Notes under the pieces: generated by a model | The model's input: the letters and a program-made list of their open reading frames with translations, nothing else | Databases searched by the model: none | What the model was told of the DNA's origin: nothing | Translations under genes and position numbers: made by a program | Origin: Williamsia sp. DF01-3 | Lineage (GTDB): Bacteria; Actinomycetota; Actinomycetes; Mycobacteriales; Mycobacteriaceae | Reading direction: 5' to 3' | NCBI RefSeq assembly: GCF_023051145.1 | Contig: NZ_JALKFS010000005.1 | Location: 5,163,733-5,227,732 of the forward strand | DNA length: 64,000 bases | In this document: piece after piece, positions 1 through 64,000 of the stretch | Position numbering within the stretch: the first letter of the stretch is position 1 | Layout of the letters: every line of letters starts with the position of its first letter

Positions 1-477
1 CAGATGCTGGTCGACCTTCGTGACGTGATCGCCATGCTGCGTGAGGACTCCGAGGATTTTGCTCAGCCCACCCGATCGCTGAGCACCTTGCCCACCCTGT
101 TCGGCGAAGCCGAGGAGGCGGGCAGTCAGATCCGCGCGACCATCGACATCTGCGACCTCGACGACGTCCCGGGTGTGGTCAGCCGGGCCGCCTATCGAAT
201 TGTTCAGGAGGGCTTGACCAATGCGCGTAAACACGCGGGTGCTGTTCCGGTGACCGTGCACATCAGCGGCGGACCCGGAGATGGGCTGAGTGTGAGAATT
301 CACCAACCACTGTCGATGGCTGCCAATTCGGCCATCGAACCGATCCCGGGGGCCAAGTCGGGTCTTGTCGGCATCAACGAGCGGGTCACTCTCGCCGGCG
401 GCGAGTTGTCGTATGGCGTCGTGGAGCGCAACTTCGTGCTGACCGCTCGCCTGCCATGGGAAGCGGGCAGCCTGTGA
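1..477 (+). CDS. Sensor histidine kinase, C-terminal part (5' end outside window)
   Basis: This is the C-terminal piece of a NarL/DesK-type two-component sensor kinase; the reading frame is open from base 1, so the start lies upstream. The motif AAYRIVQEGLTNARKHA (about residues 62-78 of the visible part) is the N-box of the HATPase_c ATP-binding domain of this class. A glycine-containing segment near KSGLVGINERV fits the G-box/lid. No sensor or membrane part is visible, so the stimulus is unknown. Its TGA overlaps the GTG start of the following response regulator (GTGA), which indicates translational coupling. The kinase should phosphorylate that regulator. Confidence 0.85.
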   Translation, partial: QMLVDLRDVIAMLREDSEDFAQPTRSLSTLPTLFGEAEEAGSQIRATIDICDLDDVPGVVSRAAYRIVQEGLTNARKHAGAVPVTVHISGGPGDGLSVRIHQPLSMAANSAIEPIPGAKSGLVGINERVTLAGGELSYGVVERNFVLTARLPWEAGSL

Positions 478-1148
478 GCACCGAGGCCCCATCCACCATT
501 CGCCTGCTGCTCGTGGACGACGAGTGGCTGGTGCGTGCGGGTCTGCGGACGATGCTGTCGGGGCAGCCGGACATCGACATCGTCGGCGAAGCCGCAGACG
601 GGTCCACGGTCGCGGCGCTCGCACAGCAGTCCGGCGCCAACGTGGTGCTGATGGACATCCGGATGCCGAAGGTCAACGGGCTCGAGGCCACCATCGCTTT
701 ACGTTCGATGGCCGAGCCGCCACAGGTGATCATGTTGACCACCTTCGATACCGACGACTTGGTGTTGCGTTCGTTGCAAGCCGGCGCCAGCGGCTTCCTC
801 CTCAAGGACACCCCGCCCGCCGACCTCATCGCATCTCTGCGCAAAGTTGTTGCGGGCGAGCCGATCCTGTCGCCGTCGATCACCCGCAAATTGATCGTGC
901 GCTTCACCGACCCCGGTGATCGCCGCACGAAGGCAACAGAACAGTTCGATCTGCTGACCGCCGGCGAGCAGCGCGTGGCCATCGCGGTCGCGCGAGGGAT
1001 GTCGAACGCTGCGATCGCCGAAGAGTTGTTCGTGTCCATCGCCACGGTCAAGAGTCACATCTCGCACATCCTGGAGAAGCTGGCGTTCAACAACAGGGTG
1101 CAGATAGCACTCCTGGTTCACGACGCATTGCCCGGTGAGGTGCTCTGA
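474..1148 (+). CDS. LuxR/NarL-family response regulator
   Basis: This is a DNA-binding response regulator paired with the upstream kinase. The receiver domain has the acidic pocket LLVDDE (about residues 12-17), the phospho-acceptor Asp61 in LMDIRMP, and a conserved T/K pair (LTTF, LLKD). The C-terminal GerE-type HTH spans roughly residues 160-215, with the SNAAIAEELFVSIATVKSHI recognition region. I chose the GTG at 474, which overlaps the kinase stop; an in-frame ATG at 456 would add six residues inside the kinase gene. The 109 bases downstream, up to the convergent TetR gene, contain nothing I recognise. Target genes cannot be read from the sequence. Confidence 0.88.
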   Translation: MSTEAPSTIRLLLVDDEWLVRAGLRTMLSGQPDIDIVGEAADGSTVAALAQQSGANVVLMDIRMPKVNGLEATIALRSMAEPPQVIMLTTFDTDDLVLRSLQAGASGFLLKDTPPADLIASLRKVVAGEPILSPSITRKLIVRFTDPGDRRTKATEQFDLLTAGEQRVAIAVARGMSNAAIAEELFVSIATVKSHISHILEKLAFNNRVQIALLVHDALPGEVL

Positions 1149-1257
1149 ACTCGACGTCGCGCGTTCGACCGTCCACGGACACAGGCTTTCCGTCTCGGGG
1201 CAGGCGTTGCAACTCCTGCGCCTGGACACAAAACCTGCGAATTCGTCGCTGCGGCAA

Positions 1258-1875
1258 CTACTTCAAGACCAGTGCGATCGTATCGACCAAGAGGTCGACC
1301 ATCTCGTGCAGAGAGTCGGCGCCGAGCGCGCCGGCCATCTCATCGGAACGCATGCTGATCACCGACTCGACGAGCCGGAACGGCAGGTGTCGACGCGGAT
1401 CGTCGGGGTCACCGAGCACCTCGCCTGCCAGCGCGGCGTAGATCCGCGCCAGATCTGTTCTCGCCTGGCGGAATTCGGCGAAGCGCTCGGTGCGCAGTTC
1501 AGGCAAGAGATACAGGGCGCCGAGGTTCCACCTCGAACCCGCGAGTTGGGCGGCGTCGAATCTGGCAAGCGACTGCAGCCGTTCGAGCGCCGGCTCGCCG
1601 ACGGCCTCTCGCAGCTGCTGCGCCGTGGCCAGCGCCCGCGCCACGGTGTTCTGTAGCAACGCCTCGAGGATGTCGTCCTTGGTCTTGAAGTGATGATAGA
1701 GAGAGGCCTGCCGAATACCGACGGCCTCCGCGATCATCCGGGTGGAGGTACCGGAGTATCCGCGTGTGGTGAAGAGTTCTCCGGCGGCGTCGAGGATCTC
1801 GTCCCGCGCGGTGTCCCCACGGCGACGCTGCTCCACCAACCTCGGGCGACCTGGCCCTGCCGAAACCGAACTCAC
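1258..1875 (-). CDS. TetR-family regulator, probable repressor of the adjacent permease/allophanate operon
   Basis: This regulator of about 205 residues has an N-terminal TetR HTH (LFTTRGYSGTSTRMIAEAVG followed by RQASLYHHFKTKDDIL) and a larger ligand-binding C-terminal half. I chose the GTG at 1875 (VSSVSAGPGRPR) because the longer frame up to 1974 adds non-conserved low-quality sequence. It is divergent from the permease gene at 2095. The shared region carries a strong 30-bp palindrome, so it probably controls itself and the nitrogen operon. The inducer is not known; guanidine, urea or a derivative would fit the operon, but that is inference. Confidence 0.8.
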   Translation of the reverse strand: MSSVSAGPGRPRLVEQRRRGDTARDEILDAAGELFTTRGYSGTSTRMIAEAVGIRQASLYHHFKTKDDILEALLQNTVARALATAQQLREAVGEPALERLQSLARFDAAQLAGSRWNLGALYLLPELRTERFAEFRQARTDLARIYAALAGEVLGDPDDPRRHLPFRLVESVISMRSDEMAGALGADSLHEMVDLLVDTIALVLK

Positions 1876-2008
1876 ACAGAGCACCTTACTGTCATCCGCC
1901 GCAGCCGATCCGTCGTCGCAGCGCGGCTCGGATGACAAATGGACCTGACCTGGCCAGTGCGCATTCGGAAACACAGTTGTTGCACTCGTTTGCCTCGGGG
2001 TAACAAAC

Positions 2009-2062
2009 CTGTCACTCGACAGAAATAGCGAACGGTTTATCTATCACCTGACAGATAAACCG
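2009..2062. promoter_or_regulatory. Tandem palindromic operator between TetR and permease genes
   Basis: The main site, 2033-2062, has 13-bp arms (CGGTTTATCTATC and GACAGATAAACCG) around ACCT with one mismatch. A second, shorter site at 2009-2022, CTGTCACTCGACAG, has perfect 5-bp arms. The two cores start 32 bp apart, about three helical turns, and share the pattern CTRTCAC--GACAG. A TetR dimer bound here would sit just upstream of the permease start. The sites are seen directly; the assignment to the adjacent TetR is inferred. Confidence 0.65.
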
Positions 2063-2094
2063 GGCTCATGGGCCCACTACCAGGAAGATCTCCC

Positions 2095-3657
2095 ATGACC
2101 GCAACTGCGCAACCACCTTCGGCACCAGTGAGCGGCGGCGTCACCGAGAACGGCGACTCCGACGATCTCTCCGCGTTCGGTTACACCCAGCAGCTCCATC
2201 GTTCGCTGGGAACATTCGCGTCCTTTGCGGCGGGATTTTCCTTTGTCTCCATCCTGACAACCATCTTCCAGCTCTTCGGACTCGGCTTCTCGTTCGGCGG
2301 TCCGGCATTCTTCTGGACATGGCCCGCGGTCTACGTCGGTCAACTCCTGGTGGCTCTGTGCTTCGCCGAGATCGCCGCTCGTTTCCCCATCTCGGGGGCC
2401 ATCTACCAATGGTCGCGCCGGATGGGCGGCGAGGTGATCGGCTGGTTCGGCGGCTGGTTCATGATCCTCGCGCAGATCGTCACCGCCTCGGCGGCAGCAA
2501 TTGCGCTGCAGGTGGTGATGCCGTCCATCTGGACCGGCTTCCAGCTCATCGGCTCCGATCCTGCCCTCACCAGCACCAGCGGCGCGTCCAACGCCGTGCT
2601 GCTCGGCTCGATCCTGCTGGTGATCACCACCATCATCAACTGCATCGGCGTCAACTGGATGAGCCGAGTCAACAGCATCGGTGTCACCTGCGAGATCGTC
2701 GGCGTCATCGCCGTGATCCTGGCTCTGTTCACCCATGCCGAGCGCGGCCCCGACGTCGTGTTCGACACCGGCATTCCCGGCGAACAGCCAGGGTACGTCT
2801 GGGCTTTCATCGTCTCCGGCTTGATGGCCGCCTACGTCATGGTCGGCTTCGGCTCCGCAGGCGAGCTCGCCGAGGAGACCAAGAACCCGCGGCGCGTCGC
2901 ACCGCGGACCATCCGCTTGGCGTTGACCGTATCGGCCATCGGCGGTGGGCTCATGCTGCTCGGCGCCCTGATGGCAGCACCGAGCCTCGGTGAAGAACTG
3001 GCCGTCGGCGGGCTGCCATACGTCCTCGACTCCGTGCTCGGATCGTTCTGGGGCAAGGTCCTGCTGTGCGACGTCGTGGTGGCGATCTTCATCTGCACCT
3101 TGGCAATTCAGACCGCATGCTCCCGGCTGATGTTCTCGATGGCCCGCGACGACCGGCTTCCCGGATCCCGGATTCTCTCGCACGTCAACCCCAGAACCGG
3201 CACCCCGATCGCCCCGTCGATCCTGATCGGTGTTCTCTGCATCGGTGTCCTGGTGGTCAACGTGGGCAACTCGGCGATCTTCGCGACCCTTGCCAGTGTC
3301 TGCATCATCCTGATCTACCTCGCCTACCTCTCCGTCACGGGTCCGATGCTGTGGCGACGCCTCAAGGGCTGGCCTCACGGCACCCCCACCGTCGACGCCG
3401 AGGGCAAGAAGCTGTTCAGCCTGGGCCGCTTCGGGATTCCCATCAACCTTCTCGCAGTCATCTACGGGCTCGCCATGGTCGTGAACCTGGCATGGCCGCG
3501 ATCGGAGATCTTCGACCCGGCCGGCGAGATGCCCATCCTGAAATGGGCGGGCCCGATCTGTATCGCCGTGGCCATCCTGCTCGGAGTCGCCTGCTTCCCA
3601 CACGGCAAGAAGCATCCGATGCCCGTGAAGGTCGCCGCGCCCGCCGAGCCCATCTGA
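2095..3657 (+). CDS. APC-superfamily permease of the guanidine/urea operon
   Basis: This is a membrane transporter of 520 residues with about 12 hydrophobic segments, of the amino acid/polyamine/organocation superfamily. An N-terminal cytoplasmic tail precedes the first helix (near GTFASFAAGFSFVSILTTIF), and the segment GFGSAGELAEETKNPRRVAP is the conserved intracellular loop of this family. The ATG at 2095 follows AGGAAG at good spacing; the in-frame ATG at 2068 would lie next to the operator palindrome. It is first gene of an operon with UAAP1, UAAP2, a carboxyltransferase and allophanate hydrolase, so guanidine, urea or a related amine is the likely substrate. Specificity is inferred from context only. 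Confidence 0.82.
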   Translation: MTATAQPPSAPVSGGVTENGDSDDLSAFGYTQQLHRSLGTFASFAAGFSFVSILTTIFQLFGLGFSFGGPAFFWTWPAVYVGQLLVALCFAEIAARFPISGAIYQWSRRMGGEVIGWFGGWFMILAQIVTASAAAIALQVVMPSIWTGFQLIGSDPALTSTSGASNAVLLGSILLVITTIINCIGVNWMSRVNSIGVTCEIVGVIAVILALFTHAERGPDVVFDTGIPGEQPGYVWAFIVSGLMAAYVMVGFGSAGELAEETKNPRRVAPRTIRLALTVSAIGGGLMLLGALMAAPSLGEELAVGGLPYVLDSVLGSFWGKVLLCDVVVAIFICTLAIQTACSRLMFSMARDDRLPGSRILSHVNPRTGTPIAPSILIGVLCIGVLVVNVGNSAIFATLASVCIILIYLAYLSVTGPMLWRRLKGWPHGTPTVDAEGKKLFSLGRFGIPINLLAVIYGLAMVVNLAWPRSEIFDPAGEMPILKWAGPICIAVAILLGVACFPHGKKHPMPVKVAAPAEPI

Positions 3658-3713
3658 TCCGCCCGGCGCAGCCGGCCTGATCGAGCAGCTCTCACAGAAA
3701 AGGAACTCTCGTC

Positions 3714-4574
3714 ATGACAACGTCCACCGGGACAACAACCGGTTCGACCGGCACCACCGCCGGTGCCCGCGAGCATGCGCGGGCACAGGCCGCCACCATC
3801 ACCGACTCCATGCCGGTGGTGCCGGCATCGACGTGGACACCGTTGCCCGACAACGTCGCCGCGCACGACATGACGTGGGCGGAGACGGTTCCCGGTGGGC
3901 GTTACACGGTGAAGGTTCTTGCCCGCGGAACACGCCTGCGACTGCGTGATGTGGCCGGCACCGGATGTGCGCACATCCTCCTGTGGCGCGCTGATGCACC
4001 GTGGGAGCGGCTCAATGTCGCCGACACGGTCAAGGTGCCGTGGCAGGCGTACCTCGGATCCGGTCACCCGCTCCTCAGCGATCAGGGTCGTGCACTCGCG
4101 ACCATCGTCACCGACACCTCCGGCCATCACGACGCCCTGTGCGGTACCAGCACCCTCGCCGGGAACGTCGCGAAATATGGTGCCGGGGCTGTTCATTCGA
4201 CGTCGCCGGCCGGCCGCGAGATGTTCACGCTGGCGGCGGCGAAGCACGGACTGACCCCCACCGACGTGGTTCCGTCCCTGTCGTTCTTCCACAGCATCGT
4301 GGTGGAGGCCGACGGAACACTGACGTCGAAGGGCTCCGCCGGCCGCGACAAGTATGTAGATCTGCTCTTGCATCTCCCCTGCACCGTCGCGATCGTCAAC
4401 ACGGCGCACCCTCTCGACCCGTCTCCCGGTTTCGATGTGGGGCCACTGGAGATCTTGGCGTGGAAGGCACCGGGCGATCTCGACTCCGCGTTGGCATCGC
4501 TACCCGATACAGACCCGGAATATCAGCGAGCGGTGCTCAACTCCGAGGACGTGTGGGGCGCGGCCCACTTCTAG
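3714..4574 (+). CDS. Urea amidolyase-associated protein 1 (DUF1989), carboxyguanidine deiminase-type subunit
   Basis: This 286-residue protein belongs to the DUF1989 family found next to urea/guanidine carboxylases. Work on related systems shows that the two family members together hydrolyse carboxyguanidine to allophanate and ammonia (CgdAB), so that role is expected here. A Thr/Gly/Ser-rich N-terminus (about 20 residues) is variable. The family core includes GHHDALCG, whose His and Cys residues are likely metal ligands. Other conserved-looking blocks are ERLNVADTVKV and PSLSFFHSIVVEADG. AAAGGAA precedes the ATG at a suitable distance. It is followed 58 bases later by UAAP2. Which subunit (A or B) it is I cannot tell. 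Confidence 0.82.
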   Translation: MTTSTGTTTGSTGTTAGAREHARAQAATITDSMPVVPASTWTPLPDNVAAHDMTWAETVPGGRYTVKVLARGTRLRLRDVAGTGCAHILLWRADAPWERLNVADTVKVPWQAYLGSGHPLLSDQGRALATIVTDTSGHHDALCGTSTLAGNVAKYGAGAVHSTSPAGREMFTLAAAKHGLTPTDVVPSLSFFHSIVVEADGTLTSKGSAGRDKYVDLLLHLPCTVAIVNTAHPLDPSPGFDVGPLEILAWKAPGDLDSALASLPDTDPEYQRAVLNSEDVWGAAHF

Positions 4575-4632
4575 AGTCCGACCTCCCGCACCCAGTGAAC
4601 CCCTTCCGCAATTTTTCCGAAAGGACACCGTG

Positions 4633-5292
4633 ATGACCTCTGCCACAACGGCATCGGCACGCGACCTCGCTCTCGTCGACGGACAGGTGATCCTCGACCA
4701 CGAGATCGGCGAACGCGCACCGTGGTCGGGCATCGTCGAAGCCGGCGATGTGCTGACCATCGTCGATCTGCACGGGAACCAGGCCGTGGACACCCTGTTC
4801 TTCGGCGGTGCCGATCACACCATCCGCTACTCCGCCCAGACCACCATCGCCGCCCAGGGCAACATCTTCCTCACCACCGGAACCGTGATCCGCGACCATG
4901 ATTCGGCGCCGATGATGACCATCGTCGCCGATGAGGTGGGCAACCACGACACCGTCGGCGGCGCGTGCTCGCAGGAGTCGAACACTCTTCGCTACGGCCA
5001 CCACACCAAACACCAGCACGCATGTGTGGAGAACTTCTTGATCGGTGGGGCGCGACACGGGCTGGGTAAGTCGGATCTGGTCGGCAACGTTAACTTCTTC
5101 ATGAATGTGCCGGTGGATCCCGACGGCTCGCTCGGCATCGTCGACGGATTGTCCGCGCCAGGACGGCGGGTCGCATTGCGCGCCGAAACCGACACCCTGG
5201 TGCTGATCTCGAACTGCCCCCAGATCAACAACCCCTGCAACGGATTCGACCCCACCTCGGTGCGGGTCATCGTGACACGACCAGAGGCATAA
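4633..5292 (+). CDS. Urea amidolyase-associated protein 2 (DUF1989), partner of UAAP1
   Basis: This 219-residue DUF1989 protein is the second subunit of the presumed carboxyguanidine deiminase. The motif GNHDTVGGACSQESN matches the His/Cys-containing signature of its partner, and CPQINNPCNGFDPTSVRVIV is the typical family C-terminus. I chose the ATG at 4633 preceded by GAAAGGA; the frame is open upstream to 4435 but only in the shadow of UAAP1. The following carboxyltransferase starts four bases after its stop, so the two are surely co-transcribed. In guanidine carboxylase operons both UAAP genes are usually present, which supports guanidine rather than urea as the operon's substrate. Confidence 0.83.
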   Translation: MTSATTASARDLALVDGQVILDHEIGERAPWSGIVEAGDVLTIVDLHGNQAVDTLFFGGADHTIRYSAQTTIAAQGNIFLTTGTVIRDHDSAPMMTIVADEVGNHDTVGGACSQESNTLRYGHHTKHQHACVENFLIGGARHGLGKSDLVGNVNFFMNVPVDPDGSLGIVDGLSAPGRRVALRAETDTLVLISNCPQINNPCNGFDPTSVRVIVTRPEA

Positions 5293-5295
5293 CAG

Positions 5296-7299
5296 ATGTC
5301 GAGCATCTCGGTACTGCGGGCGGGCCCGCAGAGCACCATTCAGGATTGGCCGGGCCGTATCCGGTATTGGCAGGTGGGTGTTCCACCGTCCGGACCCATG
5401 GACGATCTGTCGTTCCGGCTTGCGAACATCGCGGTGGGCAACGCAGAAGGAGCGCCTGGCCTCGAATGCACCCTGCTCGGGCCGCAATTGAGGTTCGACG
5501 AAGACACGGTCGTCGCGGTCACCGGCGCACCTGTGCCGGTGACGGTGGCCGGTGAGGTGGTACCGCAGTGGTCACCGATCGAGGTCAAAGCGGGACAGAT
5601 CCTCGATGTCGGCGCAGCAGGCAAAGTCGGGATGCGGATGTACATCGCCGTTACGGGCGGGATCGACGCCGAGCTGTACCTGGAAAGCCGAGCCACGTTC
5701 ACCCTCGGGCGATTCGGCGGAAAGGACGGACGTTCTCTGACCGACGGGGACACGCTGGCTCGGGCACAGACGTCGGCCGCTGGGTCTCCTCGCCGGATCC
5801 TGATCGACGAGAAGCCGGCGCTGACCAACAATTGGCAACTCGCCGTCACCGTCGGACCACACAGTGCTCCTGAGTTCTTCACCCCCGAGGACATCGAGGA
5901 TCTGTACAACACCGCCTACGAGGTGCATTTCAACTCCGACCGCACAGGTGTCCGCCTGCTCGGACCGCAGCCACGCTGGGCACGCACCGACGGCGGTGAG
6001 GCAGGACTTCACCCGTCCAACATCCACGACACCGCCTATTCCGTGGGCGCGCTCGACTTCACCGGTGACACCCCGATCCTGCTCGGTCCCGATGGACCGA
6101 GTCTGGGCGGCTTCGTCTGCCCGGTCACCGTCACCACGGCGGACCGCTGGAAGATGGGTCAGCTCAAACCGGGCGACACCGTCCGGTTCGTACCGGTGCG
6201 GGTTGCCGAGGTGGCGAGTTCGGCCGCTCTGGGAACGGCTCGGCGTGCGAACATGGTCACCGTTCTGTCCTCTGGTACCGATCTCGACGACGGAGTGCTC
6301 GGATCCACCAGGACCGCCGACGGCACCACCGAGGTGACCTATCGCCGCAGCGGCGACGACAACGTTCTCGTCGAATACGGTGACATGACACTTGATCTCG
6401 CGCTCCGAGCACGGGTCCATGCCCTTGCACAACGGATCGAGGCCGACCGGCCCGCGGGACTCGTCTCGCTCACACCCGGCATCCGGTCACTTCAGGTCAA
6501 GGTCGACGCAACCGTGATGCGGCAATCACTCCTGCTGGACTGGCTCATCGAGTGCGAAGCTCAACTGCCCTCGGCGTCCGAGCTGGTGGTGCCGAGCCGC
6601 ACGGTCCACATGCCCCTCTCGTGGGACGATCCGGCGACCCGCGAGGCGATCGAACGGTACATGCTGGGCGTGCGCTCCGACGCGCCCTGGTGCCCGTGGA
6701 ACATCGAGTTCATCCGGCGGATGAACGGGCTGAAATCCGTCGACGACGTGTACCGCATCGTCTACGACGCCGAGTACCTCGTGCTTGGCCTGGGCGACGT
6801 GTATCTCGGCGCTCCCGTTGCCGTTCCACTCGATCCGCGACACCGTCTGATCACCACCAAGTACAACCCGGCTCGCACCTGGACCCCGGAAAACGCGGTC
6901 GGCATCGGCGGCGCCTACATGTGCATCTACGGCATGGAGGGTCCCGGTGGTTACCAGTTCGTCGGTCGCACCACCCAGGTGTGGAACCATCGGCATCCAC
7001 TCGAGGCAGCAGGGTTCGAACCCGAGCACCCATGGCTGTTGCGGTTCTTCGACAAGATCAGCTGGTACCCGGTCAGTGCCGACGAGTTACTCGACCTGCG
7101 GGCCGACATGGCCGCCGGCCGAGGACATGTGGAGATCACCGACGGTACGTTCTCACTGGCCGAGCATCAGCAGTTCCTCACCGACAACGCCGACGACATC
7201 AAGGTCGAACGGACAGCGATGGAGACGGCGCGCGCCGAGGAGCGCAAACGCTGGTCCGACGGCGGCGAGTTCGCCACGAAGACAGGAAAAGTCGCGTGA
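5296..7299 (+). CDS. Stand-alone carboxyltransferase part of urea/guanidine carboxylase (AHS2-AHS1), no biotin carboxylase or BCCP
   Basis: This 667-residue protein matches the central half of urea/guanidine carboxylase. Residues about 1-310 are the AHS2 (KipA-like) domain, starting with VLRAGPQSTIQDWPGR and VGVPPSGPMDDLSFRLAN. Residues about 350-600 are the AHS1 (KipI-like) domain (LVEYGDMTLDLALRARV, LTPGIRSLQVKVD, GIGGAYMCIYGMEGPGGYQF). Full-length enzymes have the order BC-AHS2-AHS1-BCCP and about 1,200 residues. Here the N-terminal ATP-grasp biotin carboxylase and the C-terminal biotinyl domain are missing; the tail ends in ERTAMETARAEERKRW with no MKM motif. The start is firm, four bases after UAAP2, and the stop overlaps the next gene. 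A biotin carboxylase/BCCP subunit must come from elsewhere, for example an acyl-CoA carboxylase alpha subunit. Confidence 0.85.
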   Translation: MSSISVLRAGPQSTIQDWPGRIRYWQVGVPPSGPMDDLSFRLANIAVGNAEGAPGLECTLLGPQLRFDEDTVVAVTGAPVPVTVAGEVVPQWSPIEVKAGQILDVGAAGKVGMRMYIAVTGGIDAELYLESRATFTLGRFGGKDGRSLTDGDTLARAQTSAAGSPRRILIDEKPALTNNWQLAVTVGPHSAPEFFTPEDIEDLYNTAYEVHFNSDRTGVRLLGPQPRWARTDGGEAGLHPSNIHDTAYSVGALDFTGDTPILLGPDGPSLGGFVCPVTVTTADRWKMGQLKPGDTVRFVPVRVAEVASSAALGTARRANMVTVLSSGTDLDDGVLGSTRTADGTTEVTYRRSGDDNVLVEYGDMTLDLALRARVHALAQRIEADRPAGLVSLTPGIRSLQVKVDATVMRQSLLLDWLIECEAQLPSASELVVPSRTVHMPLSWDDPATREAIERYMLGVRSDAPWCPWNIEFIRRMNGLKSVDDVYRIVYDAEYLVLGLGDVYLGAPVAVPLDPRHRLITTKYNPARTWTPENAVGIGGAYMCIYGMEGPGGYQFVGRTTQVWNHRHPLEAAGFEPEHPWLLRFFDKISWYPVSADELLDLRADMAAGRGHVEITDGTFSLAEHQQFLTDNADDIKVERTAMETARAEERKRWSDGGEFATKTGKVA

Positions 7300-8957
7300 C
7301 ACGCATAGCCGACATCTACGCCCAGATCGCCGCGGCCGATCGGCCGGAGGTGTTCATCACCCTGCGCGATCAGGCGGACGTCGAAAGAGACCACGCTGCC
7401 TCCATCGCTGCCGGTGGCGCATTGGCCGGGGTGGTGCTGGCGGTCAAAGACAATGTCGACGTCGCTGGGCTGCCGACGACCGCCGCCTGCCCGGGCTATG
7501 AGTACCGGCCCGAACACGATGCCGCATCGGTCGCCGCCCTTCGCGCGGCCGGAGCGGTGGTCATCGGCAAGACGAACCTCGACCAGTTCGCGACCGGTTT
7601 GGTCGGCACGCGCAGTCCCTATGGAGCCGTGCGTGATTCACGCCGACCCGACCATATATCCGGGGGCTCGAGCTCCGGCTCGGCTGTGGCCGTTGCACTG
7701 GGGTTCGCCGACATCGCCATCGGCACCGACACCGCCGGATCGGGACGGGTGCCCGCCGGCCTGCAGGGCATCGTCGGCATCAAGCCCACCATCGGAGTGG
7801 TCAGCACCGCGGGCGTGCTGCCGGCCTGTGCCAGCTATGACTGTGTGACCATCCTCGCCGCGGATCTGGACCTCGCCAATCGTGCGATGGGGGTGATGGC
7901 CGGAGGTGCTGCGTGGCCGGCGTCAACGCATTTCGCTGCCCCCGACAGTCCGGTGGTCGCCGTGCCGGCCACGCTGCCTGCTCTCGATACACGGTGGCAG
8001 GAGGCCTTCCACAACGCGGTGGAACACGCCGAGAACGCGGGTGTGCGGATCAAGCGAATCGATCTGTCGGACTTCCTGGCTGCGGCCAAGCTCCTGTACG
8101 AGGGTGCCCTGGTCGCCGAACGGTATGACGCGGTGGGCGAATTCATCTCAGCGGCATCCCCTTCCGACCTCGTGGACCCGACGGTCGCCGCGATCATCGG
8201 CCCGGCCGACCGGTTCAGCGCCACCGACCTGTTGTCGGATCGCCGACGCGTGCAGGCGCTGGGCGAGCGCGCCATGTCGGTGCTCGGCGACGCGACCGCA
8301 CTGCTGATCCCGACTGCCCCGATGCATCCGACGCTCGCTGACGTGGAGGCCGACCCCGTCGGCGTCAACGCAACGATGGGGACCTACACCAACTTCTGCA
8401 ACCTGTTCAACCTCTGCGCGGTGTCCGTCCCGGCGGGCGAGGTGGTCGAAAGCGACGGCTCAGCAGCACAATTCGGCGTCACGGTGGTGGGCCGGGCCTA
8501 CGACGACGCAGTGGTGCTCGACATCGCCTGCCGGATCGGTACCGGATCGCCTGCATCCGGCCGGTCCTGGCCCGAACGGGCGGGCGCCAAGGCCACCGAG
8601 GTGTTCGTGGTGGGTGCGCATCTGCGCGGCCAACCACTGATGGGTCAGCTCACCGACAAAGGTGCGCGATGGGCCGGAGACGCAGCGACAGCGGAGGCGT
8701 ACCGGCTCGTCGCCCTCGACACCCAGCCAGCGAAGCCGGGGCTCGTCCGCGATGAGCTGTCGGGCACATCCATTCGCGGCGAGCTGTGGGCTCTCTCGCC
8801 GGCGGCACTCGGAGAGTTCCTCGGCGAACTCCCGTCACCGATGATGCTGGGGCCGGTCCAGCTCTCCGACGGTCGCTGGACCGTGGGCTTCGGTTGCGAC
8901 CACCAGTCGGTGGGCGATGCCGTGCCACTGACCGCCACCCATTGGCTCGAACGCTAG
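7296..8957 (+). CDS. atzF: Allophanate hydrolase
   Basis: This 553-residue enzyme splits allophanate to ammonia and CO2, the last step of urea or guanidine breakdown by this route. It belongs to the amidase-signature family: the catalytic Lys lies in VVLAVKDNVDVAG, the serine cluster in HISGGSSSGSAVAVALG, and the nucleophile region in GTDTAGSGRVPAG, completing the Ser-cisSer-Lys triad. A C-terminal domain from about residue 440 (EVFVVGAHLRGQPLMGQL) matches the extra domain of AtzF-type enzymes. GTG at 7296 overlaps the carboxyltransferase TGA (GTGA) and follows AGGAAAA. Its stop shares the palindrome CTAG with the stop of the convergent LLM gene. Confidence 0.9.
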   Translation: MTRIADIYAQIAAADRPEVFITLRDQADVERDHAASIAAGGALAGVVLAVKDNVDVAGLPTTAACPGYEYRPEHDAASVAALRAAGAVVIGKTNLDQFATGLVGTRSPYGAVRDSRRPDHISGGSSSGSAVAVALGFADIAIGTDTAGSGRVPAGLQGIVGIKPTIGVVSTAGVLPACASYDCVTILAADLDLANRAMGVMAGGAAWPASTHFAAPDSPVVAVPATLPALDTRWQEAFHNAVEHAENAGVRIKRIDLSDFLAAAKLLYEGALVAERYDAVGEFISAASPSDLVDPTVAAIIGPADRFSATDLLSDRRRVQALGERAMSVLGDATALLIPTAPMHPTLADVEADPVGVNATMGTYTNFCNLFNLCAVSVPAGEVVESDGSAAQFGVTVVGRAYDDAVVLDIACRIGTGSPASGRSWPERAGAKATEVFVVGAHLRGQPLMGQLTDKGARWAGDAATAEAYRLVALDTQPAKPGLVRDELSGTSIRGELWALSPAALGEFLGELPSPMMLGPVQLSDGRWTVGFGCDHQSVGDAVPLTATHWLER

Positions 8958-9829
8958 AGGTTCGCTTCCGCCGGACCTTGGCGCAGTTCTGAGATCACCC
9001 TGCCGAACGCGTCCAGATCTGCCGCCGCCGGCTCGATCGGCGTCAGGTAGGTGATCCCGAACTGCTCTCGCAGTTGCCGGATGCGGGCGACCACCTCGTC
9101 GTGAGATCCGTGGAGCGCATTGGGTTGGCGTAACAGTTCGTCATCTGTGGCATCGCGGTTGTGATGACGCAACGTGTCGAGGTCTGGCTCTCGGTCGATG
9201 GCGAGGTCGAAGATGATCAGATTCAGTTCGAGGTCGTCGAACCTCGACCCTGCTTGCCGCCGAATGTATTCCACGCGCTCGGCGAGAGCCTCGTCGTCGG
9301 CGAGACCCGCCAGGGCAACGATGTCCGCATGGCGGGCCGCGATCGTCAGCACCCGATTTCCCGTGCCGGCGACCATGATCGGGGGTGGTGTCTGCACCGA
9401 GGGTGGCGTGCAAGCCGGGTCACCGAGGAGTCGTCTCAGCTCGATCACCATGTCGCGCATGTGGTCTACACGTTGTCCGGGCGACCCGAACGGGATTCCC
9501 GCTGCTTCGAACTCCGCCTCGACATACCCCGCGCCGAGTCCGATCTCCACGCGTCCACCCGTCAACTGGTCGACCCCGGCGATGTCGCGGGCGAGCAGAG
9601 CCGGCCGGTAGAAGCCTGCGTTGAGGACGATGTTGCCGACCCGCACCGTCGGTGCGGCAGCTGCGGCCGCGACCAACATGGGGAACGGCGCACCCAGTTC
9701 GAGATGGTCAGGCAGCAGCACCACGTCCACACCGCACTGTTCGGCGTGCCGCACCTGGGCCAGGAACTCATCGGCCGTCCCTCGGGCCAGGAAGTTCACC
9801 CCGAACCGGAAGTCTCGAGAACCGCTCAT
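8954..9829 (-). CDS. LLM-class (luciferase-like) F420-dependent oxidoreductase
   Basis: This protein of 291 residues has the TIM-barrel pattern of luciferase-like monooxygenase-fold enzymes. Segments include RFGVNFLARGTADEFLAQVR, a conserved GGRVEIGLGAGYVEAEF and PPIMVAGTGNRVLTIAARHADI. In actinomycetes most such stand-alone proteins use coenzyme F420 rather than FMN; this is family knowledge, not visible in the sequence. It is convergent with allophanate hydrolase, with four shared bases. The substrate is unknown. Confidence 0.8.
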   Translation of the reverse strand: MSGSRDFRFGVNFLARGTADEFLAQVRHAEQCGVDVVLLPDHLELGAPFPMLVAAAAAAPTVRVGNIVLNAGFYRPALLARDIAGVDQLTGGRVEIGLGAGYVEAEFEAAGIPFGSPGQRVDHMRDMVIELRRLLGDPACTPPSVQTPPPIMVAGTGNRVLTIAARHADIVALAGLADDEALAERVEYIRRQAGSRFDDLELNLIIFDLAIDREPDLDTLRHHNRDATDDELLRQPNALHGSHDEVVARIRQLREQFGITYLTPIEPAAADLDAFGRVISELRQGPAEANL

Positions 9830-9909
9830 GACTCACCATTAGAGACGATCACCGCACCTCGGCGCGACCGATGCCGGGCGACAGGCCACCGCACGGCAAG
9901 ATGATGCCC

Positions 9910-10596
9910 ATGGGTGTCATCTACTTGGTGCGTCACGGTCAGGCCGGTCATGACGAGAACGGTTACGGCAGTCTGACCGATCTCGGGCGCGAGCAGGCAC
10001 GGAACGTCGGCAAGCATCTTGCGCGGCGCGTGGGCCGGCTCGATTTCGCGGCGTCGGGAAATCTGGCGCGGCAGTTGGAGACCGTGCAGGAGATCGTCGC
10101 GCAGTTCAAGGAGGGGACTGCTCCCGAGCCCGTCGTGAACGCGGGCTGGAACGAGTACGACCTGACACACCTGACCAGCCGGGACATGCCACCGGTGGGC
10201 ACATCGGCCGAGGCCGCCGACGCTCAGCGCGACTTCCAGCGCGATCTCGACAAGGCACTGCTGGCCTGGGCTGCCGACGGCCACAGCACGGGGGCCGGTT
10301 CCTATGCCGAATACCGCGAGTCGATCCGCGAGGCACTCAAGGAGATCGCGACGTTCGCGGGCCCCGGCCAGGTCGCGCTCGCGGCGTCCTCGGCAGGCAC
10401 CATCGCGGCCGTCGTCGCGGAGTTGTGGGGTGTGGACTCGCAGACCTGGCCCGTCATCGCCCGCACCATGGTCAACGCATCGATCACCAAGCTCATCGTG
10501 GGCAGCACCGGCATCAACGTGATGTCGGTGAATGATCACGCGCACGCCGATATCACTGATGATCAGGGAAAACGGCCGCTCCTCACCATGCGGTAG
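9910..10596 (+). CDS. Histidine-phosphatase-fold protein with non-canonical second motif
   Basis: This 228-residue member of the phosphoglycerate-mutase-like superfamily starts with VIYLVRHGQAG, the RHG motif holding the catalytic His. In typical members a second His follows in a SHGG-like motif near the C-terminus. Here the equivalent stretch reads ALAASSAGTIAAV, with Ser at the His position. It may therefore have altered chemistry or bind rather than cleave phosphate esters. I chose the ATG at 9910 close to the first strand; in-frame ATGs at 9901, 9904 and upstream at 9871 are possible. It is the only plus-strand gene before a small intergenic region. Confidence 0.75.
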   Translation: MGVIYLVRHGQAGHDENGYGSLTDLGREQARNVGKHLARRVGRLDFAASGNLARQLETVQEIVAQFKEGTAPEPVVNAGWNEYDLTHLTSRDMPPVGTSAEAADAQRDFQRDLDKALLAWAADGHSTGAGSYAEYRESIREALKEIATFAGPGQVALAASSAGTIAAVVAELWGVDSQTWPVIARTMVNASITKLIVGSTGINVMSVNDHAHADITDDQGKRPLLTMR

Positions 10597-10654
10597 ACCA
10601 TCTCCGCGTTTGAGATGTCTCGACCTGGGCATTCCGTCGTCAGTAACTCTTGAA

Positions 10655-10675
10655 CCGAGACGATCGTGGTCTCGG
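10655..10675. promoter_or_regulatory. Inverted repeat before the epimerase/DUF2867 gene
   Basis: CCGAGAC and GTCTCGG form perfect 7-bp arms around GATCGTG, 31 bases before the ATG at 10707. The position suggests an operator rather than a terminator, since no T-run follows. No cognate regulator lies beside it. Confidence 0.35.
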
Positions 10676-10706
10676 GACGAACCGAATCCCAACCATCGGA
10701 GCGCTC

Positions 10707-12188
10707 ATGCAGCCCGCCACCAGTTCGACACCCAGCGCTCTGGTCACCGGCGCCACCGGTTACATCGGCGGCCGCCTTGCACCACGCCTGATCGAACGTG
10801 GCCACGATGTGCGGGTACTGGCACGGACTCCGGACAAGCTGAAGGGCGCGCCCTGGGTCGGCAGCGCGAAGGTGATCAAGGGCGACCTCAGCGACAAGGC
10901 GTCGCTGGAGAATGCGTTCACCGACGTCGACGTGGTCTACCACCTCGTTCATTCGATGGGTGGCGCCAAAGACTTCGTCGCCGAAGAACGCCGATCGGCA
11001 GAGAACGTGGTGGAGGCCGCGCGTAAGGCGGGTGTGTCCCGGATCGTCTACCTTTCCGGACTGCATCCCTCTGGCGTGCAACTGTCCGAGCACCTGAGTT
11101 CACGCACCGAGGTCGGCGAAGTCCTGATGGATTCGGGCATCGAGACCATCGTGTTGCAGGCCGGTGTCGTGATCGGTTCCGGCTCGGCGTCCTTCGAGAT
11201 GATCCGGCACCTCACCGAGCGTCTACCGGTGATGACCACCCCGAAGTGGGTGCACAACAAGATTCAACCGATCGCCGTTCAGGACGTCATGCACTACCTG
11301 ATGGAAGCCGCGACCGCGAAGGTTCCCGAGTCCCGCACGTGGGACATCGGCGGCCCCGACGTCCTCGAGTACGGCGACATGATGCAGATCTACGCCGAGG
11401 TTGCCGGGCTGCGCAAGCGCAAGATGATCGTGATCCCGTTCTTGACACCGTCGCTGGCGAGCAACTGGGTCGGTACCGTCACCCCAATTCCTGGTGGACT
11501 TGCCCGTCCCCTGGTCGAGTCACTCGAGCACGACGCCATCGCCTCGGAGCACGACATCGACGACGTGATCCCGCCGCCGGAAGAGGGATTGACCACCTAT
11601 CGCACGTCCGTCGAGTTGGCGCTCGCCCGGGTGGGACGCGGTGAGGTCGAGATCTCCTGGTCGAATGCATCGCCCACCGCGGCCCCCTCCGAGCCGATTC
11701 CCTCCGACCCGGAATGGGCCGGTGAAGAGGCGTACGTTGATGCCCACACCAGCCACACCGTCGCGACCGCGGCGGCTGTGTGGAAGGCGATCGAAGGACT
11801 CGGCGCCGAAAAGGGCTGGTACGGAACGGCCCCGGCCTGGAAGTTGCGCGCACGAATCGACCGCGCGGTCGGCGGGCCCGGATCGTTCGGGGGCCCGAGC
11901 AAGCAAGGCACGCCGACTCCCGGCGACGACCTCGAATGGTGGCGCGTGGAGACAGTGGAGCCCGAACACACGTTGCGGTTACGGTCACAGATGCGGTCGC
12001 CGGGCACGTCGTGGCTCGAATTCCGCATCACGGCAACAGAATCCGGTAGCGAGCTCGAACTGCGCACGGTGTTCTATCCGCGCGGCATTGTGGGACGTGT
12101 CTACTGGTATGCCCATTTGCCGGCTCATCGCGCGGTGTACCGCACGATGACACGGAACATCCTGCGCGAGGCAGAGAGATCAGTCTGA
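10707..12188 (+). CDS. NAD(P)-binding epimerase-like protein fused to DUF2867
   Basis: This 493-residue, two-domain protein has an atypical SDR/epimerase domain at residues about 1-300. Its dinucleotide-binding motif is VTGATGYIGG, followed by VYHLVHSMGG and IVYLSGLHPSG. The second domain (about 330-493) matches DUF2867, a START-like fold (VWKAIEGLGAEKGWYG, WLEFRITATESGSELELRT). This fusion is common in actinobacteria and annotated as NAD(P)H-binding oxidoreductase; its substrate is unknown. The ATG at 10707 is preceded by CGGAGCG. There is no operon partner. Confidence 0.8.
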   Translation: MQPATSSTPSALVTGATGYIGGRLAPRLIERGHDVRVLARTPDKLKGAPWVGSAKVIKGDLSDKASLENAFTDVDVVYHLVHSMGGAKDFVAEERRSAENVVEAARKAGVSRIVYLSGLHPSGVQLSEHLSSRTEVGEVLMDSGIETIVLQAGVVIGSGSASFEMIRHLTERLPVMTTPKWVHNKIQPIAVQDVMHYLMEAATAKVPESRTWDIGGPDVLEYGDMMQIYAEVAGLRKRKMIVIPFLTPSLASNWVGTVTPIPGGLARPLVESLEHDAIASEHDIDDVIPPPEEGLTTYRTSVELALARVGRGEVEISWSNASPTAAPSEPIPSDPEWAGEEAYVDAHTSHTVATAAAVWKAIEGLGAEKGWYGTAPAWKLRARIDRAVGGPGSFGGPSKQGTPTPGDDLEWWRVETVEPEHTLRLRSQMRSPGTSWLEFRITATESGSELELRTVFYPRGIVGRVYWYAHLPAHRAVYRTMTRNILREAERSV

Positions 12189-12310
12189 TCTGGCTTTGAC
12201 CGTTTGAACGAGTGCTCTCTTCCACTCGACCTCCCGTCGACGGCGACGGGGTGACGCCGGTGGTGATCCGGTCGAAAACCTCGTGGTCGCGGTCAGAGAT
12301 CCACCTGTAG

Positions 12311-12511
12311 ACCTGCCGCCGATCTATCGACGGTGATGTCGGATTCTCGCCAGCACCGGGTCGGCTCGGCTCAAAGCTCGTCGACGAACTGTTCCCTCGC
12401 GAGCGCCACGCCCACGGCGAACTTCTGTCAAACCTCGGACTTGACCGCGACCGAATCGTCGAATCGCTCGCCACCCTGACAGCAGCCGCGCACAACGCAT
12501 ACGGTGGTTAA
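12311..12511 (+). pseudogene. Possible gene remnant in the left part of the accessory island
   Basis: An open stretch of 66 codons ends in TAA but has no plausible start. The translation reads like real protein (SKLVDELFPRERHAHGELL, NLGLDRDRIVESLATLTAAA). The pattern resembles the second half of a Clp N-terminal repeat, where a helix is followed by LG-x-D-x-x-x-V. The resemblance is weak and judged by eye. It lies in a 615-base region (12189-12803) that otherwise holds only repeats. I treat it as a decayed fragment. Confidence 0.25.
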
Positions 12512-12518
12512 ATCGACC

Positions 12519-12564
12519 CCTACCAACGGGTTGACAAGCTGACATGACACAACCATGGTTGACG
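12519..12564. repeat. Imperfect 46-bp direct repeat, copy 1
   Basis: This segment matches 15332-15377 at 33 of 46 positions without gaps. Shared blocks are CCTACCA, CGGGTTG and ACATGAC. The two copies enclose the four small genes 12804-15208. It could be a decayed attachment site related to the left end of the recombinase module, because copy 2 leads directly into that end. Confidence 0.45.
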
Positions 12565-12573
12565 CCTCATACA

Positions 12574-12615
12574 GTTGCGGCGCAATATTTTTCGTCATCA
12601 GTGATGAAACGCAAC
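12574..12615 (+). repeat. Island palindromic repeat, copy 1
   Basis: The core 12590-12615 has perfect 6-bp arms TCATCA and TGATGA around G and aligns without gaps with cores at 18917 and 19577 (20 of 26 positions each). A flank with TGCGGC and an AT-rich spacer precedes it, as in the 18.9-kb copy. Consensus core: TTYCGTCAYCANNGAYGRAA. It is intergenic. Confidence 0.5.
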
Positions 12616-12772
12616 AGCCGAGAGGTTCACCGTTAGGGCCACCGAAAGACGGCAGCATCGACACGCGGCTTGATGTGCCGTCTGGTTGGTTCCGGCCAAG
12701 CAACGCTGGCGCTCCAACTCGCGTCTACTCACAAAGGTGATGTCAAGCTGCAAACTGCGGTCGCCTGGCTCG

Positions 12773-12802
12773 AATAATCGATTATTACTGTACAGTCGAT
12801 TA
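12773..12802. promoter_or_regulatory. Nested palindromes in the GntR gene promoter (probable operator)
   Basis: AATAATCGATTATT (12773-12786) is a perfect 14-bp palindrome and ACTGTACAGT (12787-12796) a perfect 10-bp palindrome directly after it. TAATCGA (12775-12781) and TCGATTA (12796-12802) also pair as 7-bp arms. The cluster touches the ATG at 12804, the usual place for autoregulation by a GntR dimer. It is markedly AT-rich against the local background. Confidence 0.6.
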
Positions 12803-12803
12803 T

Positions 12804-13475
12804 ATGGAGCCAACCGAAACGCCGGGACCACCTTCGTCGAAAACGTACGAGTGGTTGCGTGCGGCCGTTTTGCACGGCGATGTGCCTCCTGGCGGCGCAC
12901 TGAAACCGCAGGAGCTCGCCGCAGCGAGGGGCGTGAGCCTGTCGGTGATCCGAGAGTGCCTGTTGCGCCTGGTGGGGGAAGGCCTGGCGGAGCGACTGCC
13001 GAACCGCGGATTTGTGGTTCCCCAGGCAGGTGATGACCGGTGGCAGGTTGTCGCGGAGGCGCGGTCGGTCGTTGAGCCGACCATGCTGCGAATGTCAATA
13101 GAGCGTGGTGATCTTGAATGGGAAGCACGGGTGAGCGCTGCACACCACCGCCTGGCAAATACACCCGGATACGAACATGAGGACGACGTCCACTACTCGG
13201 ACGCATGGGCGAGTGCCCACTACCGCTTCCATCGGACGCTGCTCGATGCGTGCGGCAACGACGTCCTGCTGGACACTTTCGATCGGCTGTGGACTGCGAG
13301 TGAACTCTCTCGCCGCTGGTCAGCGTCCAGCAACCGTGATCGCGACGCGCTCACCGAACATCGACAACTCAAAGAACTCGCTATGAACAGGGCCGGCGAA
13401 GCGGCCGCCGCTGCCCTAGCAGCCCACATCATCGGAACCACCAATGGCCTCGATAACCCAAGGAGCACAACATGA
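12804..13475 (+). CDS. GntR-family regulator with FCD-type domain
   Basis: This 223-residue regulator has an N-terminal winged HTH (YEWLRAAVLHGDVPPGGAL, then ELAAARGVSLSVIRECLLRL) and an all-helical C-terminal FCD-like domain. His residues in YRFHRTLLDACGN and the later LTEHRQL resemble the metal/ligand-binding positions of that domain. The operator-like palindrome cluster lies immediately upstream. Its last codons overlap the ATG of the SCO6745-family gene by four bases (ATGA), so the two form one operon. The effector is unknown. Confidence 0.82.
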   Translation: MEPTETPGPPSSKTYEWLRAAVLHGDVPPGGALKPQELAAARGVSLSVIRECLLRLVGEGLAERLPNRGFVVPQAGDDRWQVVAEARSVVEPTMLRMSIERGDLEWEARVSAAHHRLANTPGYEHEDDVHYSDAWASAHYRFHRTLLDACGNDVLLDTFDRLWTASELSRRWSASSNRDRDALTEHRQLKELAMNRAGEAAAAALAAHIIGTTNGLDNPRSTT

Positions 13476-14329
13476 TGCATGCCACCGAGACGTTTGAACC
13501 CACATCGCAGCTGGACCTCGGCGCTGTCCGCGATGCGGCTGCAGCTGTCACTGCGGCCCACCTGTTCGTATACCTCGCCCCCGAGTCCGCCGACGAGGCG
13601 GCCAAGCTGGGTGTAACCGAAAGAGGGCCCCGCTATTTCGCATTTCGATCTGCCGCTCTCGGTGCGGTTCCATGGCAGGTCACCGCGGCAGCGTTTTATA
13701 ACTTCAGTCCGCGAGCGGTCCAGGCCATGACGGGTGTCTGGGATTATGCGTCGCCCCAGCAATGGCAGGCCGCCCGCTTTCGAGCGGTCGACCGAGCCAT
13801 GCGGCGGGCCGGTGTGACCCTGTCTGCCCGCCACATCGCCGAGGCCCGATCCCTGCTTGACCTTGTCATCGAAGCCGCCGACTACGCCGGCAAACCTCTG
13901 GCGGCCGCGAACGCGGCGGTTCCGTTGCCGTCCGATCCGCTGCTCGCGTTGTGGCAGCAAATCACCGTAGTCCGCGAATGGCGCGGGGATGCGCACCTCG
14001 TAGTGCTCGCCGATAACAACCTCGGACCCTGCGAATGCACCGTGATGCAGGGCGCGACCGGCCGCGTCCCAACCGCGCTCTTGCGAGCAACCCGACTGTG
14101 GAACGACCACGAATGGGCAGCCGCGGCAGCGTCTCTCACCGCAAGAGGGTGGCTCAACATCGACGGCACAGTCACCGAGACGGGCACCGCGGCCCGCGAA
14201 CAAATCGAGATCGAAACCGACCAGCATTCCGCGGCCCTGTGGGCACCGATCGGAAGTACCGGTACCCGACGACTGGCCGAACTACTTACCCCGATAGGCA
14301 AAGCGTTCGCCGCTGACGCACCGTTCTGA
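13472..14329 (+). CDS. SCO6745-family protein
   Basis: This 285-residue protein matches the actinobacterial SCO6745 family, which has a conserved helical N-terminal part and a C-terminal winged-helix-like part of unknown function. Visible landmarks are RGPRYFAFRSAALGAVPWQV, AAAFYNFSP, WDYASPQQWQAAR and the C-terminal WTARGW-like segment SLTARGWLNIDGTVTETG. It is translationally coupled to the GntR gene. It has no predicted membrane segment or signal peptide. Function cannot be assigned. Confidence 0.7.
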   Translation: MMHATETFEPTSQLDLGAVRDAAAAVTAAHLFVYLAPESADEAAKLGVTERGPRYFAFRSAALGAVPWQVTAAAFYNFSPRAVQAMTGVWDYASPQQWQAARFRAVDRAMRRAGVTLSARHIAEARSLLDLVIEAADYAGKPLAAANAAVPLPSDPLLALWQQITVVREWRGDAHLVVLADNNLGPCECTVMQGATGRVPTALLRATRLWNDHEWAAAAASLTARGWLNIDGTVTETGTAAREQIEIETDQHSAALWAPIGSTGTRRLAELLTPIGKAFAADAPF

Positions 14330-14464
14330 GCATCCACCGGGCGGGTGGGCATGGAGAGCGGTACCAGCACGGAGGCGTCTTCGGTCTCCGCAACCTGACG
14401 TACCGATCCGGAGCAGGCCGCGATCTGGCGGTGACTTACGCGTGCGGACAATGTCTGTATCCAC

Positions 14465-14740
14465 ATGATCATCGTTTCCGGATACCTCACCGTGGACCCG
14501 ACCGACCGACCGCACTATCTCGACGGCTGCGCCGAGGTGGTCCGGTCGGCTCGCGCCGCCCCCGGGTGCATCGACTTCGCACTCGGGGCGGACCTCGTCG
14601 AACCAGCTCGAATCAACGTGTACGAACGCTGGGCGACCGAGCAACAGTTGCATGATTTTCGTGGATCCGGCCCGGACTCCGAGCAGGCCACCGCGATCAT
14701 CGACGCCGACGTTCGCGAGTTCACGGTGCTGGACGCATAG
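14465..14740 (+). CDS. Antibiotic-biosynthesis-monooxygenase-domain (ABM) protein
   Basis: A 91-residue single-domain protein with the ABM ferredoxin-like pattern: IIVSGYLTVDP at the start, GCIDFALGADLVEPARINVY in the middle and WATEQQLHDFRGS near the end. Such dimers act as cofactor-free monooxygenases or haem-binding proteins. ATG at 14465 has only a weak ribosome site. It is not tightly linked to a neighbour. Confidence 0.75.
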   Translation: MIIVSGYLTVDPTDRPHYLDGCAEVVRSARAAPGCIDFALGADLVEPARINVYERWATEQQLHDFRGSGPDSEQATAIIDADVREFTVLDA

Positions 14741-14827
14741 CTCCGCCCAGCCGTCGGTCGCGAGGGTCTGACGTATCACGAATCTGTTGGTCGCTTAAAG
14801 ATTTGGGTCTGAGGCTGAGTGCGCGTT

Positions 14828-15208
14828 TCACAGTTGTTGGAGTCGAGCTCGCAGTAGGCAGAACTCGTTGCCCTCAGGGTCGGCGAGCACACGCCATGAT
14901 TCTTGCCCGGTCTGACCAACGTCGACCGGGCGAGCACCGACGTGTAACAGCCGCTCGAGTTCAGCATCATGATCGCGATCGGTCGCGTTGACATCGATGT
15001 GCAGACGGGATTCTGACTTCCTGGGCTCATCGGTGCGGGACAGGATCATCGTCGGCTGCACACCGCCGAACCCGGCCCGCGGACCGATCTCGACTGAGCC
15101 ATCAGCTTCGTAGCCCAGCACAACAAATTCCAAGACTTCGCACCAAAACCGAGCCAGCACCTCAGGGTCGTGACACTCGAGCACCAGCTCGCTGATCCGA
15201 CAGGCCAT
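14828..15208 (-). CDS. VOC (glyoxalase-fold) protein
   Basis: A 126-residue vicinal-oxygen-chelate protein with the two-module beta-alpha-beta pattern: ISELVLECHDPEVLARFWCE in the first half and RVLADPEGNEFCLLR in the second. His and Glu residues in these blocks are the usual metal-ligand positions. Small actinobacterial proteins of this kind are annotated as glyoxalase-like with unknown substrate. It lies convergent to the ABM gene and just left of the recombinase module. Confidence 0.75.
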   Translation of the reverse strand: MACRISELVLECHDPEVLARFWCEVLEFVVLGYEADGSVEIGPRAGFGGVQPTMILSRTDEPRKSESRLHIDVNATDRDHDAELERLLHVGARPVDVGQTGQESWRVLADPEGNEFCLLRARLQQL

Positions 15209-15331
15209 CAGGCGCCACCTACTTTCCCATCGGAACTACGATCACAACAGCCACAGGACTAGCAAACTCCCAGCATCCGAATTGTTTGGATCGTATCGAG
15301 CGGGACAGCGCGGTGTCGAGCAATGTTTGCT

Positions 15332-15381
15332 CCTACCAGCGGGTTGTCATGTTTACATGACGTAACATAAGTTACCGGCGT
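15332..15381. repeat. Putative left end of the recombinase module; copy 2 of the 46-bp repeat
   Basis: 15332-15377 is copy 2 of the imperfect repeat first seen at 12519. Within it GTCATGT and ACATGAC (15346-15352, 15355-15361) form perfect 7-bp arms with a 2-base spacer, and GTAAC/GTTAC (15362-15366, 15371-15375) form another pair. GTTACCGGCGT at 15371-15381 recurs exactly at 18594-18604 beyond the third module gene. Paired arms of this kind are typical of tyrosine-recombinase core sites. The rest of the 357-base gap (15209-15565) shows nothing I can name. Confidence 0.5.
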
Positions 15382-15565
15382 AAAACTCTCGGGAGTAGTG
15401 GTAGGTGCGGTTACTGCCGTCTACCTGGGATGATGGGGTTTGCGCTGGTGGGCGGCGGGGTTGGCTGGCGTGGTGTCGGCGCCGCGGATGTGATGCTTGT
15501 GCGTCGGTCCAGCGCCCTGTAGGTTTCTTGCATTAGATGCAGGTTTCCACGGGTCGGAGGTCGGC

Positions 15566-16702
15566 GTGGACGGTGTCCCGGGATTCGTTCCGCGGTTGTT
15601 GCGCGACGGTGAGGTCGGCCTGTTCCGTGCCGAGGACCGCGTGTTTGAAGCAATGGTCGAGGGTTGGCGGGCGCAGATGCTGGCGCGTGGGCTGACGAGA
15701 GCAACGATCGACGGGCGCTGCGGGGTGCTGCGCCGGTTCCAGGAGTTCGCCGGGACGTTCCCGTGGTCGTGGAGGCCGGTCGATCTGGATGACTACATGG
15801 CTGGGCGGCGCTCGGGTGAGAAGCCGGTGAGCTGGACGACGCTGCGTTCGGACAGCAATGCCATCGCGATGTTCTGTGCCTACGTCTCGAGCTCGAGTTA
15901 CGGGTGGGGTGCGCTGTGCCAACGGGTCTTCGACGATGTTCCGGCGCAGATCGCGTTCGAGTGGAACACCCCGCGGCACACCTGCGAGGATGCTGTTCCG
16001 GCTGGCCGCCGGGCCTTCACGGCCACGGAGCTGCAGAGACTCTTTGATGACGTGGACGACCGGGTCGATCGTGAGTTCGCTGCTGGGAGTAAGCGCTGGC
16101 TTCCCCTGTTGCGGGACTCGATCGCGTTCAAGGTCTGCTACGCCTTTGGGCTTCGGCGTCGCGAGGTGGCGATGCTGGACGTGCAGGATTTCGGCCCCAA
16201 CCCGCATGTGCCTGCGTACGGCGACTTCGGCGCGGTGACCGTCCGATGGGCCAAAGGCACCACCGGGTCGGGGCCGCGACGACGCACCGTGTTGACGGTC
16301 CCGGAGTTCGACTGGGTGGTTGACCTGCTCCGATTCTGGATCACCGAGCGTGGCCGGCGGCACTTCGCCACCGCTGACCGATCGGCGGCGCTATGGCCGA
16401 GCGAGCGCGCCGAGCGGATAAGAGTGGGTAGCTTGAGTGATGCCTTCGCTGCCGCCCGCGAGGGCGCCGACTTGCCGAAAGAGCTCGGACTGCACTGCCT
16501 GCGACACTCCTACGTCACGCACTTGATCGAGGCCGGCTACGACCCGGCGTTCGTGCAGACTCAAGTCGGTCATGCCTATGCGTCGGTCACCGGGCTGTAC
16601 ACCTCGGTCGGCAACGATTTCAAACAGAAAACCATCCAGCACATGATCGCTTCGCGGCTGGACGGCCACGGCAGGAAGCAGGACGGAGACGCTGATGGCT
16701 GA
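15566..16702 (+). CDS. Tyrosine recombinase/integrase, catalytically complete
   Basis: This 378-residue site-specific recombinase has a SAM-like core-binding domain (about residues 30-120) and a C-terminal catalytic domain. Catalytic residues are visible: Arg in YAFGLRRREVAML (about 196), Lys in VRWAKGTTG (about 230), His-x-x-Arg in LGLHCLRHSYVTHL (about 309-312), GH about 335, and nucleophile Tyr in VTGLYTS (about 344). I chose the GTG at 15566 after CGGAGG; the frame extends upstream to 15497 with poor sequence. It overlaps the HTH gene by eight bases. It is likely to move or resolve the element whose ends flank these genes. Confidence 0.85.
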   Translation: MDGVPGFVPRLLRDGEVGLFRAEDRVFEAMVEGWRAQMLARGLTRATIDGRCGVLRRFQEFAGTFPWSWRPVDLDDYMAGRRSGEKPVSWTTLRSDSNAIAMFCAYVSSSSYGWGALCQRVFDDVPAQIAFEWNTPRHTCEDAVPAGRRAFTATELQRLFDDVDDRVDREFAAGSKRWLPLLRDSIAFKVCYAFGLRRREVAMLDVQDFGPNPHVPAYGDFGAVTVRWAKGTTGSGPRRRTVLTVPEFDWVVDLLRFWITERGRRHFATADRSAALWPSERAERIRVGSLSDAFAAAREGADLPKELGLHCLRHSYVTHLIEAGYDPAFVQTQVGHAYASVTGLYTSVGNDFKQKTIQHMIASRLDGHGRKQDGDADG

Positions 16703-17018
16703 GCAACGACGCATCGGGTATCGCTGGAATCTGCGGACGCAGATGGCGCAGCGCAACCTGTGGAAGAGCACCGAACTGGTGCCGTTGTTGAGGGCTCGGG
16801 GCATCAACCTGTCCGAGAGTCAAGTCTACCGGCTGGTGACCGGCACACCAGAGCGGATCCCGGCACGCACGTTCGCCGCGCTCTGCGACATCCTCGACTG
16901 CGAACCCGGCGAGTTGTTCGAGCCGTTCGTGGAGATGCGGGCAGCGGCCACCGCCCAGGCGCCGAAGCGGCCGGAAGACCTGGGGGTGGCACCCGGCCAG
17001 CCGATCGCCCCCGGGTGA
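16695..17018 (+). CDS. Small HTH protein of the recombinase module
   Basis: This 107-residue protein has a Cro/XRE-type HTH at about residues 25-75 (ELVPLLRARGINLSESQVYR, PARTFAALCDILDCEPGELF). The C-terminal tail is Ala/Pro-rich. Overlap with the integrase stop and a 38-base gap to the next gene indicate one transcript. By position it may act as a repressor or as a recombination directionality factor; neither is shown by sequence alone. Confidence 0.75.
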   Translation: MAEQRRIGYRWNLRTQMAQRNLWKSTELVPLLRARGINLSESQVYRLVTGTPERIPARTFAALCDILDCEPGELFEPFVEMRAAATAQAPKRPEDLGVAPGQPIAPG

Positions 17019-17056
17019 GACTCGTCCGGGACGACAACGAGGACTGACCGATACCG

Positions 17057-18532
17057 ATGGCCAGGCCCCGCAAACCCGACGACCCGGACCTACGTCGCGT
17101 GTGTCCGTGTGATCGCTGCGGCTTGGGCTACCCGCTGGTGGTCACCTGGGGCCCGGAGGATCAGATCTGCGGCTACTGCTACCAGCAGGCCAAACGCACC
17201 CGCGGCACCTGCGACTGCGGCCACATCGGCGTCTTACCGGGCCGAGTAGATGGGCGCCCGGCCTGCCGGGCGTGCGCCCAGATCACCCTCAACATCGATT
17301 GCGTGCGCTGCGGCGCCGAGGACGAGATCTACCGCGCCGGCCTGTGCTGGCCATGCGCACTGAGCGAGACCGTCGACGGACTGCTGACCAACCCGGACAC
17401 CGGCACCATCGCCGAGAGGCTTATCCCCCTGGCTGAGGCGTTGAAATCGATGAAACGCGCCAACAGTGGACTGACCTGGATCCGCCAGCGGCACGTGACC
17501 GACTTCCTGAAACAGTTGGCCACCCTCCCGGAGCTCACGCACGAGGCGATCGATGCACTTCCACGCTCGCGCACCCGCGACTACGTGCGCGGGCTCCTAG
17601 TCGAGCACGGTGGCCTGCCCCGACGTGATGAGCTGCTTGTCCGCTACCAAGCCTGGGCGGACACAGCACTGGAGAGGCTGACCGAGGACACCAACCGGGC
17701 CGTCATTGACCGCTATATCCGCTGGCACCATCTACGGCGCATGAACAAGATGGACCCCGTCCCCCACGGCACCTTCCTGCGCAGCAAGCAGACCGTCACC
17801 GTCGCGATCAACTTCCTCAACTGGCTCGGCGAGCGCGACATCGCGCTCGCCGACGTCGGCCAGGGCGAGGTTGACGCCTGGATCGCCGGCGGGCCGACCA
17901 CGCGACTGCTCGTCGATCGGTTCCTCGGCTGGGCCATGGACACCAAGAACGCCCCACAAGGGCTCACCGTGCCCCGCCATCGCCGCGGTAACAGCACCAC
18001 ACTCAGCGCCACCGACCAGGCCGCCGCCCTGGACCGAATAGTGGACGGCGACACCCTGACCGCACGAGACAAGGCCGCGGCGATTCTAGTCCTTGTCTTC
18101 GGCCAACAGATCCAAGATATTGCCGCGCTGAACTGGGACGACATCACCGTGACCGAGGACCTGGCGACCATTACGCTCGGCAGCGGCCCGATCGTGTTGC
18201 CCGCCCCGCTCGACGGGCCGTGGCGTGAACTCCTGGCTAACCCTGGCCACGATCAGACCGCCGCTCACCCGAGAAGCAACTGGGTCTTCAGAGGGCATTC
18301 CCCCGGCATGCACATCGATCCGATGCACCTACGCCTCCGGCTACGAGACCACCTCGTCAGCGCCCGCGCCGCCCGACTCGGCACACTGCATGAACTCAGC
18401 AAGACCGCCCCGGCCGCCATCATCGCCGATGTCCTGGGCTATCACCCATCGACCATTGAGCGCCACGCTGTTGACGCGGCAGGTACGTACGCCGAATACA
18501 TCGCCGCCGTACGCGAGTACGGCCAGAGGTGA
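17057..18532 (+). CDS. Zinc-ribbon protein with degenerate tyrosine-recombinase fold
   Basis: This 491-residue protein has an N-terminal cysteine-rich region (residues about 15-105: CPCDRCG, CGYCYQQ, CDCGH, CRACAQ, CVRCG, CWPCA), which looks like several zinc ribbons. The middle has an integrase-like core-binding pattern. The C-terminal part keeps the recombinase fold outline (AAILVLVFGQQIQDIAALNW, about 340-360) but has Gln where the first catalytic Arg should be. The HxxR box is replaced by LHELSKTAP (about 443-451); GYHPSTIERH and a Tyr (GTYAEYI) remain. It is probably an accessory DNA-binding partner of the active integrase upstream. It could also be a decayed recombinase, but its intact length argues for retained function. 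Confidence 0.7.
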   Translation: MARPRKPDDPDLRRVCPCDRCGLGYPLVVTWGPEDQICGYCYQQAKRTRGTCDCGHIGVLPGRVDGRPACRACAQITLNIDCVRCGAEDEIYRAGLCWPCALSETVDGLLTNPDTGTIAERLIPLAEALKSMKRANSGLTWIRQRHVTDFLKQLATLPELTHEAIDALPRSRTRDYVRGLLVEHGGLPRRDELLVRYQAWADTALERLTEDTNRAVIDRYIRWHHLRRMNKMDPVPHGTFLRSKQTVTVAINFLNWLGERDIALADVGQGEVDAWIAGGPTTRLLVDRFLGWAMDTKNAPQGLTVPRHRRGNSTTLSATDQAAALDRIVDGDTLTARDKAAAILVLVFGQQIQDIAALNWDDITVTEDLATITLGSGPIVLPAPLDGPWRELLANPGHDQTAAHPRSNWVFRGHSPGMHIDPMHLRLRLRDHLVSARAARLGTLHELSKTAPAAIIADVLGYHPSTIERHAVDAAGTYAEYIAAVREYGQR

Positions 18533-18536
18533 TTCT

Positions 18537-18631
18537 GCGGCGAATTACCGAGCCATCGGTAACAGGGGAAATAGGTAACAGGGAACAAGTACTGTTACCG
18601 GCGTGGAGAGGGCCACAGAGTAATTCGCCGC
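18537..18631. repeat. Nested inverted repeats at the putative right end of the recombinase module
   Basis: The outer arms GCGGCGAATTA (18537-18547) and TAATTCGCCGC (18621-18631) are perfect. Inside, GGTAACAG occurs twice in direct order (18558, 18574; 16-bp period) and pairs with CTGTTACC at 18592-18599. GTTACCGGCGT at 18594-18604 is identical to the left-end sequence at 15371. The structure starts four bases after the stop of the third module gene. It could act as att site, transposon end or terminator; the shared 11-mer favours an element end. Confidence 0.55.
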
Positions 18632-18698
18632 TCGAGACACCGCGATCAGATCGCCTACTCCCGACTTACGAACACCCGCTCCTGCCAGCATCAATTGG

Positions 18699-18733
18699 GC
18701 GGCAACGTAATTAGTCACCGGTGACGAAATGTA
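18699..18733 (+). repeat. Island palindromic repeat, copy 2
   Basis: GTCACCGGTGAC at 18714-18725 is a perfect 12-bp palindrome. It is preceded by GCGGCAACGTAATTA, as in the 18.9-kb copy, and followed by GAAAT. It lies in the gene-poor stretch 18533-19035. A 32-codon frame at 18772-18870 in the same stretch has no recognisable similarity and no ribosome site. Confidence 0.45.
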
Positions 18734-18902
18734 GTCCGTTTCGCGGCGCTCGTATGGCAGCATGCACAGGAATGGTTGATGTACTGATCGCGGAGCCCGG
18801 CGAGCTCCCTCGTCTGCGACTGGCGCCCCACGGATCTCTGGTAGGCAGCCACCGGCGCAGTCCGAAATAGCCAATCTCCTGCCACGTAGATCTATTATCT
18901 AC

Positions 18903-18942
18903 TGCGGCAAAACGTATTCCGTCACCAAAGACGGAACGCAAC
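18903..18942 (+). repeat. Island palindromic repeat, copy 3
   Basis: TTCCGTC and GACGGAA (18917-18923, 18930-18936) form perfect 7-bp arms. The 26-base core ending at 18942 matches the core at 19577 at 21 positions. The GCGGCAAAACGTA flank corresponds to that of copy 2. Confidence 0.5.
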
Positions 18943-19035
18943 CCTAGTCTCGGTGGTGTCGTACGTCTACAGAGATCGTCCCGACGGTGTATTCCAATAT
19001 TCCTTGCTGCCGCCCCCTCGCCGTAGGATCTGGCG

Positions 19036-19497
19036 ATGATCGACAAAGAGCTTGCCACTGTCCTCGACGCGAACCGTACGGCCCTGATCGGCTCGGTGGC
19101 CCGCTTGACGGACGCTCAAAGCCGTTCTCGCTTGGTGCCTTCACTGACCACTCCGATTTCACTTGTCAAACATTGCGCCGCGGCGGAAAGGGTCTGGTTT
19201 CAACGCACCGTCGCGGGTCTTGCGGAGGCCGAGTGCGACGGCTACGCGGCGGGCGACGACCGCGGATGGCTGGTGGATCCCGAGCAAACGCTCGCAGAGG
19301 TGATCGCAGAATACGAAGCTGCTGCTGACCTTTCCCGACGCATCGCGCAAGGACCTGAGCCGGCCGACCGATTCGTTCACTACCGCCGCGGCGAGGTGAC
19401 CTTCCACTGGATAGGGCTTCACATGATCGAAGAGCTGGCACGGCACGCGGGCCACGCCGACATCCTCGTCGAACAGATACTCGCCGCCCCGCAGTAG
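19036..19497 (+). CDS. DinB-family (DUF664-like) protein
   Basis: This 153-residue four-helix protein of the DinB/YfiT type has metal-ligand histidines of the family in SLVKHCAAAERVWF and HMIEELARHAGHADIL, the hallmark C-terminal motif. Members act as thiol-dependent (mycothiol or bacillithiol) transferases or remain uncharacterised. Palindromic repeat copies lie on both sides (ending 18942, starting 19577), so the gene sits like a single-gene insert within the island. Confidence 0.8.
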   Translation: MIDKELATVLDANRTALIGSVARLTDAQSRSRLVPSLTTPISLVKHCAAAERVWFQRTVAGLAEAECDGYAAGDDRGWLVDPEQTLAEVIAEYEAAADLSRRIAQGPEPADRFVHYRRGEVTFHWIGLHMIEELARHAGHADILVEQILAAPQ

Positions 19498-19576
19498 CCA
19501 CCCGCGAGGCCTCCCTCTGCCCGGATTCAACCCGAGGTAACCGATCTGTCGACGTAATAGGCTTCGCTGCCGTAGG

Positions 19577-19602
19577 TTTCGTCACCACTGACGGAACAGA
19601 AC
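19577..19602 (+). repeat. Island palindromic repeat, copy 4
   Basis: CGTCA and TGACG arms around CCAC, within a 26-base core matching the 18917 copy at 21 positions and the 12590 copy at 20. It lies between the DinB gene and the next small gene. Confidence 0.5.
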
Positions 19603-19646
19603 CTCACTGCAGCGGATCTGCGTCACCCATGTGGCAAGGTTTAGTG

Positions 19647-20081
19647 ATGACGACACTGCGCCAGCGAGTCGGGGCACGCCGCTGGCGCTTTATCATTCCT
19701 GGGGCGATTCTGGTGGCGCTGGTTTCTGCCGGCATCATCGTCATCGGCAACGAGACGTCGGACCCTGCGGGCCCATCGCTTGCCGCTGCTCTCGAAATTG
19801 TTTGGTCGCCCGGAACGCGCAGCGCGGACACTGGTCCGTTGACTGGCACCGTGGCGGGCGGCAACTGTAGGAGCAAAGTCGATCCAGGGGTTCCGTTGTA
19901 TTACGGCGAGTATCTGGCGCCCTCAACGCTGCGAGACTCCGTGGGAAGTCGCCCAGGCGTGTTCGCGACGGCCCACCTACCCAACGACACCTACGCCGCG
20001 ATAGCTTGCGAGCACGGCGACCGTAGTTTGCTCAAGTCACTTGCCGATCACGGATGGGCGCTCGGCTACGCCATCGAATAG
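19647..20081 (+). CDS. Small secreted or membrane-anchored protein of unknown function
   Basis: The ATG at 19647 gives 144 residues. A basic N-terminus (TLRQRVGARRWR) leads into one hydrophobic segment (FIIPGAILVALVSAGIIVIG, about residues 14-33), so the rest faces outside. Two Cys (GGNCRSK and AIACEHG) could form a disulfide. I recognise no family. An upstream in-frame ATG at 19629 is less likely. Confidence 0.5.
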   Translation: MTTLRQRVGARRWRFIIPGAILVALVSAGIIVIGNETSDPAGPSLAAALEIVWSPGTRSADTGPLTGTVAGGNCRSKVDPGVPLYYGEYLAPSTLRDSVGSRPGVFATAHLPNDTYAAIACEHGDRSLLKSLADHGWALGYAIE

Positions 20082-20188
20082 TCGCATGCAACGATTTGAA
20101 CTCAGATTCAGGTTCAGGTGAAGCGACGGCCCATGGCTGCAGTGACGGCAGCAGCACGGGCCCGGGGCGTCTTGATACGGGCTTTCTC

Positions 20189-20848
20189 CTACAGCTTCCA
20201 GCCCAAAGTGTGTGCCAGGTCGATAATCTCGCGGTCGATGACGGGACGGTCATCCGGTTCGGACTGCCACCGTCCTGTCATATCACCGACAGCGTAGATC
20301 GCGTCGATGAGCGGTCCTCCGCCACCAACGTCATCGCCGCCGTAACTCCCTGCGTTGCTGTTCCAGATATGTCCGCCAACCACGGGGTGGACAAAGCCGT
20401 CTCCGATACGTGCCGACCACATGCGGCTACAGAGACGGCGCCCCGCGGCCGCCAGCCCATCCCCAAGGTCGCCGCCAAGGTTCAGATACAGCTCCGCGCG
20501 AAGCCGAGCCTCTTCGTCGGGTAGATCTATAGCCCCGGCGACCTGCCGACCAAGCTGCCATCGAGAAACGATGCGGCCGACGTGTTCGGTGACCGCCGGC
20601 GGAACAAGAGGCACCGGGCTGCCGAGGGCGGTCTCATCTGACCGGTACGCCGCCTTGAATCGGCTGCAGGCATACGAGAACGAGTTCGCAGCGCCTTCGT
20701 CCATCGCCCAAAGGGTGGCTTCAAAAACAAAATTGTCGAACTGGTCCCTGCGTTTCGGCACGCACCTACGCAGTGTTCCGACGTCGGCGAGACCGCCAGA
20801 CCGCCGGAACCATTCGAGAACCTTCCCTTCAACCTCCCCGATATACAT
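20189..20848 (-). CDS. Hypothetical protein of the accessory island
   Basis: An intact frame of about 219 residues from the ATG at 20848 (an in-frame start at 20872 is also possible). It is soluble and without a recognisable domain. Landmarks are SYACSRFKAAYRSDE in the middle, GRRLCSRMWSARIGDGFVHP and a C-terminal IDLAHTLGWKL. Codon use is like the surrounding high-GC genes, supporting coding, but the function is unknown. It ends 107 bases from the convergent small gene. Confidence 0.5.
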   Translation of the reverse strand: MYIGEVEGKVLEWFRRSGGLADVGTLRRCVPKRRDQFDNFVFEATLWAMDEGAANSFSYACSRFKAAYRSDETALGSPVPLVPPAVTEHVGRIVSRWQLGRQVAGAIDLPDEEARLRAELYLNLGGDLGDGLAAAGRRLCSRMWSARIGDGFVHPVVGGHIWNSNAGSYGGDDVGGGGPLIDAIYAVGDMTGRWQSEPDDRPVIDREIIDLAHTLGWKL

Positions 20849-20886
20849 CCCGGCTAGCGTAACGGCCGGCACAAAGAACTCCTACA

Positions 20887-20907
20887 CACTCGCACAAGGT
20901 GCGAGTG
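20887..20907. terminator. Hairpin between two minus-strand hypothetical genes
   Basis: CACTCGCA and TGCGAGTG form perfect 8-bp arms around CAAGG, downstream (on the minus strand) of the gene at 20965. No T-run follows. It could be a terminator for that gene or part of the next gene's promoter. Confidence 0.35.
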
Positions 20908-20964
20908 CCCCACCAAGCCCATCGATCAAGCGTCGGGCCTTCGTCCGACACCCGCGACCCTCAT

Positions 20965-21417
20965 TCAAGCTGGGCAATGTTGCACGGCACCGGAATTGTG
21001 TGACATCTCCGCTGACCAATGAAATCCCGCGCCCAGCATCATGATGTCCGCGGATGGAACGACCGCACTGACAACTCCAGTGTCGGTACGGAGTGGCTCG
21101 CCAGTCAGGTCTATTCTCCGGTCTTCGCTGTTGAGCACATACAGCTCGATCCGTTGACCGTTTGCCACCAAGTAACGGAGCTGGATCGCCTCCGTCTCGT
21201 CAGCGCTTAAGCCCGTGAACACAAACATCGTGCCACCAAACGGTGGGATCGGACTCGACAAATTCCACGTCACCCTGGTCGCGACGCCGTCTCCCCCTTC
21301 GCCGACCTCAATGTCTGCTCGCTTCAGGTGAAAGTCGTCGACGCCGACGGTGGGGCCTGCACACGACGATTTCGCTCCCCGCACAACGACATTGCCCGCC
21401 ACATCCGGCCGCTTCAC
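20965..21417 (-). CDS. Hypothetical protein, probably missing its signal peptide
   Basis: 150 residues from a GTG at 21417. The sequence (RVTWNLSSPIPPFGGTMFVF, ETEAIQLRYLVANGQRIELY, VSAVVPSADI) looks like a beta-rich extracellular domain with two Cys. Such proteins normally carry a signal or lipobox, but upstream in frame there is a TAA only five codons away. The lost 5' end and the neighbouring gene fragment suggest it was cut during a rearrangement. I recognise no family. Confidence 0.4.
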   Translation of the reverse strand: MKRPDVAGNVVVRGAKSSCAGPTVGVDDFHLKRADIEVGEGGDGVATRVTWNLSSPIPPFGGTMFVFTGLSADETEAIQLRYLVANGQRIELYVLNSEDRRIDLTGEPLRTDTGVVSAVVPSADIMMLGAGFHWSAEMSHNSGAVQHCPA

Positions 21418-21420
21418 GTT

Positions 21421-21595
21421 CGATAGCCATTACCACTAGCTCTCTGTTCGGCACCGGTGATTACGGGGCTGCCTACCTGTGCACCACGGTGACGATCCGT
21501 AACGACGGCAGCATGCGCAGGACCGTCAACGTGTCCGACTGGATGCTGCAAGATCCCAACGGCGCCAAACTCAGCCCGTCGTTCGGCGGGTGGTG
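21421..21595 (+). pseudogene. DUF4352-like gene fragment at the right island boundary
   Basis: The plus frame reads FGTGDYGAAYLCTTVTIRND and then RTVNVSDWMLQDPNGAKLSP, the beta-sandwich pattern of DUF4352-type lipoprotein domains. It has no start codon of its own, begins at the truncated end of the opposite-strand gene and runs straight into the stop region of the SDR gene. Both ends are missing. It marks the join between island and core sequence. Confidence 0.5.
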
Positions 21596-22336
21596 TCAGG
21601 CACGACCCAAGTTGGTGCCGGGCCGGGTGAGGACGATGCCGGGAAGCACCGCGTACCGCGACAACTCGGTGACCGCGAACGCCATGGTGGCCACGTCGTC
21701 GGCGGTGATCATCTCCGCAGCCGGGATCGCGGTCCACGAGGACATGTCGGTGTTGACGTAGCCGGGCGAGATGGTGGTCGCCGAGACGCCCTTCTCGGAT
21801 TCCTCGAGGTTGAACGTTTCGCATAGAGAGATCAGCGCCGCCTTCGTGGCACCGTATGCGGACAGCTCAGGCTCAGGGTGTACGCCTGTGATCGATGCAA
21901 TGGCAACCACTTTCGCGGCCCCAGCAGTCTCGGCGGTACTGCGCAGAGTCGGCAACAACGACTGGAGCAACACGTACGCCGAGCGGACGTTGACCTGGTA
22001 CAGCTTGTCGAATCGGCGAACCGGCAGTTCACCGATCGGCCCCTTCTGCCCCATCCCCGCGTTGAGGACCAACGCGTCGACCCTGTCGAATTGGTCGAGA
22101 TGGCCCGTGGCCAGTGTCTGCAACTGCTCCTCGTCGGACATGTCGGCGGTGACCACCTCCACACGCACCCCGTGTTCGCCGGAAAGGCGGCCGGCCAAGT
22201 CCTGCAACGGTTCCAGGCTGCGGGCACTGATCGTCAGATCCCAGCCTGCCGCGGCGAATCGGGTCGCGATCGCCGCGCCGATACCGCGCGAGGCACCGGT
22301 CACCAATGCCACCTTGCGTTCTGCGCCATGTGTCAC
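21596..22336 (-). CDS. Short-chain dehydrogenase/reductase
   Basis: 246-residue classical SDR: cofactor motif VTGASRGIGAAIA near the N-terminus, NAG in LVLNAGMGQKG, catalytic Ser in IASITGV, and Tyr-x-x-x-Lys in AYGATKAAL. It reduces or oxidises a hydroxyl/keto group with NAD(P)H. It is the last gene of a minus-strand run TetR - acyl-CoA dehydrogenase - phosphotransferase - SDR. In related pathways such an SDR handles a 3- or 4-hydroxy/oxo acyl intermediate; the exact substrate is inferred. Confidence 0.82.
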   Translation of the reverse strand: MTHGAERKVALVTGASRGIGAAIATRFAAAGWDLTISARSLEPLQDLAGRLSGEHGVRVEVVTADMSDEEQLQTLATGHLDQFDRVDALVLNAGMGQKGPIGELPVRRFDKLYQVNVRSAYVLLQSLLPTLRSTAETAGAAKVVAIASITGVHPEPELSAYGATKAALISLCETFNLEESEKGVSATTISPGYVNTDMSSWTAIPAAEMITADDVATMAFAVTELSRYAVLPGIVLTRPGTNLGRA

Positions 22337-22348
22337 GTGTGTGCCCCT

Positions 22349-23369
22349 CTAGTTCTTTCCCTTGATGGCGCGCAGTCCCGCCGCCATGAACTCGCCGGTC
22401 GCAGCCGCTGCGTTCTCGGCTCCCCGTCCCGACGACGATCCACTGAGCGCGCGGTGTGTGATGCCCTCGCCGATCACTCCGAGTTTGAAGTTGGCGAGCG
22501 CGAGATAGAAGTTCCAGTCGGACAATTCACGACCGGATGCCACCGCGTACCGCTGGGCGATGTCGTCCGGTGACGGATACCGATCACTTGTCCATGCCGC
22601 CTTCATCCCCAGGACGGCGTCGAATATCGGCTCCCGGTATGTGCACATCAGTGCGACATCGGTCAGCGGGTCACCCAGGGTCGACATCTCCCAGTCGACA
22701 ACGGCTTTGACGGTACCCGGATCAGCAGCGTCGAGAATGGTGTTGTCGACGCGGAAGTCGCCGTGCACGATTGAGTTGCTGGTCTGCGCAGGGATCGACT
22801 CCGTGAGTGCTGCATGCAATGTCGCGACATCGTCGAGTTCGCGGGTCTTCACGTGTTCCCACTGCCGGGCCCACAGCTTCACCTGTCGCTCGACGAAACC
22901 GTCGGGACGGCCAATCGCCCAGCCCGACCGACCGATAGTCCACGGCGTGCAGGTCTGCGAGCGCCTTGACCAGTCCGGTGACGTTGCGTTCAACGGCATC
23001 GTCGTCGAGTGCGTCGAGTTCATCGGCGCTGCGCACCACGAGACCGTCAACGAACTCGACCACGGTGAGCGGCGCACCGAGGGCAGTCCCCTCTTTGTCG
23101 AAAGCGACGGTGCGCGCCACCGGCACCGGCGTGTCCTGCAGTGCGCGGGTGACGGTCCACTCGCGGTTCATGTCGTGCGCAGAAGGTGTCAGTCCGCCCG
23201 TCGGGGGACGGCGCACCACCCAATGCGAATTGTCATCGCGCGCAGTGAATGTGAGGTTCGAGCGGCCACCGCTGATGAGCTCGACCACCAGCTCGCCGGA
23301 TACCGGCACACCGCTGTCGACCAGGAAGGCGCGTAGGGCTGGGACGTCCATGCCCGGAAGTTCGGTCAC
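22349..23369 (-). CDS. Aminoglycoside-phosphotransferase-fold kinase (ACAD10/11- or LvaA-like), frame broken once
   Basis: This APH-fold kinase of about 340 residues is split by one frameshift near 22909-22915. The N-terminal frame ends at DYRSVGLGDW and the C-terminal frame resumes at GRPDGFVERQVKLW. Family members read D-W/F-G-R-P here, so two bases are missing (or one is extra). The catalytic loop HGDFRVDN and the metal site VVDWEMSTLGDPLTD are intact. Partners of this kind phosphorylate the 4-hydroxyl of 4-hydroxyacyl-CoA before an acyl-CoA dehydrogenase acts. It overlaps the dehydrogenase stop by four bases, consistent with such a pair. It may be a true pseudogene or a consensus error. 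Confidence 0.75.
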
Positions 23370-24592
23370 GACGGCGTTCCGTTCGCGGCGGCAGCGGCTG
23401 CCGCCTTCTTCGCCTTGCCCACGGCCCGTTTGGCCAGCGCCCAGCGATGGACCTCGGACGGGCCGTCGTAGATCTGGAACGGCCGCAGCTCACGCTGCAG
23501 ACGGGCCAATGGCAGCTCGTCGGACACTCCTTGGCCACCGCACATCTGGATCGCGCGGTCGACGACCCTCGAAAATGCCTCGGCTGCAAATGTTTTCGCG
23601 ATCGACGTCTCGTCGCCCGCATGCTGACCCTGGTCGAGCGCGTAGCAGGCCTTGACCAGCAACGCCCGCGCAGCAGCCAGATCGATCTCGTTGTCGGCCA
23701 CCATCTGCTGGATCATGCCCAGATCGCCGAGCTTGCCGCCGAAGGCTTCCCGGCGGGCAACGTAGTCGAGCGCGACGTCTTGGGCGCGGTTGGCGCTGCC
23801 CATCCACCGCATGACGTGGGTCATACGTGCTGGGCCCAGCCGCACCTGTGCGTAGCGGTAACCCTCGTCGACCTCTCCGAGCACGTCTTCGTCCGGAACG
23901 AACACGTCGCGGAATGCCACCTCGCAGTGGCCGCCGATCATCGCGCGGTCGATGGTGTTGATGTGGCGTCCCACCGTGATGCCGGGAGTGTCGGCCGGCG
24001 CGAGGAACATCGTCGCGCCGCCGCGGTCACCGGGGGAACCCGCAGTCCGCGCCATGATGATGAAGAAGCCGGCACCGTCGGCGCCAGTGATGAACCATTT
24101 GTCGCCGTTGATCTTCCAGCCACCGTCGACCTTGGTGGCCGCAGTGCGCAGTGCTGCCGGGTCGGCACCGGCTCCCGGTGCGGGCTCGGTCATCGCGAAG
24201 GCCGACCGCACGTCACCGCGGGCCAGTGGAGCCAGGTACTTCTCTTTCTGGTCCGCGCCGGCGATGTGCGCGAGCATGTGCACGTTGCCCTCGTCGGGTG
24301 CTCCGATGTGCAGCGCGATCGGACCGAACACCGAGTAACCGGCAGCCTCGAAGACCGGGGCGCGATCGGACATGTTGAGGCCGAGGCCGCCGTATTCGAC
24401 CGGCGCGTGCGGCGCGAGCACACCGGCGTCGCGCGCCTGGTCACGCAGTTCTAGTCGACGCGTGTCGCCGCCGGCGGCGGTGATGTCACCGGCGAACTCG
24501 TCCTCGATCGGCATCACGTGGTCGCGGACGAAATCACGGACTTTCGTGACCACGTCCTCGACGGCTGGATCGTAGGAAAGGCTGATCGCCAT
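23366..24592 (-). CDS. Acyl-CoA dehydrogenase (ACAD11/LvaC-like by context)
   Basis: 408-residue flavin enzyme with the ACAD domain order: N-terminal helical part, middle beta-domain (FAMTEPAPGAGADPAALRTA, WKINGDKWFITGA), and C-terminal helices (AEAFSRVVDRAIQMCGGQGV, FQIYDGPSEVHRWALA). The ATG at 24592 follows a near-perfect AAGGAGGT. It is coupled to the downstream APH-fold kinase. That pairing is known in the 4-hydroxy acid branch of fatty acid catabolism, where the dehydrogenase removes the phosphate made by the kinase. An operator-like palindrome lies 44 bases upstream. Confidence 0.85.
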   Translation of the reverse strand: MAISLSYDPAVEDVVTKVRDFVRDHVMPIEDEFAGDITAAGGDTRRLELRDQARDAGVLAPHAPVEYGGLGLNMSDRAPVFEAAGYSVFGPIALHIGAPDEGNVHMLAHIAGADQKEKYLAPLARGDVRSAFAMTEPAPGAGADPAALRTAATKVDGGWKINGDKWFITGADGAGFFIIMARTAGSPGDRGGATMFLAPADTPGITVGRHINTIDRAMIGGHCEVAFRDVFVPDEDVLGEVDEGYRYAQVRLGPARMTHVMRWMGSANRAQDVALDYVARREAFGGKLGDLGMIQQMVADNEIDLAAARALLVKACYALDQGQHAGDETSIAKTFAAEAFSRVVDRAIQMCGGQGVSDELPLARLQRELRPFQIYDGPSEVHRWALAKRAVGKAKKAAAAAAANGTPS

Positions 24593-24635
24593 GTGCACCT
24601 CCTTGTGCTGCGCCGGCGAACCCGTGCTTGCGATC

Positions 24636-24655
24636 CCGACCGAGCGCTCGTTCGG
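24636..24655. promoter_or_regulatory. 20-bp palindromic operator upstream of the acyl-CoA dehydrogenase operon
   Basis: CCGACCGAGCGCTCGTTCGG is self-complementary at all but one base pair, with a perfect 10-bp centre CGAGCGCTCG. It lies between the TetR gene and the acyl-CoA dehydrogenase, on the expected promoter. It is a natural site for that TetR; binding is inferred. Confidence 0.6.
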
Positions 24656-24711
24656 TATTGGGCCCAGAATGTCACGCCCGGACTCGACGGTCAAGCCGGT
24701 CGACGTCACCC

Positions 24712-25356
24712 TCAAGACTGATCCGGAAAGTACCCCACCATCCGTCTGGCGATCAGCAGATAACGGGCAACGAGTTCGTCGGGACCGAGACGCCCCTGCG
24801 GCCGGTACCAGGTGGACACCCCCACACACATGGTGGTGACCGCCCGGCCGGCGTCCTCTGGATTGGGGCAGCGGAAGTCACCCGACTCGACGCCGTCCAT
24901 CACCAGCCTGTCGACCATCCGCTGCTGCCTGTCGCGCAGTTGGATGTAATCGGTGCGGAACGACGGATCCAGGCTGCGGATCTCGGTGGAGCCCACAAAC
25001 GCCTGGGCCCGCCGATACATGTGGAACCGCAGCAAAGACTCCACCACGGCGTCGTAGCGTTCGAGCGGCGTCGGACCGGCTTCAGCAAGCGCCGCCTCAG
25101 AACGGCCGAGCAGATCACTCATCGTGAGCTCGAGCAAACCCTTGAGGAGGGACTGCTTCGACGGATAGTGGTGATAGAGCCCCGGCACACTCAGGCCTGC
25201 GCGTGCGGCGATGTCGCGTACCGAGGTGCCGTGATAGCCGTGTTCGGCAAAGGCCGAGAGCGCTGCCGCGAGCGGCGCAGGCAGATCTTCCTGGCCGTAT
25301 TCGCGCCAACCGTCGCCGCCGTGGTCTCGCGGCGTCGGCTCGGGCACGGAGTTCAT
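24712..25356 (-). CDS. TetR-family regulator of the acyl-CoA dehydrogenase/kinase operon
   Basis: 214-residue TetR protein: HTH at about residues 28-68 (AFAEHGYHGTSVRDIAARAG, LSVPGLYHHYPSKQSLL), helical ligand domain after it. It is on the same strand and directly upstream of the acyl-CoA dehydrogenase operon, separated by 119 bases containing a 20-bp palindrome. Regulators in this position usually sense an acyl-CoA or acid substrate of the operon. Confidence 0.82.
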   Translation of the reverse strand: MNSVPEPTPRDHGGDGWREYGQEDLPAPLAAALSAFAEHGYHGTSVRDIAARAGLSVPGLYHHYPSKQSLLKGLLELTMSDLLGRSEAALAEAGPTPLERYDAVVESLLRFHMYRRAQAFVGSTEIRSLDPSFRTDYIQLRDRQQRMVDRLVMDGVESGDFRCPNPEDAGRAVTTMCVGVSTWYRPQGRLGPDELVARYLLIARRMVGYFPDQS

Positions 25357-25521
25357 GTCATCAACCTACTGTGCCGCTCCATCACGCTCACGCGAATACG
25401 GGTCGGTCGATGGGCGTTTCGTCCCGGAAAGCCTCCCGATGCCGCCGCGCCGACGCCTGACCGAGGTCACCGCCGGGCTCTGATTGCGCTTCACCACGAC
25501 GTATCCGGCAAGCTGAAGACC

Positions 25522-26781
25522 ATGCAGGCGACGCCGAACCCACCCACCGATCCGTCGTCGGCGATGTCCGCCTCACCCGGTGACCGGCAGGGGATCAGCA
25601 GGTCCCTTGTGGTGTTGTTCGCCGTCACGTGCGGCGTCTCGGTGTCGTCGCTCTACGTCCTGCAACCGGTACTCGAGGAGATCCGCCAGGACTTCGATGT
25701 CTCCACGTCGACTGCTGCACTGGTGGTGACCGCCGCCCAACTCGGGTATGCGGCCGGGCTGCTGTTCTTGGTCCCGCTGGGCGATCTGCTGAACCGGAAG
25801 TTGTTGGCGCCCAGCATGATGGTCGCATCAGCCGTCGCCCTGTTGCTCTCGGGACTGGCTCCCGGTTTCGGGACCCTCTTCGTCGCATCGATCCTGGCCG
25901 GCGTGTGTGCGGCCACCGCCCAGATCGTGTTGCCGTGGTCCTCGTCCCTTGCGGTGCCGTCAGATCGCGGGCGCGTGGTCGGCATGGTGATGAGCGGGCT
26001 GCTGCTGGGCATCCTGCTGGCCCGTGTCGTCAGCGGGCTCATCGCCGAGTTCGGGGGCTGGCGCTCGGTGTTGTTCACGGGGTCGGCCCTGATGATCGTG
26101 CTGGCCGTGGTGGTCTACGTCTCGGTGCCACCCGACGCGCCCCGTCCCCGGCAACCCTATGGCCAACTGCTGATCTCGGTGGCCCGGATCGTCCGTGCCG
26201 AGACCATGCTCCGGCAACGGATGCTGCTCGGATTTTTGACCATGTTCGGGTTCAGTGCCATGTGGACCTCGATCGCATTCCTGCTCTCGGGCAGTCGGGG
26301 CGAGCACTTCTCCTACTCGGAGGCTGCCATCGGGCTGTTCGGTCTTGCCGGGGTCGCCGGCGCCGCGGCGGCACCGTTGTTCGGAAAGCTCGCCGACCGT
26401 GGGCATCTGCGGATGGCGACCACGGCCGCGTGGGTTGTCACCATCATCGGATGGTTGTCGCTCGCGTGGCCCGGAACACCGTTGGCAGCAATGGTGATCG
26501 GCCTCGTGGTGTTCGACTTCGGGGTTCAGGCTTCGCAGTTGGCGAATCAGTCCGCGATCTATTCGCTGGCGTCGGAGGAGCGCAGCCGCGTGACCACGGC
26601 GTACATGGTCACGTACTTCGCAGGCGCGGTGGCGGGTTCGGTCTCATCGGGCTACGCATACGGCGCCGGTGGCTGGATTGCCGTGTGCCTGAGCGGTATC
26701 GGTGTAGCTGTGGCCGGTCTGCTCGCGTGGCTGGTCTTCGACCGCTGGAACCAACGCCGCGCCGGTCAATCGGTGCGCTGA
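25522..26781 (+). CDS. MFS transporter
   Basis: 419-residue major facilitator protein with about 12 membrane segments. The first-loop motif appears as GDLLNRKLLAPSMM between helices 2 and 3, and a related motif GKLADRGHLRMATT in the second half. A soluble N-terminal tail of about 25 residues precedes the first helix. The frame is open far upstream but ATG 25522 (or 25564) gives the normal family length. Gene end overlaps the convergent TetR gene by 16 bases. It is likely an exporter of small hydrophobic compounds; the substrate is unknown. Confidence 0.82.
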   Translation: MQATPNPPTDPSSAMSASPGDRQGISRSLVVLFAVTCGVSVSSLYVLQPVLEEIRQDFDVSTSTAALVVTAAQLGYAAGLLFLVPLGDLLNRKLLAPSMMVASAVALLLSGLAPGFGTLFVASILAGVCAATAQIVLPWSSSLAVPSDRGRVVGMVMSGLLLGILLARVVSGLIAEFGGWRSVLFTGSALMIVLAVVVYVSVPPDAPRPRQPYGQLLISVARIVRAETMLRQRMLLGFLTMFGFSAMWTSIAFLLSGSRGEHFSYSEAAIGLFGLAGVAGAAAAPLFGKLADRGHLRMATTAAWVVTIIGWLSLAWPGTPLAAMVIGLVVFDFGVQASQLANQSAIYSLASEERSRVTTAYMVTYFAGAVAGSVSSGYAYGAGGWIAVCLSGIGVAVAGLLAWLVFDRWNQRRAGQSVR

Positions 26782-27407
26782 GCGTTCTCGGGCAACAGTT
26801 CGTAGATCGCACCGAACATCATCGTCACGCACAGTTCGATCAATTCGTCGGTAGGGCAATCGATTCGGCCGTCGATCCACGCGTTGAGCACCTGCCCGAG
26901 CCCGCCGACGTAGAAGTGGGCTGCTCCTTGGGTGGTCGCGTCGTCGAATTGGGATCCCGAGGTCTGGATGGTCAGCGCCGCGAACATCATGGCGGCGTCC
27001 ATCCGTTTGGTGGCCAGGGTTCCGCTGAGCAGTGTCTGCGAGAACAGCACCCGGCCCTTGCGCCGATCGGTGTCGATGAGCCGAACGATGGCGCCCACCG
27101 CGGAACGGATCTGCTCGCGCGGAGACTGACCGCCGGATGTCACCGCGGTCTGGGCGGCCTCGGCTATGTCGAAGACGACGGCGTCGTACGTGGTGCCCAC
27201 CAACTGGTCCACGTCTTCGAAGCTCTCGTAGAAGTATCTCGCGGTCAGTCCGGCCTGCCGGCACACCCCGCGCACACTGATCGCCACCCCGTCGGCCGAG
27301 CCGAGGATCTCGAGCGCAGCTTCGATCAGCGCTGCCCGGCGACGTTTGACCCGGTCAGCTCCATTCTCGCCGCCATATGGGCGCAAAGGATCTGCCATGG
27401 GCCTCAT
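26766..27407 (-). CDS. TetR-family regulator next to MpaB-type oxygenase
   Basis: 213-residue TetR protein: HTH at about residues 25-65 (EILGSADGVAISVRGVCRQA, LTARYFYESFEDVDQLV). It is divergent from the MpaB-type oxygenase gene, and GATAACGGTTGTTATC lies between them, so it probably represses that gene and itself. The C-terminal part is helical with no recognisable ligand motif. Confidence 0.8.
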   Translation of the reverse strand: MRPMADPLRPYGGENGADRVKRRRAALIEAALEILGSADGVAISVRGVCRQAGLTARYFYESFEDVDQLVGTTYDAVVFDIAEAAQTAVTSGGQSPREQIRSAVGAIVRLIDTDRRKGRVLFSQTLLSGTLATKRMDAAMMFAALTIQTSGSQFDDATTQGAAHFYVGGLGQVLNAWIDGRIDCPTDELIELCVTMMFGAIYELLPENAQRTD

Positions 27408-27468
27408 CTTTCCACCTTCGGTTAACGACGATTGACTTTCGGTCCGATCGCAGCTTCAATACGAAAGA

Positions 27469-27484
27469 GATAACGGTTGTTATC
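27469..27484. promoter_or_regulatory. Palindromic operator before the MpaB-type oxygenase
   Basis: GATAAC and GTTATC are perfect 6-bp arms around GGTT, 24 bases before the ATG at 27508 and in the divergent region with a TetR gene. Confidence 0.55.
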
Positions 27485-27507
27485 AGAAGCAACCTTGGAG
27501 GCCGACA

Positions 27508-28395
27508 ATGACGTCTGGAACCGTTGACGGAACGGCTGCCCTGTCCATCGACATGCCGCAGCCCATCCGCACCCGAAATCGCGCAGAGACCGACAGCGCA
27601 CCGGGCGACCTGCTGGACATGCCGGGCATCTCGGCTCTCGCCGGGGCCGCCAACGTGATCATGCAACTTGGACTCCCTGCGGTCGGATACGGCGTCGCGG
27701 AGAGCAAGGTCGACAGCGGCAACCTGTTCAAGCACCCCATCAAGCGGGGCCGCACCACGCTGTCGTACCTCGCGGTCGCGGTGAACGGCACCCCGGAAGA
27801 CCGCAAAGCGTACCGCAAAGCCGTCGGCCATTCACACGCGCAGGTGCGTTCCACCGAGTCGAGCCCGGTCGAATACAACGCTTTTGATCCCCGCCTGCAG
27901 TTGTGGGTTGCCGCCTGCCTGTACAAGGGCTGGGAAGACATGCAGATTCTCTACGGCGACCCCTCGGCGATCACCGAAGAGGCATACCAGCAGGGCGCTC
28001 TCATGGGCACCACTCTGCAGATGCCGCGCGAGATGTGGCCGGCCACACGCGCCGACTTCCAGGAGTACTGGGATGGGACGGTCGCGCAGCTCGAGATCGA
28101 CGACACCATCCGGGAACTGCTGATCAGCATCGCCAAGTTCGAGTTCTTGCCCAAGCCGGTGTCCATGCTGATCGGCGACTTCGGCCTGTTCCTCACCACC
28201 GGGTTCCTGCCACCCGAGTTCCGCGAGAAGATGGGCCTCGAGTGGACACCGCGGCAACAACAACTCTTCGACCTGCACAATCGCATCGTCCGGTTTGTTG
28301 TGACGCGACTGCCCGAACCGATGCGCGCATTCCCGTTCAACGCCTACCTGTGGGACGTCCGCCGTCGGATCCGGACCGGCCGAAAACTCATCTAG
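27508..28395 (+). CDS. MpaB/DUF2236-family oxygenase-like protein
   Basis: This 295-residue protein belongs to the DUF2236 (mycophenolic-acid MpaB / latex-clearing-protein-like) family of haem-b oxygenases. The conserved region is KRGRTTLSYLAVAVNGTPED followed by HSHAQV, which contains the Arg/Thr and His positions expected around the haem. DPRLQLWVAACLYKGW is also characteristic. TTGGAGG precedes the ATG. It is soluble with no signal peptide. The divergent TetR and the operator suggest substrate-induced expression; the substrate is unknown. The end overlaps the convergent FMN oxidase gene by four bases. Confidence 0.78.
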   Translation: MTSGTVDGTAALSIDMPQPIRTRNRAETDSAPGDLLDMPGISALAGAANVIMQLGLPAVGYGVAESKVDSGNLFKHPIKRGRTTLSYLAVAVNGTPEDRKAYRKAVGHSHAQVRSTESSPVEYNAFDPRLQLWVAACLYKGWEDMQILYGDPSAITEEAYQQGALMGTTLQMPREMWPATRADFQEYWDGTVAQLEIDDTIRELLISIAKFEFLPKPVSMLIGDFGLFLTTGFLPPEFREKMGLEWTPRQQQLFDLHNRIVRFVVTRLPEPMRAFPFNAYLWDVRRRIRTGRKLI

Positions 28396-29705
28396 TCGAG
28401 TCGCACCTTCTTCAACACCGCCGGCGACAAGTCGGCGGTGTTGGTGTTCCCGGACAGTCCCAGCGTCAGGTCGAGCTCGGCGATGATGTTGGCGACCACG
28501 TCTCGCGCACCTGCCGATCCGGCCAGCGCGAGTCCGTACATGTGCGGACGTCCGATACACACCGCGTCCGCACCCAGAGCCAGCGCTTTGAAGACGTCGG
28601 CGCCGCCGCGGATGCCCGAATCCAGCAGCACCTTCGCCTTGCCGTCAACTGCGGCCACCACGTCGGTGAGCGATTCGACCGAGCCGATGGATCCGTCGAT
28701 CTGCCGGCCGCCATGGTTGGAGACCAGGATGCCGTCCACCCCGGCGTCGACGGCCTGCCGTGCGTCGTCGGGGTGCAGGATCCCTTTCAAGACGATCGGC
28801 AGCGACGTCCGCTCGCGCAGCCCGGCAATGTCCGTCCAGTTGAGCGAGGGACGCGAGTAGGTCTCCAGGAAGGTCTGCACAGACTCCCTGGGCACAGGTG
28901 AGCGAAGGTTGGCCAGCACGCTGCCGGGGGTGTTCTTCGCCATCGACACCAGGGACTTGATCGCGCCGACCGTCACCTGGGGCTTGGGGCCGGGTACGGC
29001 CGCAGCGATACGAGCTCGCACCATGTCGATGAAGCGGGGATCAGAGGTGTACTGGTCGATGCCCATCCCTTGCGCGAACGGCAGCGAGCCCAGGTTCAGG
29101 TCCTGCGGCCGCCAGCCCAGCATGGTGGTGTCGAGCGTGACCACGATGGCCGCCGCACCGCACTTCTCGGCGCGCTGCAGGAAGCTGTCCACCAGTTGCT
29201 CGTCACTTGACCAGTAGAGCTGGTACCAGCGGGGCGCCCCGGGCGACACCTCGTCCATCGCCGCGGCAGTGCTCTCCATCGGTGCGCTGGCCTGGCTGGA
29301 GAAGATGTACGGGACGCCGAGTTCGGCGGCGGCCCGGCCGATGTGGACGTCGGCCTGCGGAAAGACCAGGCCGCCCGCACCCACCGGGGAGAACAGGATC
29401 GGTGCCGGCAACTGCTGTCCGAACAGCTCGGTGGACAGACTCCGTACCGAGACGTCGCGCAGCATCCTGGGAACGATCGCCCAGCTGTCGAGGGCGCGGC
29501 GGTTGGCCCGCATGGTGCTGCCTTCACCCGCTCCACCGGCGACATAAGCCCACGCCTTGGCGGACATCTTGCGCTTGGCAGCGCGCTCCAGATCGTCGAA
29601 ATTGGTGGGTACCTTGGGCTTTCGCCCAAAGACGCCGTCGGTGTAGATCTGGTTCTGTCGAGCCCGGCCGGAAAGATCGGACGCCGGTCGCCTGTTGCTG
29701 CTCAT
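28392..29705 (-). CDS. FMN-dependent alpha-hydroxy-acid oxidase/monooxygenase (lactate 2-monooxygenase-like)
   Basis: This 437-residue TIM-barrel flavoenzyme has conserved elements PILFSPVGAGGLVFPQAD (FMN site), YWSSDEQLVDSFLQRAEKCG, the active-site His in LVSNHGGRQIDGS and the phosphate-binding LLDSGIRGGADVFKALALGA. The family oxidises L-2-hydroxy acids; actinobacterial members of this length resemble lactate 2-monooxygenase, which makes acetate and CO2 from lactate. I start at the ATG at 29705, not the longer open frame to 29879. It is divergent from the CurA-like reductase. Confidence 0.83.
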   Translation of the reverse strand: MSSNRRPASDLSGRARQNQIYTDGVFGRKPKVPTNFDDLERAAKRKMSAKAWAYVAGGAGEGSTMRANRRALDSWAIVPRMLRDVSVRSLSTELFGQQLPAPILFSPVGAGGLVFPQADVHIGRAAAELGVPYIFSSQASAPMESTAAAMDEVSPGAPRWYQLYWSSDEQLVDSFLQRAEKCGAAAIVVTLDTTMLGWRPQDLNLGSLPFAQGMGIDQYTSDPRFIDMVRARIAAAVPGPKPQVTVGAIKSLVSMAKNTPGSVLANLRSPVPRESVQTFLETYSRPSLNWTDIAGLRERTSLPIVLKGILHPDDARQAVDAGVDGILVSNHGGRQIDGSIGSVESLTDVVAAVDGKAKVLLDSGIRGGADVFKALALGADAVCIGRPHMYGLALAGSAGARDVVANIIAELDLTLGLSGNTNTADLSPAVLKKVRLD

Positions 29706-29837
29706 CGGCCCACCGTAGCGGGCCAGATGAGCGACGATGGTGACTTGAGTTGCCTCACATCCGGCAGCAGACGGAACAGCACGGTCGCCCTCGGCTGTTG
29801 ACGAGGGAGACCGCAACGATTCTCGACGAGGAGATAC

Positions 29838-30856
29838 ATGACCAACGGCACCCGCATCGTCCTGGCAGCACGCCCACACGGCGAACCCAAGGATTCCGAT
29901 TTCCGATTCGAAGACTTCGATCTCGCCGAACCGGGGCCGGGCGAGGTGGCGCTGGAAACCCTGTATCTGTCGCTGGACCCCTACATGCGTGGCCGGATGA
30001 GTGCGGCCAAGTCGTACGCCGCACCGGTCGAGATCGGCGACACCATGGTGGGCGCCACGGTCTCACGCGTCCTCACCTCGACCGTCGACGACTTCGCGCC
30101 GGGCGACGTGGTGCTCGGGTACGCCGGCTGGCGCACCCACTCAATTGAGCAGGCGAAATACCTCCGCAAGCTCGATCCGGAGGCCATCTCGCCGTCCACC
30201 GCACTCGGCGTTCTCGGCATGCCCGGCTTCACTGCATACGCGGGGCTGCTGACCATCGGAAAGCCGCAGCCGGGCGAGACAGTGGTGGTGGCCGCAGCTG
30301 CCGGCCCGGTCGGGTCAGCGGTCGGGCAGATCGCCAAGCTCAAGGGCGCCCGTGCGGTCGGGATCGCCGGCGGACCAGACAAGGTGGCTTACCTCAAGGA
30401 CGAGCTCGGCTTCGACGCGGCCATCGACCACCGTGCCGACGACTTCAAAGAACAGCTCGCGGCCGCGACCCCGATGGCATCGACGTGTACTTCGAGAACG
30501 TGGGCGGCGCGGTCTTCAACGCGGTGCTGCCCCGGATGAACCTGTACGGACGCATTCCCGTGTGTGGCCTGGTTGCCAACTACAACCTGACGTCGGCCCC
30601 GGAAGGCCCGGACCGGTCCGGTGCGTTGATGGGCGCAGTGCTCACCCAGAGCCTGACCATCCGCGGGTTCATCCAGACCGAGTTCGCAGCCGAGCAGATG
30701 CCTCGCTTCCTCGAGGAGGCCACACAGTGGGTGGCCGATGGGTCGCTGAAGTACCGCGAAGACATCACCGACGGCTTGGACAACGTGCCCGAGGCATTCC
30801 GCGGCCTGCTCAGTGGCCGCAACTTCGGCAAGGCGCTGGTGCGAGTAGCCGAGTGA
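29838..30856 (+). CDS. NADPH-dependent MDR reductase (CurA-like), frame broken once
   Basis: This medium-chain reductase of about 339 residues is zinc-independent and of the 2-alkenal/curcumin reductase type: YLSLDPYMRGRM near the N-terminus, cofactor loop VAAAAGPVGSAVGQIAK, and DVYFENVGGAVFNAVLPRMN. The frame breaks at the C-run 30469-30472: one added C restores ATP-DGIDVYFENVGG. The length (1019 nt) is one base short of a multiple of three. Everything else matches a full-length enzyme. A sequencing homopolymer error is the simplest explanation; otherwise it is a recent pseudogene. Confidence 0.78.
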
Positions 30857-30907
30857 GAGTCGGACCCGAACAGCCCTATCGGCGGTGACCCTGGTTTAGG
30901 GTCGGTC

Positions 30908-31579
30908 ATGACCAGACTGCAGATCGTCGTGCTGCTCTTCCCGAACGTCACGCAGCTGGACATGACCGGCCCCGCCCAGGTCTTCTCACACTTCCCCGAC
31001 ACAGACGTCCACTTGGCGTGGCACAACCTCGAACCGGTGACCACCGATTGTGGTTGGAGCATCGTTCCGACCGTCACCCTTGACCAGGCGCCACAGGCCG
31101 ACCTGCTGTTCGTCCCCGGTGGGCGAGGAGCGTTCGAGTTGTTCGAAGATGCTGTTGCGCTTGACTTCCTACGCACACAGGCGGCCGGCGCTCGATGGGT
31201 GACCTCGGTGTGCACCGGCTCGTTCACCCTTGCGGCAGCCGGTCTACTCGCGGGAAAGAGGGCGACAAGCCATTGGGCGTCGATGTCGATGCTCAGCGAG
31301 TTCGGATGCGAACCCGTCGGTGAGCGAGTTGTCCAAGACGGCAACGTGATCACCGGAGCCGGCGTGACCTCCGGAATGGACTTCGCCTTGACGGTCGCCG
31401 CAACCATCTTCGGCGAGGATGTGGCACGCCGCATCCAGCTGATGATCGAGTACGACCCGGCACCGCCTTTCGACGCGGGGTCGCCGACTACTGCTGACCC
31501 GGCTTTTGTCGACGACATGAAACAGAAGATGCGAACCGAACTTCTGCCGTTGATCGCGAAGGTGCTTGGGCGCGAATAG
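30908..31579 (+). CDS. DJ-1/PfpI-family protein (isonitrile-hydratase-like)
   Basis: 223-residue glutamine-amidotransferase-fold protein. The nucleophile Cys lies in VTSVCTGSFTLAAAGLLAG, with an acidic residue upstream (LDMTGPAQVF) and His in ATSHWAS, the pattern of isonitrile hydratase and of AraC-linked GATase-like domains. There is no HTH, so it is the stand-alone enzyme type. 51 bases separate it from the reductase gene. The substrate is not certain. Confidence 0.8.
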   Translation: MTRLQIVVLLFPNVTQLDMTGPAQVFSHFPDTDVHLAWHNLEPVTTDCGWSIVPTVTLDQAPQADLLFVPGGRGAFELFEDAVALDFLRTQAAGARWVTSVCTGSFTLAAAGLLAGKRATSHWASMSMLSEFGCEPVGERVVQDGNVITGAGVTSGMDFALTVAATIFGEDVARRIQLMIEYDPAPPFDAGSPTTADPAFVDDMKQKMRTELLPLIAKVLGRE

Positions 31580-31770
31580 GTTTGGCTTACCCGAATGCCG
31601 AGCCTGCAGGTCATCCAAACAGATGACTATCGAATATGTGTTCGATTTGGTAGGTTGGTGGCAGCTGATCGTCCGCAAGACCTGATTCTGAGATACGTGT
31701 GACTACGCCACCATTGTGATCGGCTGTCCCAATGTTGTCTCAGTGTTGTTGTCTTGGAGGGGGTGTGGTG

Positions 31771-32985
31771 ATGGCTGTTGTTGATCTGGTTGATGAGGTC
31801 GTCGGGGTGGAGTTTCCGGATGATCCGGCCGGGGTGGTGGCGGTGGTGAAAGATCTGATCACTGTGCGTAATGCTGTGGAGGCGCGGTTGGCGGCCGGTG
31901 CGGTGATCATCGACCGCCTGGGTGTGGCCAAACGTCTGGGGTCGACCACGTTGAAGGTGTTGCAGGCCAACGGTGCCGCACCGGGCGCGGCGGCACGGTG
32001 GCTACGCATCGGCACCGGCCTGGAGGGGTTGGACCGTACAGTCGGATACTTTCGGGACGGATTCCTGTCCGCCGAGCACGTCGACGCAATAGTCCGGGGT
32101 GTCGGCCACGTTCGTGGCCGCGTGGTGGGTGTGATGAGTGACGACTTCCGGTGTGAGGTCGAGGGAAAACTTTTGGCTCATGCGTTCTCTGGTGCACCGC
32201 CCGCGGAGATCGGCCGGATCGCCCGGACGGTGGGTAATGAGGTCGCCGGAGAACAGGGTGGGGTGCCGGCCGCCGAAGACGCCTCGTTGAACACTGTGGA
32301 CTACGTGATCACTGACGATGGCCGATTGTCGGGCAGGTTTGATGTTGATGCGGTGACCGGGGAAAAGATGATGTCCGCGCTCGACGTGTGGTCCAGGCCC
32401 CGACCCGAACCCGACGGGAGCGCAGATACCCGCACACCGACGCAACGACGCGCTGATGCCCTGCACCAACTGCTTGATTGTGGCGGCGGTGGGCAGGGTT
32501 TCGTGTCGACACCGAGAACCGAAGTGATGGTGACTGTTCCCGCTGATCATCCCGACCGAGCGGTGTTGCGGTGGATGGGCCCGGTCACCGAAGCGACCGC
32601 AGCAGCAGCCGCGTGTGATGCGGCGATCACCTCGATCACCCTGGACGGGCAGCAGGTGCCGATCGATTTGAGTCCACCCAAGCGTTTGTTCACCGGACTT
32701 GTGCGGAAAGCGATATTGCTTCGCGATACCTGCTGCATCAAATGCGGGGCGCCGGCCACCTGGTCGGACTGTCATCACATCGTGCACTGGGCTGACGGCG
32801 GCCCCACCACCCTGAGCAACGGATGCCTACTGTGCCGCACCTGCCACCGGGCCGTGCACCACACCGACTGGGACATCACCATGGGCACCGACGGGCACCC
32901 TTGGCTGATCCCACCCGCCGACATCGACCCCACCCGACAACCACGACCGGCCTACAACCGCCGAACCCTCACCCTCGCAGCCTGA
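31771..32985 (+). CDS. DUF222/HNH endonuclease-like protein (13E12 repeat family)
   Basis: 404-residue protein of the family abundant in Mycobacteriales: N-terminal DUF222 helical domain (residues about 20-300) and a C-terminal HNH nuclease domain. The HNH part has zinc Cys pairs CIKCGAP and CRTCH and the catalytic His pair in SDCHHIVHWADGGPTTLSN. GGAGGG lies ahead of the ATG. Family members occur in many copies and some are invaded by mobile elements; their biological role is unclear. About 190 bases upstream hold nothing else. Confidence 0.85.
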   Translation: MAVVDLVDEVVGVEFPDDPAGVVAVVKDLITVRNAVEARLAAGAVIIDRLGVAKRLGSTTLKVLQANGAAPGAAARWLRIGTGLEGLDRTVGYFRDGFLSAEHVDAIVRGVGHVRGRVVGVMSDDFRCEVEGKLLAHAFSGAPPAEIGRIARTVGNEVAGEQGGVPAAEDASLNTVDYVITDDGRLSGRFDVDAVTGEKMMSALDVWSRPRPEPDGSADTRTPTQRRADALHQLLDCGGGGQGFVSTPRTEVMVTVPADHPDRAVLRWMGPVTEATAAAAACDAAITSITLDGQQVPIDLSPPKRLFTGLVRKAILLRDTCCIKCGAPATWSDCHHIVHWADGGPTTLSNGCLLCRTCHRAVHHTDWDITMGTDGHPWLIPPADIDPTRQPRPAYNRRTLTLAA

Positions 32986-33149
32986 CTCACGGTCCACTGC
33001 AGCGTGCACCTTCGTTCACCTGCAACACGAATGACGACTTACAGACCGCTCCACCTGGCCTCACTCGGCACAGCCGAGAACGCGCAGGCACATTGACAAC
33101 TCCATAGTGTGAGGGGCTACGCCCTCAGGAACGTAGGGAGCTCGCGGTG

Positions 33150-33995
33150 TCACTCGCTTCTGTCGCGCAGTTCGTCGGTGACCCAGCCGACGTAGCGGTC
33201 GGCCGAAAATTGAACAATCGCAGGACCGTTCGACTCGATCACCTGTCCGTCGAATCCTCCGTAGATCCGGTCGAACGGCAACGCCATAACCGTCGCCTCG
33301 ATTTTCCGGACCAGGCGCGGGGGCAGCGGGATCAGATTTGGGTAGCTGCGCATGAACGAGACGCTGCGTCTGTCCGCGCCGACCATGAGGGTGTCACCGA
33401 CGAAGATCGCTCCACTGCCGTTGCCGCCATCCGGCCACAGCAGCACAGAGCTGCCAGGGAAGTGACCGCCGCATTGCACCAGTTCGATGCCGCCGAACAC
33501 GGGTTGACGTTGGGTCCAGAACCGTATGACGTCGTCGGAGCGGGTCAATGAGGTCGCGTCGGCCTGGTTGAAATAGACAGGCACCGAATCGAACTCGTGG
33601 CTCAGTGAGACACTGGCTCCCACGAGGTGAGGGTGACTGGACGCGATCGCCGAAATGCCTCCGTGGGACCTGATGAGCCGGACCAACGACTCATCGATGT
33701 ACCCAGGCGGTTCCCACAGCAGGTTTCCAGCCGGTGTTCGGATCAGGAAGGTTCGTTGCCCGATACCCACTTGCGGATCCAGAGTGATGGCAAGCAGATC
33801 GGGCTCCACCTCGCTGCAGTCGATGGTTCGCTCGTCGAGTTCGGCCGGCCGAGCCCACTGCTGACCGCCCGGCGGGACAAACTCACGTTCATCAGTACAG
33901 ATCAGGCACTCCGCAGGCGGATCGTCAGCGGGCGCATACTCGTTGGCGCAGTTGACACAGAACCAGGGGTCTCCGGATGTGGTGCGCGCGGACAA
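33150..33995 (-). CDS. Metallo-beta-lactamase-fold protein with N-terminal rubredoxin-like zinc ribbon
   Basis: 281 residues starting, as best I can see, at TTG 33995 two bases after the stop of the crotonase and after GGAG. The first 40 residues hold two CxxC pairs (FCVNC and CLIC), a rubredoxin-like or zinc-ribbon module. The beta-lactamase fold follows but its metal box is degenerate: ASSHPHLVGA instead of HxHxDH; later GGHFPGS and FVGDTLMV keep His and Asp. Tight coupling to the crotonase suggests a shared pathway. Function could be thioester hydrolysis; this is inference. Confidence 0.65.
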   Translation of the reverse strand: MSARTTSGDPWFCVNCANEYAPADDPPAECLICTDEREFVPPGGQQWARPAELDERTIDCSEVEPDLLAITLDPQVGIGQRTFLIRTPAGNLLWEPPGYIDESLVRLIRSHGGISAIASSHPHLVGASVSLSHEFDSVPVYFNQADATSLTRSDDVIRFWTQRQPVFGGIELVQCGGHFPGSSVLLWPDGGNGSGAIFVGDTLMVGADRRSVSFMRSYPNLIPLPPRLVRKIEATVMALPFDRIYGGFDGQVIESNGPAIVQFSADRYVGWVTDELRDRSE

Positions 33996-33996
33996 A

Positions 33997-35025
33997 TCAG
34001 GAATCTCCGGGCTTGTCGAACTGGGCGCGCTTGTAGTCGCCGAACGGTTCGTCGCGCTCGCGTACCGCCTCGCGGAATCCGACTGTTGCCGAACGCATCT
34101 GGAATGCGTAGCCCTCGCGAGTGTGTCGCGAGATGCCGTCGAAGACAGTGCTGACCATCGTCGAATTGGCAACACCCTGCGAGAGCAGCGAACTGTTCAT
34201 CGCCAACTTGGCCATGATGAGCTGGTTGATCGGCATCCGCGAGATCCGTTCCAGCAGGTCCTCCGTGCGCTCGTCAAGGCGGTCCGCCTCCGGCGCCTCG
34301 ATGGCCAGTCCCCACTCCGCGGCCTGTTTTCCGCTGAGGCAGTCACCGGTGAACAAAAGCCGTTTGGCCCGTTGGTCTCCGAGGCGGTGCGCCCACATGC
34401 CCGCCGCGGGAATTCCCCAGACTCGGGTCGGCGGGTAGCCGATCTTGGTGTCGTCGGCGCAGATGATCTGGTCGGCGTACAGCGCTATGTCGGTTCCGCC
34501 GGCAACCGCAAATCCATGGAGTTTTGCCACCGTCGGTTTGTTGGCGTGCAGGAGACTGGCGAAACCCCGGTTGAATCGACTCATCATTGCGTAGTCGACC
34601 ATCGGGTCCCATGTGCCATGAGGATTGTGGTTGCGCGCCTGCACAATCGGGTCAAGTACGGTACCTGCAGCCGCGTCCGGACCGTCTGACGGATTCCCGC
34701 CGTTCTCCGCGAAGATCGACAGGTCGTAACCACCACAGAAACCCTTGCCACGTCCGGACACCACCATCACGTGCACTCGTGGGTCGAGATCCGCGCGCTC
34801 GACGGCAGCCGCCAATTCCACCGGAGTGTCGGCCGTGATGGCGTTACCCCGCTCGGGCCGGTTGAAGGTGATCCGCGCGATCCGGTCGGTGACCTCGTAG
34901 GTGAGGGTTCGATACTCGGCGTCCGGTTCGGCCCGTTCCCGTCCGGCGAACAGGGAATCCGCGCCCTCTGCAAGGCCTTCACGCCACGCGGCCGGCCGAA
35001 TCCCGGAGTGGTCATCATCAGCCAT
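33997..35025 (-). CDS. Enoyl-CoA hydratase/isomerase (crotonase) family protein
   Basis: 342-residue crotonase: VSGRGKGFCGGYDLS (first oxyanion-hole segment) and KLHGFAVAGGTDIALYAD (second), with an N-terminal extension of about 40 residues. An insertion of about 50 residues follows the first segment, longer than in simple hydratases. The product is probably an acyl-CoA hydratase or hydrolase; catalytic acids cannot be fixed by eye. It precedes the beta-lactamase-fold gene by one base. Confidence 0.8.
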   Translation of the reverse strand: MADDDHSGIRPAAWREGLAEGADSLFAGRERAEPDAEYRTLTYEVTDRIARITFNRPERGNAITADTPVELAAAVERADLDPRVHVMVVSGRGKGFCGGYDLSIFAENGGNPSDGPDAAAGTVLDPIVQARNHNPHGTWDPMVDYAMMSRFNRGFASLLHANKPTVAKLHGFAVAGGTDIALYADQIICADDTKIGYPPTRVWGIPAAGMWAHRLGDQRAKRLLFTGDCLSGKQAAEWGLAIEAPEADRLDERTEDLLERISRMPINQLIMAKLAMNSSLLSQGVANSTMVSTVFDGISRHTREGYAFQMRSATVGFREAVRERDEPFGDYKRAQFDKPGDS

Positions 35026-35191
35026 CAGCCTTCGCCTCCCTCATGCGCACAGCCCACGTGCGTGGGACCACGGCCAGTATGGGCGATGCCAACTCACTGA
35101 CGGCGCTCTTTTGCACACGGCGGCGCGGTGGCCGGTCGGCCACAGACGCTTCGAAACCATGAACTAGGCCTTGTCTGATGCGTCAGCAGTT

Positions 35192-35203
35192 GCTAACGTT
35201 AGC
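35192..35203. promoter_or_regulatory. Palindromic operator of the VOC-ArsR operon
   Basis: GCTAACGTTAGC is a perfect 12-bp palindrome 33 bases before the ATG at 35237. Its size suits the short inverted repeats bound by ArsR-type repressors, and an ArsR gene is second in the operon. Confidence 0.6.
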
Positions 35204-35236
35204 CAAAGACGACAAACGGACATACAAGGAGTCACC

Positions 35237-35593
35237 ATGGGAGCACCGGTCGCGTTCTTCGAGATCACATCGCACGACCCCACCCGCCTCGCCGCGTTCT
35301 ACCGCGAACTGTTCGACTGGACCATCGACGAGAGCCAGGGTCCCGGATACTCACTGGTCGACACCGGCGCAGGCGAAGAGGCGGTCGGCGGCGGCATTGG
35401 CGCCGTCACCGACCAGGCCGAGCCAGGCGGCGTGAGCGTGTACATGCGGGTCGACGACCTGCAGGCATCGCTCGACCGGGCCGAAGCCCTCGGCGGCAAA
35501 GCCCTCGTACCTCCCACCGACCTACCGGACGGGTACGGCCGCTTCGCGATGTTCGCCGACCCCGACGGCAACACCATCGGGCTCTGGACATGA
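35237..35593 (+). CDS. VOC-family protein (glyoxalase-like)
   Basis: 118-residue vicinal-oxygen-chelate protein: PVAFFEITSHDPTRLAAFYR at the start and FAMFADPDGNTIGLW at the end. ATG 35237 follows AAGGAG. It is first gene of a four-gene operon with ArsR, SRPBCC and YciI proteins and overlaps the ArsR ATG by four bases. Such operons often encode detoxification or ligand-turnover proteins; the ligand is unknown. Confidence 0.82.
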   Translation: MGAPVAFFEITSHDPTRLAAFYRELFDWTIDESQGPGYSLVDTGAGEEAVGGGIGAVTDQAEPGGVSVYMRVDDLQASLDRAEALGGKALVPPTDLPDGYGRFAMFADPDGNTIGLWT

Positions 35594-35943
35594 CCGCAGA
35601 ACAGCCCGGCGTCGACGAAGCCCTTCGTGCGATGGCCGAGCCCCGCCGGCGCGCCATCCTGGAACTCGTTTCCGGTGAAGAGCTCGCGGCCGGCGAGATC
35701 GCGGCGCGCTTCGAGGTCAGCCGTACCGCGATCTCTCAGCACCTCACGGTGCTGAAGGACGCGGGACTGCTCACCGAGCGGCGTGAAGGAACCCGGCGCA
35801 TGTACCGCACCCGTCCCGAAGGCATCGACCAACTCCGAGACATGCTCGACGGCATGTGGGCGTCATCTCTCGACGTCGCGCGGCAACTGGTGGAGGCCGA
35901 GCGCGGACTGACCGATGGCGACGAGGTGAACCGTGCCGGCTGA
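35590..35943 (+). CDS. ArsR-family regulator
   Basis: 117-residue winged-HTH regulator: MAEPRRRAILELVSGEELAA, recognition helix FEVSRTAISQHLTVLKDAGL, wing ERREGTRRMYR. It lacks the Cys-rich metal sites of classical ArsR, so an organic ligand is more likely than a metal. It is embedded between VOC and SRPBCC genes with overlaps on both sides, and is likely autoregulator of the operon. Confidence 0.85.
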   Translation: MTAEQPGVDEALRAMAEPRRRAILELVSGEELAAGEIAARFEVSRTAISQHLTVLKDAGLLTERREGTRRMYRTRPEGIDQLRDMLDGMWASSLDVARQLVEAERGLTDGDEVNRAG

Positions 35944-36466
35944 ACGCGAGACCAACCAGTCCACCCGGCCGGGCAGCGATTCGGCGCTCCCCCTGCGGCG
36001 TCCCCCGATCCGCCAATCGACCACCGTGCGCAGCGATCTCGACCACGTCTTCACCACTTTCGTCCGAACCATCGGGGTGTGGTGGCCCCTGCAGCCCATG
36101 TCGATCGGCGGCGACCGCGCCCGCAGCGTCACCATCGAGGAGCACACCGGCGGTCGCGTCTACGAGACTTGGGACGACGGCACCACCGCCGACTGGGGTC
36201 AGCTCGAAGTGTGGGAACCGCCGAGCCGGTTTGTCATGACGTGGCTCAACACCCCCGAGCCCACCGAAGTCGAGCTGGCGTTCAGTGCCCTCGGCCCTGC
36301 ACTCATCAGGGTCTCAGTGGAACACCGCGGCTGGGAACGGCTCAGCGAGGAGCAACTCCGCGAAGACTGCGCTGCGCCAGGCGGTTACAGCTCGGGCGCA
36401 TACTCCGGTGGCTGGGCCACCGCCCTTGCGGCCTCGGTCGCCGTCATCGAATCATCACTCACCTGA
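35933..36466 (+). CDS. SRPBCC (AHSA1-like) protein
   Basis: 177-residue START-like domain protein: VRSDLDHVFTTFVRTIGVWW near the N-terminus and a C-terminal helix around GGYSSGAYSGGWATALAASV. These proteins often accompany ArsR regulators of this type and may bind the inducing ligand. GTG start at 35933 overlaps the ArsR gene by 11 bases. Confidence 0.82.
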   Translation: MPAERETNQSTRPGSDSALPLRRPPIRQSTTVRSDLDHVFTTFVRTIGVWWPLQPMSIGGDRARSVTIEEHTGGRVYETWDDGTTADWGQLEVWEPPSRFVMTWLNTPEPTEVELAFSALGPALIRVSVEHRGWERLSEEQLREDCAAPGGYSSGAYSGGWATALAASVAVIESSLT

Positions 36467-36485
36467 AACCGGGAGGGGCATCCTC

Positions 36486-36797
36486 ATGACCCACTTCGTG
36501 TACAAACTCATTCCACCTCGACCTGGTTTCGGCCCCGGCGACATGTCCGACGACGAGGTCGCCATCATGAGCCGGCACGGCGCCTACTGGTCGGAGCTGA
36601 TGTCCGACGGCACCGCGGTCATCTTCGGGCCCGTCGTCGACCCGGCAGGCAACTGGGGTCTGGGGGTGGTGCGCGCCGACTCCGAGGCCGAGGTGCGGGC
36701 GATCAGCGCCGCCGATCCCGCGATCACCTCAGGTCTTGCGCGCGTCGAGATACTGCCGATGCCCGTCGGTATCGGCCGCGATGACACGGCGGGCTGA
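36486..36797 (+). CDS. YciI-family protein
   Basis: 103-residue ferredoxin-like protein: FVYKLIPPRPGF at the start, HGAYWSELMSDGTAVIFGPV in the centre, with a His in the position of the YciI active site, and VRAISAADPAITSGLARVEI near the end. It is last gene of the VOC-ArsR-SRPBCC operon; GGGAGG precedes its start. Function unknown. Confidence 0.8.
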   Translation: MTHFVYKLIPPRPGFGPGDMSDDEVAIMSRHGAYWSELMSDGTAVIFGPVVDPAGNWGLGVVRADSEAEVRAISAADPAITSGLARVEILPMPVGIGRDDTAG

Positions 36798-36809
36798 CCG
36801 GCGCCTGGA

Positions 36810-37919
36810 TCACACCGTCAGGACCGGCTTCACAACGGAACCCGACCTCGCTGCCTGCCACGCGCTGTCAAAGTCACTGAAAGCGTAAGGCGTGATCAGC
36901 TTTTCGAGCGGTAGGTCTCCGCGTGAGTACAGATCGACCAGTTCGGGGATGAAGGTCTGCGGCACGCTGTCGCCCTCGACGATGCCCCGGATCGACAGCC
37001 CTCTTCCCATCACGAGTCCGACGGGGAGCTCAGCCGTCGGAGCACCCAGGCCGACGATGCCCAACTGGCCTCGCGTACGCAGCGCCGCCACGGCGTCGGC
37101 GAGGACGGCGGGGATGGCGGTGGTGTCGAGGGCGTGGCCGACGCCGCCGGCGGAGTGTTCCACCAGCGCCTCCACCACGGCGGATTCGGTGGGGTCGATG
37201 ACATGTGTGGCACCTAGATCCATTGCCAGTGAACGTCTCTCGGCAATCGGATCCACTGCGATGATCGTGCGGCAACCGGCAATCCTTGCCCCCATCACCG
37301 CAGACAGACCGACGGCACCTGCCCCGAACACCGCGATCGAGTCGCCGATGCCCGGTCGCAGGGCATTGAGCACCGCACCGACTCCGGTTTGCACACTGCA
37401 TCCCAGCGGAGCTGCTGTGGCGGCATCGATCTGCTCGCCGATCGGGACCGTGTTCCGTTGTGTCGCGATCGCATACGTCGAGAAGCTCGATTGGCCGAAG
37501 AAGCCACCGACAACTGGGCCATTGGATCCACCCGAGGCCCCCGACCAGCTCAAGGCGCCGGACCCGTCCGCACGGTCACCACGCATGTTCAAGGTGGTCG
37601 ATCGGTCGCAGTAAGCAGGACGACCGGCCGCACATTGTGGACAGACTCCACAACTGTTGAACGTCAACACAACCCGCTGCCCGACTGGGACTGCGGCACC
37701 CGGCCCCACCGCTTCGACCACGCCGCAACCTTCGTGCCCGAACACGATCGGCATCCGCTTCGCCGGCCATCGGGCAGCCAGGGATATGTCGGTATGGCAG
37801 ATGCCGACAGCACCGATCTTGATCAGCACCTCGTCGCCAACCGGCTCACGGACCTCGATGTCGGCGAGCACCGGGGCACCGCCTGCCTCAGTGAGTACCG
37901 CAGCTCGACTCGCGACCAT
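36810..37919 (-). CDS. Zinc-dependent alcohol dehydrogenase (aryl-alcohol/class III type)
   Basis: 369-residue MDR enzyme: catalytic zinc ligands in GAVGICHTDIS and GHEGCGVVE, structural zinc in CGVCPQCAAGRPAYC, NAD site AVFGAGAVGLSAVMGARIAG. The sequence around TLNMRGDRADGSGAL resembles benzyl/aryl-alcohol dehydrogenases. ATG 37919 gives the usual length; an upstream frame adds 22 unlikely residues. It is convergent to the YciI operon, 12 bases apart. Confidence 0.85.
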   Translation of the reverse strand: MVASRAAVLTEAGGAPVLADIEVREPVGDEVLIKIGAVGICHTDISLAARWPAKRMPIVFGHEGCGVVEAVGPGAAVPVGQRVVLTFNSCGVCPQCAAGRPAYCDRSTTLNMRGDRADGSGALSWSGASGGSNGPVVGGFFGQSSFSTYAIATQRNTVPIGEQIDAATAAPLGCSVQTGVGAVLNALRPGIGDSIAVFGAGAVGLSAVMGARIAGCRTIIAVDPIAERRSLAMDLGATHVIDPTESAVVEALVEHSAGGVGHALDTTAIPAVLADAVAALRTRGQLGIVGLGAPTAELPVGLVMGRGLSIRGIVEGDSVPQTFIPELVDLYSRGDLPLEKLITPYAFSDFDSAWQAARSGSVVKPVLTV

Positions 37920-38018
37920 GTCCGCCCTCCACTCAACCGATGAAACCTGATGGCACAACACCCCACCGGAACCGCCATCTGACACTGACTGTAGTCACTT
38001 CCATCTGCGACCACCCGA

Positions 38019-39818
38019 TCATTCGCGGGTGTCGTGGTGGCCGAACTCCTCTGGCACGCCACCCCTCGATGCGGCGGGATCGTCGATGCCCGATTCGGCG
38101 GAACCGGACTCGGCCACGCGTGCGTTGTCGGACTCGTCCTGATCGAGCGCGTCAAGCGCGGCCCGCAGCGCATCGCTTGTGGCACCCGCCGCCAATGCAA
38201 AGGGTTCGAGAACTACATCGGCACCGGCCGACCGCAATTGTTCGGCGTCGTGGCGGGTGTGCGCGGTGACCACCGTACGGCCGGCGTATTTCGCCTGCCG
38301 AAGGTTGTGCAGCAGAGTCCTACTCGTGTCGATCACCGGGATGGTGCTGATGACGTACCGCGTCTGCGCGAGCGGCAATGACTCGAGGAAGTGGACGTCC
38401 TCGGCACTGCCGAAGACTGCCGGCTGTCCGCGGTTGTTGTGGTGCGCGACGCGCTGGGGATCGAAGTCGACCACCAGCACCTTGTGTCCCGACTCGCTCA
38501 GGTGCTCGGCGACGTGGGTACCGAACCGGCCCAGTCCGTAGACGATCGTGTCGATTTCGGGCGTGATGTCGGCCGCCTCGGGACGCAGCTTCTCGGTCCG
38601 TTCGAACACAGCAACCCAGCGCTCCAGACGGTCGAAGATCGCACTCCAGTACAGGATCAGGTAAGTGGAACAGCCGATGGTGATGAGTCCGACGACCGTA
38701 ATGAGACTGACTGTGGCGCCATCGATGTGGCCGAGACCGAACCCCAGAGCAGCGAGTATCAGCGAGAACTCGGAGATCTGCGCGAGGGTGGCACCGGTGG
38801 CGAATCCCACGCGCACCGGGTAACGCATCACCGCCATGATCAACATGACGATGATCGGCTTGCCGATCAGGACGAATGCCGAGAACACCAGCGCTTCGAC
38901 CACTTGCCCACCGGCATCGCCGAACTCGAGTCGTGCTCCGAGATCGAGAAAGAAGAACAGCAGCAGGAAGTCCCGCAGGCTCACCAGCCGTGCACCCATC
39001 GCATCGCGATACGGCGTTGCCGCCAGCGAGATGCCGGCGATGAAGGCACCGACCTCGGAACTGAAACCGAGCCACTCGGTCAGCGCTGCGACACCCACGG
39101 CGTAGGCAACTCCGAACAGCACCAGCAGTTCTTGGGATCGCGCGATGTGACCGAGTAACCACGGCAACACGTACCGCATCATCAGGCCGACGCCCACCAG
39201 CAGGGCAATCCCCTTCGCCACGACCAGCACCACGCTCAGCGCGATGTTGGTGTCGCCGCTCCCGTGACCGACGGCGGTGAGCACGATCATCACCAACACC
39301 ACGACGATGTCCTGCACGATCAGAACACCGAGAGCGATCCGGCCGTGGAGCTGCTCGATCTCGTGTTTGTCCGAGAGCAGCTTCACCACGATGATCGTGG
39401 ACGAGAACGTCAGCGCCACAGCCACATACAGCGCGGCGGTGGCGTCCATCCCGAACGCGACAGCACCGCCGTATCCGATGAGCGCGGTCAAGGTCACCTG
39501 GCCCAACCCGGTGATCAGCGCAATCGGCCCGGTGTTGCGGATCAGGTGCAGGTCGAGCCGCAAGCCGACCAGGAACAGCAGGACCGCGATGCCCAGCCGA
39601 GCCAGCAGCTCGATGGTTCCATCGGCGACAACCCATCCCGTGCCGACCGGGCCGACGAGCACGCCGACGCCGATGAAGGCCACGATCATCGGCTGGCGCA
39701 AGCGGGTGGCGACAAGCCCCACGATCGCGGCCATGAGCAACACCAGCGCGATCATCGAGAAGGGCTCGAGGCCGCTGTCGGCACCGAGATCAGCAGAGGT
39801 CGCCACCAGGCTACTCAC
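38019..39818 (-). CDS. CPA2-type cation:proton antiporter with TrkA-N domain
   Basis: 599-residue membrane protein with about 12-13 helices over the first 390 residues and a cytosolic Rossmann TrkA-N domain after residue about 420 (YGLGRFGTHVAEHLSESGHK). It is of the KefB/KefC-like monovalent cation:proton antiporter-2 family. An acidic/Asp-containing helix motif is consistent with ion exchange. Gene is alone between an alcohol dehydrogenase and a DUF4334 gene. Ion specificity (K+ or Na+) is unknown. Confidence 0.83.
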   Translation of the reverse strand: MSSLVATSADLGADSGLEPFSMIALVLLMAAIVGLVATRLRQPMIVAFIGVGVLVGPVGTGWVVADGTIELLARLGIAVLLFLVGLRLDLHLIRNTGPIALITGLGQVTLTALIGYGGAVAFGMDATAALYVAVALTFSSTIIVVKLLSDKHEIEQLHGRIALGVLIVQDIVVVLVMIVLTAVGHGSGDTNIALSVVLVVAKGIALLVGVGLMMRYVLPWLLGHIARSQELLVLFGVAYAVGVAALTEWLGFSSEVGAFIAGISLAATPYRDAMGARLVSLRDFLLLFFFLDLGARLEFGDAGGQVVEALVFSAFVLIGKPIIVMLIMAVMRYPVRVGFATGATLAQISEFSLILAALGFGLGHIDGATVSLITVVGLITIGCSTYLILYWSAIFDRLERWVAVFERTEKLRPEAADITPEIDTIVYGLGRFGTHVAEHLSESGHKVLVVDFDPQRVAHHNNRGQPAVFGSAEDVHFLESLPLAQTRYVISTIPVIDTSRTLLHNLRQAKYAGRTVVTAHTRHDAEQLRSAGADVVLEPFALAAGATSDALRAALDALDQDESDNARVAESGSAESGIDDPAASRGGVPEEFGHHDTRE

Positions 39819-39993
39819 CAGCGCGCCGCCCGTACGCCAGGCGCCCGCGCGTGGCCGTCACGTGCGTTGACGCAAACTGGCACGGTGCGGGGCATATCGG
39901 AATTGTCGCTGTCGGCGCGAGGTCCCACAAGGCCACAGCCCACGTGTCGGATCCTTCGGGCCGGCTCAGCTCTTCCGGTTGATTACCCAGCCG

Positions 39994-40491
39994 TCATTCG
40001 CGCTCGAGGTAGAAGTAGAAGTGGCGGTCACGGACCAGTGACGTCTTGCCGTTCATGATGCCCATGACGTGGGTCTCGTCGACCTTCTTGAAGTGGTCGA
40101 TGACGGGCTGGCCGTCGTAGACCATCGACGCGGTGGTCTCACCGCGGAACTGCACATCCCACAGGCTGGCCTCACCCTTGCCGAGTTCCTGATTCGAGTA
40201 CAGGTTGCCGTCGTCGTCGCGGCACACCAGCGGTTTGACGTCGTAGATCGAGTTGAATGTCTTGCCGTGCCATCGCGCGAGCTCGAGCTGACCGTCCATC
40301 TTGTGTCCGCTGGGAAGCTCGCCCCCGGACCAGGCACCGATCATGAAGTCGCGCCCGATCGGTTCCAACGCGGCCCACAGTTCGTCCAGATGGGCGGGTT
40401 CGCTCACCGCCTGGCTTTCCTTGAGCTCGAAGAACGTGGCCACAGCCTTGTCGTTGTCCATCCAGACCTCACTGCTCGGGGGATTCTGCAC
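39994..40491 (-). CDS. GXWXG/DUF4334-domain protein
   Basis: About 165 residues from GTG 40491, or 155 from ATG 40461 (MDNDKAV), which fits the family better. The motif IGAWSGGELPSGHKMDGQL is the GXWXG domain, and SMVYDGQPVIDHFKKVDETH plus GIMNGKTSL with the C-terminal FYFYLERE is DUF4334. Function is not known; related proteins are lipocalin-like. The 175 bases upstream of it toward the antiporter hold no gene. Confidence 0.78.
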   Translation of the reverse strand: MQNPPSSEVWMDNDKAVATFFELKESQAVSEPAHLDELWAALEPIGRDFMIGAWSGGELPSGHKMDGQLELARWHGKTFNSIYDVKPLVCRDDDGNLYSNQELGKGEASLWDVQFRGETTASMVYDGQPVIDHFKKVDETHVMGIMNGKTSLVRDRHFYFYLERE

Positions 40492-40542
40492 ACAAGAGTA
40501 GTCAGAAAGGGTCGGCCGACCAACCCGCTCGGTGGATCTGCT

Positions 40543-41160
40543 TCACAGAGCGCTCACGATGAGACCCACCGCGAGTGACCCCATGACGACGGCCACCAGC
40601 ACGTCGAGCAGTCGCCACGCCCGGGGTTTGGCGAACAGTGGCGCCAGCTTTCCCGAGCCGAACCCCAGCGCGGTGAACCACAGGAGAGACGCCGCGCAGG
40701 CACCGGCGGCGAACACCCATTTCGATTGCGGGCCATGCGTGTTGGCGATTGCGCCGAGGGTGATCACCGTATCGAGGTAGACATGGGGATTGAGCCAGGT
40801 CAGCGCGACCGCTGTGCCGACGGCCGCCCATCGGCTCGTCACGGCAACCGCGTTGCCTGCGTCGATCGCCGCCGGCCGCATCGCCCGGCGGGCGGCCAGT
40901 GCCGCCAGCACCAGGAGGTAGCCGGCACCGGCGAAGGTGGCCAGGTCGACCACCTCCGGGTGCGCGGTGACCACTGCGCCCAGACCGATGACGCCGGCGA
41001 GGATGAGGACGATGTCGGACGCGGTGCACACGGCGACGACCGGCAGGACGTGCTCGCGACGAATACCTTGCCGCAGGACGAACACGTTCTGTGCACCGAT
41101 GGCGATGATCAGACCCGCCCCGGTCAGGAGGCCGGCAACCGCCGGGAAGAAGTAGGACAC
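40543..41160 (-). CDS. LysE/ArgO-family amino acid exporter
   Basis: 205-residue membrane protein with six predicted helices: AGLLTGAGLIIAIGAQNVFV with the IGAQN signature and ALTWLNPHVYLDTVITLGAI, diagnostic of LysE/ArgO. It exports basic amino acids (Lys, Arg). It starts with GTG at 41160 and is divergent from the ArgP/LysG regulator 70 bases away, the classic arrangement in which the regulator activates the exporter when lysine or arginine is high. Confidence 0.9.
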   Translation of the reverse strand: MSYFFPAVAGLLTGAGLIIAIGAQNVFVLRQGIRREHVLPVVAVCTASDIVLILAGVIGLGAVVTAHPEVVDLATFAGAGYLLVLAALAARRAMRPAAIDAGNAVAVTSRWAAVGTAVALTWLNPHVYLDTVITLGAIANTHGPQSKWVFAAGACAASLLWFTALGFGSGKLAPLFAKPRAWRLLDVLVAVVMGSLAVGLIVSAL

Positions 41161-41230
41161 CAGGCCACGCTAAGTCGGTCCGTCCGTTCAATCCAGCGAA
41201 TGATTTTCATGGAGCATTAGACTGACTTAA

Positions 41231-42139
41231 GTGGACATCACCAGCGAAGGGCTGCGCACGCTCACAGCTGTGGTCCGAGGGGGCACGTTCGACGCTGCGG
41301 CCGACGCTCTACACGTCACACCGTCCGCGGTGAGCCAGCGGATGAAAGCCCTGGAGGCGTCGGTCGGGCGGGTCCTGGTGCAACGCACCAAACCGGCACG
41401 CGCCACCCCGGACGGTGAGGTTCTGCTTCGACTCGCGGCGCAATGGGACCTTCTCCGGCGCGAAGCCGAATCCGCGCTGCTCGGCCATCCCGAAGCACTC
41501 GCGGCCGATCCGCGGGATGTCCCACGCATGCATCTGCCGGTTGCCGCGAACGCGGACTCGATCTCGATCTGGCTGCTGCCGGTGGTTGCCGAGATACAGC
41601 GGCGCCACCCCGTTGCGGTGGAGGTGCTCAGGGACGACGAGAGTCACTCCACCGGATTCCTGCGGTCGGGACAAGCGGTGGGGGCGGTGACCTCCGACCC
41701 CGTCCCAGTGCGCGGTTGCGCCGCGATTGCTCTCGGCGCCATGCGTTATCTCCCGGTGGCGAGCACCGACTTCATCGACACATGGCTTCCAGACGGGCTG
41801 CGCGCGGCAGACCTGGCGCGTGCGCCGATGGTGGCGTTCGACCGCAAGGACACCATTCAGACGGACCTGCTCAACCGATTGACCCGACGTCACGTCGATC
41901 CCCCGGTCACCTATGTCCCCGCATCGGTGGAATACCACCGAGCCGTCGAACTCGGGGCCGGATGGGGAGCGGTCCCCGCGGCGCAGATCACCCCGGCGCT
42001 GACGGCGGGAACGGTTCGCACACTGGGCAATCACCACGTCGACATCCAGTTGTACTGGCAGTACTGGAAACTGGAGTCACCGATCGTCAACGACCTCACC
42101 GAACTCGTCGTGGCCGGCGCGAAGCAGTTCCTGATCTGA
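41231..42139 (+). CDS. lysG: LysR-family regulator LysG/ArgP
   Basis: 302-residue LysR-type activator: HTH over residues about 4-62 (LRTLTAVVRGGTFDAAADAL, HVTPSAVSQRMKALEASVG) and a substrate-binding domain with KDTIQTDLLNRL. It is divergent from lysE, the typical pair. Start is GTG at 41231. Its 3' end overlaps the convergent MFS gene by 63 bases. Confidence 0.9.
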   Translation: MDITSEGLRTLTAVVRGGTFDAAADALHVTPSAVSQRMKALEASVGRVLVQRTKPARATPDGEVLLRLAAQWDLLRREAESALLGHPEALAADPRDVPRMHLPVAANADSISIWLLPVVAEIQRRHPVAVEVLRDDESHSTGFLRSGQAVGAVTSDPVPVRGCAAIALGAMRYLPVASTDFIDTWLPDGLRAADLARAPMVAFDRKDTIQTDLLNRLTRRHVDPPVTYVPASVEYHRAVELGAGWGAVPAAQITPALTAGTVRTLGNHHVDIQLYWQYWKLESPIVNDLTELVVAGAKQFLI

Positions 42140-43470
42140 CACGCCTGCCTTCACCTCCACGGCGGGGAGCGCTTCGGCCGTGGTGACCACCTCGACAGTG
42201 ACCGGCCCGTCGCGCAGGGGATGCGCGATCTCGTCGTGTTGCAGGCGGGCGACGAAGAACGCGACGGCGGCCACGGGAACGGGAGCAATGCCCGCGATGA
42301 CAAAAGTGGTTGTCAGACCGATCCATTCACTCACCGGTGCCGCGATCGCCATCGACACGGGCATCAGCGCGATGGACACGAAGAAGTCGAGACTCGACAC
42401 CCGTCCCAGCATGTGCGGCGGGACCCGGCGCTGTAGCAGTGTGCCCCAGATGACCATGGGTCCGTCGAACGCGAGACCGAGCACCAGGCCCGCAAGAACG
42501 AACACCCACACCTCGGTGGCCATGCCCATCACGACCAACGGCAACGACGACAGACCCCAGACCACGAACATCACCGTCAGATACCGGCGCGGCATCGGCA
42601 TGGACGCCATCACCAGGGAGCCGATCGCTCCCCCGATTCCGAAGGCCGCCAACACCATCGCGTGTGAGCCCGCATCGCCGCCGGCGCGTTCCTTGACCGC
42701 GAACGGCACCAGCACCTCCAACGGCCCCATCACCATCAACACCATCAGCAAGGCGAACAGCAGCGTCGCCAAAAGCCAAGGGGTACGCCACATGTACACA
42801 AATCCCTCGGCGATGTCGGTGACCGTTCCGCGGACCAGTTCTGCTCGCGGCCTGGGCTCTTGCCTGGCCGGCGTCGGCCGCATCAGGAGGTAGAACACCG
42901 CCGACAATGCCGAGGCGACCGCCGACGCGGTGATCGCGAGGGCCGGCGACGACAACGCGATCAGCCCTCCGGCAACTGCCGGGCCTGCTGCCTGAAAGAT
43001 CGTGGGACGCAACGTACCCTCGATGCCGTTGGCCGCCATGAGCTCCTCGCGCGGCACCAGAGACGGCAGCAGTGCCGAATAGGTCGGGTAGTAGATGCCC
43101 GTCGTGATCCCGCCGATGAGCGAGACCAGCGGCAACTGCCACATCTGCAGCGTGCCGGTGAAGCCGAGCACGCCCACGAGGCCGATCACGATCAGTTTCG
43201 CGAACTCGAGGGCGATCAGGATGGTGCGCTGCGACATCCGGTCGGCCAGCACTCCCCGAGCAACGTCGAGGCCACCATGCCGACCGCAGCGACGGCGGTG
43301 ACCAACGACAGCTGCCCTGGGCCGCCGCCGAGGTCGATGACCTGCCACACCACTCCGACAGTCCAGATGCCGTCGGCGAACATCGCCAGCACCAGGCCCA
43401 TACACAGCAACCGGTACTGCTGATGCCGAAACGGCTTCAGCGCACGGGGCAGCGACGTCGGTGTGGACAC
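42077..43470 (-). CDS. MFS exporter (EntS-like), frame broken once
   Basis: MFS protein of about 464 residues with 12 helices. The N-terminal frame (LPRALKPFRHQQYRLLCMGL) runs to TLLGE and the rest continues in another frame from GVLADRMSQRT. Inserting one base in the C-run 43254-43257 restores L-L-G-G-V-L-A-D-R, the first-loop MFS motif. The gene length is one base short of a multiple of three. Pattern LRPTIFQAAGPAVAGGLIAL fits EntS-type exporters. It may be a consensus error rather than an inactive gene. Confidence 0.75.
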
Positions 43471-43552
43471 CGGTCAACTGTGCCCGATCCGGCGGCGCAC
43501 ATGCCAGCCGATTTCCCGCCGGCAGGCTGCGGGGGCCATGGGCACAAAAGAA

Positions 43553-43583
43553 CCCGCCACCACCGGGTCACGGTGGTGGCGGG
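43553..43583 (-). terminator. Strong terminator of the ferritin-like gene
   Basis: CCCGCCACCACCG (43553-43565) and CGGTGGTGGCGGG (43571-43583) form a perfect 13-bp stem with a 5-base loop. On the minus strand the stem is followed by TTCTTTTGTG, a T-rich tract, 30 bases past the stop of the gene at 43613. Confidence 0.75.
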
Positions 43584-43612
43584 CTTGTTCTCGGCGAGAA
43601 CGTGAGGTCAGG

Positions 43613-44638
43613 TCACTTCACGCCGACGACTTCTTGCGCGATGGCCGCGATACGGGTCTGTCCTGCCGAGACCACTCCGTGGCGGTTCTTGTGCGCTTCC
43701 TCGTACGCGACCACCAGACGGACGTCCGACGGCTTCTCGAGCTCCTTGATCGCCGCGACAACCGAGCTCACGTTGAGCGACTCGTAGTCATCGATCGGGA
43801 GATCGGCGGGGTCGATGGTGCCGGTGCCTTCGCGGGCCGCGTGCAGCCGGTCCGCGGCGTCGTTCGCGCCGTTGGCCCGAGCAGTCTGCTCTGCGGCTTC
43901 CAGAGCCGCGTCCCGGCTCGCGCTGGCGGTCTTGCGTGCCGTGTCTCCGGCGCGCGAGGTGCGGGCGAGTGCGTCCTGCCCGGCCTTGGCGGCCCGGCCC
44001 AGCGCGGCTTCGCCGGCCTCTTCGGTTCGGTCGAACAACGCGCTGACCTGACCCGGAGCGTTACGGATCGCGTCAACCGCGCGGTCGACGCCGCGTGCGG
44101 TGAGCGTCGCCGGGATGCTGGCGGCGCGGAGTGCAGCTCCGCTGGCGGCCTGCAACGGTCCGCGACGCAGTGCAACGGGTCCGCCGATGGCTTCCTCGGC
44201 GAGCAGGGTGGTGAGCCAGACGACTGTCGACTCGTGCGCGTTGATCAGCTGCTCGGACAGGGTGACCACGGTGGTCTCGTTCTCCGCTGTGGCGAGTGCC
44301 TTCACGTAGCGTGACCGGTCGAGCAACTGGTGCTCGAGCGCAAGGTCGCCCAGCAGCGCCTCGTCGAGCGGCTGCGCCTGCTCGGCCAGGGCCTTCACGG
44401 ACGCGGCCAGACGGCCGGCGATGGGCCGAATGACGTCGGGCAGACCACCCAGGTCGCGGATCGCTTCTTCGATGGCCTGTGCCCGGAGTCGGCCGTTCTC
44501 GGCGTTTTCGGTGAGTTCGCGACGAACTGCCTCGGTCCGCGCCTGCGCGGTACGCGTCTCGGCGATCTGGATCTCGGTGTTGGTCAGGATCAAGAGCGTG
44601 CGCAACTGCTGGCGCAGTGTTGTCGATGTGGTGCTCAT
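43613..44638 (-). CDS. Alanine-rich ferritin-like-domain protein
   Basis: 341 residues, almost entirely helical. The first half resembles a ferritin-like (YciE/DUF892-type) four-helix bundle: TLRQQLRTLLILTNTEIQIA, ENGRLRAQAIEEAIRDLG and LEHQLLDRSRYVKALA contain Glu/His residues in metal-ligand spacing. The second half is Ala-rich with coiled-coil character (GEAALGRAAKAGQDALARTS). It ends before a perfect terminator. Role may be stress-related or iron binding; not certain. Confidence 0.6.
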   Translation of the reverse strand: MSTTSTTLRQQLRTLLILTNTEIQIAETRTAQARTEAVRRELTENAENGRLRAQAIEEAIRDLGGLPDVIRPIAGRLAASVKALAEQAQPLDEALLGDLALEHQLLDRSRYVKALATAENETTVVTLSEQLINAHESTVVWLTTLLAEEAIGGPVALRRGPLQAASGAALRAASIPATLTARGVDRAVDAIRNAPGQVSALFDRTEEAGEAALGRAAKAGQDALARTSRAGDTARKTASASRDAALEAAEQTARANGANDAADRLHAAREGTGTIDPADLPIDDYESLNVSSVVAAIKELEKPSDVRLVVAYEEAHKNRHGVVSAGQTRIAAIAQEVVGVK

Positions 44639-44807
44639 ATCTCTCCTTCGGTTGGACTCTCTGGTCGATAGAGCTGTCGAGGAAAGGCGTACCCGTGAGG
44701 GTTGCAGGTAAACGATGCAGAGATTCAGATCACAATTCGATAACCTTACGGCGCCTAACTACCGTTTTGACCTGCTCGCATTCGGGACCCGCCTGATCGA
44801 TAATTAT

Positions 44808-44822
44808 GGTACCAATGGTACC
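44808..44822. promoter_or_regulatory. Palindromic repeat before the SDR/epimerase pair
   Basis: GGTACC occurs twice, at 44808-44813 and 44817-44822, with AAT between; both are self-complementary so the whole 15-mer is a near-perfect palindrome. It is 26 bases before the ATG at 44849. A TetR gene at 46603 lies downstream of the pair and is a candidate regulator. Confidence 0.5.
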
Positions 44823-44848
44823 GAATTGATCCGATGGGGAGGGAAATC

Positions 44849-45589
44849 ATGGACCGAATAGCAGGCAAGGTGGCTCTGATCAGCGGCGGCGCCCGCGGCA
44901 TGGGCGCATCCCACGCCAAAGCGTTGGTGGCCGAGGGCGCCCGCGTGGTGATCGGCGACATCCTCGACGAGCCCGGCCGGCAACTCGCCGACGAACTCGG
45001 CGACCACGCTGTGTACGTTCACCTCGACGTCACCCAGGAAGACAGCTGGCACGAGGCCGTGGCGACCACCCTCGACACCTTCGGCAGCTTGTCCGTGCTC
45101 ATCAACAACGCCGGGATGGTGAACGGCAACCTGATCGCCGACTTCTCGCTGGCCGACTGGCAGGCCATCCTCGACGTCAACCTGACCGGCACCTTCCTCG
45201 GTATCAAGGCGGCAGCGAACGCCTTGGCCGACTCGGCACCCGCATCGATCATCAACGTGTCGTCGGTGGAGGGTTTCCGCGGTAGTCCAGGGCTGCACGG
45301 CTACACCGCGACCAAGTTCGCGGTCCGCGGTCTGACCAAGTCCGTGGCGCTGGAGCTCGCGCCCAAGAACGTGCGCGTCAACTCGATCCATCCCGGATTC
45401 ATCCGGACGCCGATGACCGAGGCGATCCCCGAGGACTTCCTCACCATCCCGCTCGGACGTGGCGGCGACCCCGAAGAGGTCTCGGCAATGGTGCTGTTCC
45501 TCGCCAGTGACGAATCGTCGTACACCACCGGTGGCGAGTTCGTCGTCGAAGGCGGACTGCTCGCCGGCGTCCCCCACAAGACCTTTTGA
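44849..45589 (+). CDS. Short-chain dehydrogenase (hydroxysteroid-dehydrogenase-like)
   Basis: 246-residue SDR: cofactor loop ALISGGARGMGASHAKAL, NNAG in VLINNAGMVNG, catalytic Ser in IINVSSVEGF and Tyr-x-x-x-Lys in HGYTATKFAV. Sequence resembles FabG3-type 3-alpha/20-beta-hydroxysteroid dehydrogenases. ATG 44849 follows GGGGAGGG. The stop overlaps or abuts the next gene start, so the two are co-transcribed. Confidence 0.83.
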   Translation: MDRIAGKVALISGGARGMGASHAKALVAEGARVVIGDILDEPGRQLADELGDHAVYVHLDVTQEDSWHEAVATTLDTFGSLSVLINNAGMVNGNLIADFSLADWQAILDVNLTGTFLGIKAAANALADSAPASIINVSSVEGFRGSPGLHGYTATKFAVRGLTKSVALELAPKNVRVNSIHPGFIRTPMTEAIPEDFLTIPLGRGGDPEEVSAMVLFLASDESSYTTGGEFVVEGGLLAGVPHKTF

Positions 45590-45600
45590 CCCGGGTCGGC

Positions 45601-46578
45601 ATGCGGGTAGCGATCACCGGCGGCACCGGGTACGTCGGTGCACACATCCTCCACGGTCTCGACCTGGCGGGTTTCGACCTCCGGGTACTGGTGGCACCGC
45701 ACGAGGATCCGTCCCTCGTCGCCCGGTTGGCACCGTCGGGACGTGCCCGCGTTCTGACGGGTGACGTGCGGGATGCATCGGTTGTCAAAAGCCTGCTCGA
45801 CGGCTGCGACGCCTTGATCCATGCAGCCGGCGTCGTCGGCACCGACGACCGGCAGGCCGACCTGATGTGGCAGATCAACGCTCACGCAACCGAGGCGATC
45901 TTGCGGACGGCGGTAGACACCGGCCTCGATCCGGTGGTCCTGGTGAGCAGTTATGCCGCACTGTTTCCCTCCCCTGACCCAGTGATCGGACCGGACAGTC
46001 CCACCGCCACCGCCCGCAGCGCCTACGGGCAGACCAAGGCATATGCCGATCGGGTGGCTCGGGAGCTTCAGCAATCGGGCGCGCCTGTGGTGGTCACGTA
46101 CCCAGCGAGCGTCGTCGGGCCGGCACTGCAGACGGCCGCGGGTGTGACCGAGCGCGGTTGGGCGCCCATCGTCCGTTCGAGGATCGCGCCGGTGGTCGAC
46201 GGGGGTATGCAGATGATCGACGTTCGCGATGTGGCCGACGCACACGTGGCGATGATGACGTCTGGACGCGGTCCGCGTCGGTACATCCTGGGCGGTCAGA
46301 TGCTGACGTTCGAGCGCATGATCGATCTGCTCGAACACGGAACCGGGCGGCGGTTCGTTCGAATACCGTTGCCGGGCAGTGTCTTCCGTACGCTGGGCCG
46401 GATCGCCGACACCGTGGCCGGGGTCGTTCCGATCGGCGGACTGAGTTACGAGGCGGCACAGTTGCTGACAGCAGCCACCCCGACGGATGACTCGCTGACC
46501 CGCACCGAACTCGCCCTGACCTGGCGCTCGGCGGAGACCGCGATCCTCGAAACCTTCACCACCGCTTCATCGAAGTGA
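45601..46578 (+). CDS. NAD-dependent epimerase/dehydratase family protein
   Basis: 325 residues from ATG 45601; a TTG at 45586 overlapping the SDR stop is an alternative start. Rossmann motif AITGGTGYVGAHILHGL, then SYAALF, and Tyr-x-x-x-Lys in AYGQTKAYADRV. This is the extended SDR type acting on sterol or sugar-like substrates; with the upstream hydroxysteroid-type SDR a sterol or lipid substrate is plausible. The C-terminal region is hydrophobic (LGRIADTVAGVVPIGGLS) which may be membrane associated. Confidence 0.8.
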   Translation: MRVAITGGTGYVGAHILHGLDLAGFDLRVLVAPHEDPSLVARLAPSGRARVLTGDVRDASVVKSLLDGCDALIHAAGVVGTDDRQADLMWQINAHATEAILRTAVDTGLDPVVLVSSYAALFPSPDPVIGPDSPTATARSAYGQTKAYADRVARELQQSGAPVVVTYPASVVGPALQTAAGVTERGWAPIVRSRIAPVVDGGMQMIDVRDVADAHVAMMTSGRGPRRYILGGQMLTFERMIDLLEHGTGRRFVRIPLPGSVFRTLGRIADTVAGVVPIGGLSYEAAQLLTAATPTDDSLTRTELALTWRSAETAILETFTTASSK

Positions 46579-46602
46579 TCTGACCGGGCGAAGGAGCATG
46601 CA

Positions 46603-47196
46603 TCACAATGCGGCCGTGAGGATTTCGACGATCCTGCGCCGCAGGACATCGGAGTCGTCATCGGTGGCCACCGCGCTGAGGAACAGCGCCGACCCCGCGG
46701 CAAGGGCCAAGATGGCGCGGGCATCTATATCCGGATCGGCAGACTTGGTCGACTCCGGGTCAGCGGCGAACAGCGATGCGGGCGGCCCACTGAAATCCGA
46801 CCACAGCCGCCGGCGTAGGTCATCGTTCTCCCGCAGCGCCTGAAGCAATCCGGGGACCGCGGCCCGTACCTCCGGGGTGGCGAACAATTCGTGACTTCCG
46901 TTGACCGTCTCGGTGATCCACTGCACCCGGTCGGATCCGTCGAACCGCGACATGTCGGGCTCGGGCCCGAGGATCGCATGCAACACCAGTTCGGCCTTGG
47001 TACGCCACCGGCGACGCAGACTCGCCCGCCCGACGCCGGCTTTTGCCGCGACAGCACGCAGGCTCAGCCCCTCCCACCCGACATCGAGGAGCATTTCACG
47101 GGTCACCGCGACTATCCGGTCGTCGATCGAACCGTCGCGAGGCCGGCCCGGAGGCCTCGGCTCGTCAGCTGTCGCTTCTGTGTCCGATGTGCTCAC
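46603..47196 (-). CDS. TetR-family regulator
   Basis: 197-residue regulator: N-terminal Pro/Arg-rich segment, HTH at about residues 25-65 (MLLDVGWEGLSLRAVAAKAG, VGRASLRRRWRTKAELV). C-terminal helical domain resembles TetR_C. It is 14 bases upstream of the Baeyer-Villiger-type monooxygenase on the same strand and convergent to the epimerase gene. It may control either. Confidence 0.8.
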   Translation of the reverse strand: MSTSDTEATADEPRPPGRPRDGSIDDRIVAVTREMLLDVGWEGLSLRAVAAKAGVGRASLRRRWRTKAELVLHAILGPEPDMSRFDGSDRVQWITETVNGSHELFATPEVRAAVPGLLQALRENDDLRRRLWSDFSGPPASLFAADPESTKSADPDIDARAILALAAGSALFLSAVATDDDSDVLRRRIVEILTAAL

Positions 47197-47209
47197 CGCA
47201 CCGATTCAA

Positions 47210-48772
47210 TCACCGCACGGACGACTCGGGGACGGTCGGTGCGGTGGCGGGAGTGGTGGCCCGGCCGAAGATCATCGATTCGCCGATGCGATCGAACCGG
47301 TGGTCGAGGGAATCGAGGAGGAAGTTCTGTCGCACGTTCCACGGACGTTTGGTGCCCGACTTCGGCAGCGCATGCGGCGACCGCAGGACGTAACCCGCCT
47401 TGATGTCCCACGCGAACTTCTCGGTGAGCACCTCGTCGCCGAGATGCGGGTAAGCGTGGGTGTAGCCGTGAGAGGTCATGTGCAACAGCAACTTTGCCAC
47501 CGATTGCGCTGTCATGTCGGCGCGCAGCGTCCATGATGCGTTGGTATAGCCCACACACCAGGACATGTTCGGCACGTCTTCGAGCATGTGGCCCTTGTAG
47601 ACGAATCGATCGCTCGGTTTGACGTCCTCACCATCGACGCTGACGGCGATCCCGCCCAGCGCTTGCAGTTGCAGTCCGGTGGCCGTGACGATGATGTCGG
47701 CGTCGAGGTGCTCCCCTGACCGGAGCCGGATCCCATCGGAGTCGAACGTCTCGATGTGGTCGGTGACCACGGAGGCTTTGCCCTCCGCGATGGCCTTGTA
47801 CAGATCAGCACCGGGCGCCAGACACATCCGCTGATCCCACGGCTGATAGGAGGGTTTGAAATGGGTGTCGACGTCGTAACCCTCGGGGAGGTTACGGACG
47901 GCGATGTTGCGCAGGAACCGCTTCGCGACGCCGGGCGACTTGCGTGCAACGAGATAGATGAAGGAATTCAGGAGAACGTTGCGCCACCGCACCACGTTGT
48001 GGGCGATCTTGCGTGGCAGCACCTTTCGGATCGCATTGGCCAGCGGCTCCACCTTCGGCATCGAGATGATGTACGTGGGGGTCCGCTGGAGCATCGTCAC
48101 CGAGTCCGCTGCCTCGGCAAGGGCCGGGATCAGCGTGATCGCCGTCGCCCCGCTGCCGATCACCACCACCTTCTTGCCGGTGACGTCGAGATCCCCGGGC
48201 CAGAACTGAGGATGGATCACCTGGCCGGCGAAGTTCTCCAGGCCCTCGAACTCCGGTGTGTAGCCCTCGTCGTAGTTGTAGTAGCCGGTGCCGAAGAACA
48301 GGAACCGGCACCGGAACGTGGTCTCGGTGCCGCCCTGCTCGGCATGCACGGTCCAGGTGTCGGTGGACGAATCCCAATCGGCCGACCGGACTCTGGTGTC
48401 GAATCGGATGTGCCGGTCGATGCCGTACTTGTGTGCGGTGGCGGTGATGTAGTCGCGGATGTGGTCGCCGTCGGCCACCGACTCCTCACGCGTCCAGGGC
48501 TCGTACGGAAAGCTGAGGGTGAAGATGTCGCTGTCCGAGCGGATTCCGGGGTACCGGAACAGGTCCCAGGTGCCGCCGATCCTGGAACGGCGCTCGAGCA
48601 GCATGTAGGTGAGAGATGGGTTCTTCTCGGCGATCCGGTATGCCGCGCCGATCCCGGACAGCCCCGCACCGATGATGACGACGTCGGTGAAGGGAATGTT
48701 GGTGTCAGAGACGTCGGGCACTTCCGGGCGCTCTTGCCCGCCGATGTGCTCTTGCCGTTGATCGTCGATCAC
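47210..48772 (-). CDS. Flavin monooxygenase, Baeyer-Villiger type (EthA-like)
   Basis: 520-residue FAD/NADPH enzyme. FAD motif VVIIGAGLSGIGAAYRIA, NADPH motif VVVIGSGATAITLIPALA, and the BVMO fingerprint F-x-G-x-x-x-H-x-x-x-W as FAGQVIHPQFWPGDLD (about residue 180). I chose GTG 48772, with GGAGG eight bases upstream. It oxidises ketones to esters; EthA-like members accept many substrates. It stops 13 bases from the TetR gene on the same strand. Confidence 0.85.
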   Translation of the reverse strand: MIDDQRQEHIGGQERPEVPDVSDTNIPFTDVVIIGAGLSGIGAAYRIAEKNPSLTYMLLERRSRIGGTWDLFRYPGIRSDSDIFTLSFPYEPWTREESVADGDHIRDYITATAHKYGIDRHIRFDTRVRSADWDSSTDTWTVHAEQGGTETTFRCRFLFFGTGYYNYDEGYTPEFEGLENFAGQVIHPQFWPGDLDVTGKKVVVIGSGATAITLIPALAEAADSVTMLQRTPTYIISMPKVEPLANAIRKVLPRKIAHNVVRWRNVLLNSFIYLVARKSPGVAKRFLRNIAVRNLPEGYDVDTHFKPSYQPWDQRMCLAPGADLYKAIAEGKASVVTDHIETFDSDGIRLRSGEHLDADIIVTATGLQLQALGGIAVSVDGEDVKPSDRFVYKGHMLEDVPNMSWCVGYTNASWTLRADMTAQSVAKLLLHMTSHGYTHAYPHLGDEVLTEKFAWDIKAGYVLRSPHALPKSGTKRPWNVRQNFLLDSLDHRFDRIGESMIFGRATTPATAPTVPESSVR

Positions 48773-48836
48773 TGCGCAGACCTCCACTTGTCGCGGCACC
48801 GGCCGTCTGCCCGCGCGCGGCCGTGGCCGCGGGGGC

Positions 48837-51635
48837 TCATCCCAGCGCGACGACCGCGCCTACCGACCCGAGGACCACGATAAGCACGAGGAGGTCCATA
48901 AATCTCGGACTCCGGTCAGATCGGGACACCGATCCCACGCCACCTCGGGCTTCAATCGCTGCCGCGAGCTCGCGTCCGTTCTGGCAGGCAAGTGAACAGA
49001 CGATCGGCAGACAGGCCGCCCACCCGTTGATCCTCTCCCGCGCCGTCTGCTCTTTGTCGGATCTGCGCTGGGCGATGGTCTGCAGCAGGGTGCGGAAGTC
49101 ACTGATCAAGAACGGACACAACCGCAGCGCAAGGGCCACCGACACCGCGGCCGACTGCGCGGGGATACCCAGCCGCGCTGCCCACCCGACCAGCCGCTGA
49201 GCAAACGCGGGTATCTCGACCATCGGGGTGGTCCAGCAGAACAGCAACGCGCTGTACAGCGAGATGACCGTCATGCAGATGAGGATTCCCCAGTACGCGG
49301 CACCGCCCAGCCCGAACTCCACCCCGCCGACGGTGACGTAGGGCTCGTCGCCGCCGAGGGCGGTGATGAACCCGCCGAAGAGTGTGATCCCGACGAGCCA
49401 GAGTGGCAGTCGGGGAACGGCAGCGCGCGGCACCCTGCCCAGCACGGTCCAACCTGCGGCGATCGTGGCGCCGACGGCAACACTGAGCCAGGTGGGCTCG
49501 AGCGCGAACATCAGCGCGATCGCTGCCAACACCACGAGTTTTGTCCCCACCCACCATCTGCGCGCGGGTGATGCGTGGGGCAGCGTGCGCACCACGCTGG
49601 CCAGGTTCGCGGTGGATTTCAGACTCGACGGCGGTGGGGCCGGCGTGACCGGCTGCCCGTCGACGGTGCCCTCGTCGACAACAATCGTCCTGTCGACCAG
49701 TTCGTCGAGCTCACCGACATCATGCGAGATCACCACGAGTGTGGTGCCCGACGCCTTCACCCGCTGCAGCGCGGCGACCATCGCGGCGCGGGACGGGGCG
49801 TCCAGACCGGCGAGCGGCTCGTCGAGAACCAGTAGTCGCGGTTTGCAGGCGAGTAGCCCGGCCAGGGCAACCCGGCGTTGCTGACCCACCGACAGCTCGT
49901 CCACCAACGCGTCACCGATGACCGCGGAGTTGAGGCCGAGCTCGAGCAGCGCCGCGTTGGCCGCGGTGTCGTCGACACCCGCGGCATCTTTGACGTCTGC
50001 GCGGGCCCGGGACCGAACGATCTGCAGACGCGAATACTGGAACCCGAGCAACGCGTGTTGCCGACCGTTCTGCACCGGCATCCCGTCGACCAGCACCCGG
50101 CCCGAGGTGGGCTGCTGCAGCCCGGTCATCACCCTCGCGAGGGTGGATTTGCCGGCTCCGTTGGGGCCGGTGAGCAGCACGGCCGAGCCCGGCTCGAAGT
50201 GCAGGTTCAACCCGCTGAAGATCTGGTTGTGCCAGGGCGTCCCGGCGTCGTGGGCGTACCCGACGTCGATCAGGCTGACCTGGGCGCCGCGGATGGCGCG
50301 GCCGGCGCCAGTGGTGGTCCGCAGCTTGGTGGACACCGACGAATACCGGGAGTCCAGTGCGATCTCACGGTCGGCGACGGCCGATTCGTCGGTGTCGTGG
50401 GTGATCTGGAGGACGGCGGTCTCACCGCGGTCGGCGAGCGACCGGAAGATCCCGTTGACCGCCGCGCGACCCTCCTGGTCGATCATCGCCGTGGATTCGT
50501 CACTGATGAGCACGGCAGGATGTCGGGACAGCGCCGCCGCTATCGCAAGACGTTGCAGCTGACCACCCGACAGCGTCCCGGTCTCGCGGTACAGCATGCC
50601 GCCCAGTCCGACCTGATCGAGCAGTGCCTCCATCTGGGTTTCGGTGAGTCCGGGATTGCCCCACGCCAGGTCATCGGCCACCACCATGCCCAACACCTGG
50701 GTCTCGGGCCGCTGACTGATCACCGCGGTGCCACCCGGACGACCCAGTCCGACCGCCCCCGGCCGGCTGACGGTGCCTGCGGTGGGATCACGTCCGGCGA
50801 CCACTTTCGCGAGAGTCGACTTGCCGACTCCGTTGGGCCCCGTCACTGCCACCAGTTCCCCGGCCGCGAGGGTCATCGACACATCGGCGATGACCGGCTC
50901 TGTTGCACCCGGGTAGGTGACGGCGACGTTGTCCAGACGCACGGGCAAGGGGCCGACGGGGCCGGCGTCGGGACGTCGTTCATCGGTGTGCGGTGTGCCC
51001 AGTCGGGCGATCATCGGCGGGACCGGCCGGCGATGAAGGAGGAACACGGTCAGTGCGGAGAACGTGACCCCCGCAATTCCGGACGCGGGTATCGCGATCC
51101 ACCAGTAGTCGAGACACCAGTTGACCGCCGGGTCGATCACGGACGTGAACTGATCGAAGCCCGCGTTGTCCATCAATCGCTTGGTGCCCCGCCACCCGTT
51201 GTCGATCTGTTTGATCATGAACTCGCGGTAATCGGTGAACAGAGCCAGGAGACCGGTCGCGACAGCCGCCGACGGCACCGCGATCGCGAACAGTGCGGTG
51301 AGGGCGACCCGCGGAGCGTTCCAGCCACGACGCAACGCGATCCCCGAGAGCGTGCCGAAGATCGCCGCGCTTCCGACCAGATTCGCGGCGGAGAACCCGC
51401 CGAACAAGAACGCCACGATGTACCCGGTGAGCGCGCCGAGCAGGCTCACCCGCAGCCGCCGACGCCCGGCAAGGATCGCGAACGGGACGGATGCGACCAA
51501 TGAGGCCGCGCCCCCGATGGGCAGGAACCGGCTCAAGACACAGATCGCGGCCGCGACGTCTGCGAGGGCCGCTGCCTCGGCGATCTCGATGGCGGTGACG
51601 CGCCGGCGGGCTCTGGCGCTCATCGGTTCGCTCAC
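48837..51635 (-). CDS. Complete ECF-type importer in one polypeptide (S component, two ATPases, EcfT)
   Basis: 932 residues with four modules in order. Residues about 1-220: six-helix membrane domain resembling an S component (substrate binding). About 225-445: first ABC ATPase with Walker A GPNGVGKST, signature LSGGQLQRLAIA and Walker B VLISDE. About 450-685: second ABC ATPase with GPNGAGKST, LSVGQQRRVALA and LLVLDEPLAGLD. About 700-932: EcfT-like transmembrane coupling domain (LVGWAARLGIPAQSAAVSVA, LALRLCPFLISDFR). In most bacteria these are separate genes. The substrate, probably a vitamin or metal, cannot be read. Confidence 0.83.
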   Translation of the reverse strand: MSEPMSARARRRVTAIEIAEAAALADVAAAICVLSRFLPIGGAASLVASVPFAILAGRRRLRVSLLGALTGYIVAFLFGGFSAANLVGSAAIFGTLSGIALRRGWNAPRVALTALFAIAVPSAAVATGLLALFTDYREFMIKQIDNGWRGTKRLMDNAGFDQFTSVIDPAVNWCLDYWWIAIPASGIAGVTFSALTVFLLHRRPVPPMIARLGTPHTDERRPDAGPVGPLPVRLDNVAVTYPGATEPVIADVSMTLAAGELVAVTGPNGVGKSTLAKVVAGRDPTAGTVSRPGAVGLGRPGGTAVISQRPETQVLGMVVADDLAWGNPGLTETQMEALLDQVGLGGMLYRETGTLSGGQLQRLAIAAALSRHPAVLISDESTAMIDQEGRAAVNGIFRSLADRGETAVLQITHDTDESAVADREIALDSRYSSVSTKLRTTTGAGRAIRGAQVSLIDVGYAHDAGTPWHNQIFSGLNLHFEPGSAVLLTGPNGAGKSTLARVMTGLQQPTSGRVLVDGMPVQNGRQHALLGFQYSRLQIVRSRARADVKDAAGVDDTAANAALLELGLNSAVIGDALVDELSVGQQRRVALAGLLACKPRLLVLDEPLAGLDAPSRAAMVAALQRVKASGTTLVVISHDVGELDELVDRTIVVDEGTVDGQPVTPAPPPSSLKSTANLASVVRTLPHASPARRWWVGTKLVVLAAIALMFALEPTWLSVAVGATIAAGWTVLGRVPRAAVPRLPLWLVGITLFGGFITALGGDEPYVTVGGVEFGLGGAAYWGILICMTVISLYSALLFCWTTPMVEIPAFAQRLVGWAARLGIPAQSAAVSVALALRLCPFLISDFRTLLQTIAQRRSDKEQTARERINGWAACLPIVCSLACQNGRELAAAIEARGGVGSVSRSDRSPRFMDLLVLIVVLGSVGAVVALG

Positions 51636-51757
51636 TGCGCCACCGGCTTCTTGTTTCTGTTGCTGTTCGATCTGTCCAGATTGCCAGAGGACCGAGCGAC
51701 GGCCATCGGCCTCACGGATGATATTCGGTATGCCCGCAGGTCAACCGCAGCTTCGGG

Positions 51758-52699
51758 TCAGCCGGCCTTACGTTTTGCCGGGGCCTTCTTGGCAGCGGTT
51801 GATTTTGCCGCAGCTTTCTTGGCCGGAGCCTTCTTGGCAGGTGCCTTCTTCGCGGCCGTCTTCTTCGCGGGCGTCTTGCCCGAATCGGAGTCCTCGCTGT
51901 CGTCGGAGCCGTCGGCCGAGCCGGTGCGGTTCTTCACCGATGCGCGCAGCGCAGCGAGCAGGTCGGCCACCTCGGAGTCGTCGTCTTCGTCGTCCGCCTT
52001 CTCGGGTGCGGTGAAGGCTTCGGTGCCCTCCGCCTTGGCCTCGATCAGCTTGCTCAACTCGTTCTGATAGGTGTCCTCGTACTGGCTCGGGTCGAAATCC
52101 GCCGACATCGACTCGATGAGCGAGGCCGCCATCTTGAGTTCCTGCGGCTTGAGGTCGGGCGACTCGTCGAGTGACGGGAATGCCGCCTCACGGACTTCGT
52201 CCGGCCAGAGCAACGTCTGGAGGGTCAGCACATTTCCGACCACTCGTAGTGCTGCCAACCGGGTGCGGTTACGGAGGGTGAAGGTGGCGATGGCCAGCCG
52301 GTCCGTGTCTTTGAGAGCCTCGCGCATCAGCGCGTACGCTTTCGGCGACTTGCTGGCCGGCTCCAGGTAATACGGCTTGTCGAAGTAGATCGGGTCGACC
52401 TGATCAACGGGGACGAAGTCGGTGATCGAGATCTCCGGACTGCGCTGGACGGGCAGCTCGGCCAGATCGTCTTTGGTCAGCACCACGGTCTGACCGGTGT
52501 CGCTCTCGTACGCGTTCGCGATCTGCGAGAACTCGACTTCTTCGTCGGTGCCCTCCCGGACCTTTCGATAGCGGATGCGGGTGCCGTCGTTCGAGTCGAC
52601 CTGGTGGGATTTGCGATCGTGACTCTCGGTCGCTGAATAGACCTTGACCGGTACGTTGACCAAGCCAAAGCTGAGATCGCCTTTCCAGATCGAGCGCAT
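51758..52699 (-). CDS. ku: Ku protein (non-homologous end joining)
   Basis: 313-residue bacterial Ku: N-terminal MRSIWKGDLSFGLVNVPVKV is diagnostic, followed by the beta-barrel core and the helical bridge. The last 50 residues are a lysine-rich tail (KKTAAKKAPAKKAPAKKAAA) typical of mycobacterial Ku, which supports DNA threading. It binds broken ends as a homodimer and recruits LigD, the divergent neighbour 61 bases away. ATG 52699 is chosen from that motif; the frame extends upstream. Confidence 0.93.
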   Translation of the reverse strand: MRSIWKGDLSFGLVNVPVKVYSATESHDRKSHQVDSNDGTRIRYRKVREGTDEEVEFSQIANAYESDTGQTVVLTKDDLAELPVQRSPEISITDFVPVDQVDPIYFDKPYYLEPASKSPKAYALMREALKDTDRLAIATFTLRNRTRLAALRVVGNVLTLQTLLWPDEVREAAFPSLDESPDLKPQELKMAASLIESMSADFDPSQYEDTYQNELSKLIEAKAEGTEAFTAPEKADDEDDDSEVADLLAALRASVKNRTGSADGSDDSEDSDSGKTPAKKTAAKKAPAKKAPAKKAAAKSTAAKKAPAKRKAG

Positions 52700-52760
52700 A
52701 TCGTCATTGTGCAGGTATCTCGCACAAGACGCAGCCCCCTCCACCAGGAAAGTCCGAACC

Positions 52761-55135
52761 ATGGCCAGCCGCAACACACTCGAGGTCGACGGTCACAAGA
52801 TCGCCGTGACCCACCTCGACAAGGTGATCTACCCGGCAACCGGGACCGTCAAGGCGCAGGTCATCGAGTACTACAGCGACATCAGCTCGATGATGTTGCC
52901 GCACATCCGTGACCGGCCGGTGACCCGCAAGAGGTGGCCTGACGGTGTGAACTCGACCCCGTTCTTCGAGAAGAACCTGCCCGACCACGCTCCGGAATGG
53001 CTCGGCCGGGTTCGTCTGGACCACAGCGACCGCAAGGTGGTCTACCCGGTGCTGACCTCGCGCGCCGAGTTGGTCTGGCTCGCACAGCAAGCCGCGTTGG
53101 AGCTGCACGTGCCGCAGTGGACGTTGCCGCCGGGCCAGGCCGACGTCCCGTACAAAGTCGATCGCATGACCGATCGAGTGGTCCTCGATCTCGACCCCGG
53201 GCCGGACGTCACGTTGTTCCAGTGCGCGAAGGTGGCGCTGCGCATCAAAGAGATGCTCGACGGCATCGGGCTGCCGTGCTTCCCGGTGACCAGCGGCTCC
53301 AAGGGAATCCACATCTATTTCCGGCTCGACAAGGCCATCTCATCGGATTCCGCACGCAAGGTCGCCAGGCAGATCGGCACCCAGTTGCAGAACGAGACCC
53401 CCGATCTGGTGACTGCCCAGATGACTAAATCGGTGCGCGGCGGCAAGGTGTTCGTGGACTGGAGCCAGAACAGCGCGTCCAAGACCACGCTGGCGCCCTA
53501 CTCGATGCGTGGCCGCGAGGAACCCTGGGTCGCCGCCCCCGGCACTGGGATGAGCTGGCCGACAAGGACATCCGGCACATTCCGTTCGACGAGATGCCGG
53601 ACAGGCTCGAACAGTTCGGCGACCTGCTGATCGGACTCGAGGCGGAATCCGGCGACGGCGAGGCCACAGCAGACCCAGACAAGTCCCCGAAGCCCGCGCC
53701 CGGCCGTGCCGCGGCATCTCCGCCGGTGGTCGACCTCGGCGAGTACCGGCGCAAGCGCGACGAGCGAAAGACGCCGGAGCCGTTCGGCGACAGCCGATCC
53801 GAAGATGAGCAAGCCGCCGGGCCCATCTTCGTGATCCAGGAGCACCACGCCCGCCGCCTGCACTACGACTTCCGGCTCGAACGGGGCGGTGTGCTCGTGT
53901 CGTGGGCGGTGCCCAAGAACTTGCCTCTCGACGGTGATCAGAATCGGCTCGCCGTGCAGACCGAGGACCACCCGATCGACTACGCCGACTTCGCAGGCGA
54001 CATCCCCGCCGGAGAATACGGCGGCGGGCATGTCGAGATCTGGGACCGCGGCACGTACGAGACCGAGAAGTGGCGCGACAAAGAGATCATCGTCCGATTA
54101 CACGGCGAACGGATTCAAGGCCGGTATGCGCTGATCAAGACCGGCGACAAGAACTGGTTGGCGCACCTGATGTCCGACGAGCCCCGGCCGATCGTGCCCG
54201 ACAGCCTCGCCGACCCACGACCGATGCTCGCCACCGACGAGCTCATCGAAGAACTGACCGACGACAAGTGGGCATTCGAGGGCAAGTGGGACGGTTACCG
54301 GATCCTGTTGCGCTACATCGAGGGAAAGCTCCAGCTCACGTCGCGTTCGGGCATCGACATGACCAAGGACTTCCCCCAGCTCCACCCCATCGCCGACGAC
54401 CTCGGACTGCTCGACGTGGTGCTCGACGGCGAAGTGGTGGCGTTCGACGAGAAGGGCCGGACCAACTTCACCCGACTCGCCGGACGCAGCACTGCCACCG
54501 AGGACCTCGACATCAAGTTCTTGCTCTTCGACATCCTCTACCTCAATGGTTCGTCACTGCTCAAGCTCAAGTGGGAGGACCGGCGAAAGCTGCTCGAGGA
54601 AGTCGCGCAGGCGTTTTCGTCGGATTCGCGGGTGCAGCTGCCGCCGCTCCTCGAGGGGCCCGGCTCCAATGCCGTTGCCTTCAGCCGTGAACGGGGCTGG
54701 GAAGGGGTGGTGGCCAAGCGCCGCGATTCCATCTATCAGCAGGGCCGGCGCACGAAGACGTGGCGGAAACAGAAGAACTGGACCGACATCGAGGTGGTGA
54801 TCGGCGGCTGGCGTCCCGGCAAAGGAGGCCGCAGTCAACGCATCGGGTCACTGTTGATGGGGCTACCGGAGGCAACCGGTCTCCGTTATGTGGGTCGGGT
54901 CGGCACCGGTTTCACCGACAGCCAGCTCGAGTCCCTGATGGAGGAGCTCGAGCCCCTGCGCCGCAAGACATCGCCGTTCATCGGCAGCCTCGATCGGCCT
55001 GTCGAATCCGACGCCGTGTGGGTGTTGCCGAAGCTGGTGGCCGATGTGAGATTCATGGACTGGACGAGCACCGGTCATCTGCGTCACCCGTCTTGGCGCG
55101 GGATCCGCCGCGACAAGCTGCCCGGGGACCTGTGA
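52761..55135 (+). CDS. ligD: ATP-dependent DNA ligase D (polymerase-nuclease-ligase), frame broken once
   Basis: About 791 residues if one base is restored. The polymerase domain comes first (HLDKVIYPATG, DLDPGPDVTLFQCAKV, TSGSKGIHIYFRL), then the phosphoesterase domain (FVIQEHHARRLHYDFRLERG), then the ligase with Lys of KWDGYR and VLDGEVVAFDEKG. This POL-PE-LIG order is the mycobacterial type. The frame breaks at the C-run 53536-53540: adding one C yields APRHWDELADKDIRHIPFDE. Length is one base short of a multiple of three. Start ATG follows AGGAAAG. With Ku it seals double-strand breaks. Confidence 0.88.
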
Positions 55136-55156
55136 CGGCGGGCCGGCGAGCACATC

Positions 55157-55173
55157 CGGCCGACAATCGGCCG
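55157..55173 (+). terminator. Hairpin downstream of ligD
   Basis: CGGCCGA and TCGGCCG form perfect 7-bp arms around CAA, 22 bases after the ligD stop. No T-run follows, so it may be a non-canonical terminator. The rest of the 196-base gap up to 55332 shows only AT-poor sequence. Confidence 0.4.
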
Positions 55174-55331
55174 ATGCTGAACGCGTCGGGTTGTTCGCGG
55201 CGCGTTACGGTCTAGCCTGGCGCTCGTCGTGACCCCCCTCGCTCGTTCGCCCCGAATTGGGTACCCCGAGTATTGGCTGCCCGAATCGGTCGCCCCAGAT
55301 CGGTCGTCACAGCCGCACAGAAGGAGGCCAC

Positions 55332-56075
55332 GTGCTCGTCGTCGCGCACATGAGTGATCTGCATTTCAACGGGACCCTCCGTGCCCGCCGGCGCATCACC
55401 GCTGTGCTCGACTACATCAACGCACGTGCCGAGGGCATCGACGCGCTGGTGATCACCGGCGACATCACCGACACCGGGAAGCAGTCGCAGTACGAGGAAG
55501 CGGCTGCCACCTTGCGCAGCGATTTGCCGATCCTCATCTGTCCCGGCAACCACGACGACCGCGGCGAGTTCAGTCACGGCCTCCTCGGCACCCACATCAC
55601 CGACCGGCCCCTCAATCACTCCCGGACCATCGCGGGCGGCCTGTTCCTGGTGTGCGACAGCTCGATTCCCGGACGCAACGAGGGATATCTCGACGATGCG
55701 ACCATCGCGTGGATGGATGCCGAGATCTCCTCTGCCGGTCCACACGTCCCGGTGTTCATCGCCTTCCACCACCCGCCGGTCATGCTGCAGATGCCGTTCA
55801 TGGACACCATTCGTCAGACCGGCGAAGAGCGACTGATCGCCCTGGTCGACAAACATCCCAACATCGTCAACTTCATGTGCGGCCACGCACACACCGGTGC
55901 GGTCACCGCTTTTGCGGGACGTCCGCTGTGCCTCGCGCCGGGGGTGGCGTCCACGCTGAATCTGCCCTTCGAAGGCGCCGAGGTGATCAACGAGGGCCAG
56001 CCTCCCGGGCTCGCCTTCCACGTGTACGCCGAGGGCCGTGTGATCAGCCATTTCCGCTCGGTGCCGGTGGACTGA
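55332..56075 (+). CDS. Metallophosphoesterase (CpdA-like cyclic nucleotide phosphodiesterase)
   Basis: 247-residue calcineurin-like phosphoesterase. All metal motifs are present: MSDLHFN (D-x-H), VITGDITDTG (GD), CPGNHDDRG (GNHD), FHHPPV (H) and MCGHAHTGAV (GHxH). Order and length fit CpdA-type class III phosphodiesterases that hydrolyse cAMP or 2',3'-cNMP. GTG 55332 follows AAGGAGG; an upstream frame adds 25 residues. Confidence 0.85.
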   Translation: MLVVAHMSDLHFNGTLRARRRITAVLDYINARAEGIDALVITGDITDTGKQSQYEEAAATLRSDLPILICPGNHDDRGEFSHGLLGTHITDRPLNHSRTIAGGLFLVCDSSIPGRNEGYLDDATIAWMDAEISSAGPHVPVFIAFHHPPVMLQMPFMDTIRQTGEERLIALVDKHPNIVNFMCGHAHTGAVTAFAGRPLCLAPGVASTLNLPFEGAEVINEGQPPGLAFHVYAEGRVISHFRSVPVD

Positions 56076-56089
56076 CACCGGGGGCCGCA

Positions 56090-57127
56090 CTATCGGCTGA
56101 GGCGGTCGATCAGCGAGGCAGGTGCGACACCGTCCCCGAGGCGCCGGCATCCGTCGAGCTCCACCGACACACTCGATCCACCCGAGCCATCCGGTCGACG
56201 CAACACCACCGAAGCCATCTGTGTGGCGGCAACGCCACATGCAGGTGCGACAGGTGCGTCGAGGTACGACCGAATCATCTGCGCACTTTCGTGCGCCGAT
56301 AGCCAGATCTGCCACCCGCCGGGTACCGGCTCGTCCACTCCGTGACGACACACCTGCAGCGGTCCCACGTCATCGATCGGCAGAGGCAGGTCGGACAGGA
56401 CTGGATCGGCGCCCGCCGCCATCTCGCGCCGGACGGCTTTCAGGGCGGCATCGTCGACGTGGAGTCCCCCGCTTGATCGCTCGGTGCAATTGCGGGGCAA
56501 CGTGATCGGGACCCCGGTGTCGAACGACTCCCGTCCGACTTCGTGCAGCGCTCTGAGCGCATCAAGGGGCTCCTCCCGAAAACTGCACGGGACCGACGGC
56601 CAGGCCGGCCGGAATGCGCGACCTCCGGAGTCGACCAGCCACAGCCCGACTGCCGGATCCACACTGATGGCGCAGCTGATCGATACGTTGTCGGGGTAGC
56701 GCCTCGATTCGATCGAGAACGCCTCCACCACCGCGGCGATATCCCCGGCCAGCGACACGGCGTCGACTGTTGTGTTCCCCGCCGGGTTCTGCGCGAGTTC
56801 ACACCGCACCACGGACACCGGATCGAAGTCGTCAGGTGGGTAACCGAGCTCAGGGGCCGGCGCGATGTCCGCCGAAGGCCACGGCCCCAGGCCGGTCAAT
56901 CCCGTGTAGATGTCCGGGGTCAGACAGTCGGCGCGGTCGACGATCGGGGCGGCCTTCGGGGTGAACAACACGAAGTCGGGACCGAAGATCATCCCGGGGG
57001 CACAGGCTGTCGCCAGCACCCCGACGATCGCGACAAGGATCAGCCGCGCCGTCGGTCTGCGCTCGGCTCTCAGCCCCTTGTGTCGGGAAGGCCGAGCACG
57101 CGAGAGGCGTCGAGGTAGATGTCCCAC
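56090..57127 (-). CDS. Putative lipoprotein of unknown function
   Basis: 345 residues from GTG 57127, which overlaps the DUF218 gene by 58 bases. A basic N-terminus (RARPSRHKGLRAERRPTAR) leads to LILVAIVGVLATAC, a signal segment with a lipobox-like Cys. The mature part contains several Cys (VDRADCLTP, VVRCELAQN, ISCAISVD, PCSFREEP, RNCTERS) likely to form disulfides outside the cell. I do not recognise the family; similar secreted Cys-rich proteins occur in Mycobacteriales. No ATG is near, so the start is uncertain. Confidence 0.5.
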   Translation of the reverse strand: MGHLPRRLSRARPSRHKGLRAERRPTARLILVAIVGVLATACAPGMIFGPDFVLFTPKAAPIVDRADCLTPDIYTGLTGLGPWPSADIAPAPELGYPPDDFDPVSVVRCELAQNPAGNTTVDAVSLAGDIAAVVEAFSIESRRYPDNVSISCAISVDPAVGLWLVDSGGRAFRPAWPSVPCSFREEPLDALRALHEVGRESFDTGVPITLPRNCTERSSGGLHVDDAALKAVRREMAAGADPVLSDLPLPIDDVGPLQVCRHGVDEPVPGGWQIWLSAHESAQMIRSYLDAPVAPACGVAATQMASVVLRRPDGSGGSSVSVELDGCRRLGDGVAPASLIDRLSR

Positions 57128-57978
57128 TGGTCCACCTTCGCAGGCACGGCCACATGAGCAAACAGATCGGTGACTGTTGTTGTCGCACGGGCCACCTTGA
57201 CGCCGGCGACCTGGAAGTCGACGGCCGCGCGGCGCACCTGGTCGGGCGAGGTCACCAACACCACGTCGCGAAGTCGCAGCTCCGCGACCTTCTCGGCACC
57301 GAATAGTGCGCTCTGCACCAGGGTGGTTGCGCGTGGTTCCACGTGAATCATCGACGAAGCGATGGCCTTTGCCGTCAGCCATTCTCGGATGCCCGGCGTG
57401 TTGCCGACAACGATGATGGGCGACCGTGGGGCTGCCACGGCCTGGAGCCAGGCCGCCACCAACCGGGCGGTCATCTCGCCATCGAAACCACCGGCCGCCG
57501 GTGGGCCGGCACCGATGAGAACGATGCCGGTGGACGGCGACAGCAGGCGCGGTACCGGATCGGGACCGACCAGCACTCCCGTGCCGACAGCGGTCAGTGC
57601 CCGCGAGATCACCGCTGCGCGAGCGGGATCGACACTCCGCAATGCGTTCACCGCCGCCTCGGTGGTGGCCCTGTCGGCGTTGTAGTCCGACCACAGCGCC
57701 TGGAGCGCCAGTGCATCAGCGTCGCGCGGGTTCGCCGTGAGCAACCTGCGCAATGCGTTCAGACCGGTCCCGATGTCGCCGGTGCGGAACCCCAGCTGGG
57801 CGGCGTTGTACATGCCGGTCACGTCGCCTGCTGACGCCGCCGGCATCACGGTGATGGTCGGGCTGATCACAGTCGGAACCATGGCCACCGCCCCGGTGGA
57901 CATGCCGATTGCCGCCGCGGCAACCACAAATGTCCGGTTTATGCGCGTCACACGCGCAACATGAGTCACTACAGCCAC
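57070..57978 (-). CDS. DUF218 (YdcF/ElyC-like) exported protein
   Basis: 302 residues with a signal peptide (RINRTFVVAAAAIGMSTGAV). The DUF218-type Rossmann-like core includes SPIIVVGNTPGIREWLTAKA, HVEPRATTLVQSAL and RDVVLVTSPDQVRRAAVDFQ, the pattern of SanA/ElyC/YdcF proteins that bind nucleotide-like or lipid-carrier ligands. The tandem lipoprotein gene overlaps its 3' end, suggesting a joint envelope function. Confidence 0.7.
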   Translation of the reverse strand: MAVVTHVARVTRINRTFVVAAAAIGMSTGAVAMVPTVISPTITVMPAASAGDVTGMYNAAQLGFRTGDIGTGLNALRRLLTANPRDADALALQALWSDYNADRATTEAAVNALRSVDPARAAVISRALTAVGTGVLVGPDPVPRLLSPSTGIVLIGAGPPAAGGFDGEMTARLVAAWLQAVAAPRSPIIVVGNTPGIREWLTAKAIASSMIHVEPRATTLVQSALFGAEKVAELRLRDVVLVTSPDQVRRAAVDFQVAGVKVARATTTVTDLFAHVAVPAKVDQWDIYLDASRVLGLPDTRG

Positions 57979-58040
57979 AGTAGGGCACCCGAGCTACGGC
58001 CTCGCACCCACGCGGTCTCAGGTCAGTAACAAGCGCGCGA

Positions 58041-58054
58041 GCGCCGGCCGGCGC
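58041..58054. repeat. GC palindrome after the crotonase gene
   Basis: GCGCCGGCCGGCGC is a perfect 14-bp palindrome in the 100-base gap between the DUF218 and crotonase genes. It could aid termination; no T-run is present. Confidence 0.25.
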
Positions 58055-58078
58055 CGAGCCGCCACTCTCGGTGCACCC

Positions 58079-58972
58079 TCACCAGGGCGTATCGACCTGC
58101 CGTTCGTGGACGGGCGCCGCGGTCTTCCAGCTCTCGACGCCGTGGTCGGGAGTACCGATGATCGTCTCGCCTGCGGTCACCTCGGCCCAGTGGGCATGGT
58201 TGATCTGATGTAGCGAGAAGCAGGCGTTCAGCGCGTTGTAGAAGCCCATGTTGTCGACGGACTGGTTCACCGATTCCTTGATCAGCAGGGAGGCAACCGC
58301 CGGACGCTGAGCGATCCGGCGAGCCAGATCCAGGGTCTTGTCGGCGAGTTCGTCGGGGGCGAAGATCTTGCTCACCATCCCGATCTGATGCGCCTCCTGC
58401 GCGCTGATCGAATCCCCGGTCAGCAGTAGCTCTTTGGCCCGTCTCGGCCCGAACTCCCACGGATGACCGAAATACTCGACACCGCACATGCCCAGGCGCG
58501 ACCCGACCACGTCGGCGAACATCGTGTCGGTGTCCGCGGTGATGAGGTCGCAGGCCCACGCCAGCATCAGACCCGCGGCGTACACCGTGCCATGCGTCTG
58601 GGCGATGGTGATCTTGCGCAGGTTGCGCCACCGCCGCGTGTTGTCGAAGAAGAAATGCCACTCCTGCAGCATCCGGGCTTCGGTGCCCGCTTTGGTCCCG
58701 CCATAGGTGGACATGGTCGGATGCTGGTCCGGGCCGGGTGCTCGCTCGGCCCGGTCGTCCGACGACCCGAGGTCGTGGCCGGAGGTGAACATGGGTCCGG
58801 TGCCGCCGAGGATGATCACCCGCACCTGGTCGTCTGCCTCCGCGGCCTTGAATGCCTCGTCGAGTTCGACCAGGAGGCCCCGGTTCTGAGCGTTGCGCGT
58901 CTTCGGCCGGTCCAGCATGATCCGGGCGATGGCGCCGTCGTCGATGAGCTCGTAGGTCAGGTATCGGGGCAT
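58079..58972 (-). CDS. Enoyl-CoA hydratase/isomerase family protein
   Basis: 297-residue crotonase: first oxyanion segment VIILGGTGPMFTSGHDLGSS, second TIAQTHGTVYAAGLMLAWAC, and a C-terminal helix INHAHWAEV. There is an insertion after the first segment (DDRAERAPGPDQHPTM) as in some actinobacterial members. It is divergent from the acyl-CoA dehydrogenase at 59159; together they suggest a beta-oxidation step. Exact substrate is unknown. Confidence 0.8.
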   Translation of the reverse strand: MPRYLTYELIDDGAIARIMLDRPKTRNAQNRGLLVELDEAFKAAEADDQVRVIILGGTGPMFTSGHDLGSSDDRAERAPGPDQHPTMSTYGGTKAGTEARMLQEWHFFFDNTRRWRNLRKITIAQTHGTVYAAGLMLAWACDLITADTDTMFADVVGSRLGMCGVEYFGHPWEFGPRRAKELLLTGDSISAQEAHQIGMVSKIFAPDELADKTLDLARRIAQRPAVASLLIKESVNQSVDNMGFYNALNACFSLHQINHAHWAEVTAGETIIGTPDHGVESWKTAAPVHERQVDTPW

Positions 58973-59158
58973 GGAGTTCTCCCGTCGAAGGCGGACAAGT
59001 TAATCCACATTCGCACGTCCGGACACCGGATCGCTCCTACGGCGTTTCGCTCGGCGTGGCCGGGCCCGCCGGGGCAAGGTATGCGACCACCGCACGCTCG
59101 GACGGTGGTTGTATGGAAGTCGAACAGCCTCACCGTGCTCGGACGCTAGGAGATCCAC

Positions 59159-60931
59159 ATGGCCGCCCCACTTTCCCGACGCGATCTCGACTTCATGCTC
59201 TACGAATGGCTTGATGCCACCGCGTTGATCGAGCGCGAACGCTACTCCGAGCATTCCCGAGAGACGTTCGACAGCATCCTCGACCTCAGCGAAGACATCG
59301 CCGTCAAGCGGTTTGCCCCACACAACAAGAAGGCCGACCAGAACGAGCCCACAATGGGTGCCGACGGCAAGGTCGAGATGATCGACGAGGTCGGCGCCGC
59401 GCTCGACGAGTTCAGCAAGGCCGGTTTCATCGCGGCCCAATTCGACGAAGAGGTCGGGGGCATGCAACTGCCCACGGTGGTGACCCGTGCCGCCATGGCG
59501 TGGTTCCAATCCGCCAACGCATCCACGTCGTCATACCCCTTCCTGACGATGGCGAACGCCAACCTGTTGGTGGAGTACGGCACCGACGAGCAGATCGACA
59601 CCTGGGTGCGGCCGATGCTCGAGGGCCGTTTCTTCGGCACCATGTGCCTGTCCGAACCGCAGGCCGGCTCATCGCTGGCCGACATCACCACCAAGGCGGT
59701 GCCCGTCGACGACGGCAGCTATCGCATCACCGGCACCAAGATGTGGATCTCCGGCGGCGATCACGAATTGTCCGAGAATATCGTGCATCTCGTACTGGCC
59801 AAAGCACCCGATGGCGGCCCGGGCGTCAAAGGCATCTCGCTGTTCGTGGTGCCGAAGTTCCTTGCCGACGGAACCCGCAACGACGTTGTGCTCGTGGGCC
59901 TCAACCACAAGATGGGTAACCGCGGCACCACCAACACCCTGCTGAACTTCGGGGAGGGCAAGTATCAGCCGGCGCCGGAAACCGGTGCGGTCGGCTATCT
60001 CGTGGGCGACGTTCATCGCGGTCTGTCGTACATGTTCCGGATGATGAACGAGGCACGGATCGGTGTCGGGTTCCTGGCCACCTCACTCGGCTACGCCGGA
60101 TACCAGCAGTCGCTCGAGTACGCCAAGACCCGCACGCAGGGCCGCGTGCCCACCAGCAAGGACCCGGCCTCCGCGCCGGTGCCCATCATCGAGCACGCCG
60201 ATGTCAAACGAATGCTGTTGGCGCAGAAGTCATACGTGGAGGGAGCCCTGGCCCTGGGCCTCTACTGCTCCAAGTTGGTCGACGAACAGCAGACTGCCCC
60301 CTCGCCGGAAGAAGCCGCCCGGATCGAGTTCCTGCTCGACGTCCTCACCCCGATTGCCAAGAGCTGGCCATCGCAGTGGTGTCTGGAAGCCAACAGCCTG
60401 GCCATCCAGGTGCTCGGAGGGTACGGCTACACCAAAGAGTTCGATGTCGAGCAGCTCTACCGGGACAACCGCCTCAACCCCATTCACGAAGGCACGCACG
60501 GCATTCAGGGTCTGGATCTACTCGGCCGCAAGGTGGTGATGAAAGGCGGCGCAGGGTTGCAGCTGCTCGTCGACGCCATCTCCACCACCATCGACCGGGC
60601 CGCGAGCGTGGACGCAGACAAGGCAGACGCCTTGCGGGCGGCCGTCGATCGGCTGGTCGAGGTCACCGGGCAGCTGTGGTCCGCCGGAGACCCGGCGGTC
60701 AGTCTGGCGAACTCATCGATCTACCTCGAGGCCGCCGGACACGTGGTGATCGCCTGGATGTGGCTCGAGCAACTCATCGCGGCCGACGGTGGACAGGGCG
60801 ACTTCTACGACGGCAAACGTGCTGCGGCCCAGTACTTCTATCGATACGAACTGCCCCGCACCGGCCCGCAATTCGATCTGCTGGCCGACCTGGACCGCAC
60901 AACCCTGGACGCCGACCCGAACTGGTTCTGA
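59159..60931 (+). CDS. Acyl-CoA dehydrogenase (FadE5-like, long form)
   Basis: 590-residue flavoenzyme longer than typical ACADs. Core motifs are MCLSEPQAGSSLADITTKAV, YRITGTKMWISGGDHELSEN, and ANSLAIQVLGGYGYTKEFDV followed by the catalytic-Glu-bearing region RDNRLNPIHEGTHGIQGLDL. The extra C-terminal domain (residues about 470-590) is the AcCoA_DH C-terminal extension seen in FadE5-type enzymes. It oxidises saturated acyl-CoA of unknown chain length. The stop is followed by two hairpins. Confidence 0.87.
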   Translation: MAAPLSRRDLDFMLYEWLDATALIERERYSEHSRETFDSILDLSEDIAVKRFAPHNKKADQNEPTMGADGKVEMIDEVGAALDEFSKAGFIAAQFDEEVGGMQLPTVVTRAAMAWFQSANASTSSYPFLTMANANLLVEYGTDEQIDTWVRPMLEGRFFGTMCLSEPQAGSSLADITTKAVPVDDGSYRITGTKMWISGGDHELSENIVHLVLAKAPDGGPGVKGISLFVVPKFLADGTRNDVVLVGLNHKMGNRGTTNTLLNFGEGKYQPAPETGAVGYLVGDVHRGLSYMFRMMNEARIGVGFLATSLGYAGYQQSLEYAKTRTQGRVPTSKDPASAPVPIIEHADVKRMLLAQKSYVEGALALGLYCSKLVDEQQTAPSPEEAARIEFLLDVLTPIAKSWPSQWCLEANSLAIQVLGGYGYTKEFDVEQLYRDNRLNPIHEGTHGIQGLDLLGRKVVMKGGAGLQLLVDAISTTIDRAASVDADKADALRAAVDRLVEVTGQLWSAGDPAVSLANSSIYLEAAGHVVIAWMWLEQLIAADGGQGDFYDGKRAAAQYFYRYELPRTGPQFDLLADLDRTTLDADPNWF

Positions 60932-60975
60932 CCTGAGGGCGCTCGAACCCACACACCCTCCGGCTCCGGCCACGA

Positions 60976-60995
60976 CCTCCGGTTGCAACCGGAGG
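60976..60995. terminator. Hairpin 1 between convergent acyl-CoA dehydrogenase and pntB
   Basis: CCTCCGGTTGCAACCGGAGG is a perfect 20-bp palindrome 44 bases after the fadE-like stop. Convergent genes flank it, so it can serve transcription from the left. Confidence 0.6.
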
Positions 60996-60998
60996 AGC

Positions 60999-61045
60999 TC
61001 ACCGAAGCCGGAGGGGTTGAGTTGGCCCCAATCCGGCTTCGGTGA
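60999..61045. terminator. Hairpin 2, bidirectional terminator before pntB
   Basis: TCACCGAAGCCGGA (60999-61012) and TCCGGCTTCGGTGA (61032-61045) form a perfect 14-bp stem with a 19-base loop. It ends five bases from the pntB stop and serves the minus-strand transhydrogenase operon. Confidence 0.7.
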
Positions 61046-61050
61046 CAGCT

Positions 61051-62493
61051 CTAGAGCGCTTTGAGTTCTTCGATGACCAGGCCGACGGACTTCTTGGCGT
61101 CGCCGAAGAGCATCGAGGTGCCCGGGGCGGTGAACAACGGGTTGTCGATTCCGGCGTAACCCGATGCCATGCCTCGTTTGAGGACGATGACCGAGCGGGA
61201 CTGGTCGACGTTCAGGATCGGCATCCCGTGGATCGGGGACGACGGGTCGTTGCGGGCGGCGGGGTTGGTGACGTCGTTGGCGCCGATGACCAGGGTGACG
61301 TCGGTGCGCGAGAACTCACCGTTGATGTCGTCCATTTCCTTCATCGCGTCGTACTCGACATCAGCCTCTGCCAGAAGCACATTCATGTGCCCGGGCATAC
61401 GTCCGGCGACCGGGTGGATGGCGTACTTGACCTCCACACCCTTGTCTTCGAGGATGCTCGCCATGTCCTTGACCGCATGCTGTGCCTGGGCCACCGCGAG
61501 CCCGTAACCGGGAACCACGATCACCTGCGAGGCATAGGCCATCTGGATCGCCGCATCAGCAGCGCTGGTGGCCTTGACGGTGCCCTGCTCACCGGCCGGA
61601 CCGCCCACCGCCGCGTCACCGCCCCCACCGAAGGACCCGAACACGATCGCCGGGATGGACCGGTTCATCGCCGTGGCCATCAGGTTGGTCAAGATCGAAC
61701 CCGACGCGCCGACGATCATGCCGGCCACGATCATCGCGGTGTTGTTCAACGCCAAACCAGCTGCCGCTGCCGACAATCCGGTCATCGCGTTGAGCAGTGA
61801 GATCACCACGGGCATGTCGGCACCGCCGATCGGCAGCACCACGAACAACCCCATGATGCCGGCGGCGATCAGCACCAGCACGATCCACCATTGCGACGAG
61901 CCCTCACCCGGGGTGGCGTTGACACCGATGAACACACACGCCGCCACCGCGACGATCAACAGGGCGATGTTGGCGAGCTGGAAGGTCTTGGCGTTCTTGA
62001 CGAATGCCTTCTCGACCTTCTTGTTCATCAACTCCTGCAGCTTGAGGAAAGCAATCAGCGAGCCCCAGAACGACACCGAACCGATGATCGCCGCGAACAG
62101 CGACCCGATCACGATGTGGATAGTCGGGGACTCACCATGCTTGAACTCGGAAAACCCTGCCGTCTCGATGAACTCGGCCCACGCGATCAACGCGACCGTG
62201 CCACCACCGACACCGTTGAACAACGCCACCAACTGCGGCATGGCCGTCATCTTGGTGCGTTTGGCCGGCGGCACACCCAAGATCACACCGATCAACAGAC
62301 CCGCTGCGATCAGGATCCAGTTGATGGCATAGGTGTCACGGATGTCGATGAGCGTCGCGACCACGGCCAAACCCATACCGGCCGCGGCAATCCAGTTGCC
62401 ACGGACCGCGGTCTTGGGACCTGTCAGCCCGGACAGACCGAAGATGAACAGTGAGAACGCAACGATGTACAGGATCTGGACGAGGTTGTTCAT
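61051..62493 (-). CDS. pntB: NAD(P) transhydrogenase subunit beta
   Basis: 480-residue subunit with about nine membrane helices in the first 280 residues and a C-terminal NADP(H)-binding domain. Signature segments are VVIGANDVTNPAARNDPSSP and VDQSRSVIVLKRGMASGYAG. It forms the proton channel with PntAb and exchanges hydride between NAD(H) and NADP(H), driven by the proton gradient. It overlaps pntAb by four bases (ATGA). Confidence 0.93.
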   Translation of the reverse strand: MNNLVQILYIVAFSLFIFGLSGLTGPKTAVRGNWIAAAGMGLAVVATLIDIRDTYAINWILIAAGLLIGVILGVPPAKRTKMTAMPQLVALFNGVGGGTVALIAWAEFIETAGFSEFKHGESPTIHIVIGSLFAAIIGSVSFWGSLIAFLKLQELMNKKVEKAFVKNAKTFQLANIALLIVAVAACVFIGVNATPGEGSSQWWIVLVLIAAGIMGLFVVLPIGGADMPVVISLLNAMTGLSAAAAGLALNNTAMIVAGMIVGASGSILTNLMATAMNRSIPAIVFGSFGGGGDAAVGGPAGEQGTVKATSAADAAIQMAYASQVIVVPGYGLAVAQAQHAVKDMASILEDKGVEVKYAIHPVAGRMPGHMNVLLAEADVEYDAMKEMDDINGEFSRTDVTLVIGANDVTNPAARNDPSSPIHGMPILNVDQSRSVIVLKRGMASGYAGIDNPLFTAPGTSMLFGDAKKSVGLVIEELKAL

Positions 62494-62816
62494 TTGTCAG
62501 CTCCCTCGGCCGGCGCGACCGGCGCCTTCTTGCTCTTGAACATGCCCAGCATCCGGTCGGTCACCAAGAACCCACCGACCACGTTGAGGGTTCCGAAGAT
62601 CAACGCGACGAACGCGATGATCCGCACACCCCACGGGGCGTCATCAGGCAAGCGGCCCAACACGATCAACGCACCGAGCACCACGATCCCGTGAATGGCG
62701 TTGGTACCCGACATCAACGGCGTGTGCAAAGTGTTGGGGACCTTCGAGATGACGGCGAAACCCACAAAACCCGCCAACACCAAAATCGCGATATTCGCCA
62801 ATAGACCCGTATACAT
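62490..62816 (-). CDS. pntAb: NAD(P) transhydrogenase subunit alpha, part 2 (membrane)
   Basis: 108 residues with three to four membrane helices (LLANIAILVLAGFVGFAVIS, GTNAIHGIVVLGALIVLGRL, IIAFVALIFGTLNVVGGFLV). This is the split alpha-subunit membrane part found in actinobacteria and Rhodospirillum. ATG 62816 is one base from the pntAa stop; an open frame upstream to 62867 lies within pntAa. Confidence 0.92.
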   Translation of the reverse strand: MYTGLLANIAILVLAGFVGFAVISKVPNTLHTPLMSGTNAIHGIVVLGALIVLGRLPDDAPWGVRIIAFVALIFGTLNVVGGFLVTDRMLGMFKSKKAPVAPAEGADK

Positions 62817-62817
62817 C

Positions 62818-63930
62818 TCAGGCACCTGCCTTTCCGGCTGCAGCCGAACTCGTTGTCGCGGCCTCACGTGTCACGCACGCCGCGGCCAGCACTTCGTCGT
62901 CGAAGTCCGGGGCGAGGTTGCCCTCGTCGTCGAGCATCAACTCCAGCAGCGCAAGAATGTTCTTGGCGTACAGCTCCGAGGCGTGTTCGGGCATCCCCGC
63001 AGGCAAGTTCAGCGGCGAGCAGATCATCACGTCGTGCTTGATTACGTCTTGGCCCGGTTCGGTCAGCTCGCAGTTGCCGCCGGTCTCACCCGCCAGATCC
63101 ACCACCACCGAGCCCGGCTTCATGCCTTCCACCGCAGCGGCGGTCACCAGACGCGGCGCCGGGCGACCGGGCACCAGGGCGGTGGTGATCACCACGTCGA
63201 ATCCCTTGATCGCGTCTTCGAGGGCCTGCTGCTGCTTGGCCCGCTCGTCGTCGGTGAGTTCGCGGGCATAACCACCCTCACCGGCAGCGTCGATACCCAG
63301 GTCCAGCCACTGACCGCCCACCGACTTGACCTGCTCGGCCACCTCCGGGCGCACGTCATACCCCGTGGTGCGTGCACCCAGACGCTTGGCCGTCGCCAAC
63401 GCCTGCAACCCGGCCACACCCACGCCGAGCACCAGCACCGTCGCCGGCTTCACCGTGCCCGCGGCCGTGGTCAACATCGGAAAAAAGCGAGTGGAACGCT
63501 CGGCGGCCAAGATCACGGCCTTGTAGCCGGCCACGTTGCCCTGCGAGGACAACGCGTCCATCGACTGCGCACGCGAAATCCGGGGGATCGCCTCGACCGC
63601 AAACCCCTGCACCCCCGCAGACTTCAACGCCCCGATCTGATTCTCGGCATTGCGCGGCGCGAGGAACCCGATCAACGACGACCCCGACTTCAGCTTGCCG
63701 ATCTCCTCGTCGGTGGGTGCATCAACCTTCACCACCACATCCGCCGACCACGCATCACCGATCGACGCACCAGCAGCCACATACAACTCATCGGGAATGA
63801 GCGCACCCAAACCCGCGCCGGACTCCACGATCACCGACACACCCTTGTTCACCAAAGACGCCGCAACCTTCGGAACCAACGCGACCCGACGCTCCCCCGC
63901 AGCCGTCTCGCGCACAACGCCGACACTCAT
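62818..63930 (-). CDS. pntAa: NAD(P) transhydrogenase subunit alpha, part 1 (NAD-binding)
   Basis: 370-residue NAD(H)-binding subunit of the alanine-dehydrogenase/PNT family: RETAAGERRVALVPKVAASL at the N-terminus, RAQSMDALSSQGNVAGYKAV, and the Rossmann loop VLVLGVGVAGLQALATAKRL. It is first gene of the operon pntAa-pntAb-pntB on the minus strand. The last 70 bases of the window (63931-64000) are its leader; I see no clear promoter there. Confidence 0.93.
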   Translation of the reverse strand: MSVGVVRETAAGERRVALVPKVAASLVNKGVSVIVESGAGLGALIPDELYVAAGASIGDAWSADVVVKVDAPTDEEIGKLKSGSSLIGFLAPRNAENQIGALKSAGVQGFAVEAIPRISRAQSMDALSSQGNVAGYKAVILAAERSTRFFPMLTTAAGTVKPATVLVLGVGVAGLQALATAKRLGARTTGYDVRPEVAEQVKSVGGQWLDLGIDAAGEGGYARELTDDERAKQQQALEDAIKGFDVVITTALVPGRPAPRLVTAAAVEGMKPGSVVVDLAGETGGNCELTEPGQDVIKHDVMICSPLNLPAGMPEHASELYAKNILALLELMLDDEGNLAPDFDDEVLAAACVTREAATTSSAAAGKAGA

Positions 63931-64000
63931 ACACGCTCCCTCGTCATGGGTGCGGGCAAGTCACACGGTGCGGCCCGGTTTCCGCCGCCCAGAATTTTTT

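Follow-up and report, generated by a model that had tools for sequence, protein, structure and literature searches.

A small three-gene element of Actinobacteria that probably homes to dif and dif-like sites with its own recombinases

Described site-specific elements and the IntA-HTH-IntB module

Bacteria use dif, the XerC/XerD chromosome-dimer-resolution site, to separate joined chromosomes. The dif-homing elements described in the papers cited here, the IMEX (CTXphi, GGI, LME-1), carry a dif mimic and use the Xer enzymes of the host (PMC5357621, PMC9765430). Tn554-type transposons encode TnpA, TnpB and TnpC, of which the first two are RHRY tyrosine recombinases, and include a Tn554-like class from Actinobacteria (van Houdt 2012, PMC3414803). 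The four core genes of SEs and GInts include those for two complete recombinases and for a degenerate recombinase-fold protein (Tfp, GinC), and these elements copy a 6-bp footprint from the donor flank to the right junction (PMC10214605, PMC5385486). RIT elements consist of three adjacent recombinases with the catalytic Tyr and have 34-bp terminal repeats (PMC10214605, PMC3414803). These descriptions, and the comparisons below, follow the accessible parts of the papers cited. No element that targets dif by means of recombinases of its own emerged from our literature search, a weak negative, with subscription journals thinly covered.

We analysed a 64,000-nucleotide stretch of Williamsia sp. 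DF01-3 DNA (the window), in which a first-pass annotation had reported three tightly linked genes for a tyrosine recombinase (IntA), an HTH protein and a zinc-ribbon protein (IntB). All three are confirmed (Table 1). They take up the whole 3.3 kb of the element, which carries no cargo, as had been proposed. It had also been claimed that a single recombinase keeps its catalytic residues, and this holds: R197, K230, H310, R313, H336 and Y345 of IntA (numbered from the GTG at 15566) are invariant in 27 aligned sequences, whereas in IntB the box-I Arg is replaced (Gln350 in at least 90% of aligned sequences) and the nucleophile position lacks a Tyr. The alignments comprise 27 of 33 IntB and 27 of 32 IntA sequences, near-duplicates and truncated or frameshifted ones being excluded. 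If translation began instead at the TTG at 15497, IntA would have 401 aa; the annotated start of an R. ruber relative is the GTG corresponding to 15566. The best PDB sequence match of IntA is XerD. VIA-align places the recombinase fold of IntB at about residues 209–490, a match with high rmsd in which many recombinases score almost equally. In the window copy, a 1-bp deletion at about 17008 leaves an HTH protein of 107 aa, as against 117 aa in the other two genomic copies.

Like Tn554-type transposons, the element is small and site-specific and encodes two recombinase-fold proteins, mostly with a small protein; both have a fixed target and no target duplication. The element's target is a dif edge, a feature that sets it apart from Tn554-type elements and from SEs and GInts alike. 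Its IntB is degenerate, carries zinc ribbons and is about 490 aa long, compared with 611–828 aa in Tn554-type recombinases (PMC3414803), and its small protein, of the Cro/C1 type (HTH_26), can be set beside TnpC by description only. With SEs and GInts it shares a site-specific operon that pairs complete recombinase activity with a degenerate recombinase-fold protein, but it has three genes and one complete recombinase, and no extra 6 bp is seen at its junctions when these are compared with the sites of diverged relatives. The three-gene make-up and multiple copies recall RIT elements, from which it differs in having a complete IntA, a degenerate IntB, an HTH protein and a 10-bp subterminal inverted repeat. 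A mobile element distinct from RIT and Tn554 elements, as had been proposed, fits the near-identical copies at several loci, the uninterrupted congener sites and the tandem copies of a relative described below. The relaxase or transfer genes of ICE and IME are absent. Compared with the integron cassette system, the repeat sites here are dif-based, and integron integrase models reach 46.1 bits on IntA against a cut-off of 265.

Extent of the element and its dif-like target

That the three genes form a genuine mobile element is very probable. Three near-identical copies lie at different loci of one genome (3310 bp in the two copies other than the window's), and congeners carry uninterrupted dif-like sites. 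These sites are matched mainly by the left flanks; on the right the match is limited to a P3/P4 block (query ends 549, 1539, 1539 and 2548) that is itself repeated, and the congener sites are therefore anchored on one side. Comparison of the element-target junctions with uninterrupted sites of relatives leaves an ambiguity of 1–3 bp, and the first two A of the element, from 15382, may be part of the target. No target duplication is evident, and the dif-like site is left whole.

The first-pass annotation was very probably right about mobility and wrong about the ends, the true extent (15382–18690) being given by the three copies. It had taken as bracketing repeats an 11-mer, GTTACCGGCGT, which is indeed found at 15371–15381 and 18594–18604, together with the reported GTAAC...GTTAC inverted repeats. 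The left copy, however, lies outside the element and the right copy 86 bp inside its right end. At the left position the sequence varies among the three genomic copies (TTATCGGCTC, TTATCGGCGT, GTTACCGGCGT): it is flanking DNA, one arm of a dif-like Xer site, and the inverted repeat beside it is the centre of that site. As a repeat, the 11-mer is within chance: exact 11-mer direct pairs in 15332–18631 number 2, compared with a mean of 4.2 in first-order Markov sequence, and at least two occurred in 169 of 200 such simulations. The simulation and the three-copy comparison rule it out as a terminal repeat. Homologues without the 11-mer had been expected to speak against the proposal; Arthrobacter and Pseudarthrobacter relatives (L050, L051) do lack the right copy, which refutes the ends and leaves mobility untouched.

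No 34-bp terminal inverted repeats are present in the element, the 10-bp subterminal inverted repeat being the only one found. Inverted-repeat searches gave no right ends for the clade at the XerD edge (see below); the right ends that comparison supplied are those of the window copies, of R. qingshengii, P. ureafaciens, YJN-5 and A. agilis, and, less precisely, of L265. Rfam had no match in 12000–20500, and phage records no IntB match at 1e-10.

The dif (XerC/XerD) target was missed in the first-pass annotation. The site differs at 3 of 21 positions from ACTTGACATAA-N6-TTATCGGCGT, and the F. alni dif, as printed in the accessible part of PMC3025954, is the reverse complement of this motif. All three genomic copies are placed just outside the XerC arm. 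Across relatives, most targets match both dif arms closely (up to 21/21) with a conserved 6-base centre, and chromosomal-type dif is among them. A search downstream of IntB in 30 modules, over as much as 2.6 kb or as far as the locus reached, gave no dif with 4 or fewer mismatches.

Table 1. Features of the element and its surroundings (window coordinates)
Feature	Position	Strand	Remarks
dif-like repeat site of array	12545..12614	+	66.7 bits (sequence in model's training set)
dif-like Xer site, target	15355..15381	+	outside element; XerC arm adjoins element; varies between copies
Mobile element (very probable)	15382..18690	+	3309 bp; ends set by three near-identical same-genome copies and uninterrupted congener sites
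Subterminal inverted repeat CTACTCCCGA, left copy	15389..15398	-	
IntA, tyrosine recombinase, catalytically complete	15566..16702	+	Pfam Phage_integrase 1e-16; GTG start, 378 aa
HTH protein, Cro/C1-type	16695..17018	+	Pfam HTH_26, 1.1e-15; C-terminus cut in window copy
IntB, zinc-ribbon protein	17057..18532	+	N-terminal 12 conserved Cys, then degenerate Xer-like recombinase fold
Second 11-mer	18594..18604	+	internal; dif-arm-like; absent from L050 and L051
Subterminal inverted repeat CTACTCCCGA, right copy	18655..18664	+	26 bp from right end
Right half of interrupted target	18691..18734	+	P3 ATTG..CAAT-like and P4 GTCACCGGTGACGAAA; flank, not element
Further array site, weak	18882..18941	+	13.9 bits, E 0.22
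dif-like repeat site of array, degenerate	19533..19601	+	33.2 bits

Relatives of the element and the weighing of explanations

We compared 39 homologous loci, selected on their third gene: a dif-like site adjoins 20 of the 25 with the same layout versus 1 of the 14 others; the five trio loci without one are L336, L340, L343, L350 and L039. For modules with a located IntA, such a site lies within 700 bp in 32 of 33, the exception being Kocuria L049 with a degenerate target; in this set seven modules were originally found via dif, L052 and L053 represent a single element, the edge of L049 was assigned by eye, and six further loci without a located IntA are left out. A plasmid sample (n = 11) has a dif-like site at up to 5 mismatches in four members and at 7 mismatches in one; a Nocardia copy lies beside a different palindrome, GGATAA-N7-TTATCC, three Streptomyces members have no dif-like site, and L382 and L387 lack IntA. 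With the five trio loci and the three Streptomyces members lacking the site, dif homing holds for most, not all, of the modules examined. Two protein clades occupy opposite dif edges, the window's clade the XerC arm and its sister clade the XerD arm.

We consider it probable (about 0.8) that the module belongs, as a small member without cargo, to an actinobacterial family of site-specific transposons that home, with their own recombinases, to dif and to dif-like sites in plasmids and repeat arrays. The target and the multiplicity of the element are well supported; the protein roles and the movement we infer from sequence. IntA, as a complete Xer-like tyrosine recombinase, would make and break strands, and movement would probably proceed via a circular intermediate. 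The relative that forms a tandem pair next to a single dif is also recorded, in Paenarthrobacter ureafaciens AT, as a 4712-bp circle, pD. The start and end of pD coincide exactly with the element boundary; it may be an assembly by-product, and is weak evidence for a natural circle because such boundaries are expected of an unresolved assembly repeat unit. Judging by homology and fold, IntB may bind the dif arm and/or the element ends, set the edge and orientation of insertion and act as a non-cleaving partner in the synaptic complex, while the HTH protein could be an expression regulator or a directionality factor. Left whole, dif would give the element somewhere to land that is conserved and tolerated on many replicons.

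That dif is the target, and that the second 11-mer resembles a dif arm, could also be explained by an IMEX-like element that carries a dif mimic, depends on host XerC/XerD for its insertion and uses its recombinases for a different task, for instance excision. We regard this as very unlikely. Both ends of an inserted IMEX have a dif-type site, according to the accessible parts of PMC5357621 and PMC9765430, whereas none is found at the right junction here; the element boundary lies outside the dif arm, not within the 6-bp centre; and the resemblance of the 11-mer is missing in L050 and L051. The record pD has no dif-like site inside at up to 6 mismatches, and the best across its ends has 8 of 21 mismatches.

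The Streptomyces members without dif, the palindrome beside the Nocardia copy and the degenerate Kocuria target would suit a two-recombinase transposon of the Tn554, SE or GInt type that recognises a short AT-rich palindrome, dif being its commonest case and the likeness incidental. The closeness of most targets to both arms, the kept 6-base centre and the inclusion of chromosomal-type dif make this very unlikely. Least probable, we think, is a resident dimer-resolution system with its own site, like the single-recombinase Xer systems, spread together with dif as a unit and no transposon at all. The position beside dif is fixed in many chromosomes and plasmids and the proteins are Xer-like, as that explanation would have it. 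Yet identical or near-identical modules lie beside different dif sequences (the three window copies; R. qingshengii; YJN-5 and A. agilis), uninterrupted sites exist, one relative forms a tandem pair next to a single dif, and presence is patchy: of nine genomes of the genus, two have IntA, one of them being the genome of the window.

If confirmed, a transposon that targets dif with its own enzymes would give a handle on target choice by such enzymes. With an active Xer-like protein paired with an inactive one, and two clades at opposite edges, that choice is directly testable by clade swaps in laboratory strains. As markers, the elements point to dif and dif-like sites, and they might allow DNA to be delivered to a site that is conserved and tolerated across many actinobacterial replicons.

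The dif-like repeat arrays around the element

The invaded repeats consist of dif with conserved P3 and P4 blocks and form same-strand clusters with genes in between. The repeat model has matches in all nine genomes of the genus. The same-strand clusters had prompted an integron with its own IntI as a candidate; it was dropped as the main reading because the P2 pattern, which matched at least 118 stretches, falls almost only in Actinobacteria (78 of 80 among the matches listed) and is dif. An exact 20-base search of viral contigs with P4 gave no match.

The surrounding arrays suggest that Actinobacteria have a system of cassette exchange, worth a separate study. In a tentative version, which we consider possible and on balance doubtful, the repeats would be an Xer-driven, integron-like system in which host XerC/XerD swap cassettes at dif, and the IntA-HTH-IntB transposon a specialised passenger whose degenerate Xer protein reads the dif arms, the clades dividing the two edges. 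Xer cassette arrays in Actinobacteria did not come up in our literature search, a weak negative given the same thin coverage of subscription journals. A 2027-bp segment is common to C5:1224803-1226829 and C5:3208047-3210073 at 99.46% identity; only one of its ends is at a dif XerC arm, and the other lies away from any site.

The module and its ends

Three genes in one direction make up the module in the window: intA, for a catalytically complete tyrosine recombinase, one for an HTH protein, and intB, for a zinc-ribbon protein with a degenerate Xer-like fold. Pfam searches assign IntA to Phage_integrase (1e-16) and the HTH protein to HTH_26 (1.1e-15); IntB matches Phage_integrase at 0.0022 only, which is below the cut-off.

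The genome carries three copies of the element: the one in the window and two on contig C5, at 635808-639117 and 1605633-1608942 (minus strand). The window copy has a 1-bp deletion at 17008 relative to both others, which leaves its HTH protein at 107 aa as against 117 aa, and one of the other two copies has a single substitution. The segment common to all three starts with AAAACTCTCGGGAG (15382) and ends with ...CTCCTGCCAGCA (18690). The first-pass annotation had taken an identical 11-mer (15371-15381 and 18594-18604) for the ends of the element; given the extent of the common segment, the left 11-mer lies outside the element and the right one 86 bp inside it, and the frequency of this repeat is within chance. 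A Rhodococcus ruber plasmid carries a 96% copy of the element, split by an IS3-type element.

Coordinates of the module, its repeats and the dif-like sites
Feature	Position	Remarks
IntA	15566-16702	378 aa from GTG; 401 aa from a TTG start at 15497
HTH protein	16695-17018	HTH_26
IntB	17057-18532	
Subterminal inverted repeats CTACTCCCGA	15389-15398 and 18655-18664	
Perfect 12-bp inverted repeat GCGGCGAATTAC/GTAATTCGCCGC	18537-18548 and 18620-18631	71 bp apart, within right end
Array sites in window	12545-12614; 15355-15381 + 18691-18734; 18882-18941; 19533-19601	
Site clusters in the genome	C5:1221.8-1241.3 kb; C5:1569-1605 kb; C1:10-60 kb; C2:125-137 kb	Mostly same strand, genes between

A dif-like target

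The left flanks of the three copies have two arms and a 6-base centre in common, TGACRTAA-N6-TTAYCGGC. Read as its reverse complement, this motif is the actinobacterial dif, of which PMC3025954 prints the Frankia alni sequence. The motif has 14 matches at up to two mismatches in this genome and none for a reversed control. In the target sites of this genome the dif-like core precedes two conserved palindromes, P3 (ATTG..CAAT) and P4 (TTTCGTCACCAGTGACGAAA). The element lies one to three bases beyond the XerC arm, the XerC and XerD arms being named as in E. coli. Each of the three loci has an uninterrupted counterpart in congeners (G006:C1:54102; G007:C39:2085 and G001:C1:172222; G008:C12:86940), matching well along the left flank; these sites are anchored on one side, because the right-hand match goes no further than the repeated P3/P4 block. 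The element junctions show no evident target duplication, and two A residues there could belong either to the element or to the flank.

Gathering homologous loci by IntB gave matches in 46 of 201 genomes from the genus, family and order. We examined 39 loci with flanks, drawn from the longer matches (L319-L354, L039, L165, L166) and leaving out short fragments, the genome's own copies and the truncated contig L014. IntA lies 1.5-1.65 kb upstream of IntB in 25 of the 39, and a dif-like site adjoins the left end in 20 of these 25. In 19 it is upstream of IntA by no more than about 400 bp and has at most 5/21 mismatches (L322 at 5, the others at most 4); in the twentieth, L330, IntA lacks its N-terminus and a 2-mismatch dif stands just before the remainder. 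No dif-like site was found at L336, L340, L343, L350 and L039. Among the other 14 loci, with IntA missing or elsewhere, one has a dif (L166), and IntB is less than 31% identical in 10. Shuffled loci (1.22 Mb) gave no dif match at up to 4 mismatches, one at 5 and five at 6. In the reverse search, which used the dif pattern to fetch loci, IntA and/or IntB occur in 13 of 146 among the matches listed. Comparison of locus L265 with Modestobacter L175 reveals a ~4.8 kb insertion at dif, with both flanks aligned. Two dif-less members on Streptomyces plasmids (L388, L389) have CCTGTACCNCAACTACTACC in common before the left end, upstream of IntA, perhaps a different target.

Window-like members (8 rows) adjoin the TTATCGGCG (XerC) edge of dif, and the sister clade (19 rows) adjoins the ACTTGACATAA (XerD) edge. 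On the IntB tree the edge label changes once, with support of 100/99, and none of 500 shuffles scored as low. A Rhodococcus qingshengii locus (L053) has one dif between two modules, one on each side, facing away; a Kocuria module pair (L049) is laid out in the same way around a degenerate dif-like site.

Probable mobility and known systems

Plasmid pA of Paenarthrobacter ureafaciens AT carries a tandem pair of a relative (unit length 4714 bp) next to a single dif. The record pD of this strain (L375, NZ_CP094493.1; cf. L376) is a 4712-bp circle that contains just IntA, HTH, IntB and three small ORFs. It differs from the pA unit only by 2 bp at the junction, and the deposited sequence opens and closes precisely at the element boundary. 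Such a boundary-to-boundary record resembles an unresolved assembly repeat unit and is therefore no proof of a circle; pD is suggestive, and may be either a real circle or a by-product of assembling the tandem pair. In each of Paenarthrobacter sp. YJN-5 and Arthrobacter agilis TMP24, one element is present on two plasmids, where the dif sequences beside it differ, and the R. qingshengii copies (~4.3 kb, two extra ORFs) likewise stand at different dif sequences.

The first-pass annotation was right in kind to propose a mobile element, but wrong as to its ends and repeats. The near-identical copies, the target, the edge rule, the uninterrupted sites and the tandem copies of a relative are established; the module probably belongs to a family of mobile elements that bring their own recombinases and home to dif. 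Movement would pass through a circular intermediate, with IntA as the catalyst; IntB would recognise dif, the element ends or both as a non-cleaving partner, and the HTH protein would act in regulation or direction. SE and GInt elements have a degenerate recombinase-fold protein (Tfp, GinC) beside complete recombinases (PMC10214605, PMC5385486); the module shares such a partner but lacks their defining gene set. It likewise resembles Tn554 in its fixed target but not in its defining gene set. IMEX share the dif target but depend on the Xer enzymes of the host and are flanked by dif on either end (PMC5357621, PMC9765430).

Arrays of dif-like sites in the genus

A covariance model trained on 16 array sites of this genome finds 36 matches in it at E ≤0.5; at 0.01 it matches 18 of 201 genomes, including 9/9 of the genus (own genome counted). 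The 24 sites of this genome at E ≤0.01 form 18 neighbour pairs within 40 kb, 16 of them on the same strand. On contig C5, 14 of 15 sites lie within 40 kb of another, compared with a mean of 2.9 and a maximum of 10 across 2000 random trials. Of 290 ends of DNA segments that array regions have in common, 42 lie no more than 15 bp from a site, compared with 1.3% of random positions, the ends not being independent of one another. Similar sites occur on seven Gordonia plasmids and one Rhodococcus fascians plasmid. It is possible that these clusters of dif-like repeats with two palindromes and intervening genes are an Xer cassette system. IntA is present in only two of the nine genomes of the genus (own genome counted), so the module is not a general mover of the arrays; the natural candidate for a putative mover is host Xer.

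A 2027-bp segment occurs at C5:1224803-1226829 and C5:3208047-3210073 with 99.46% identity, and on one side the match stops at the XerC arm of a dif-like site. The site at the latter locus resembles a plain dif without P3/P4 blocks, and may perhaps be the chromosomal dif.
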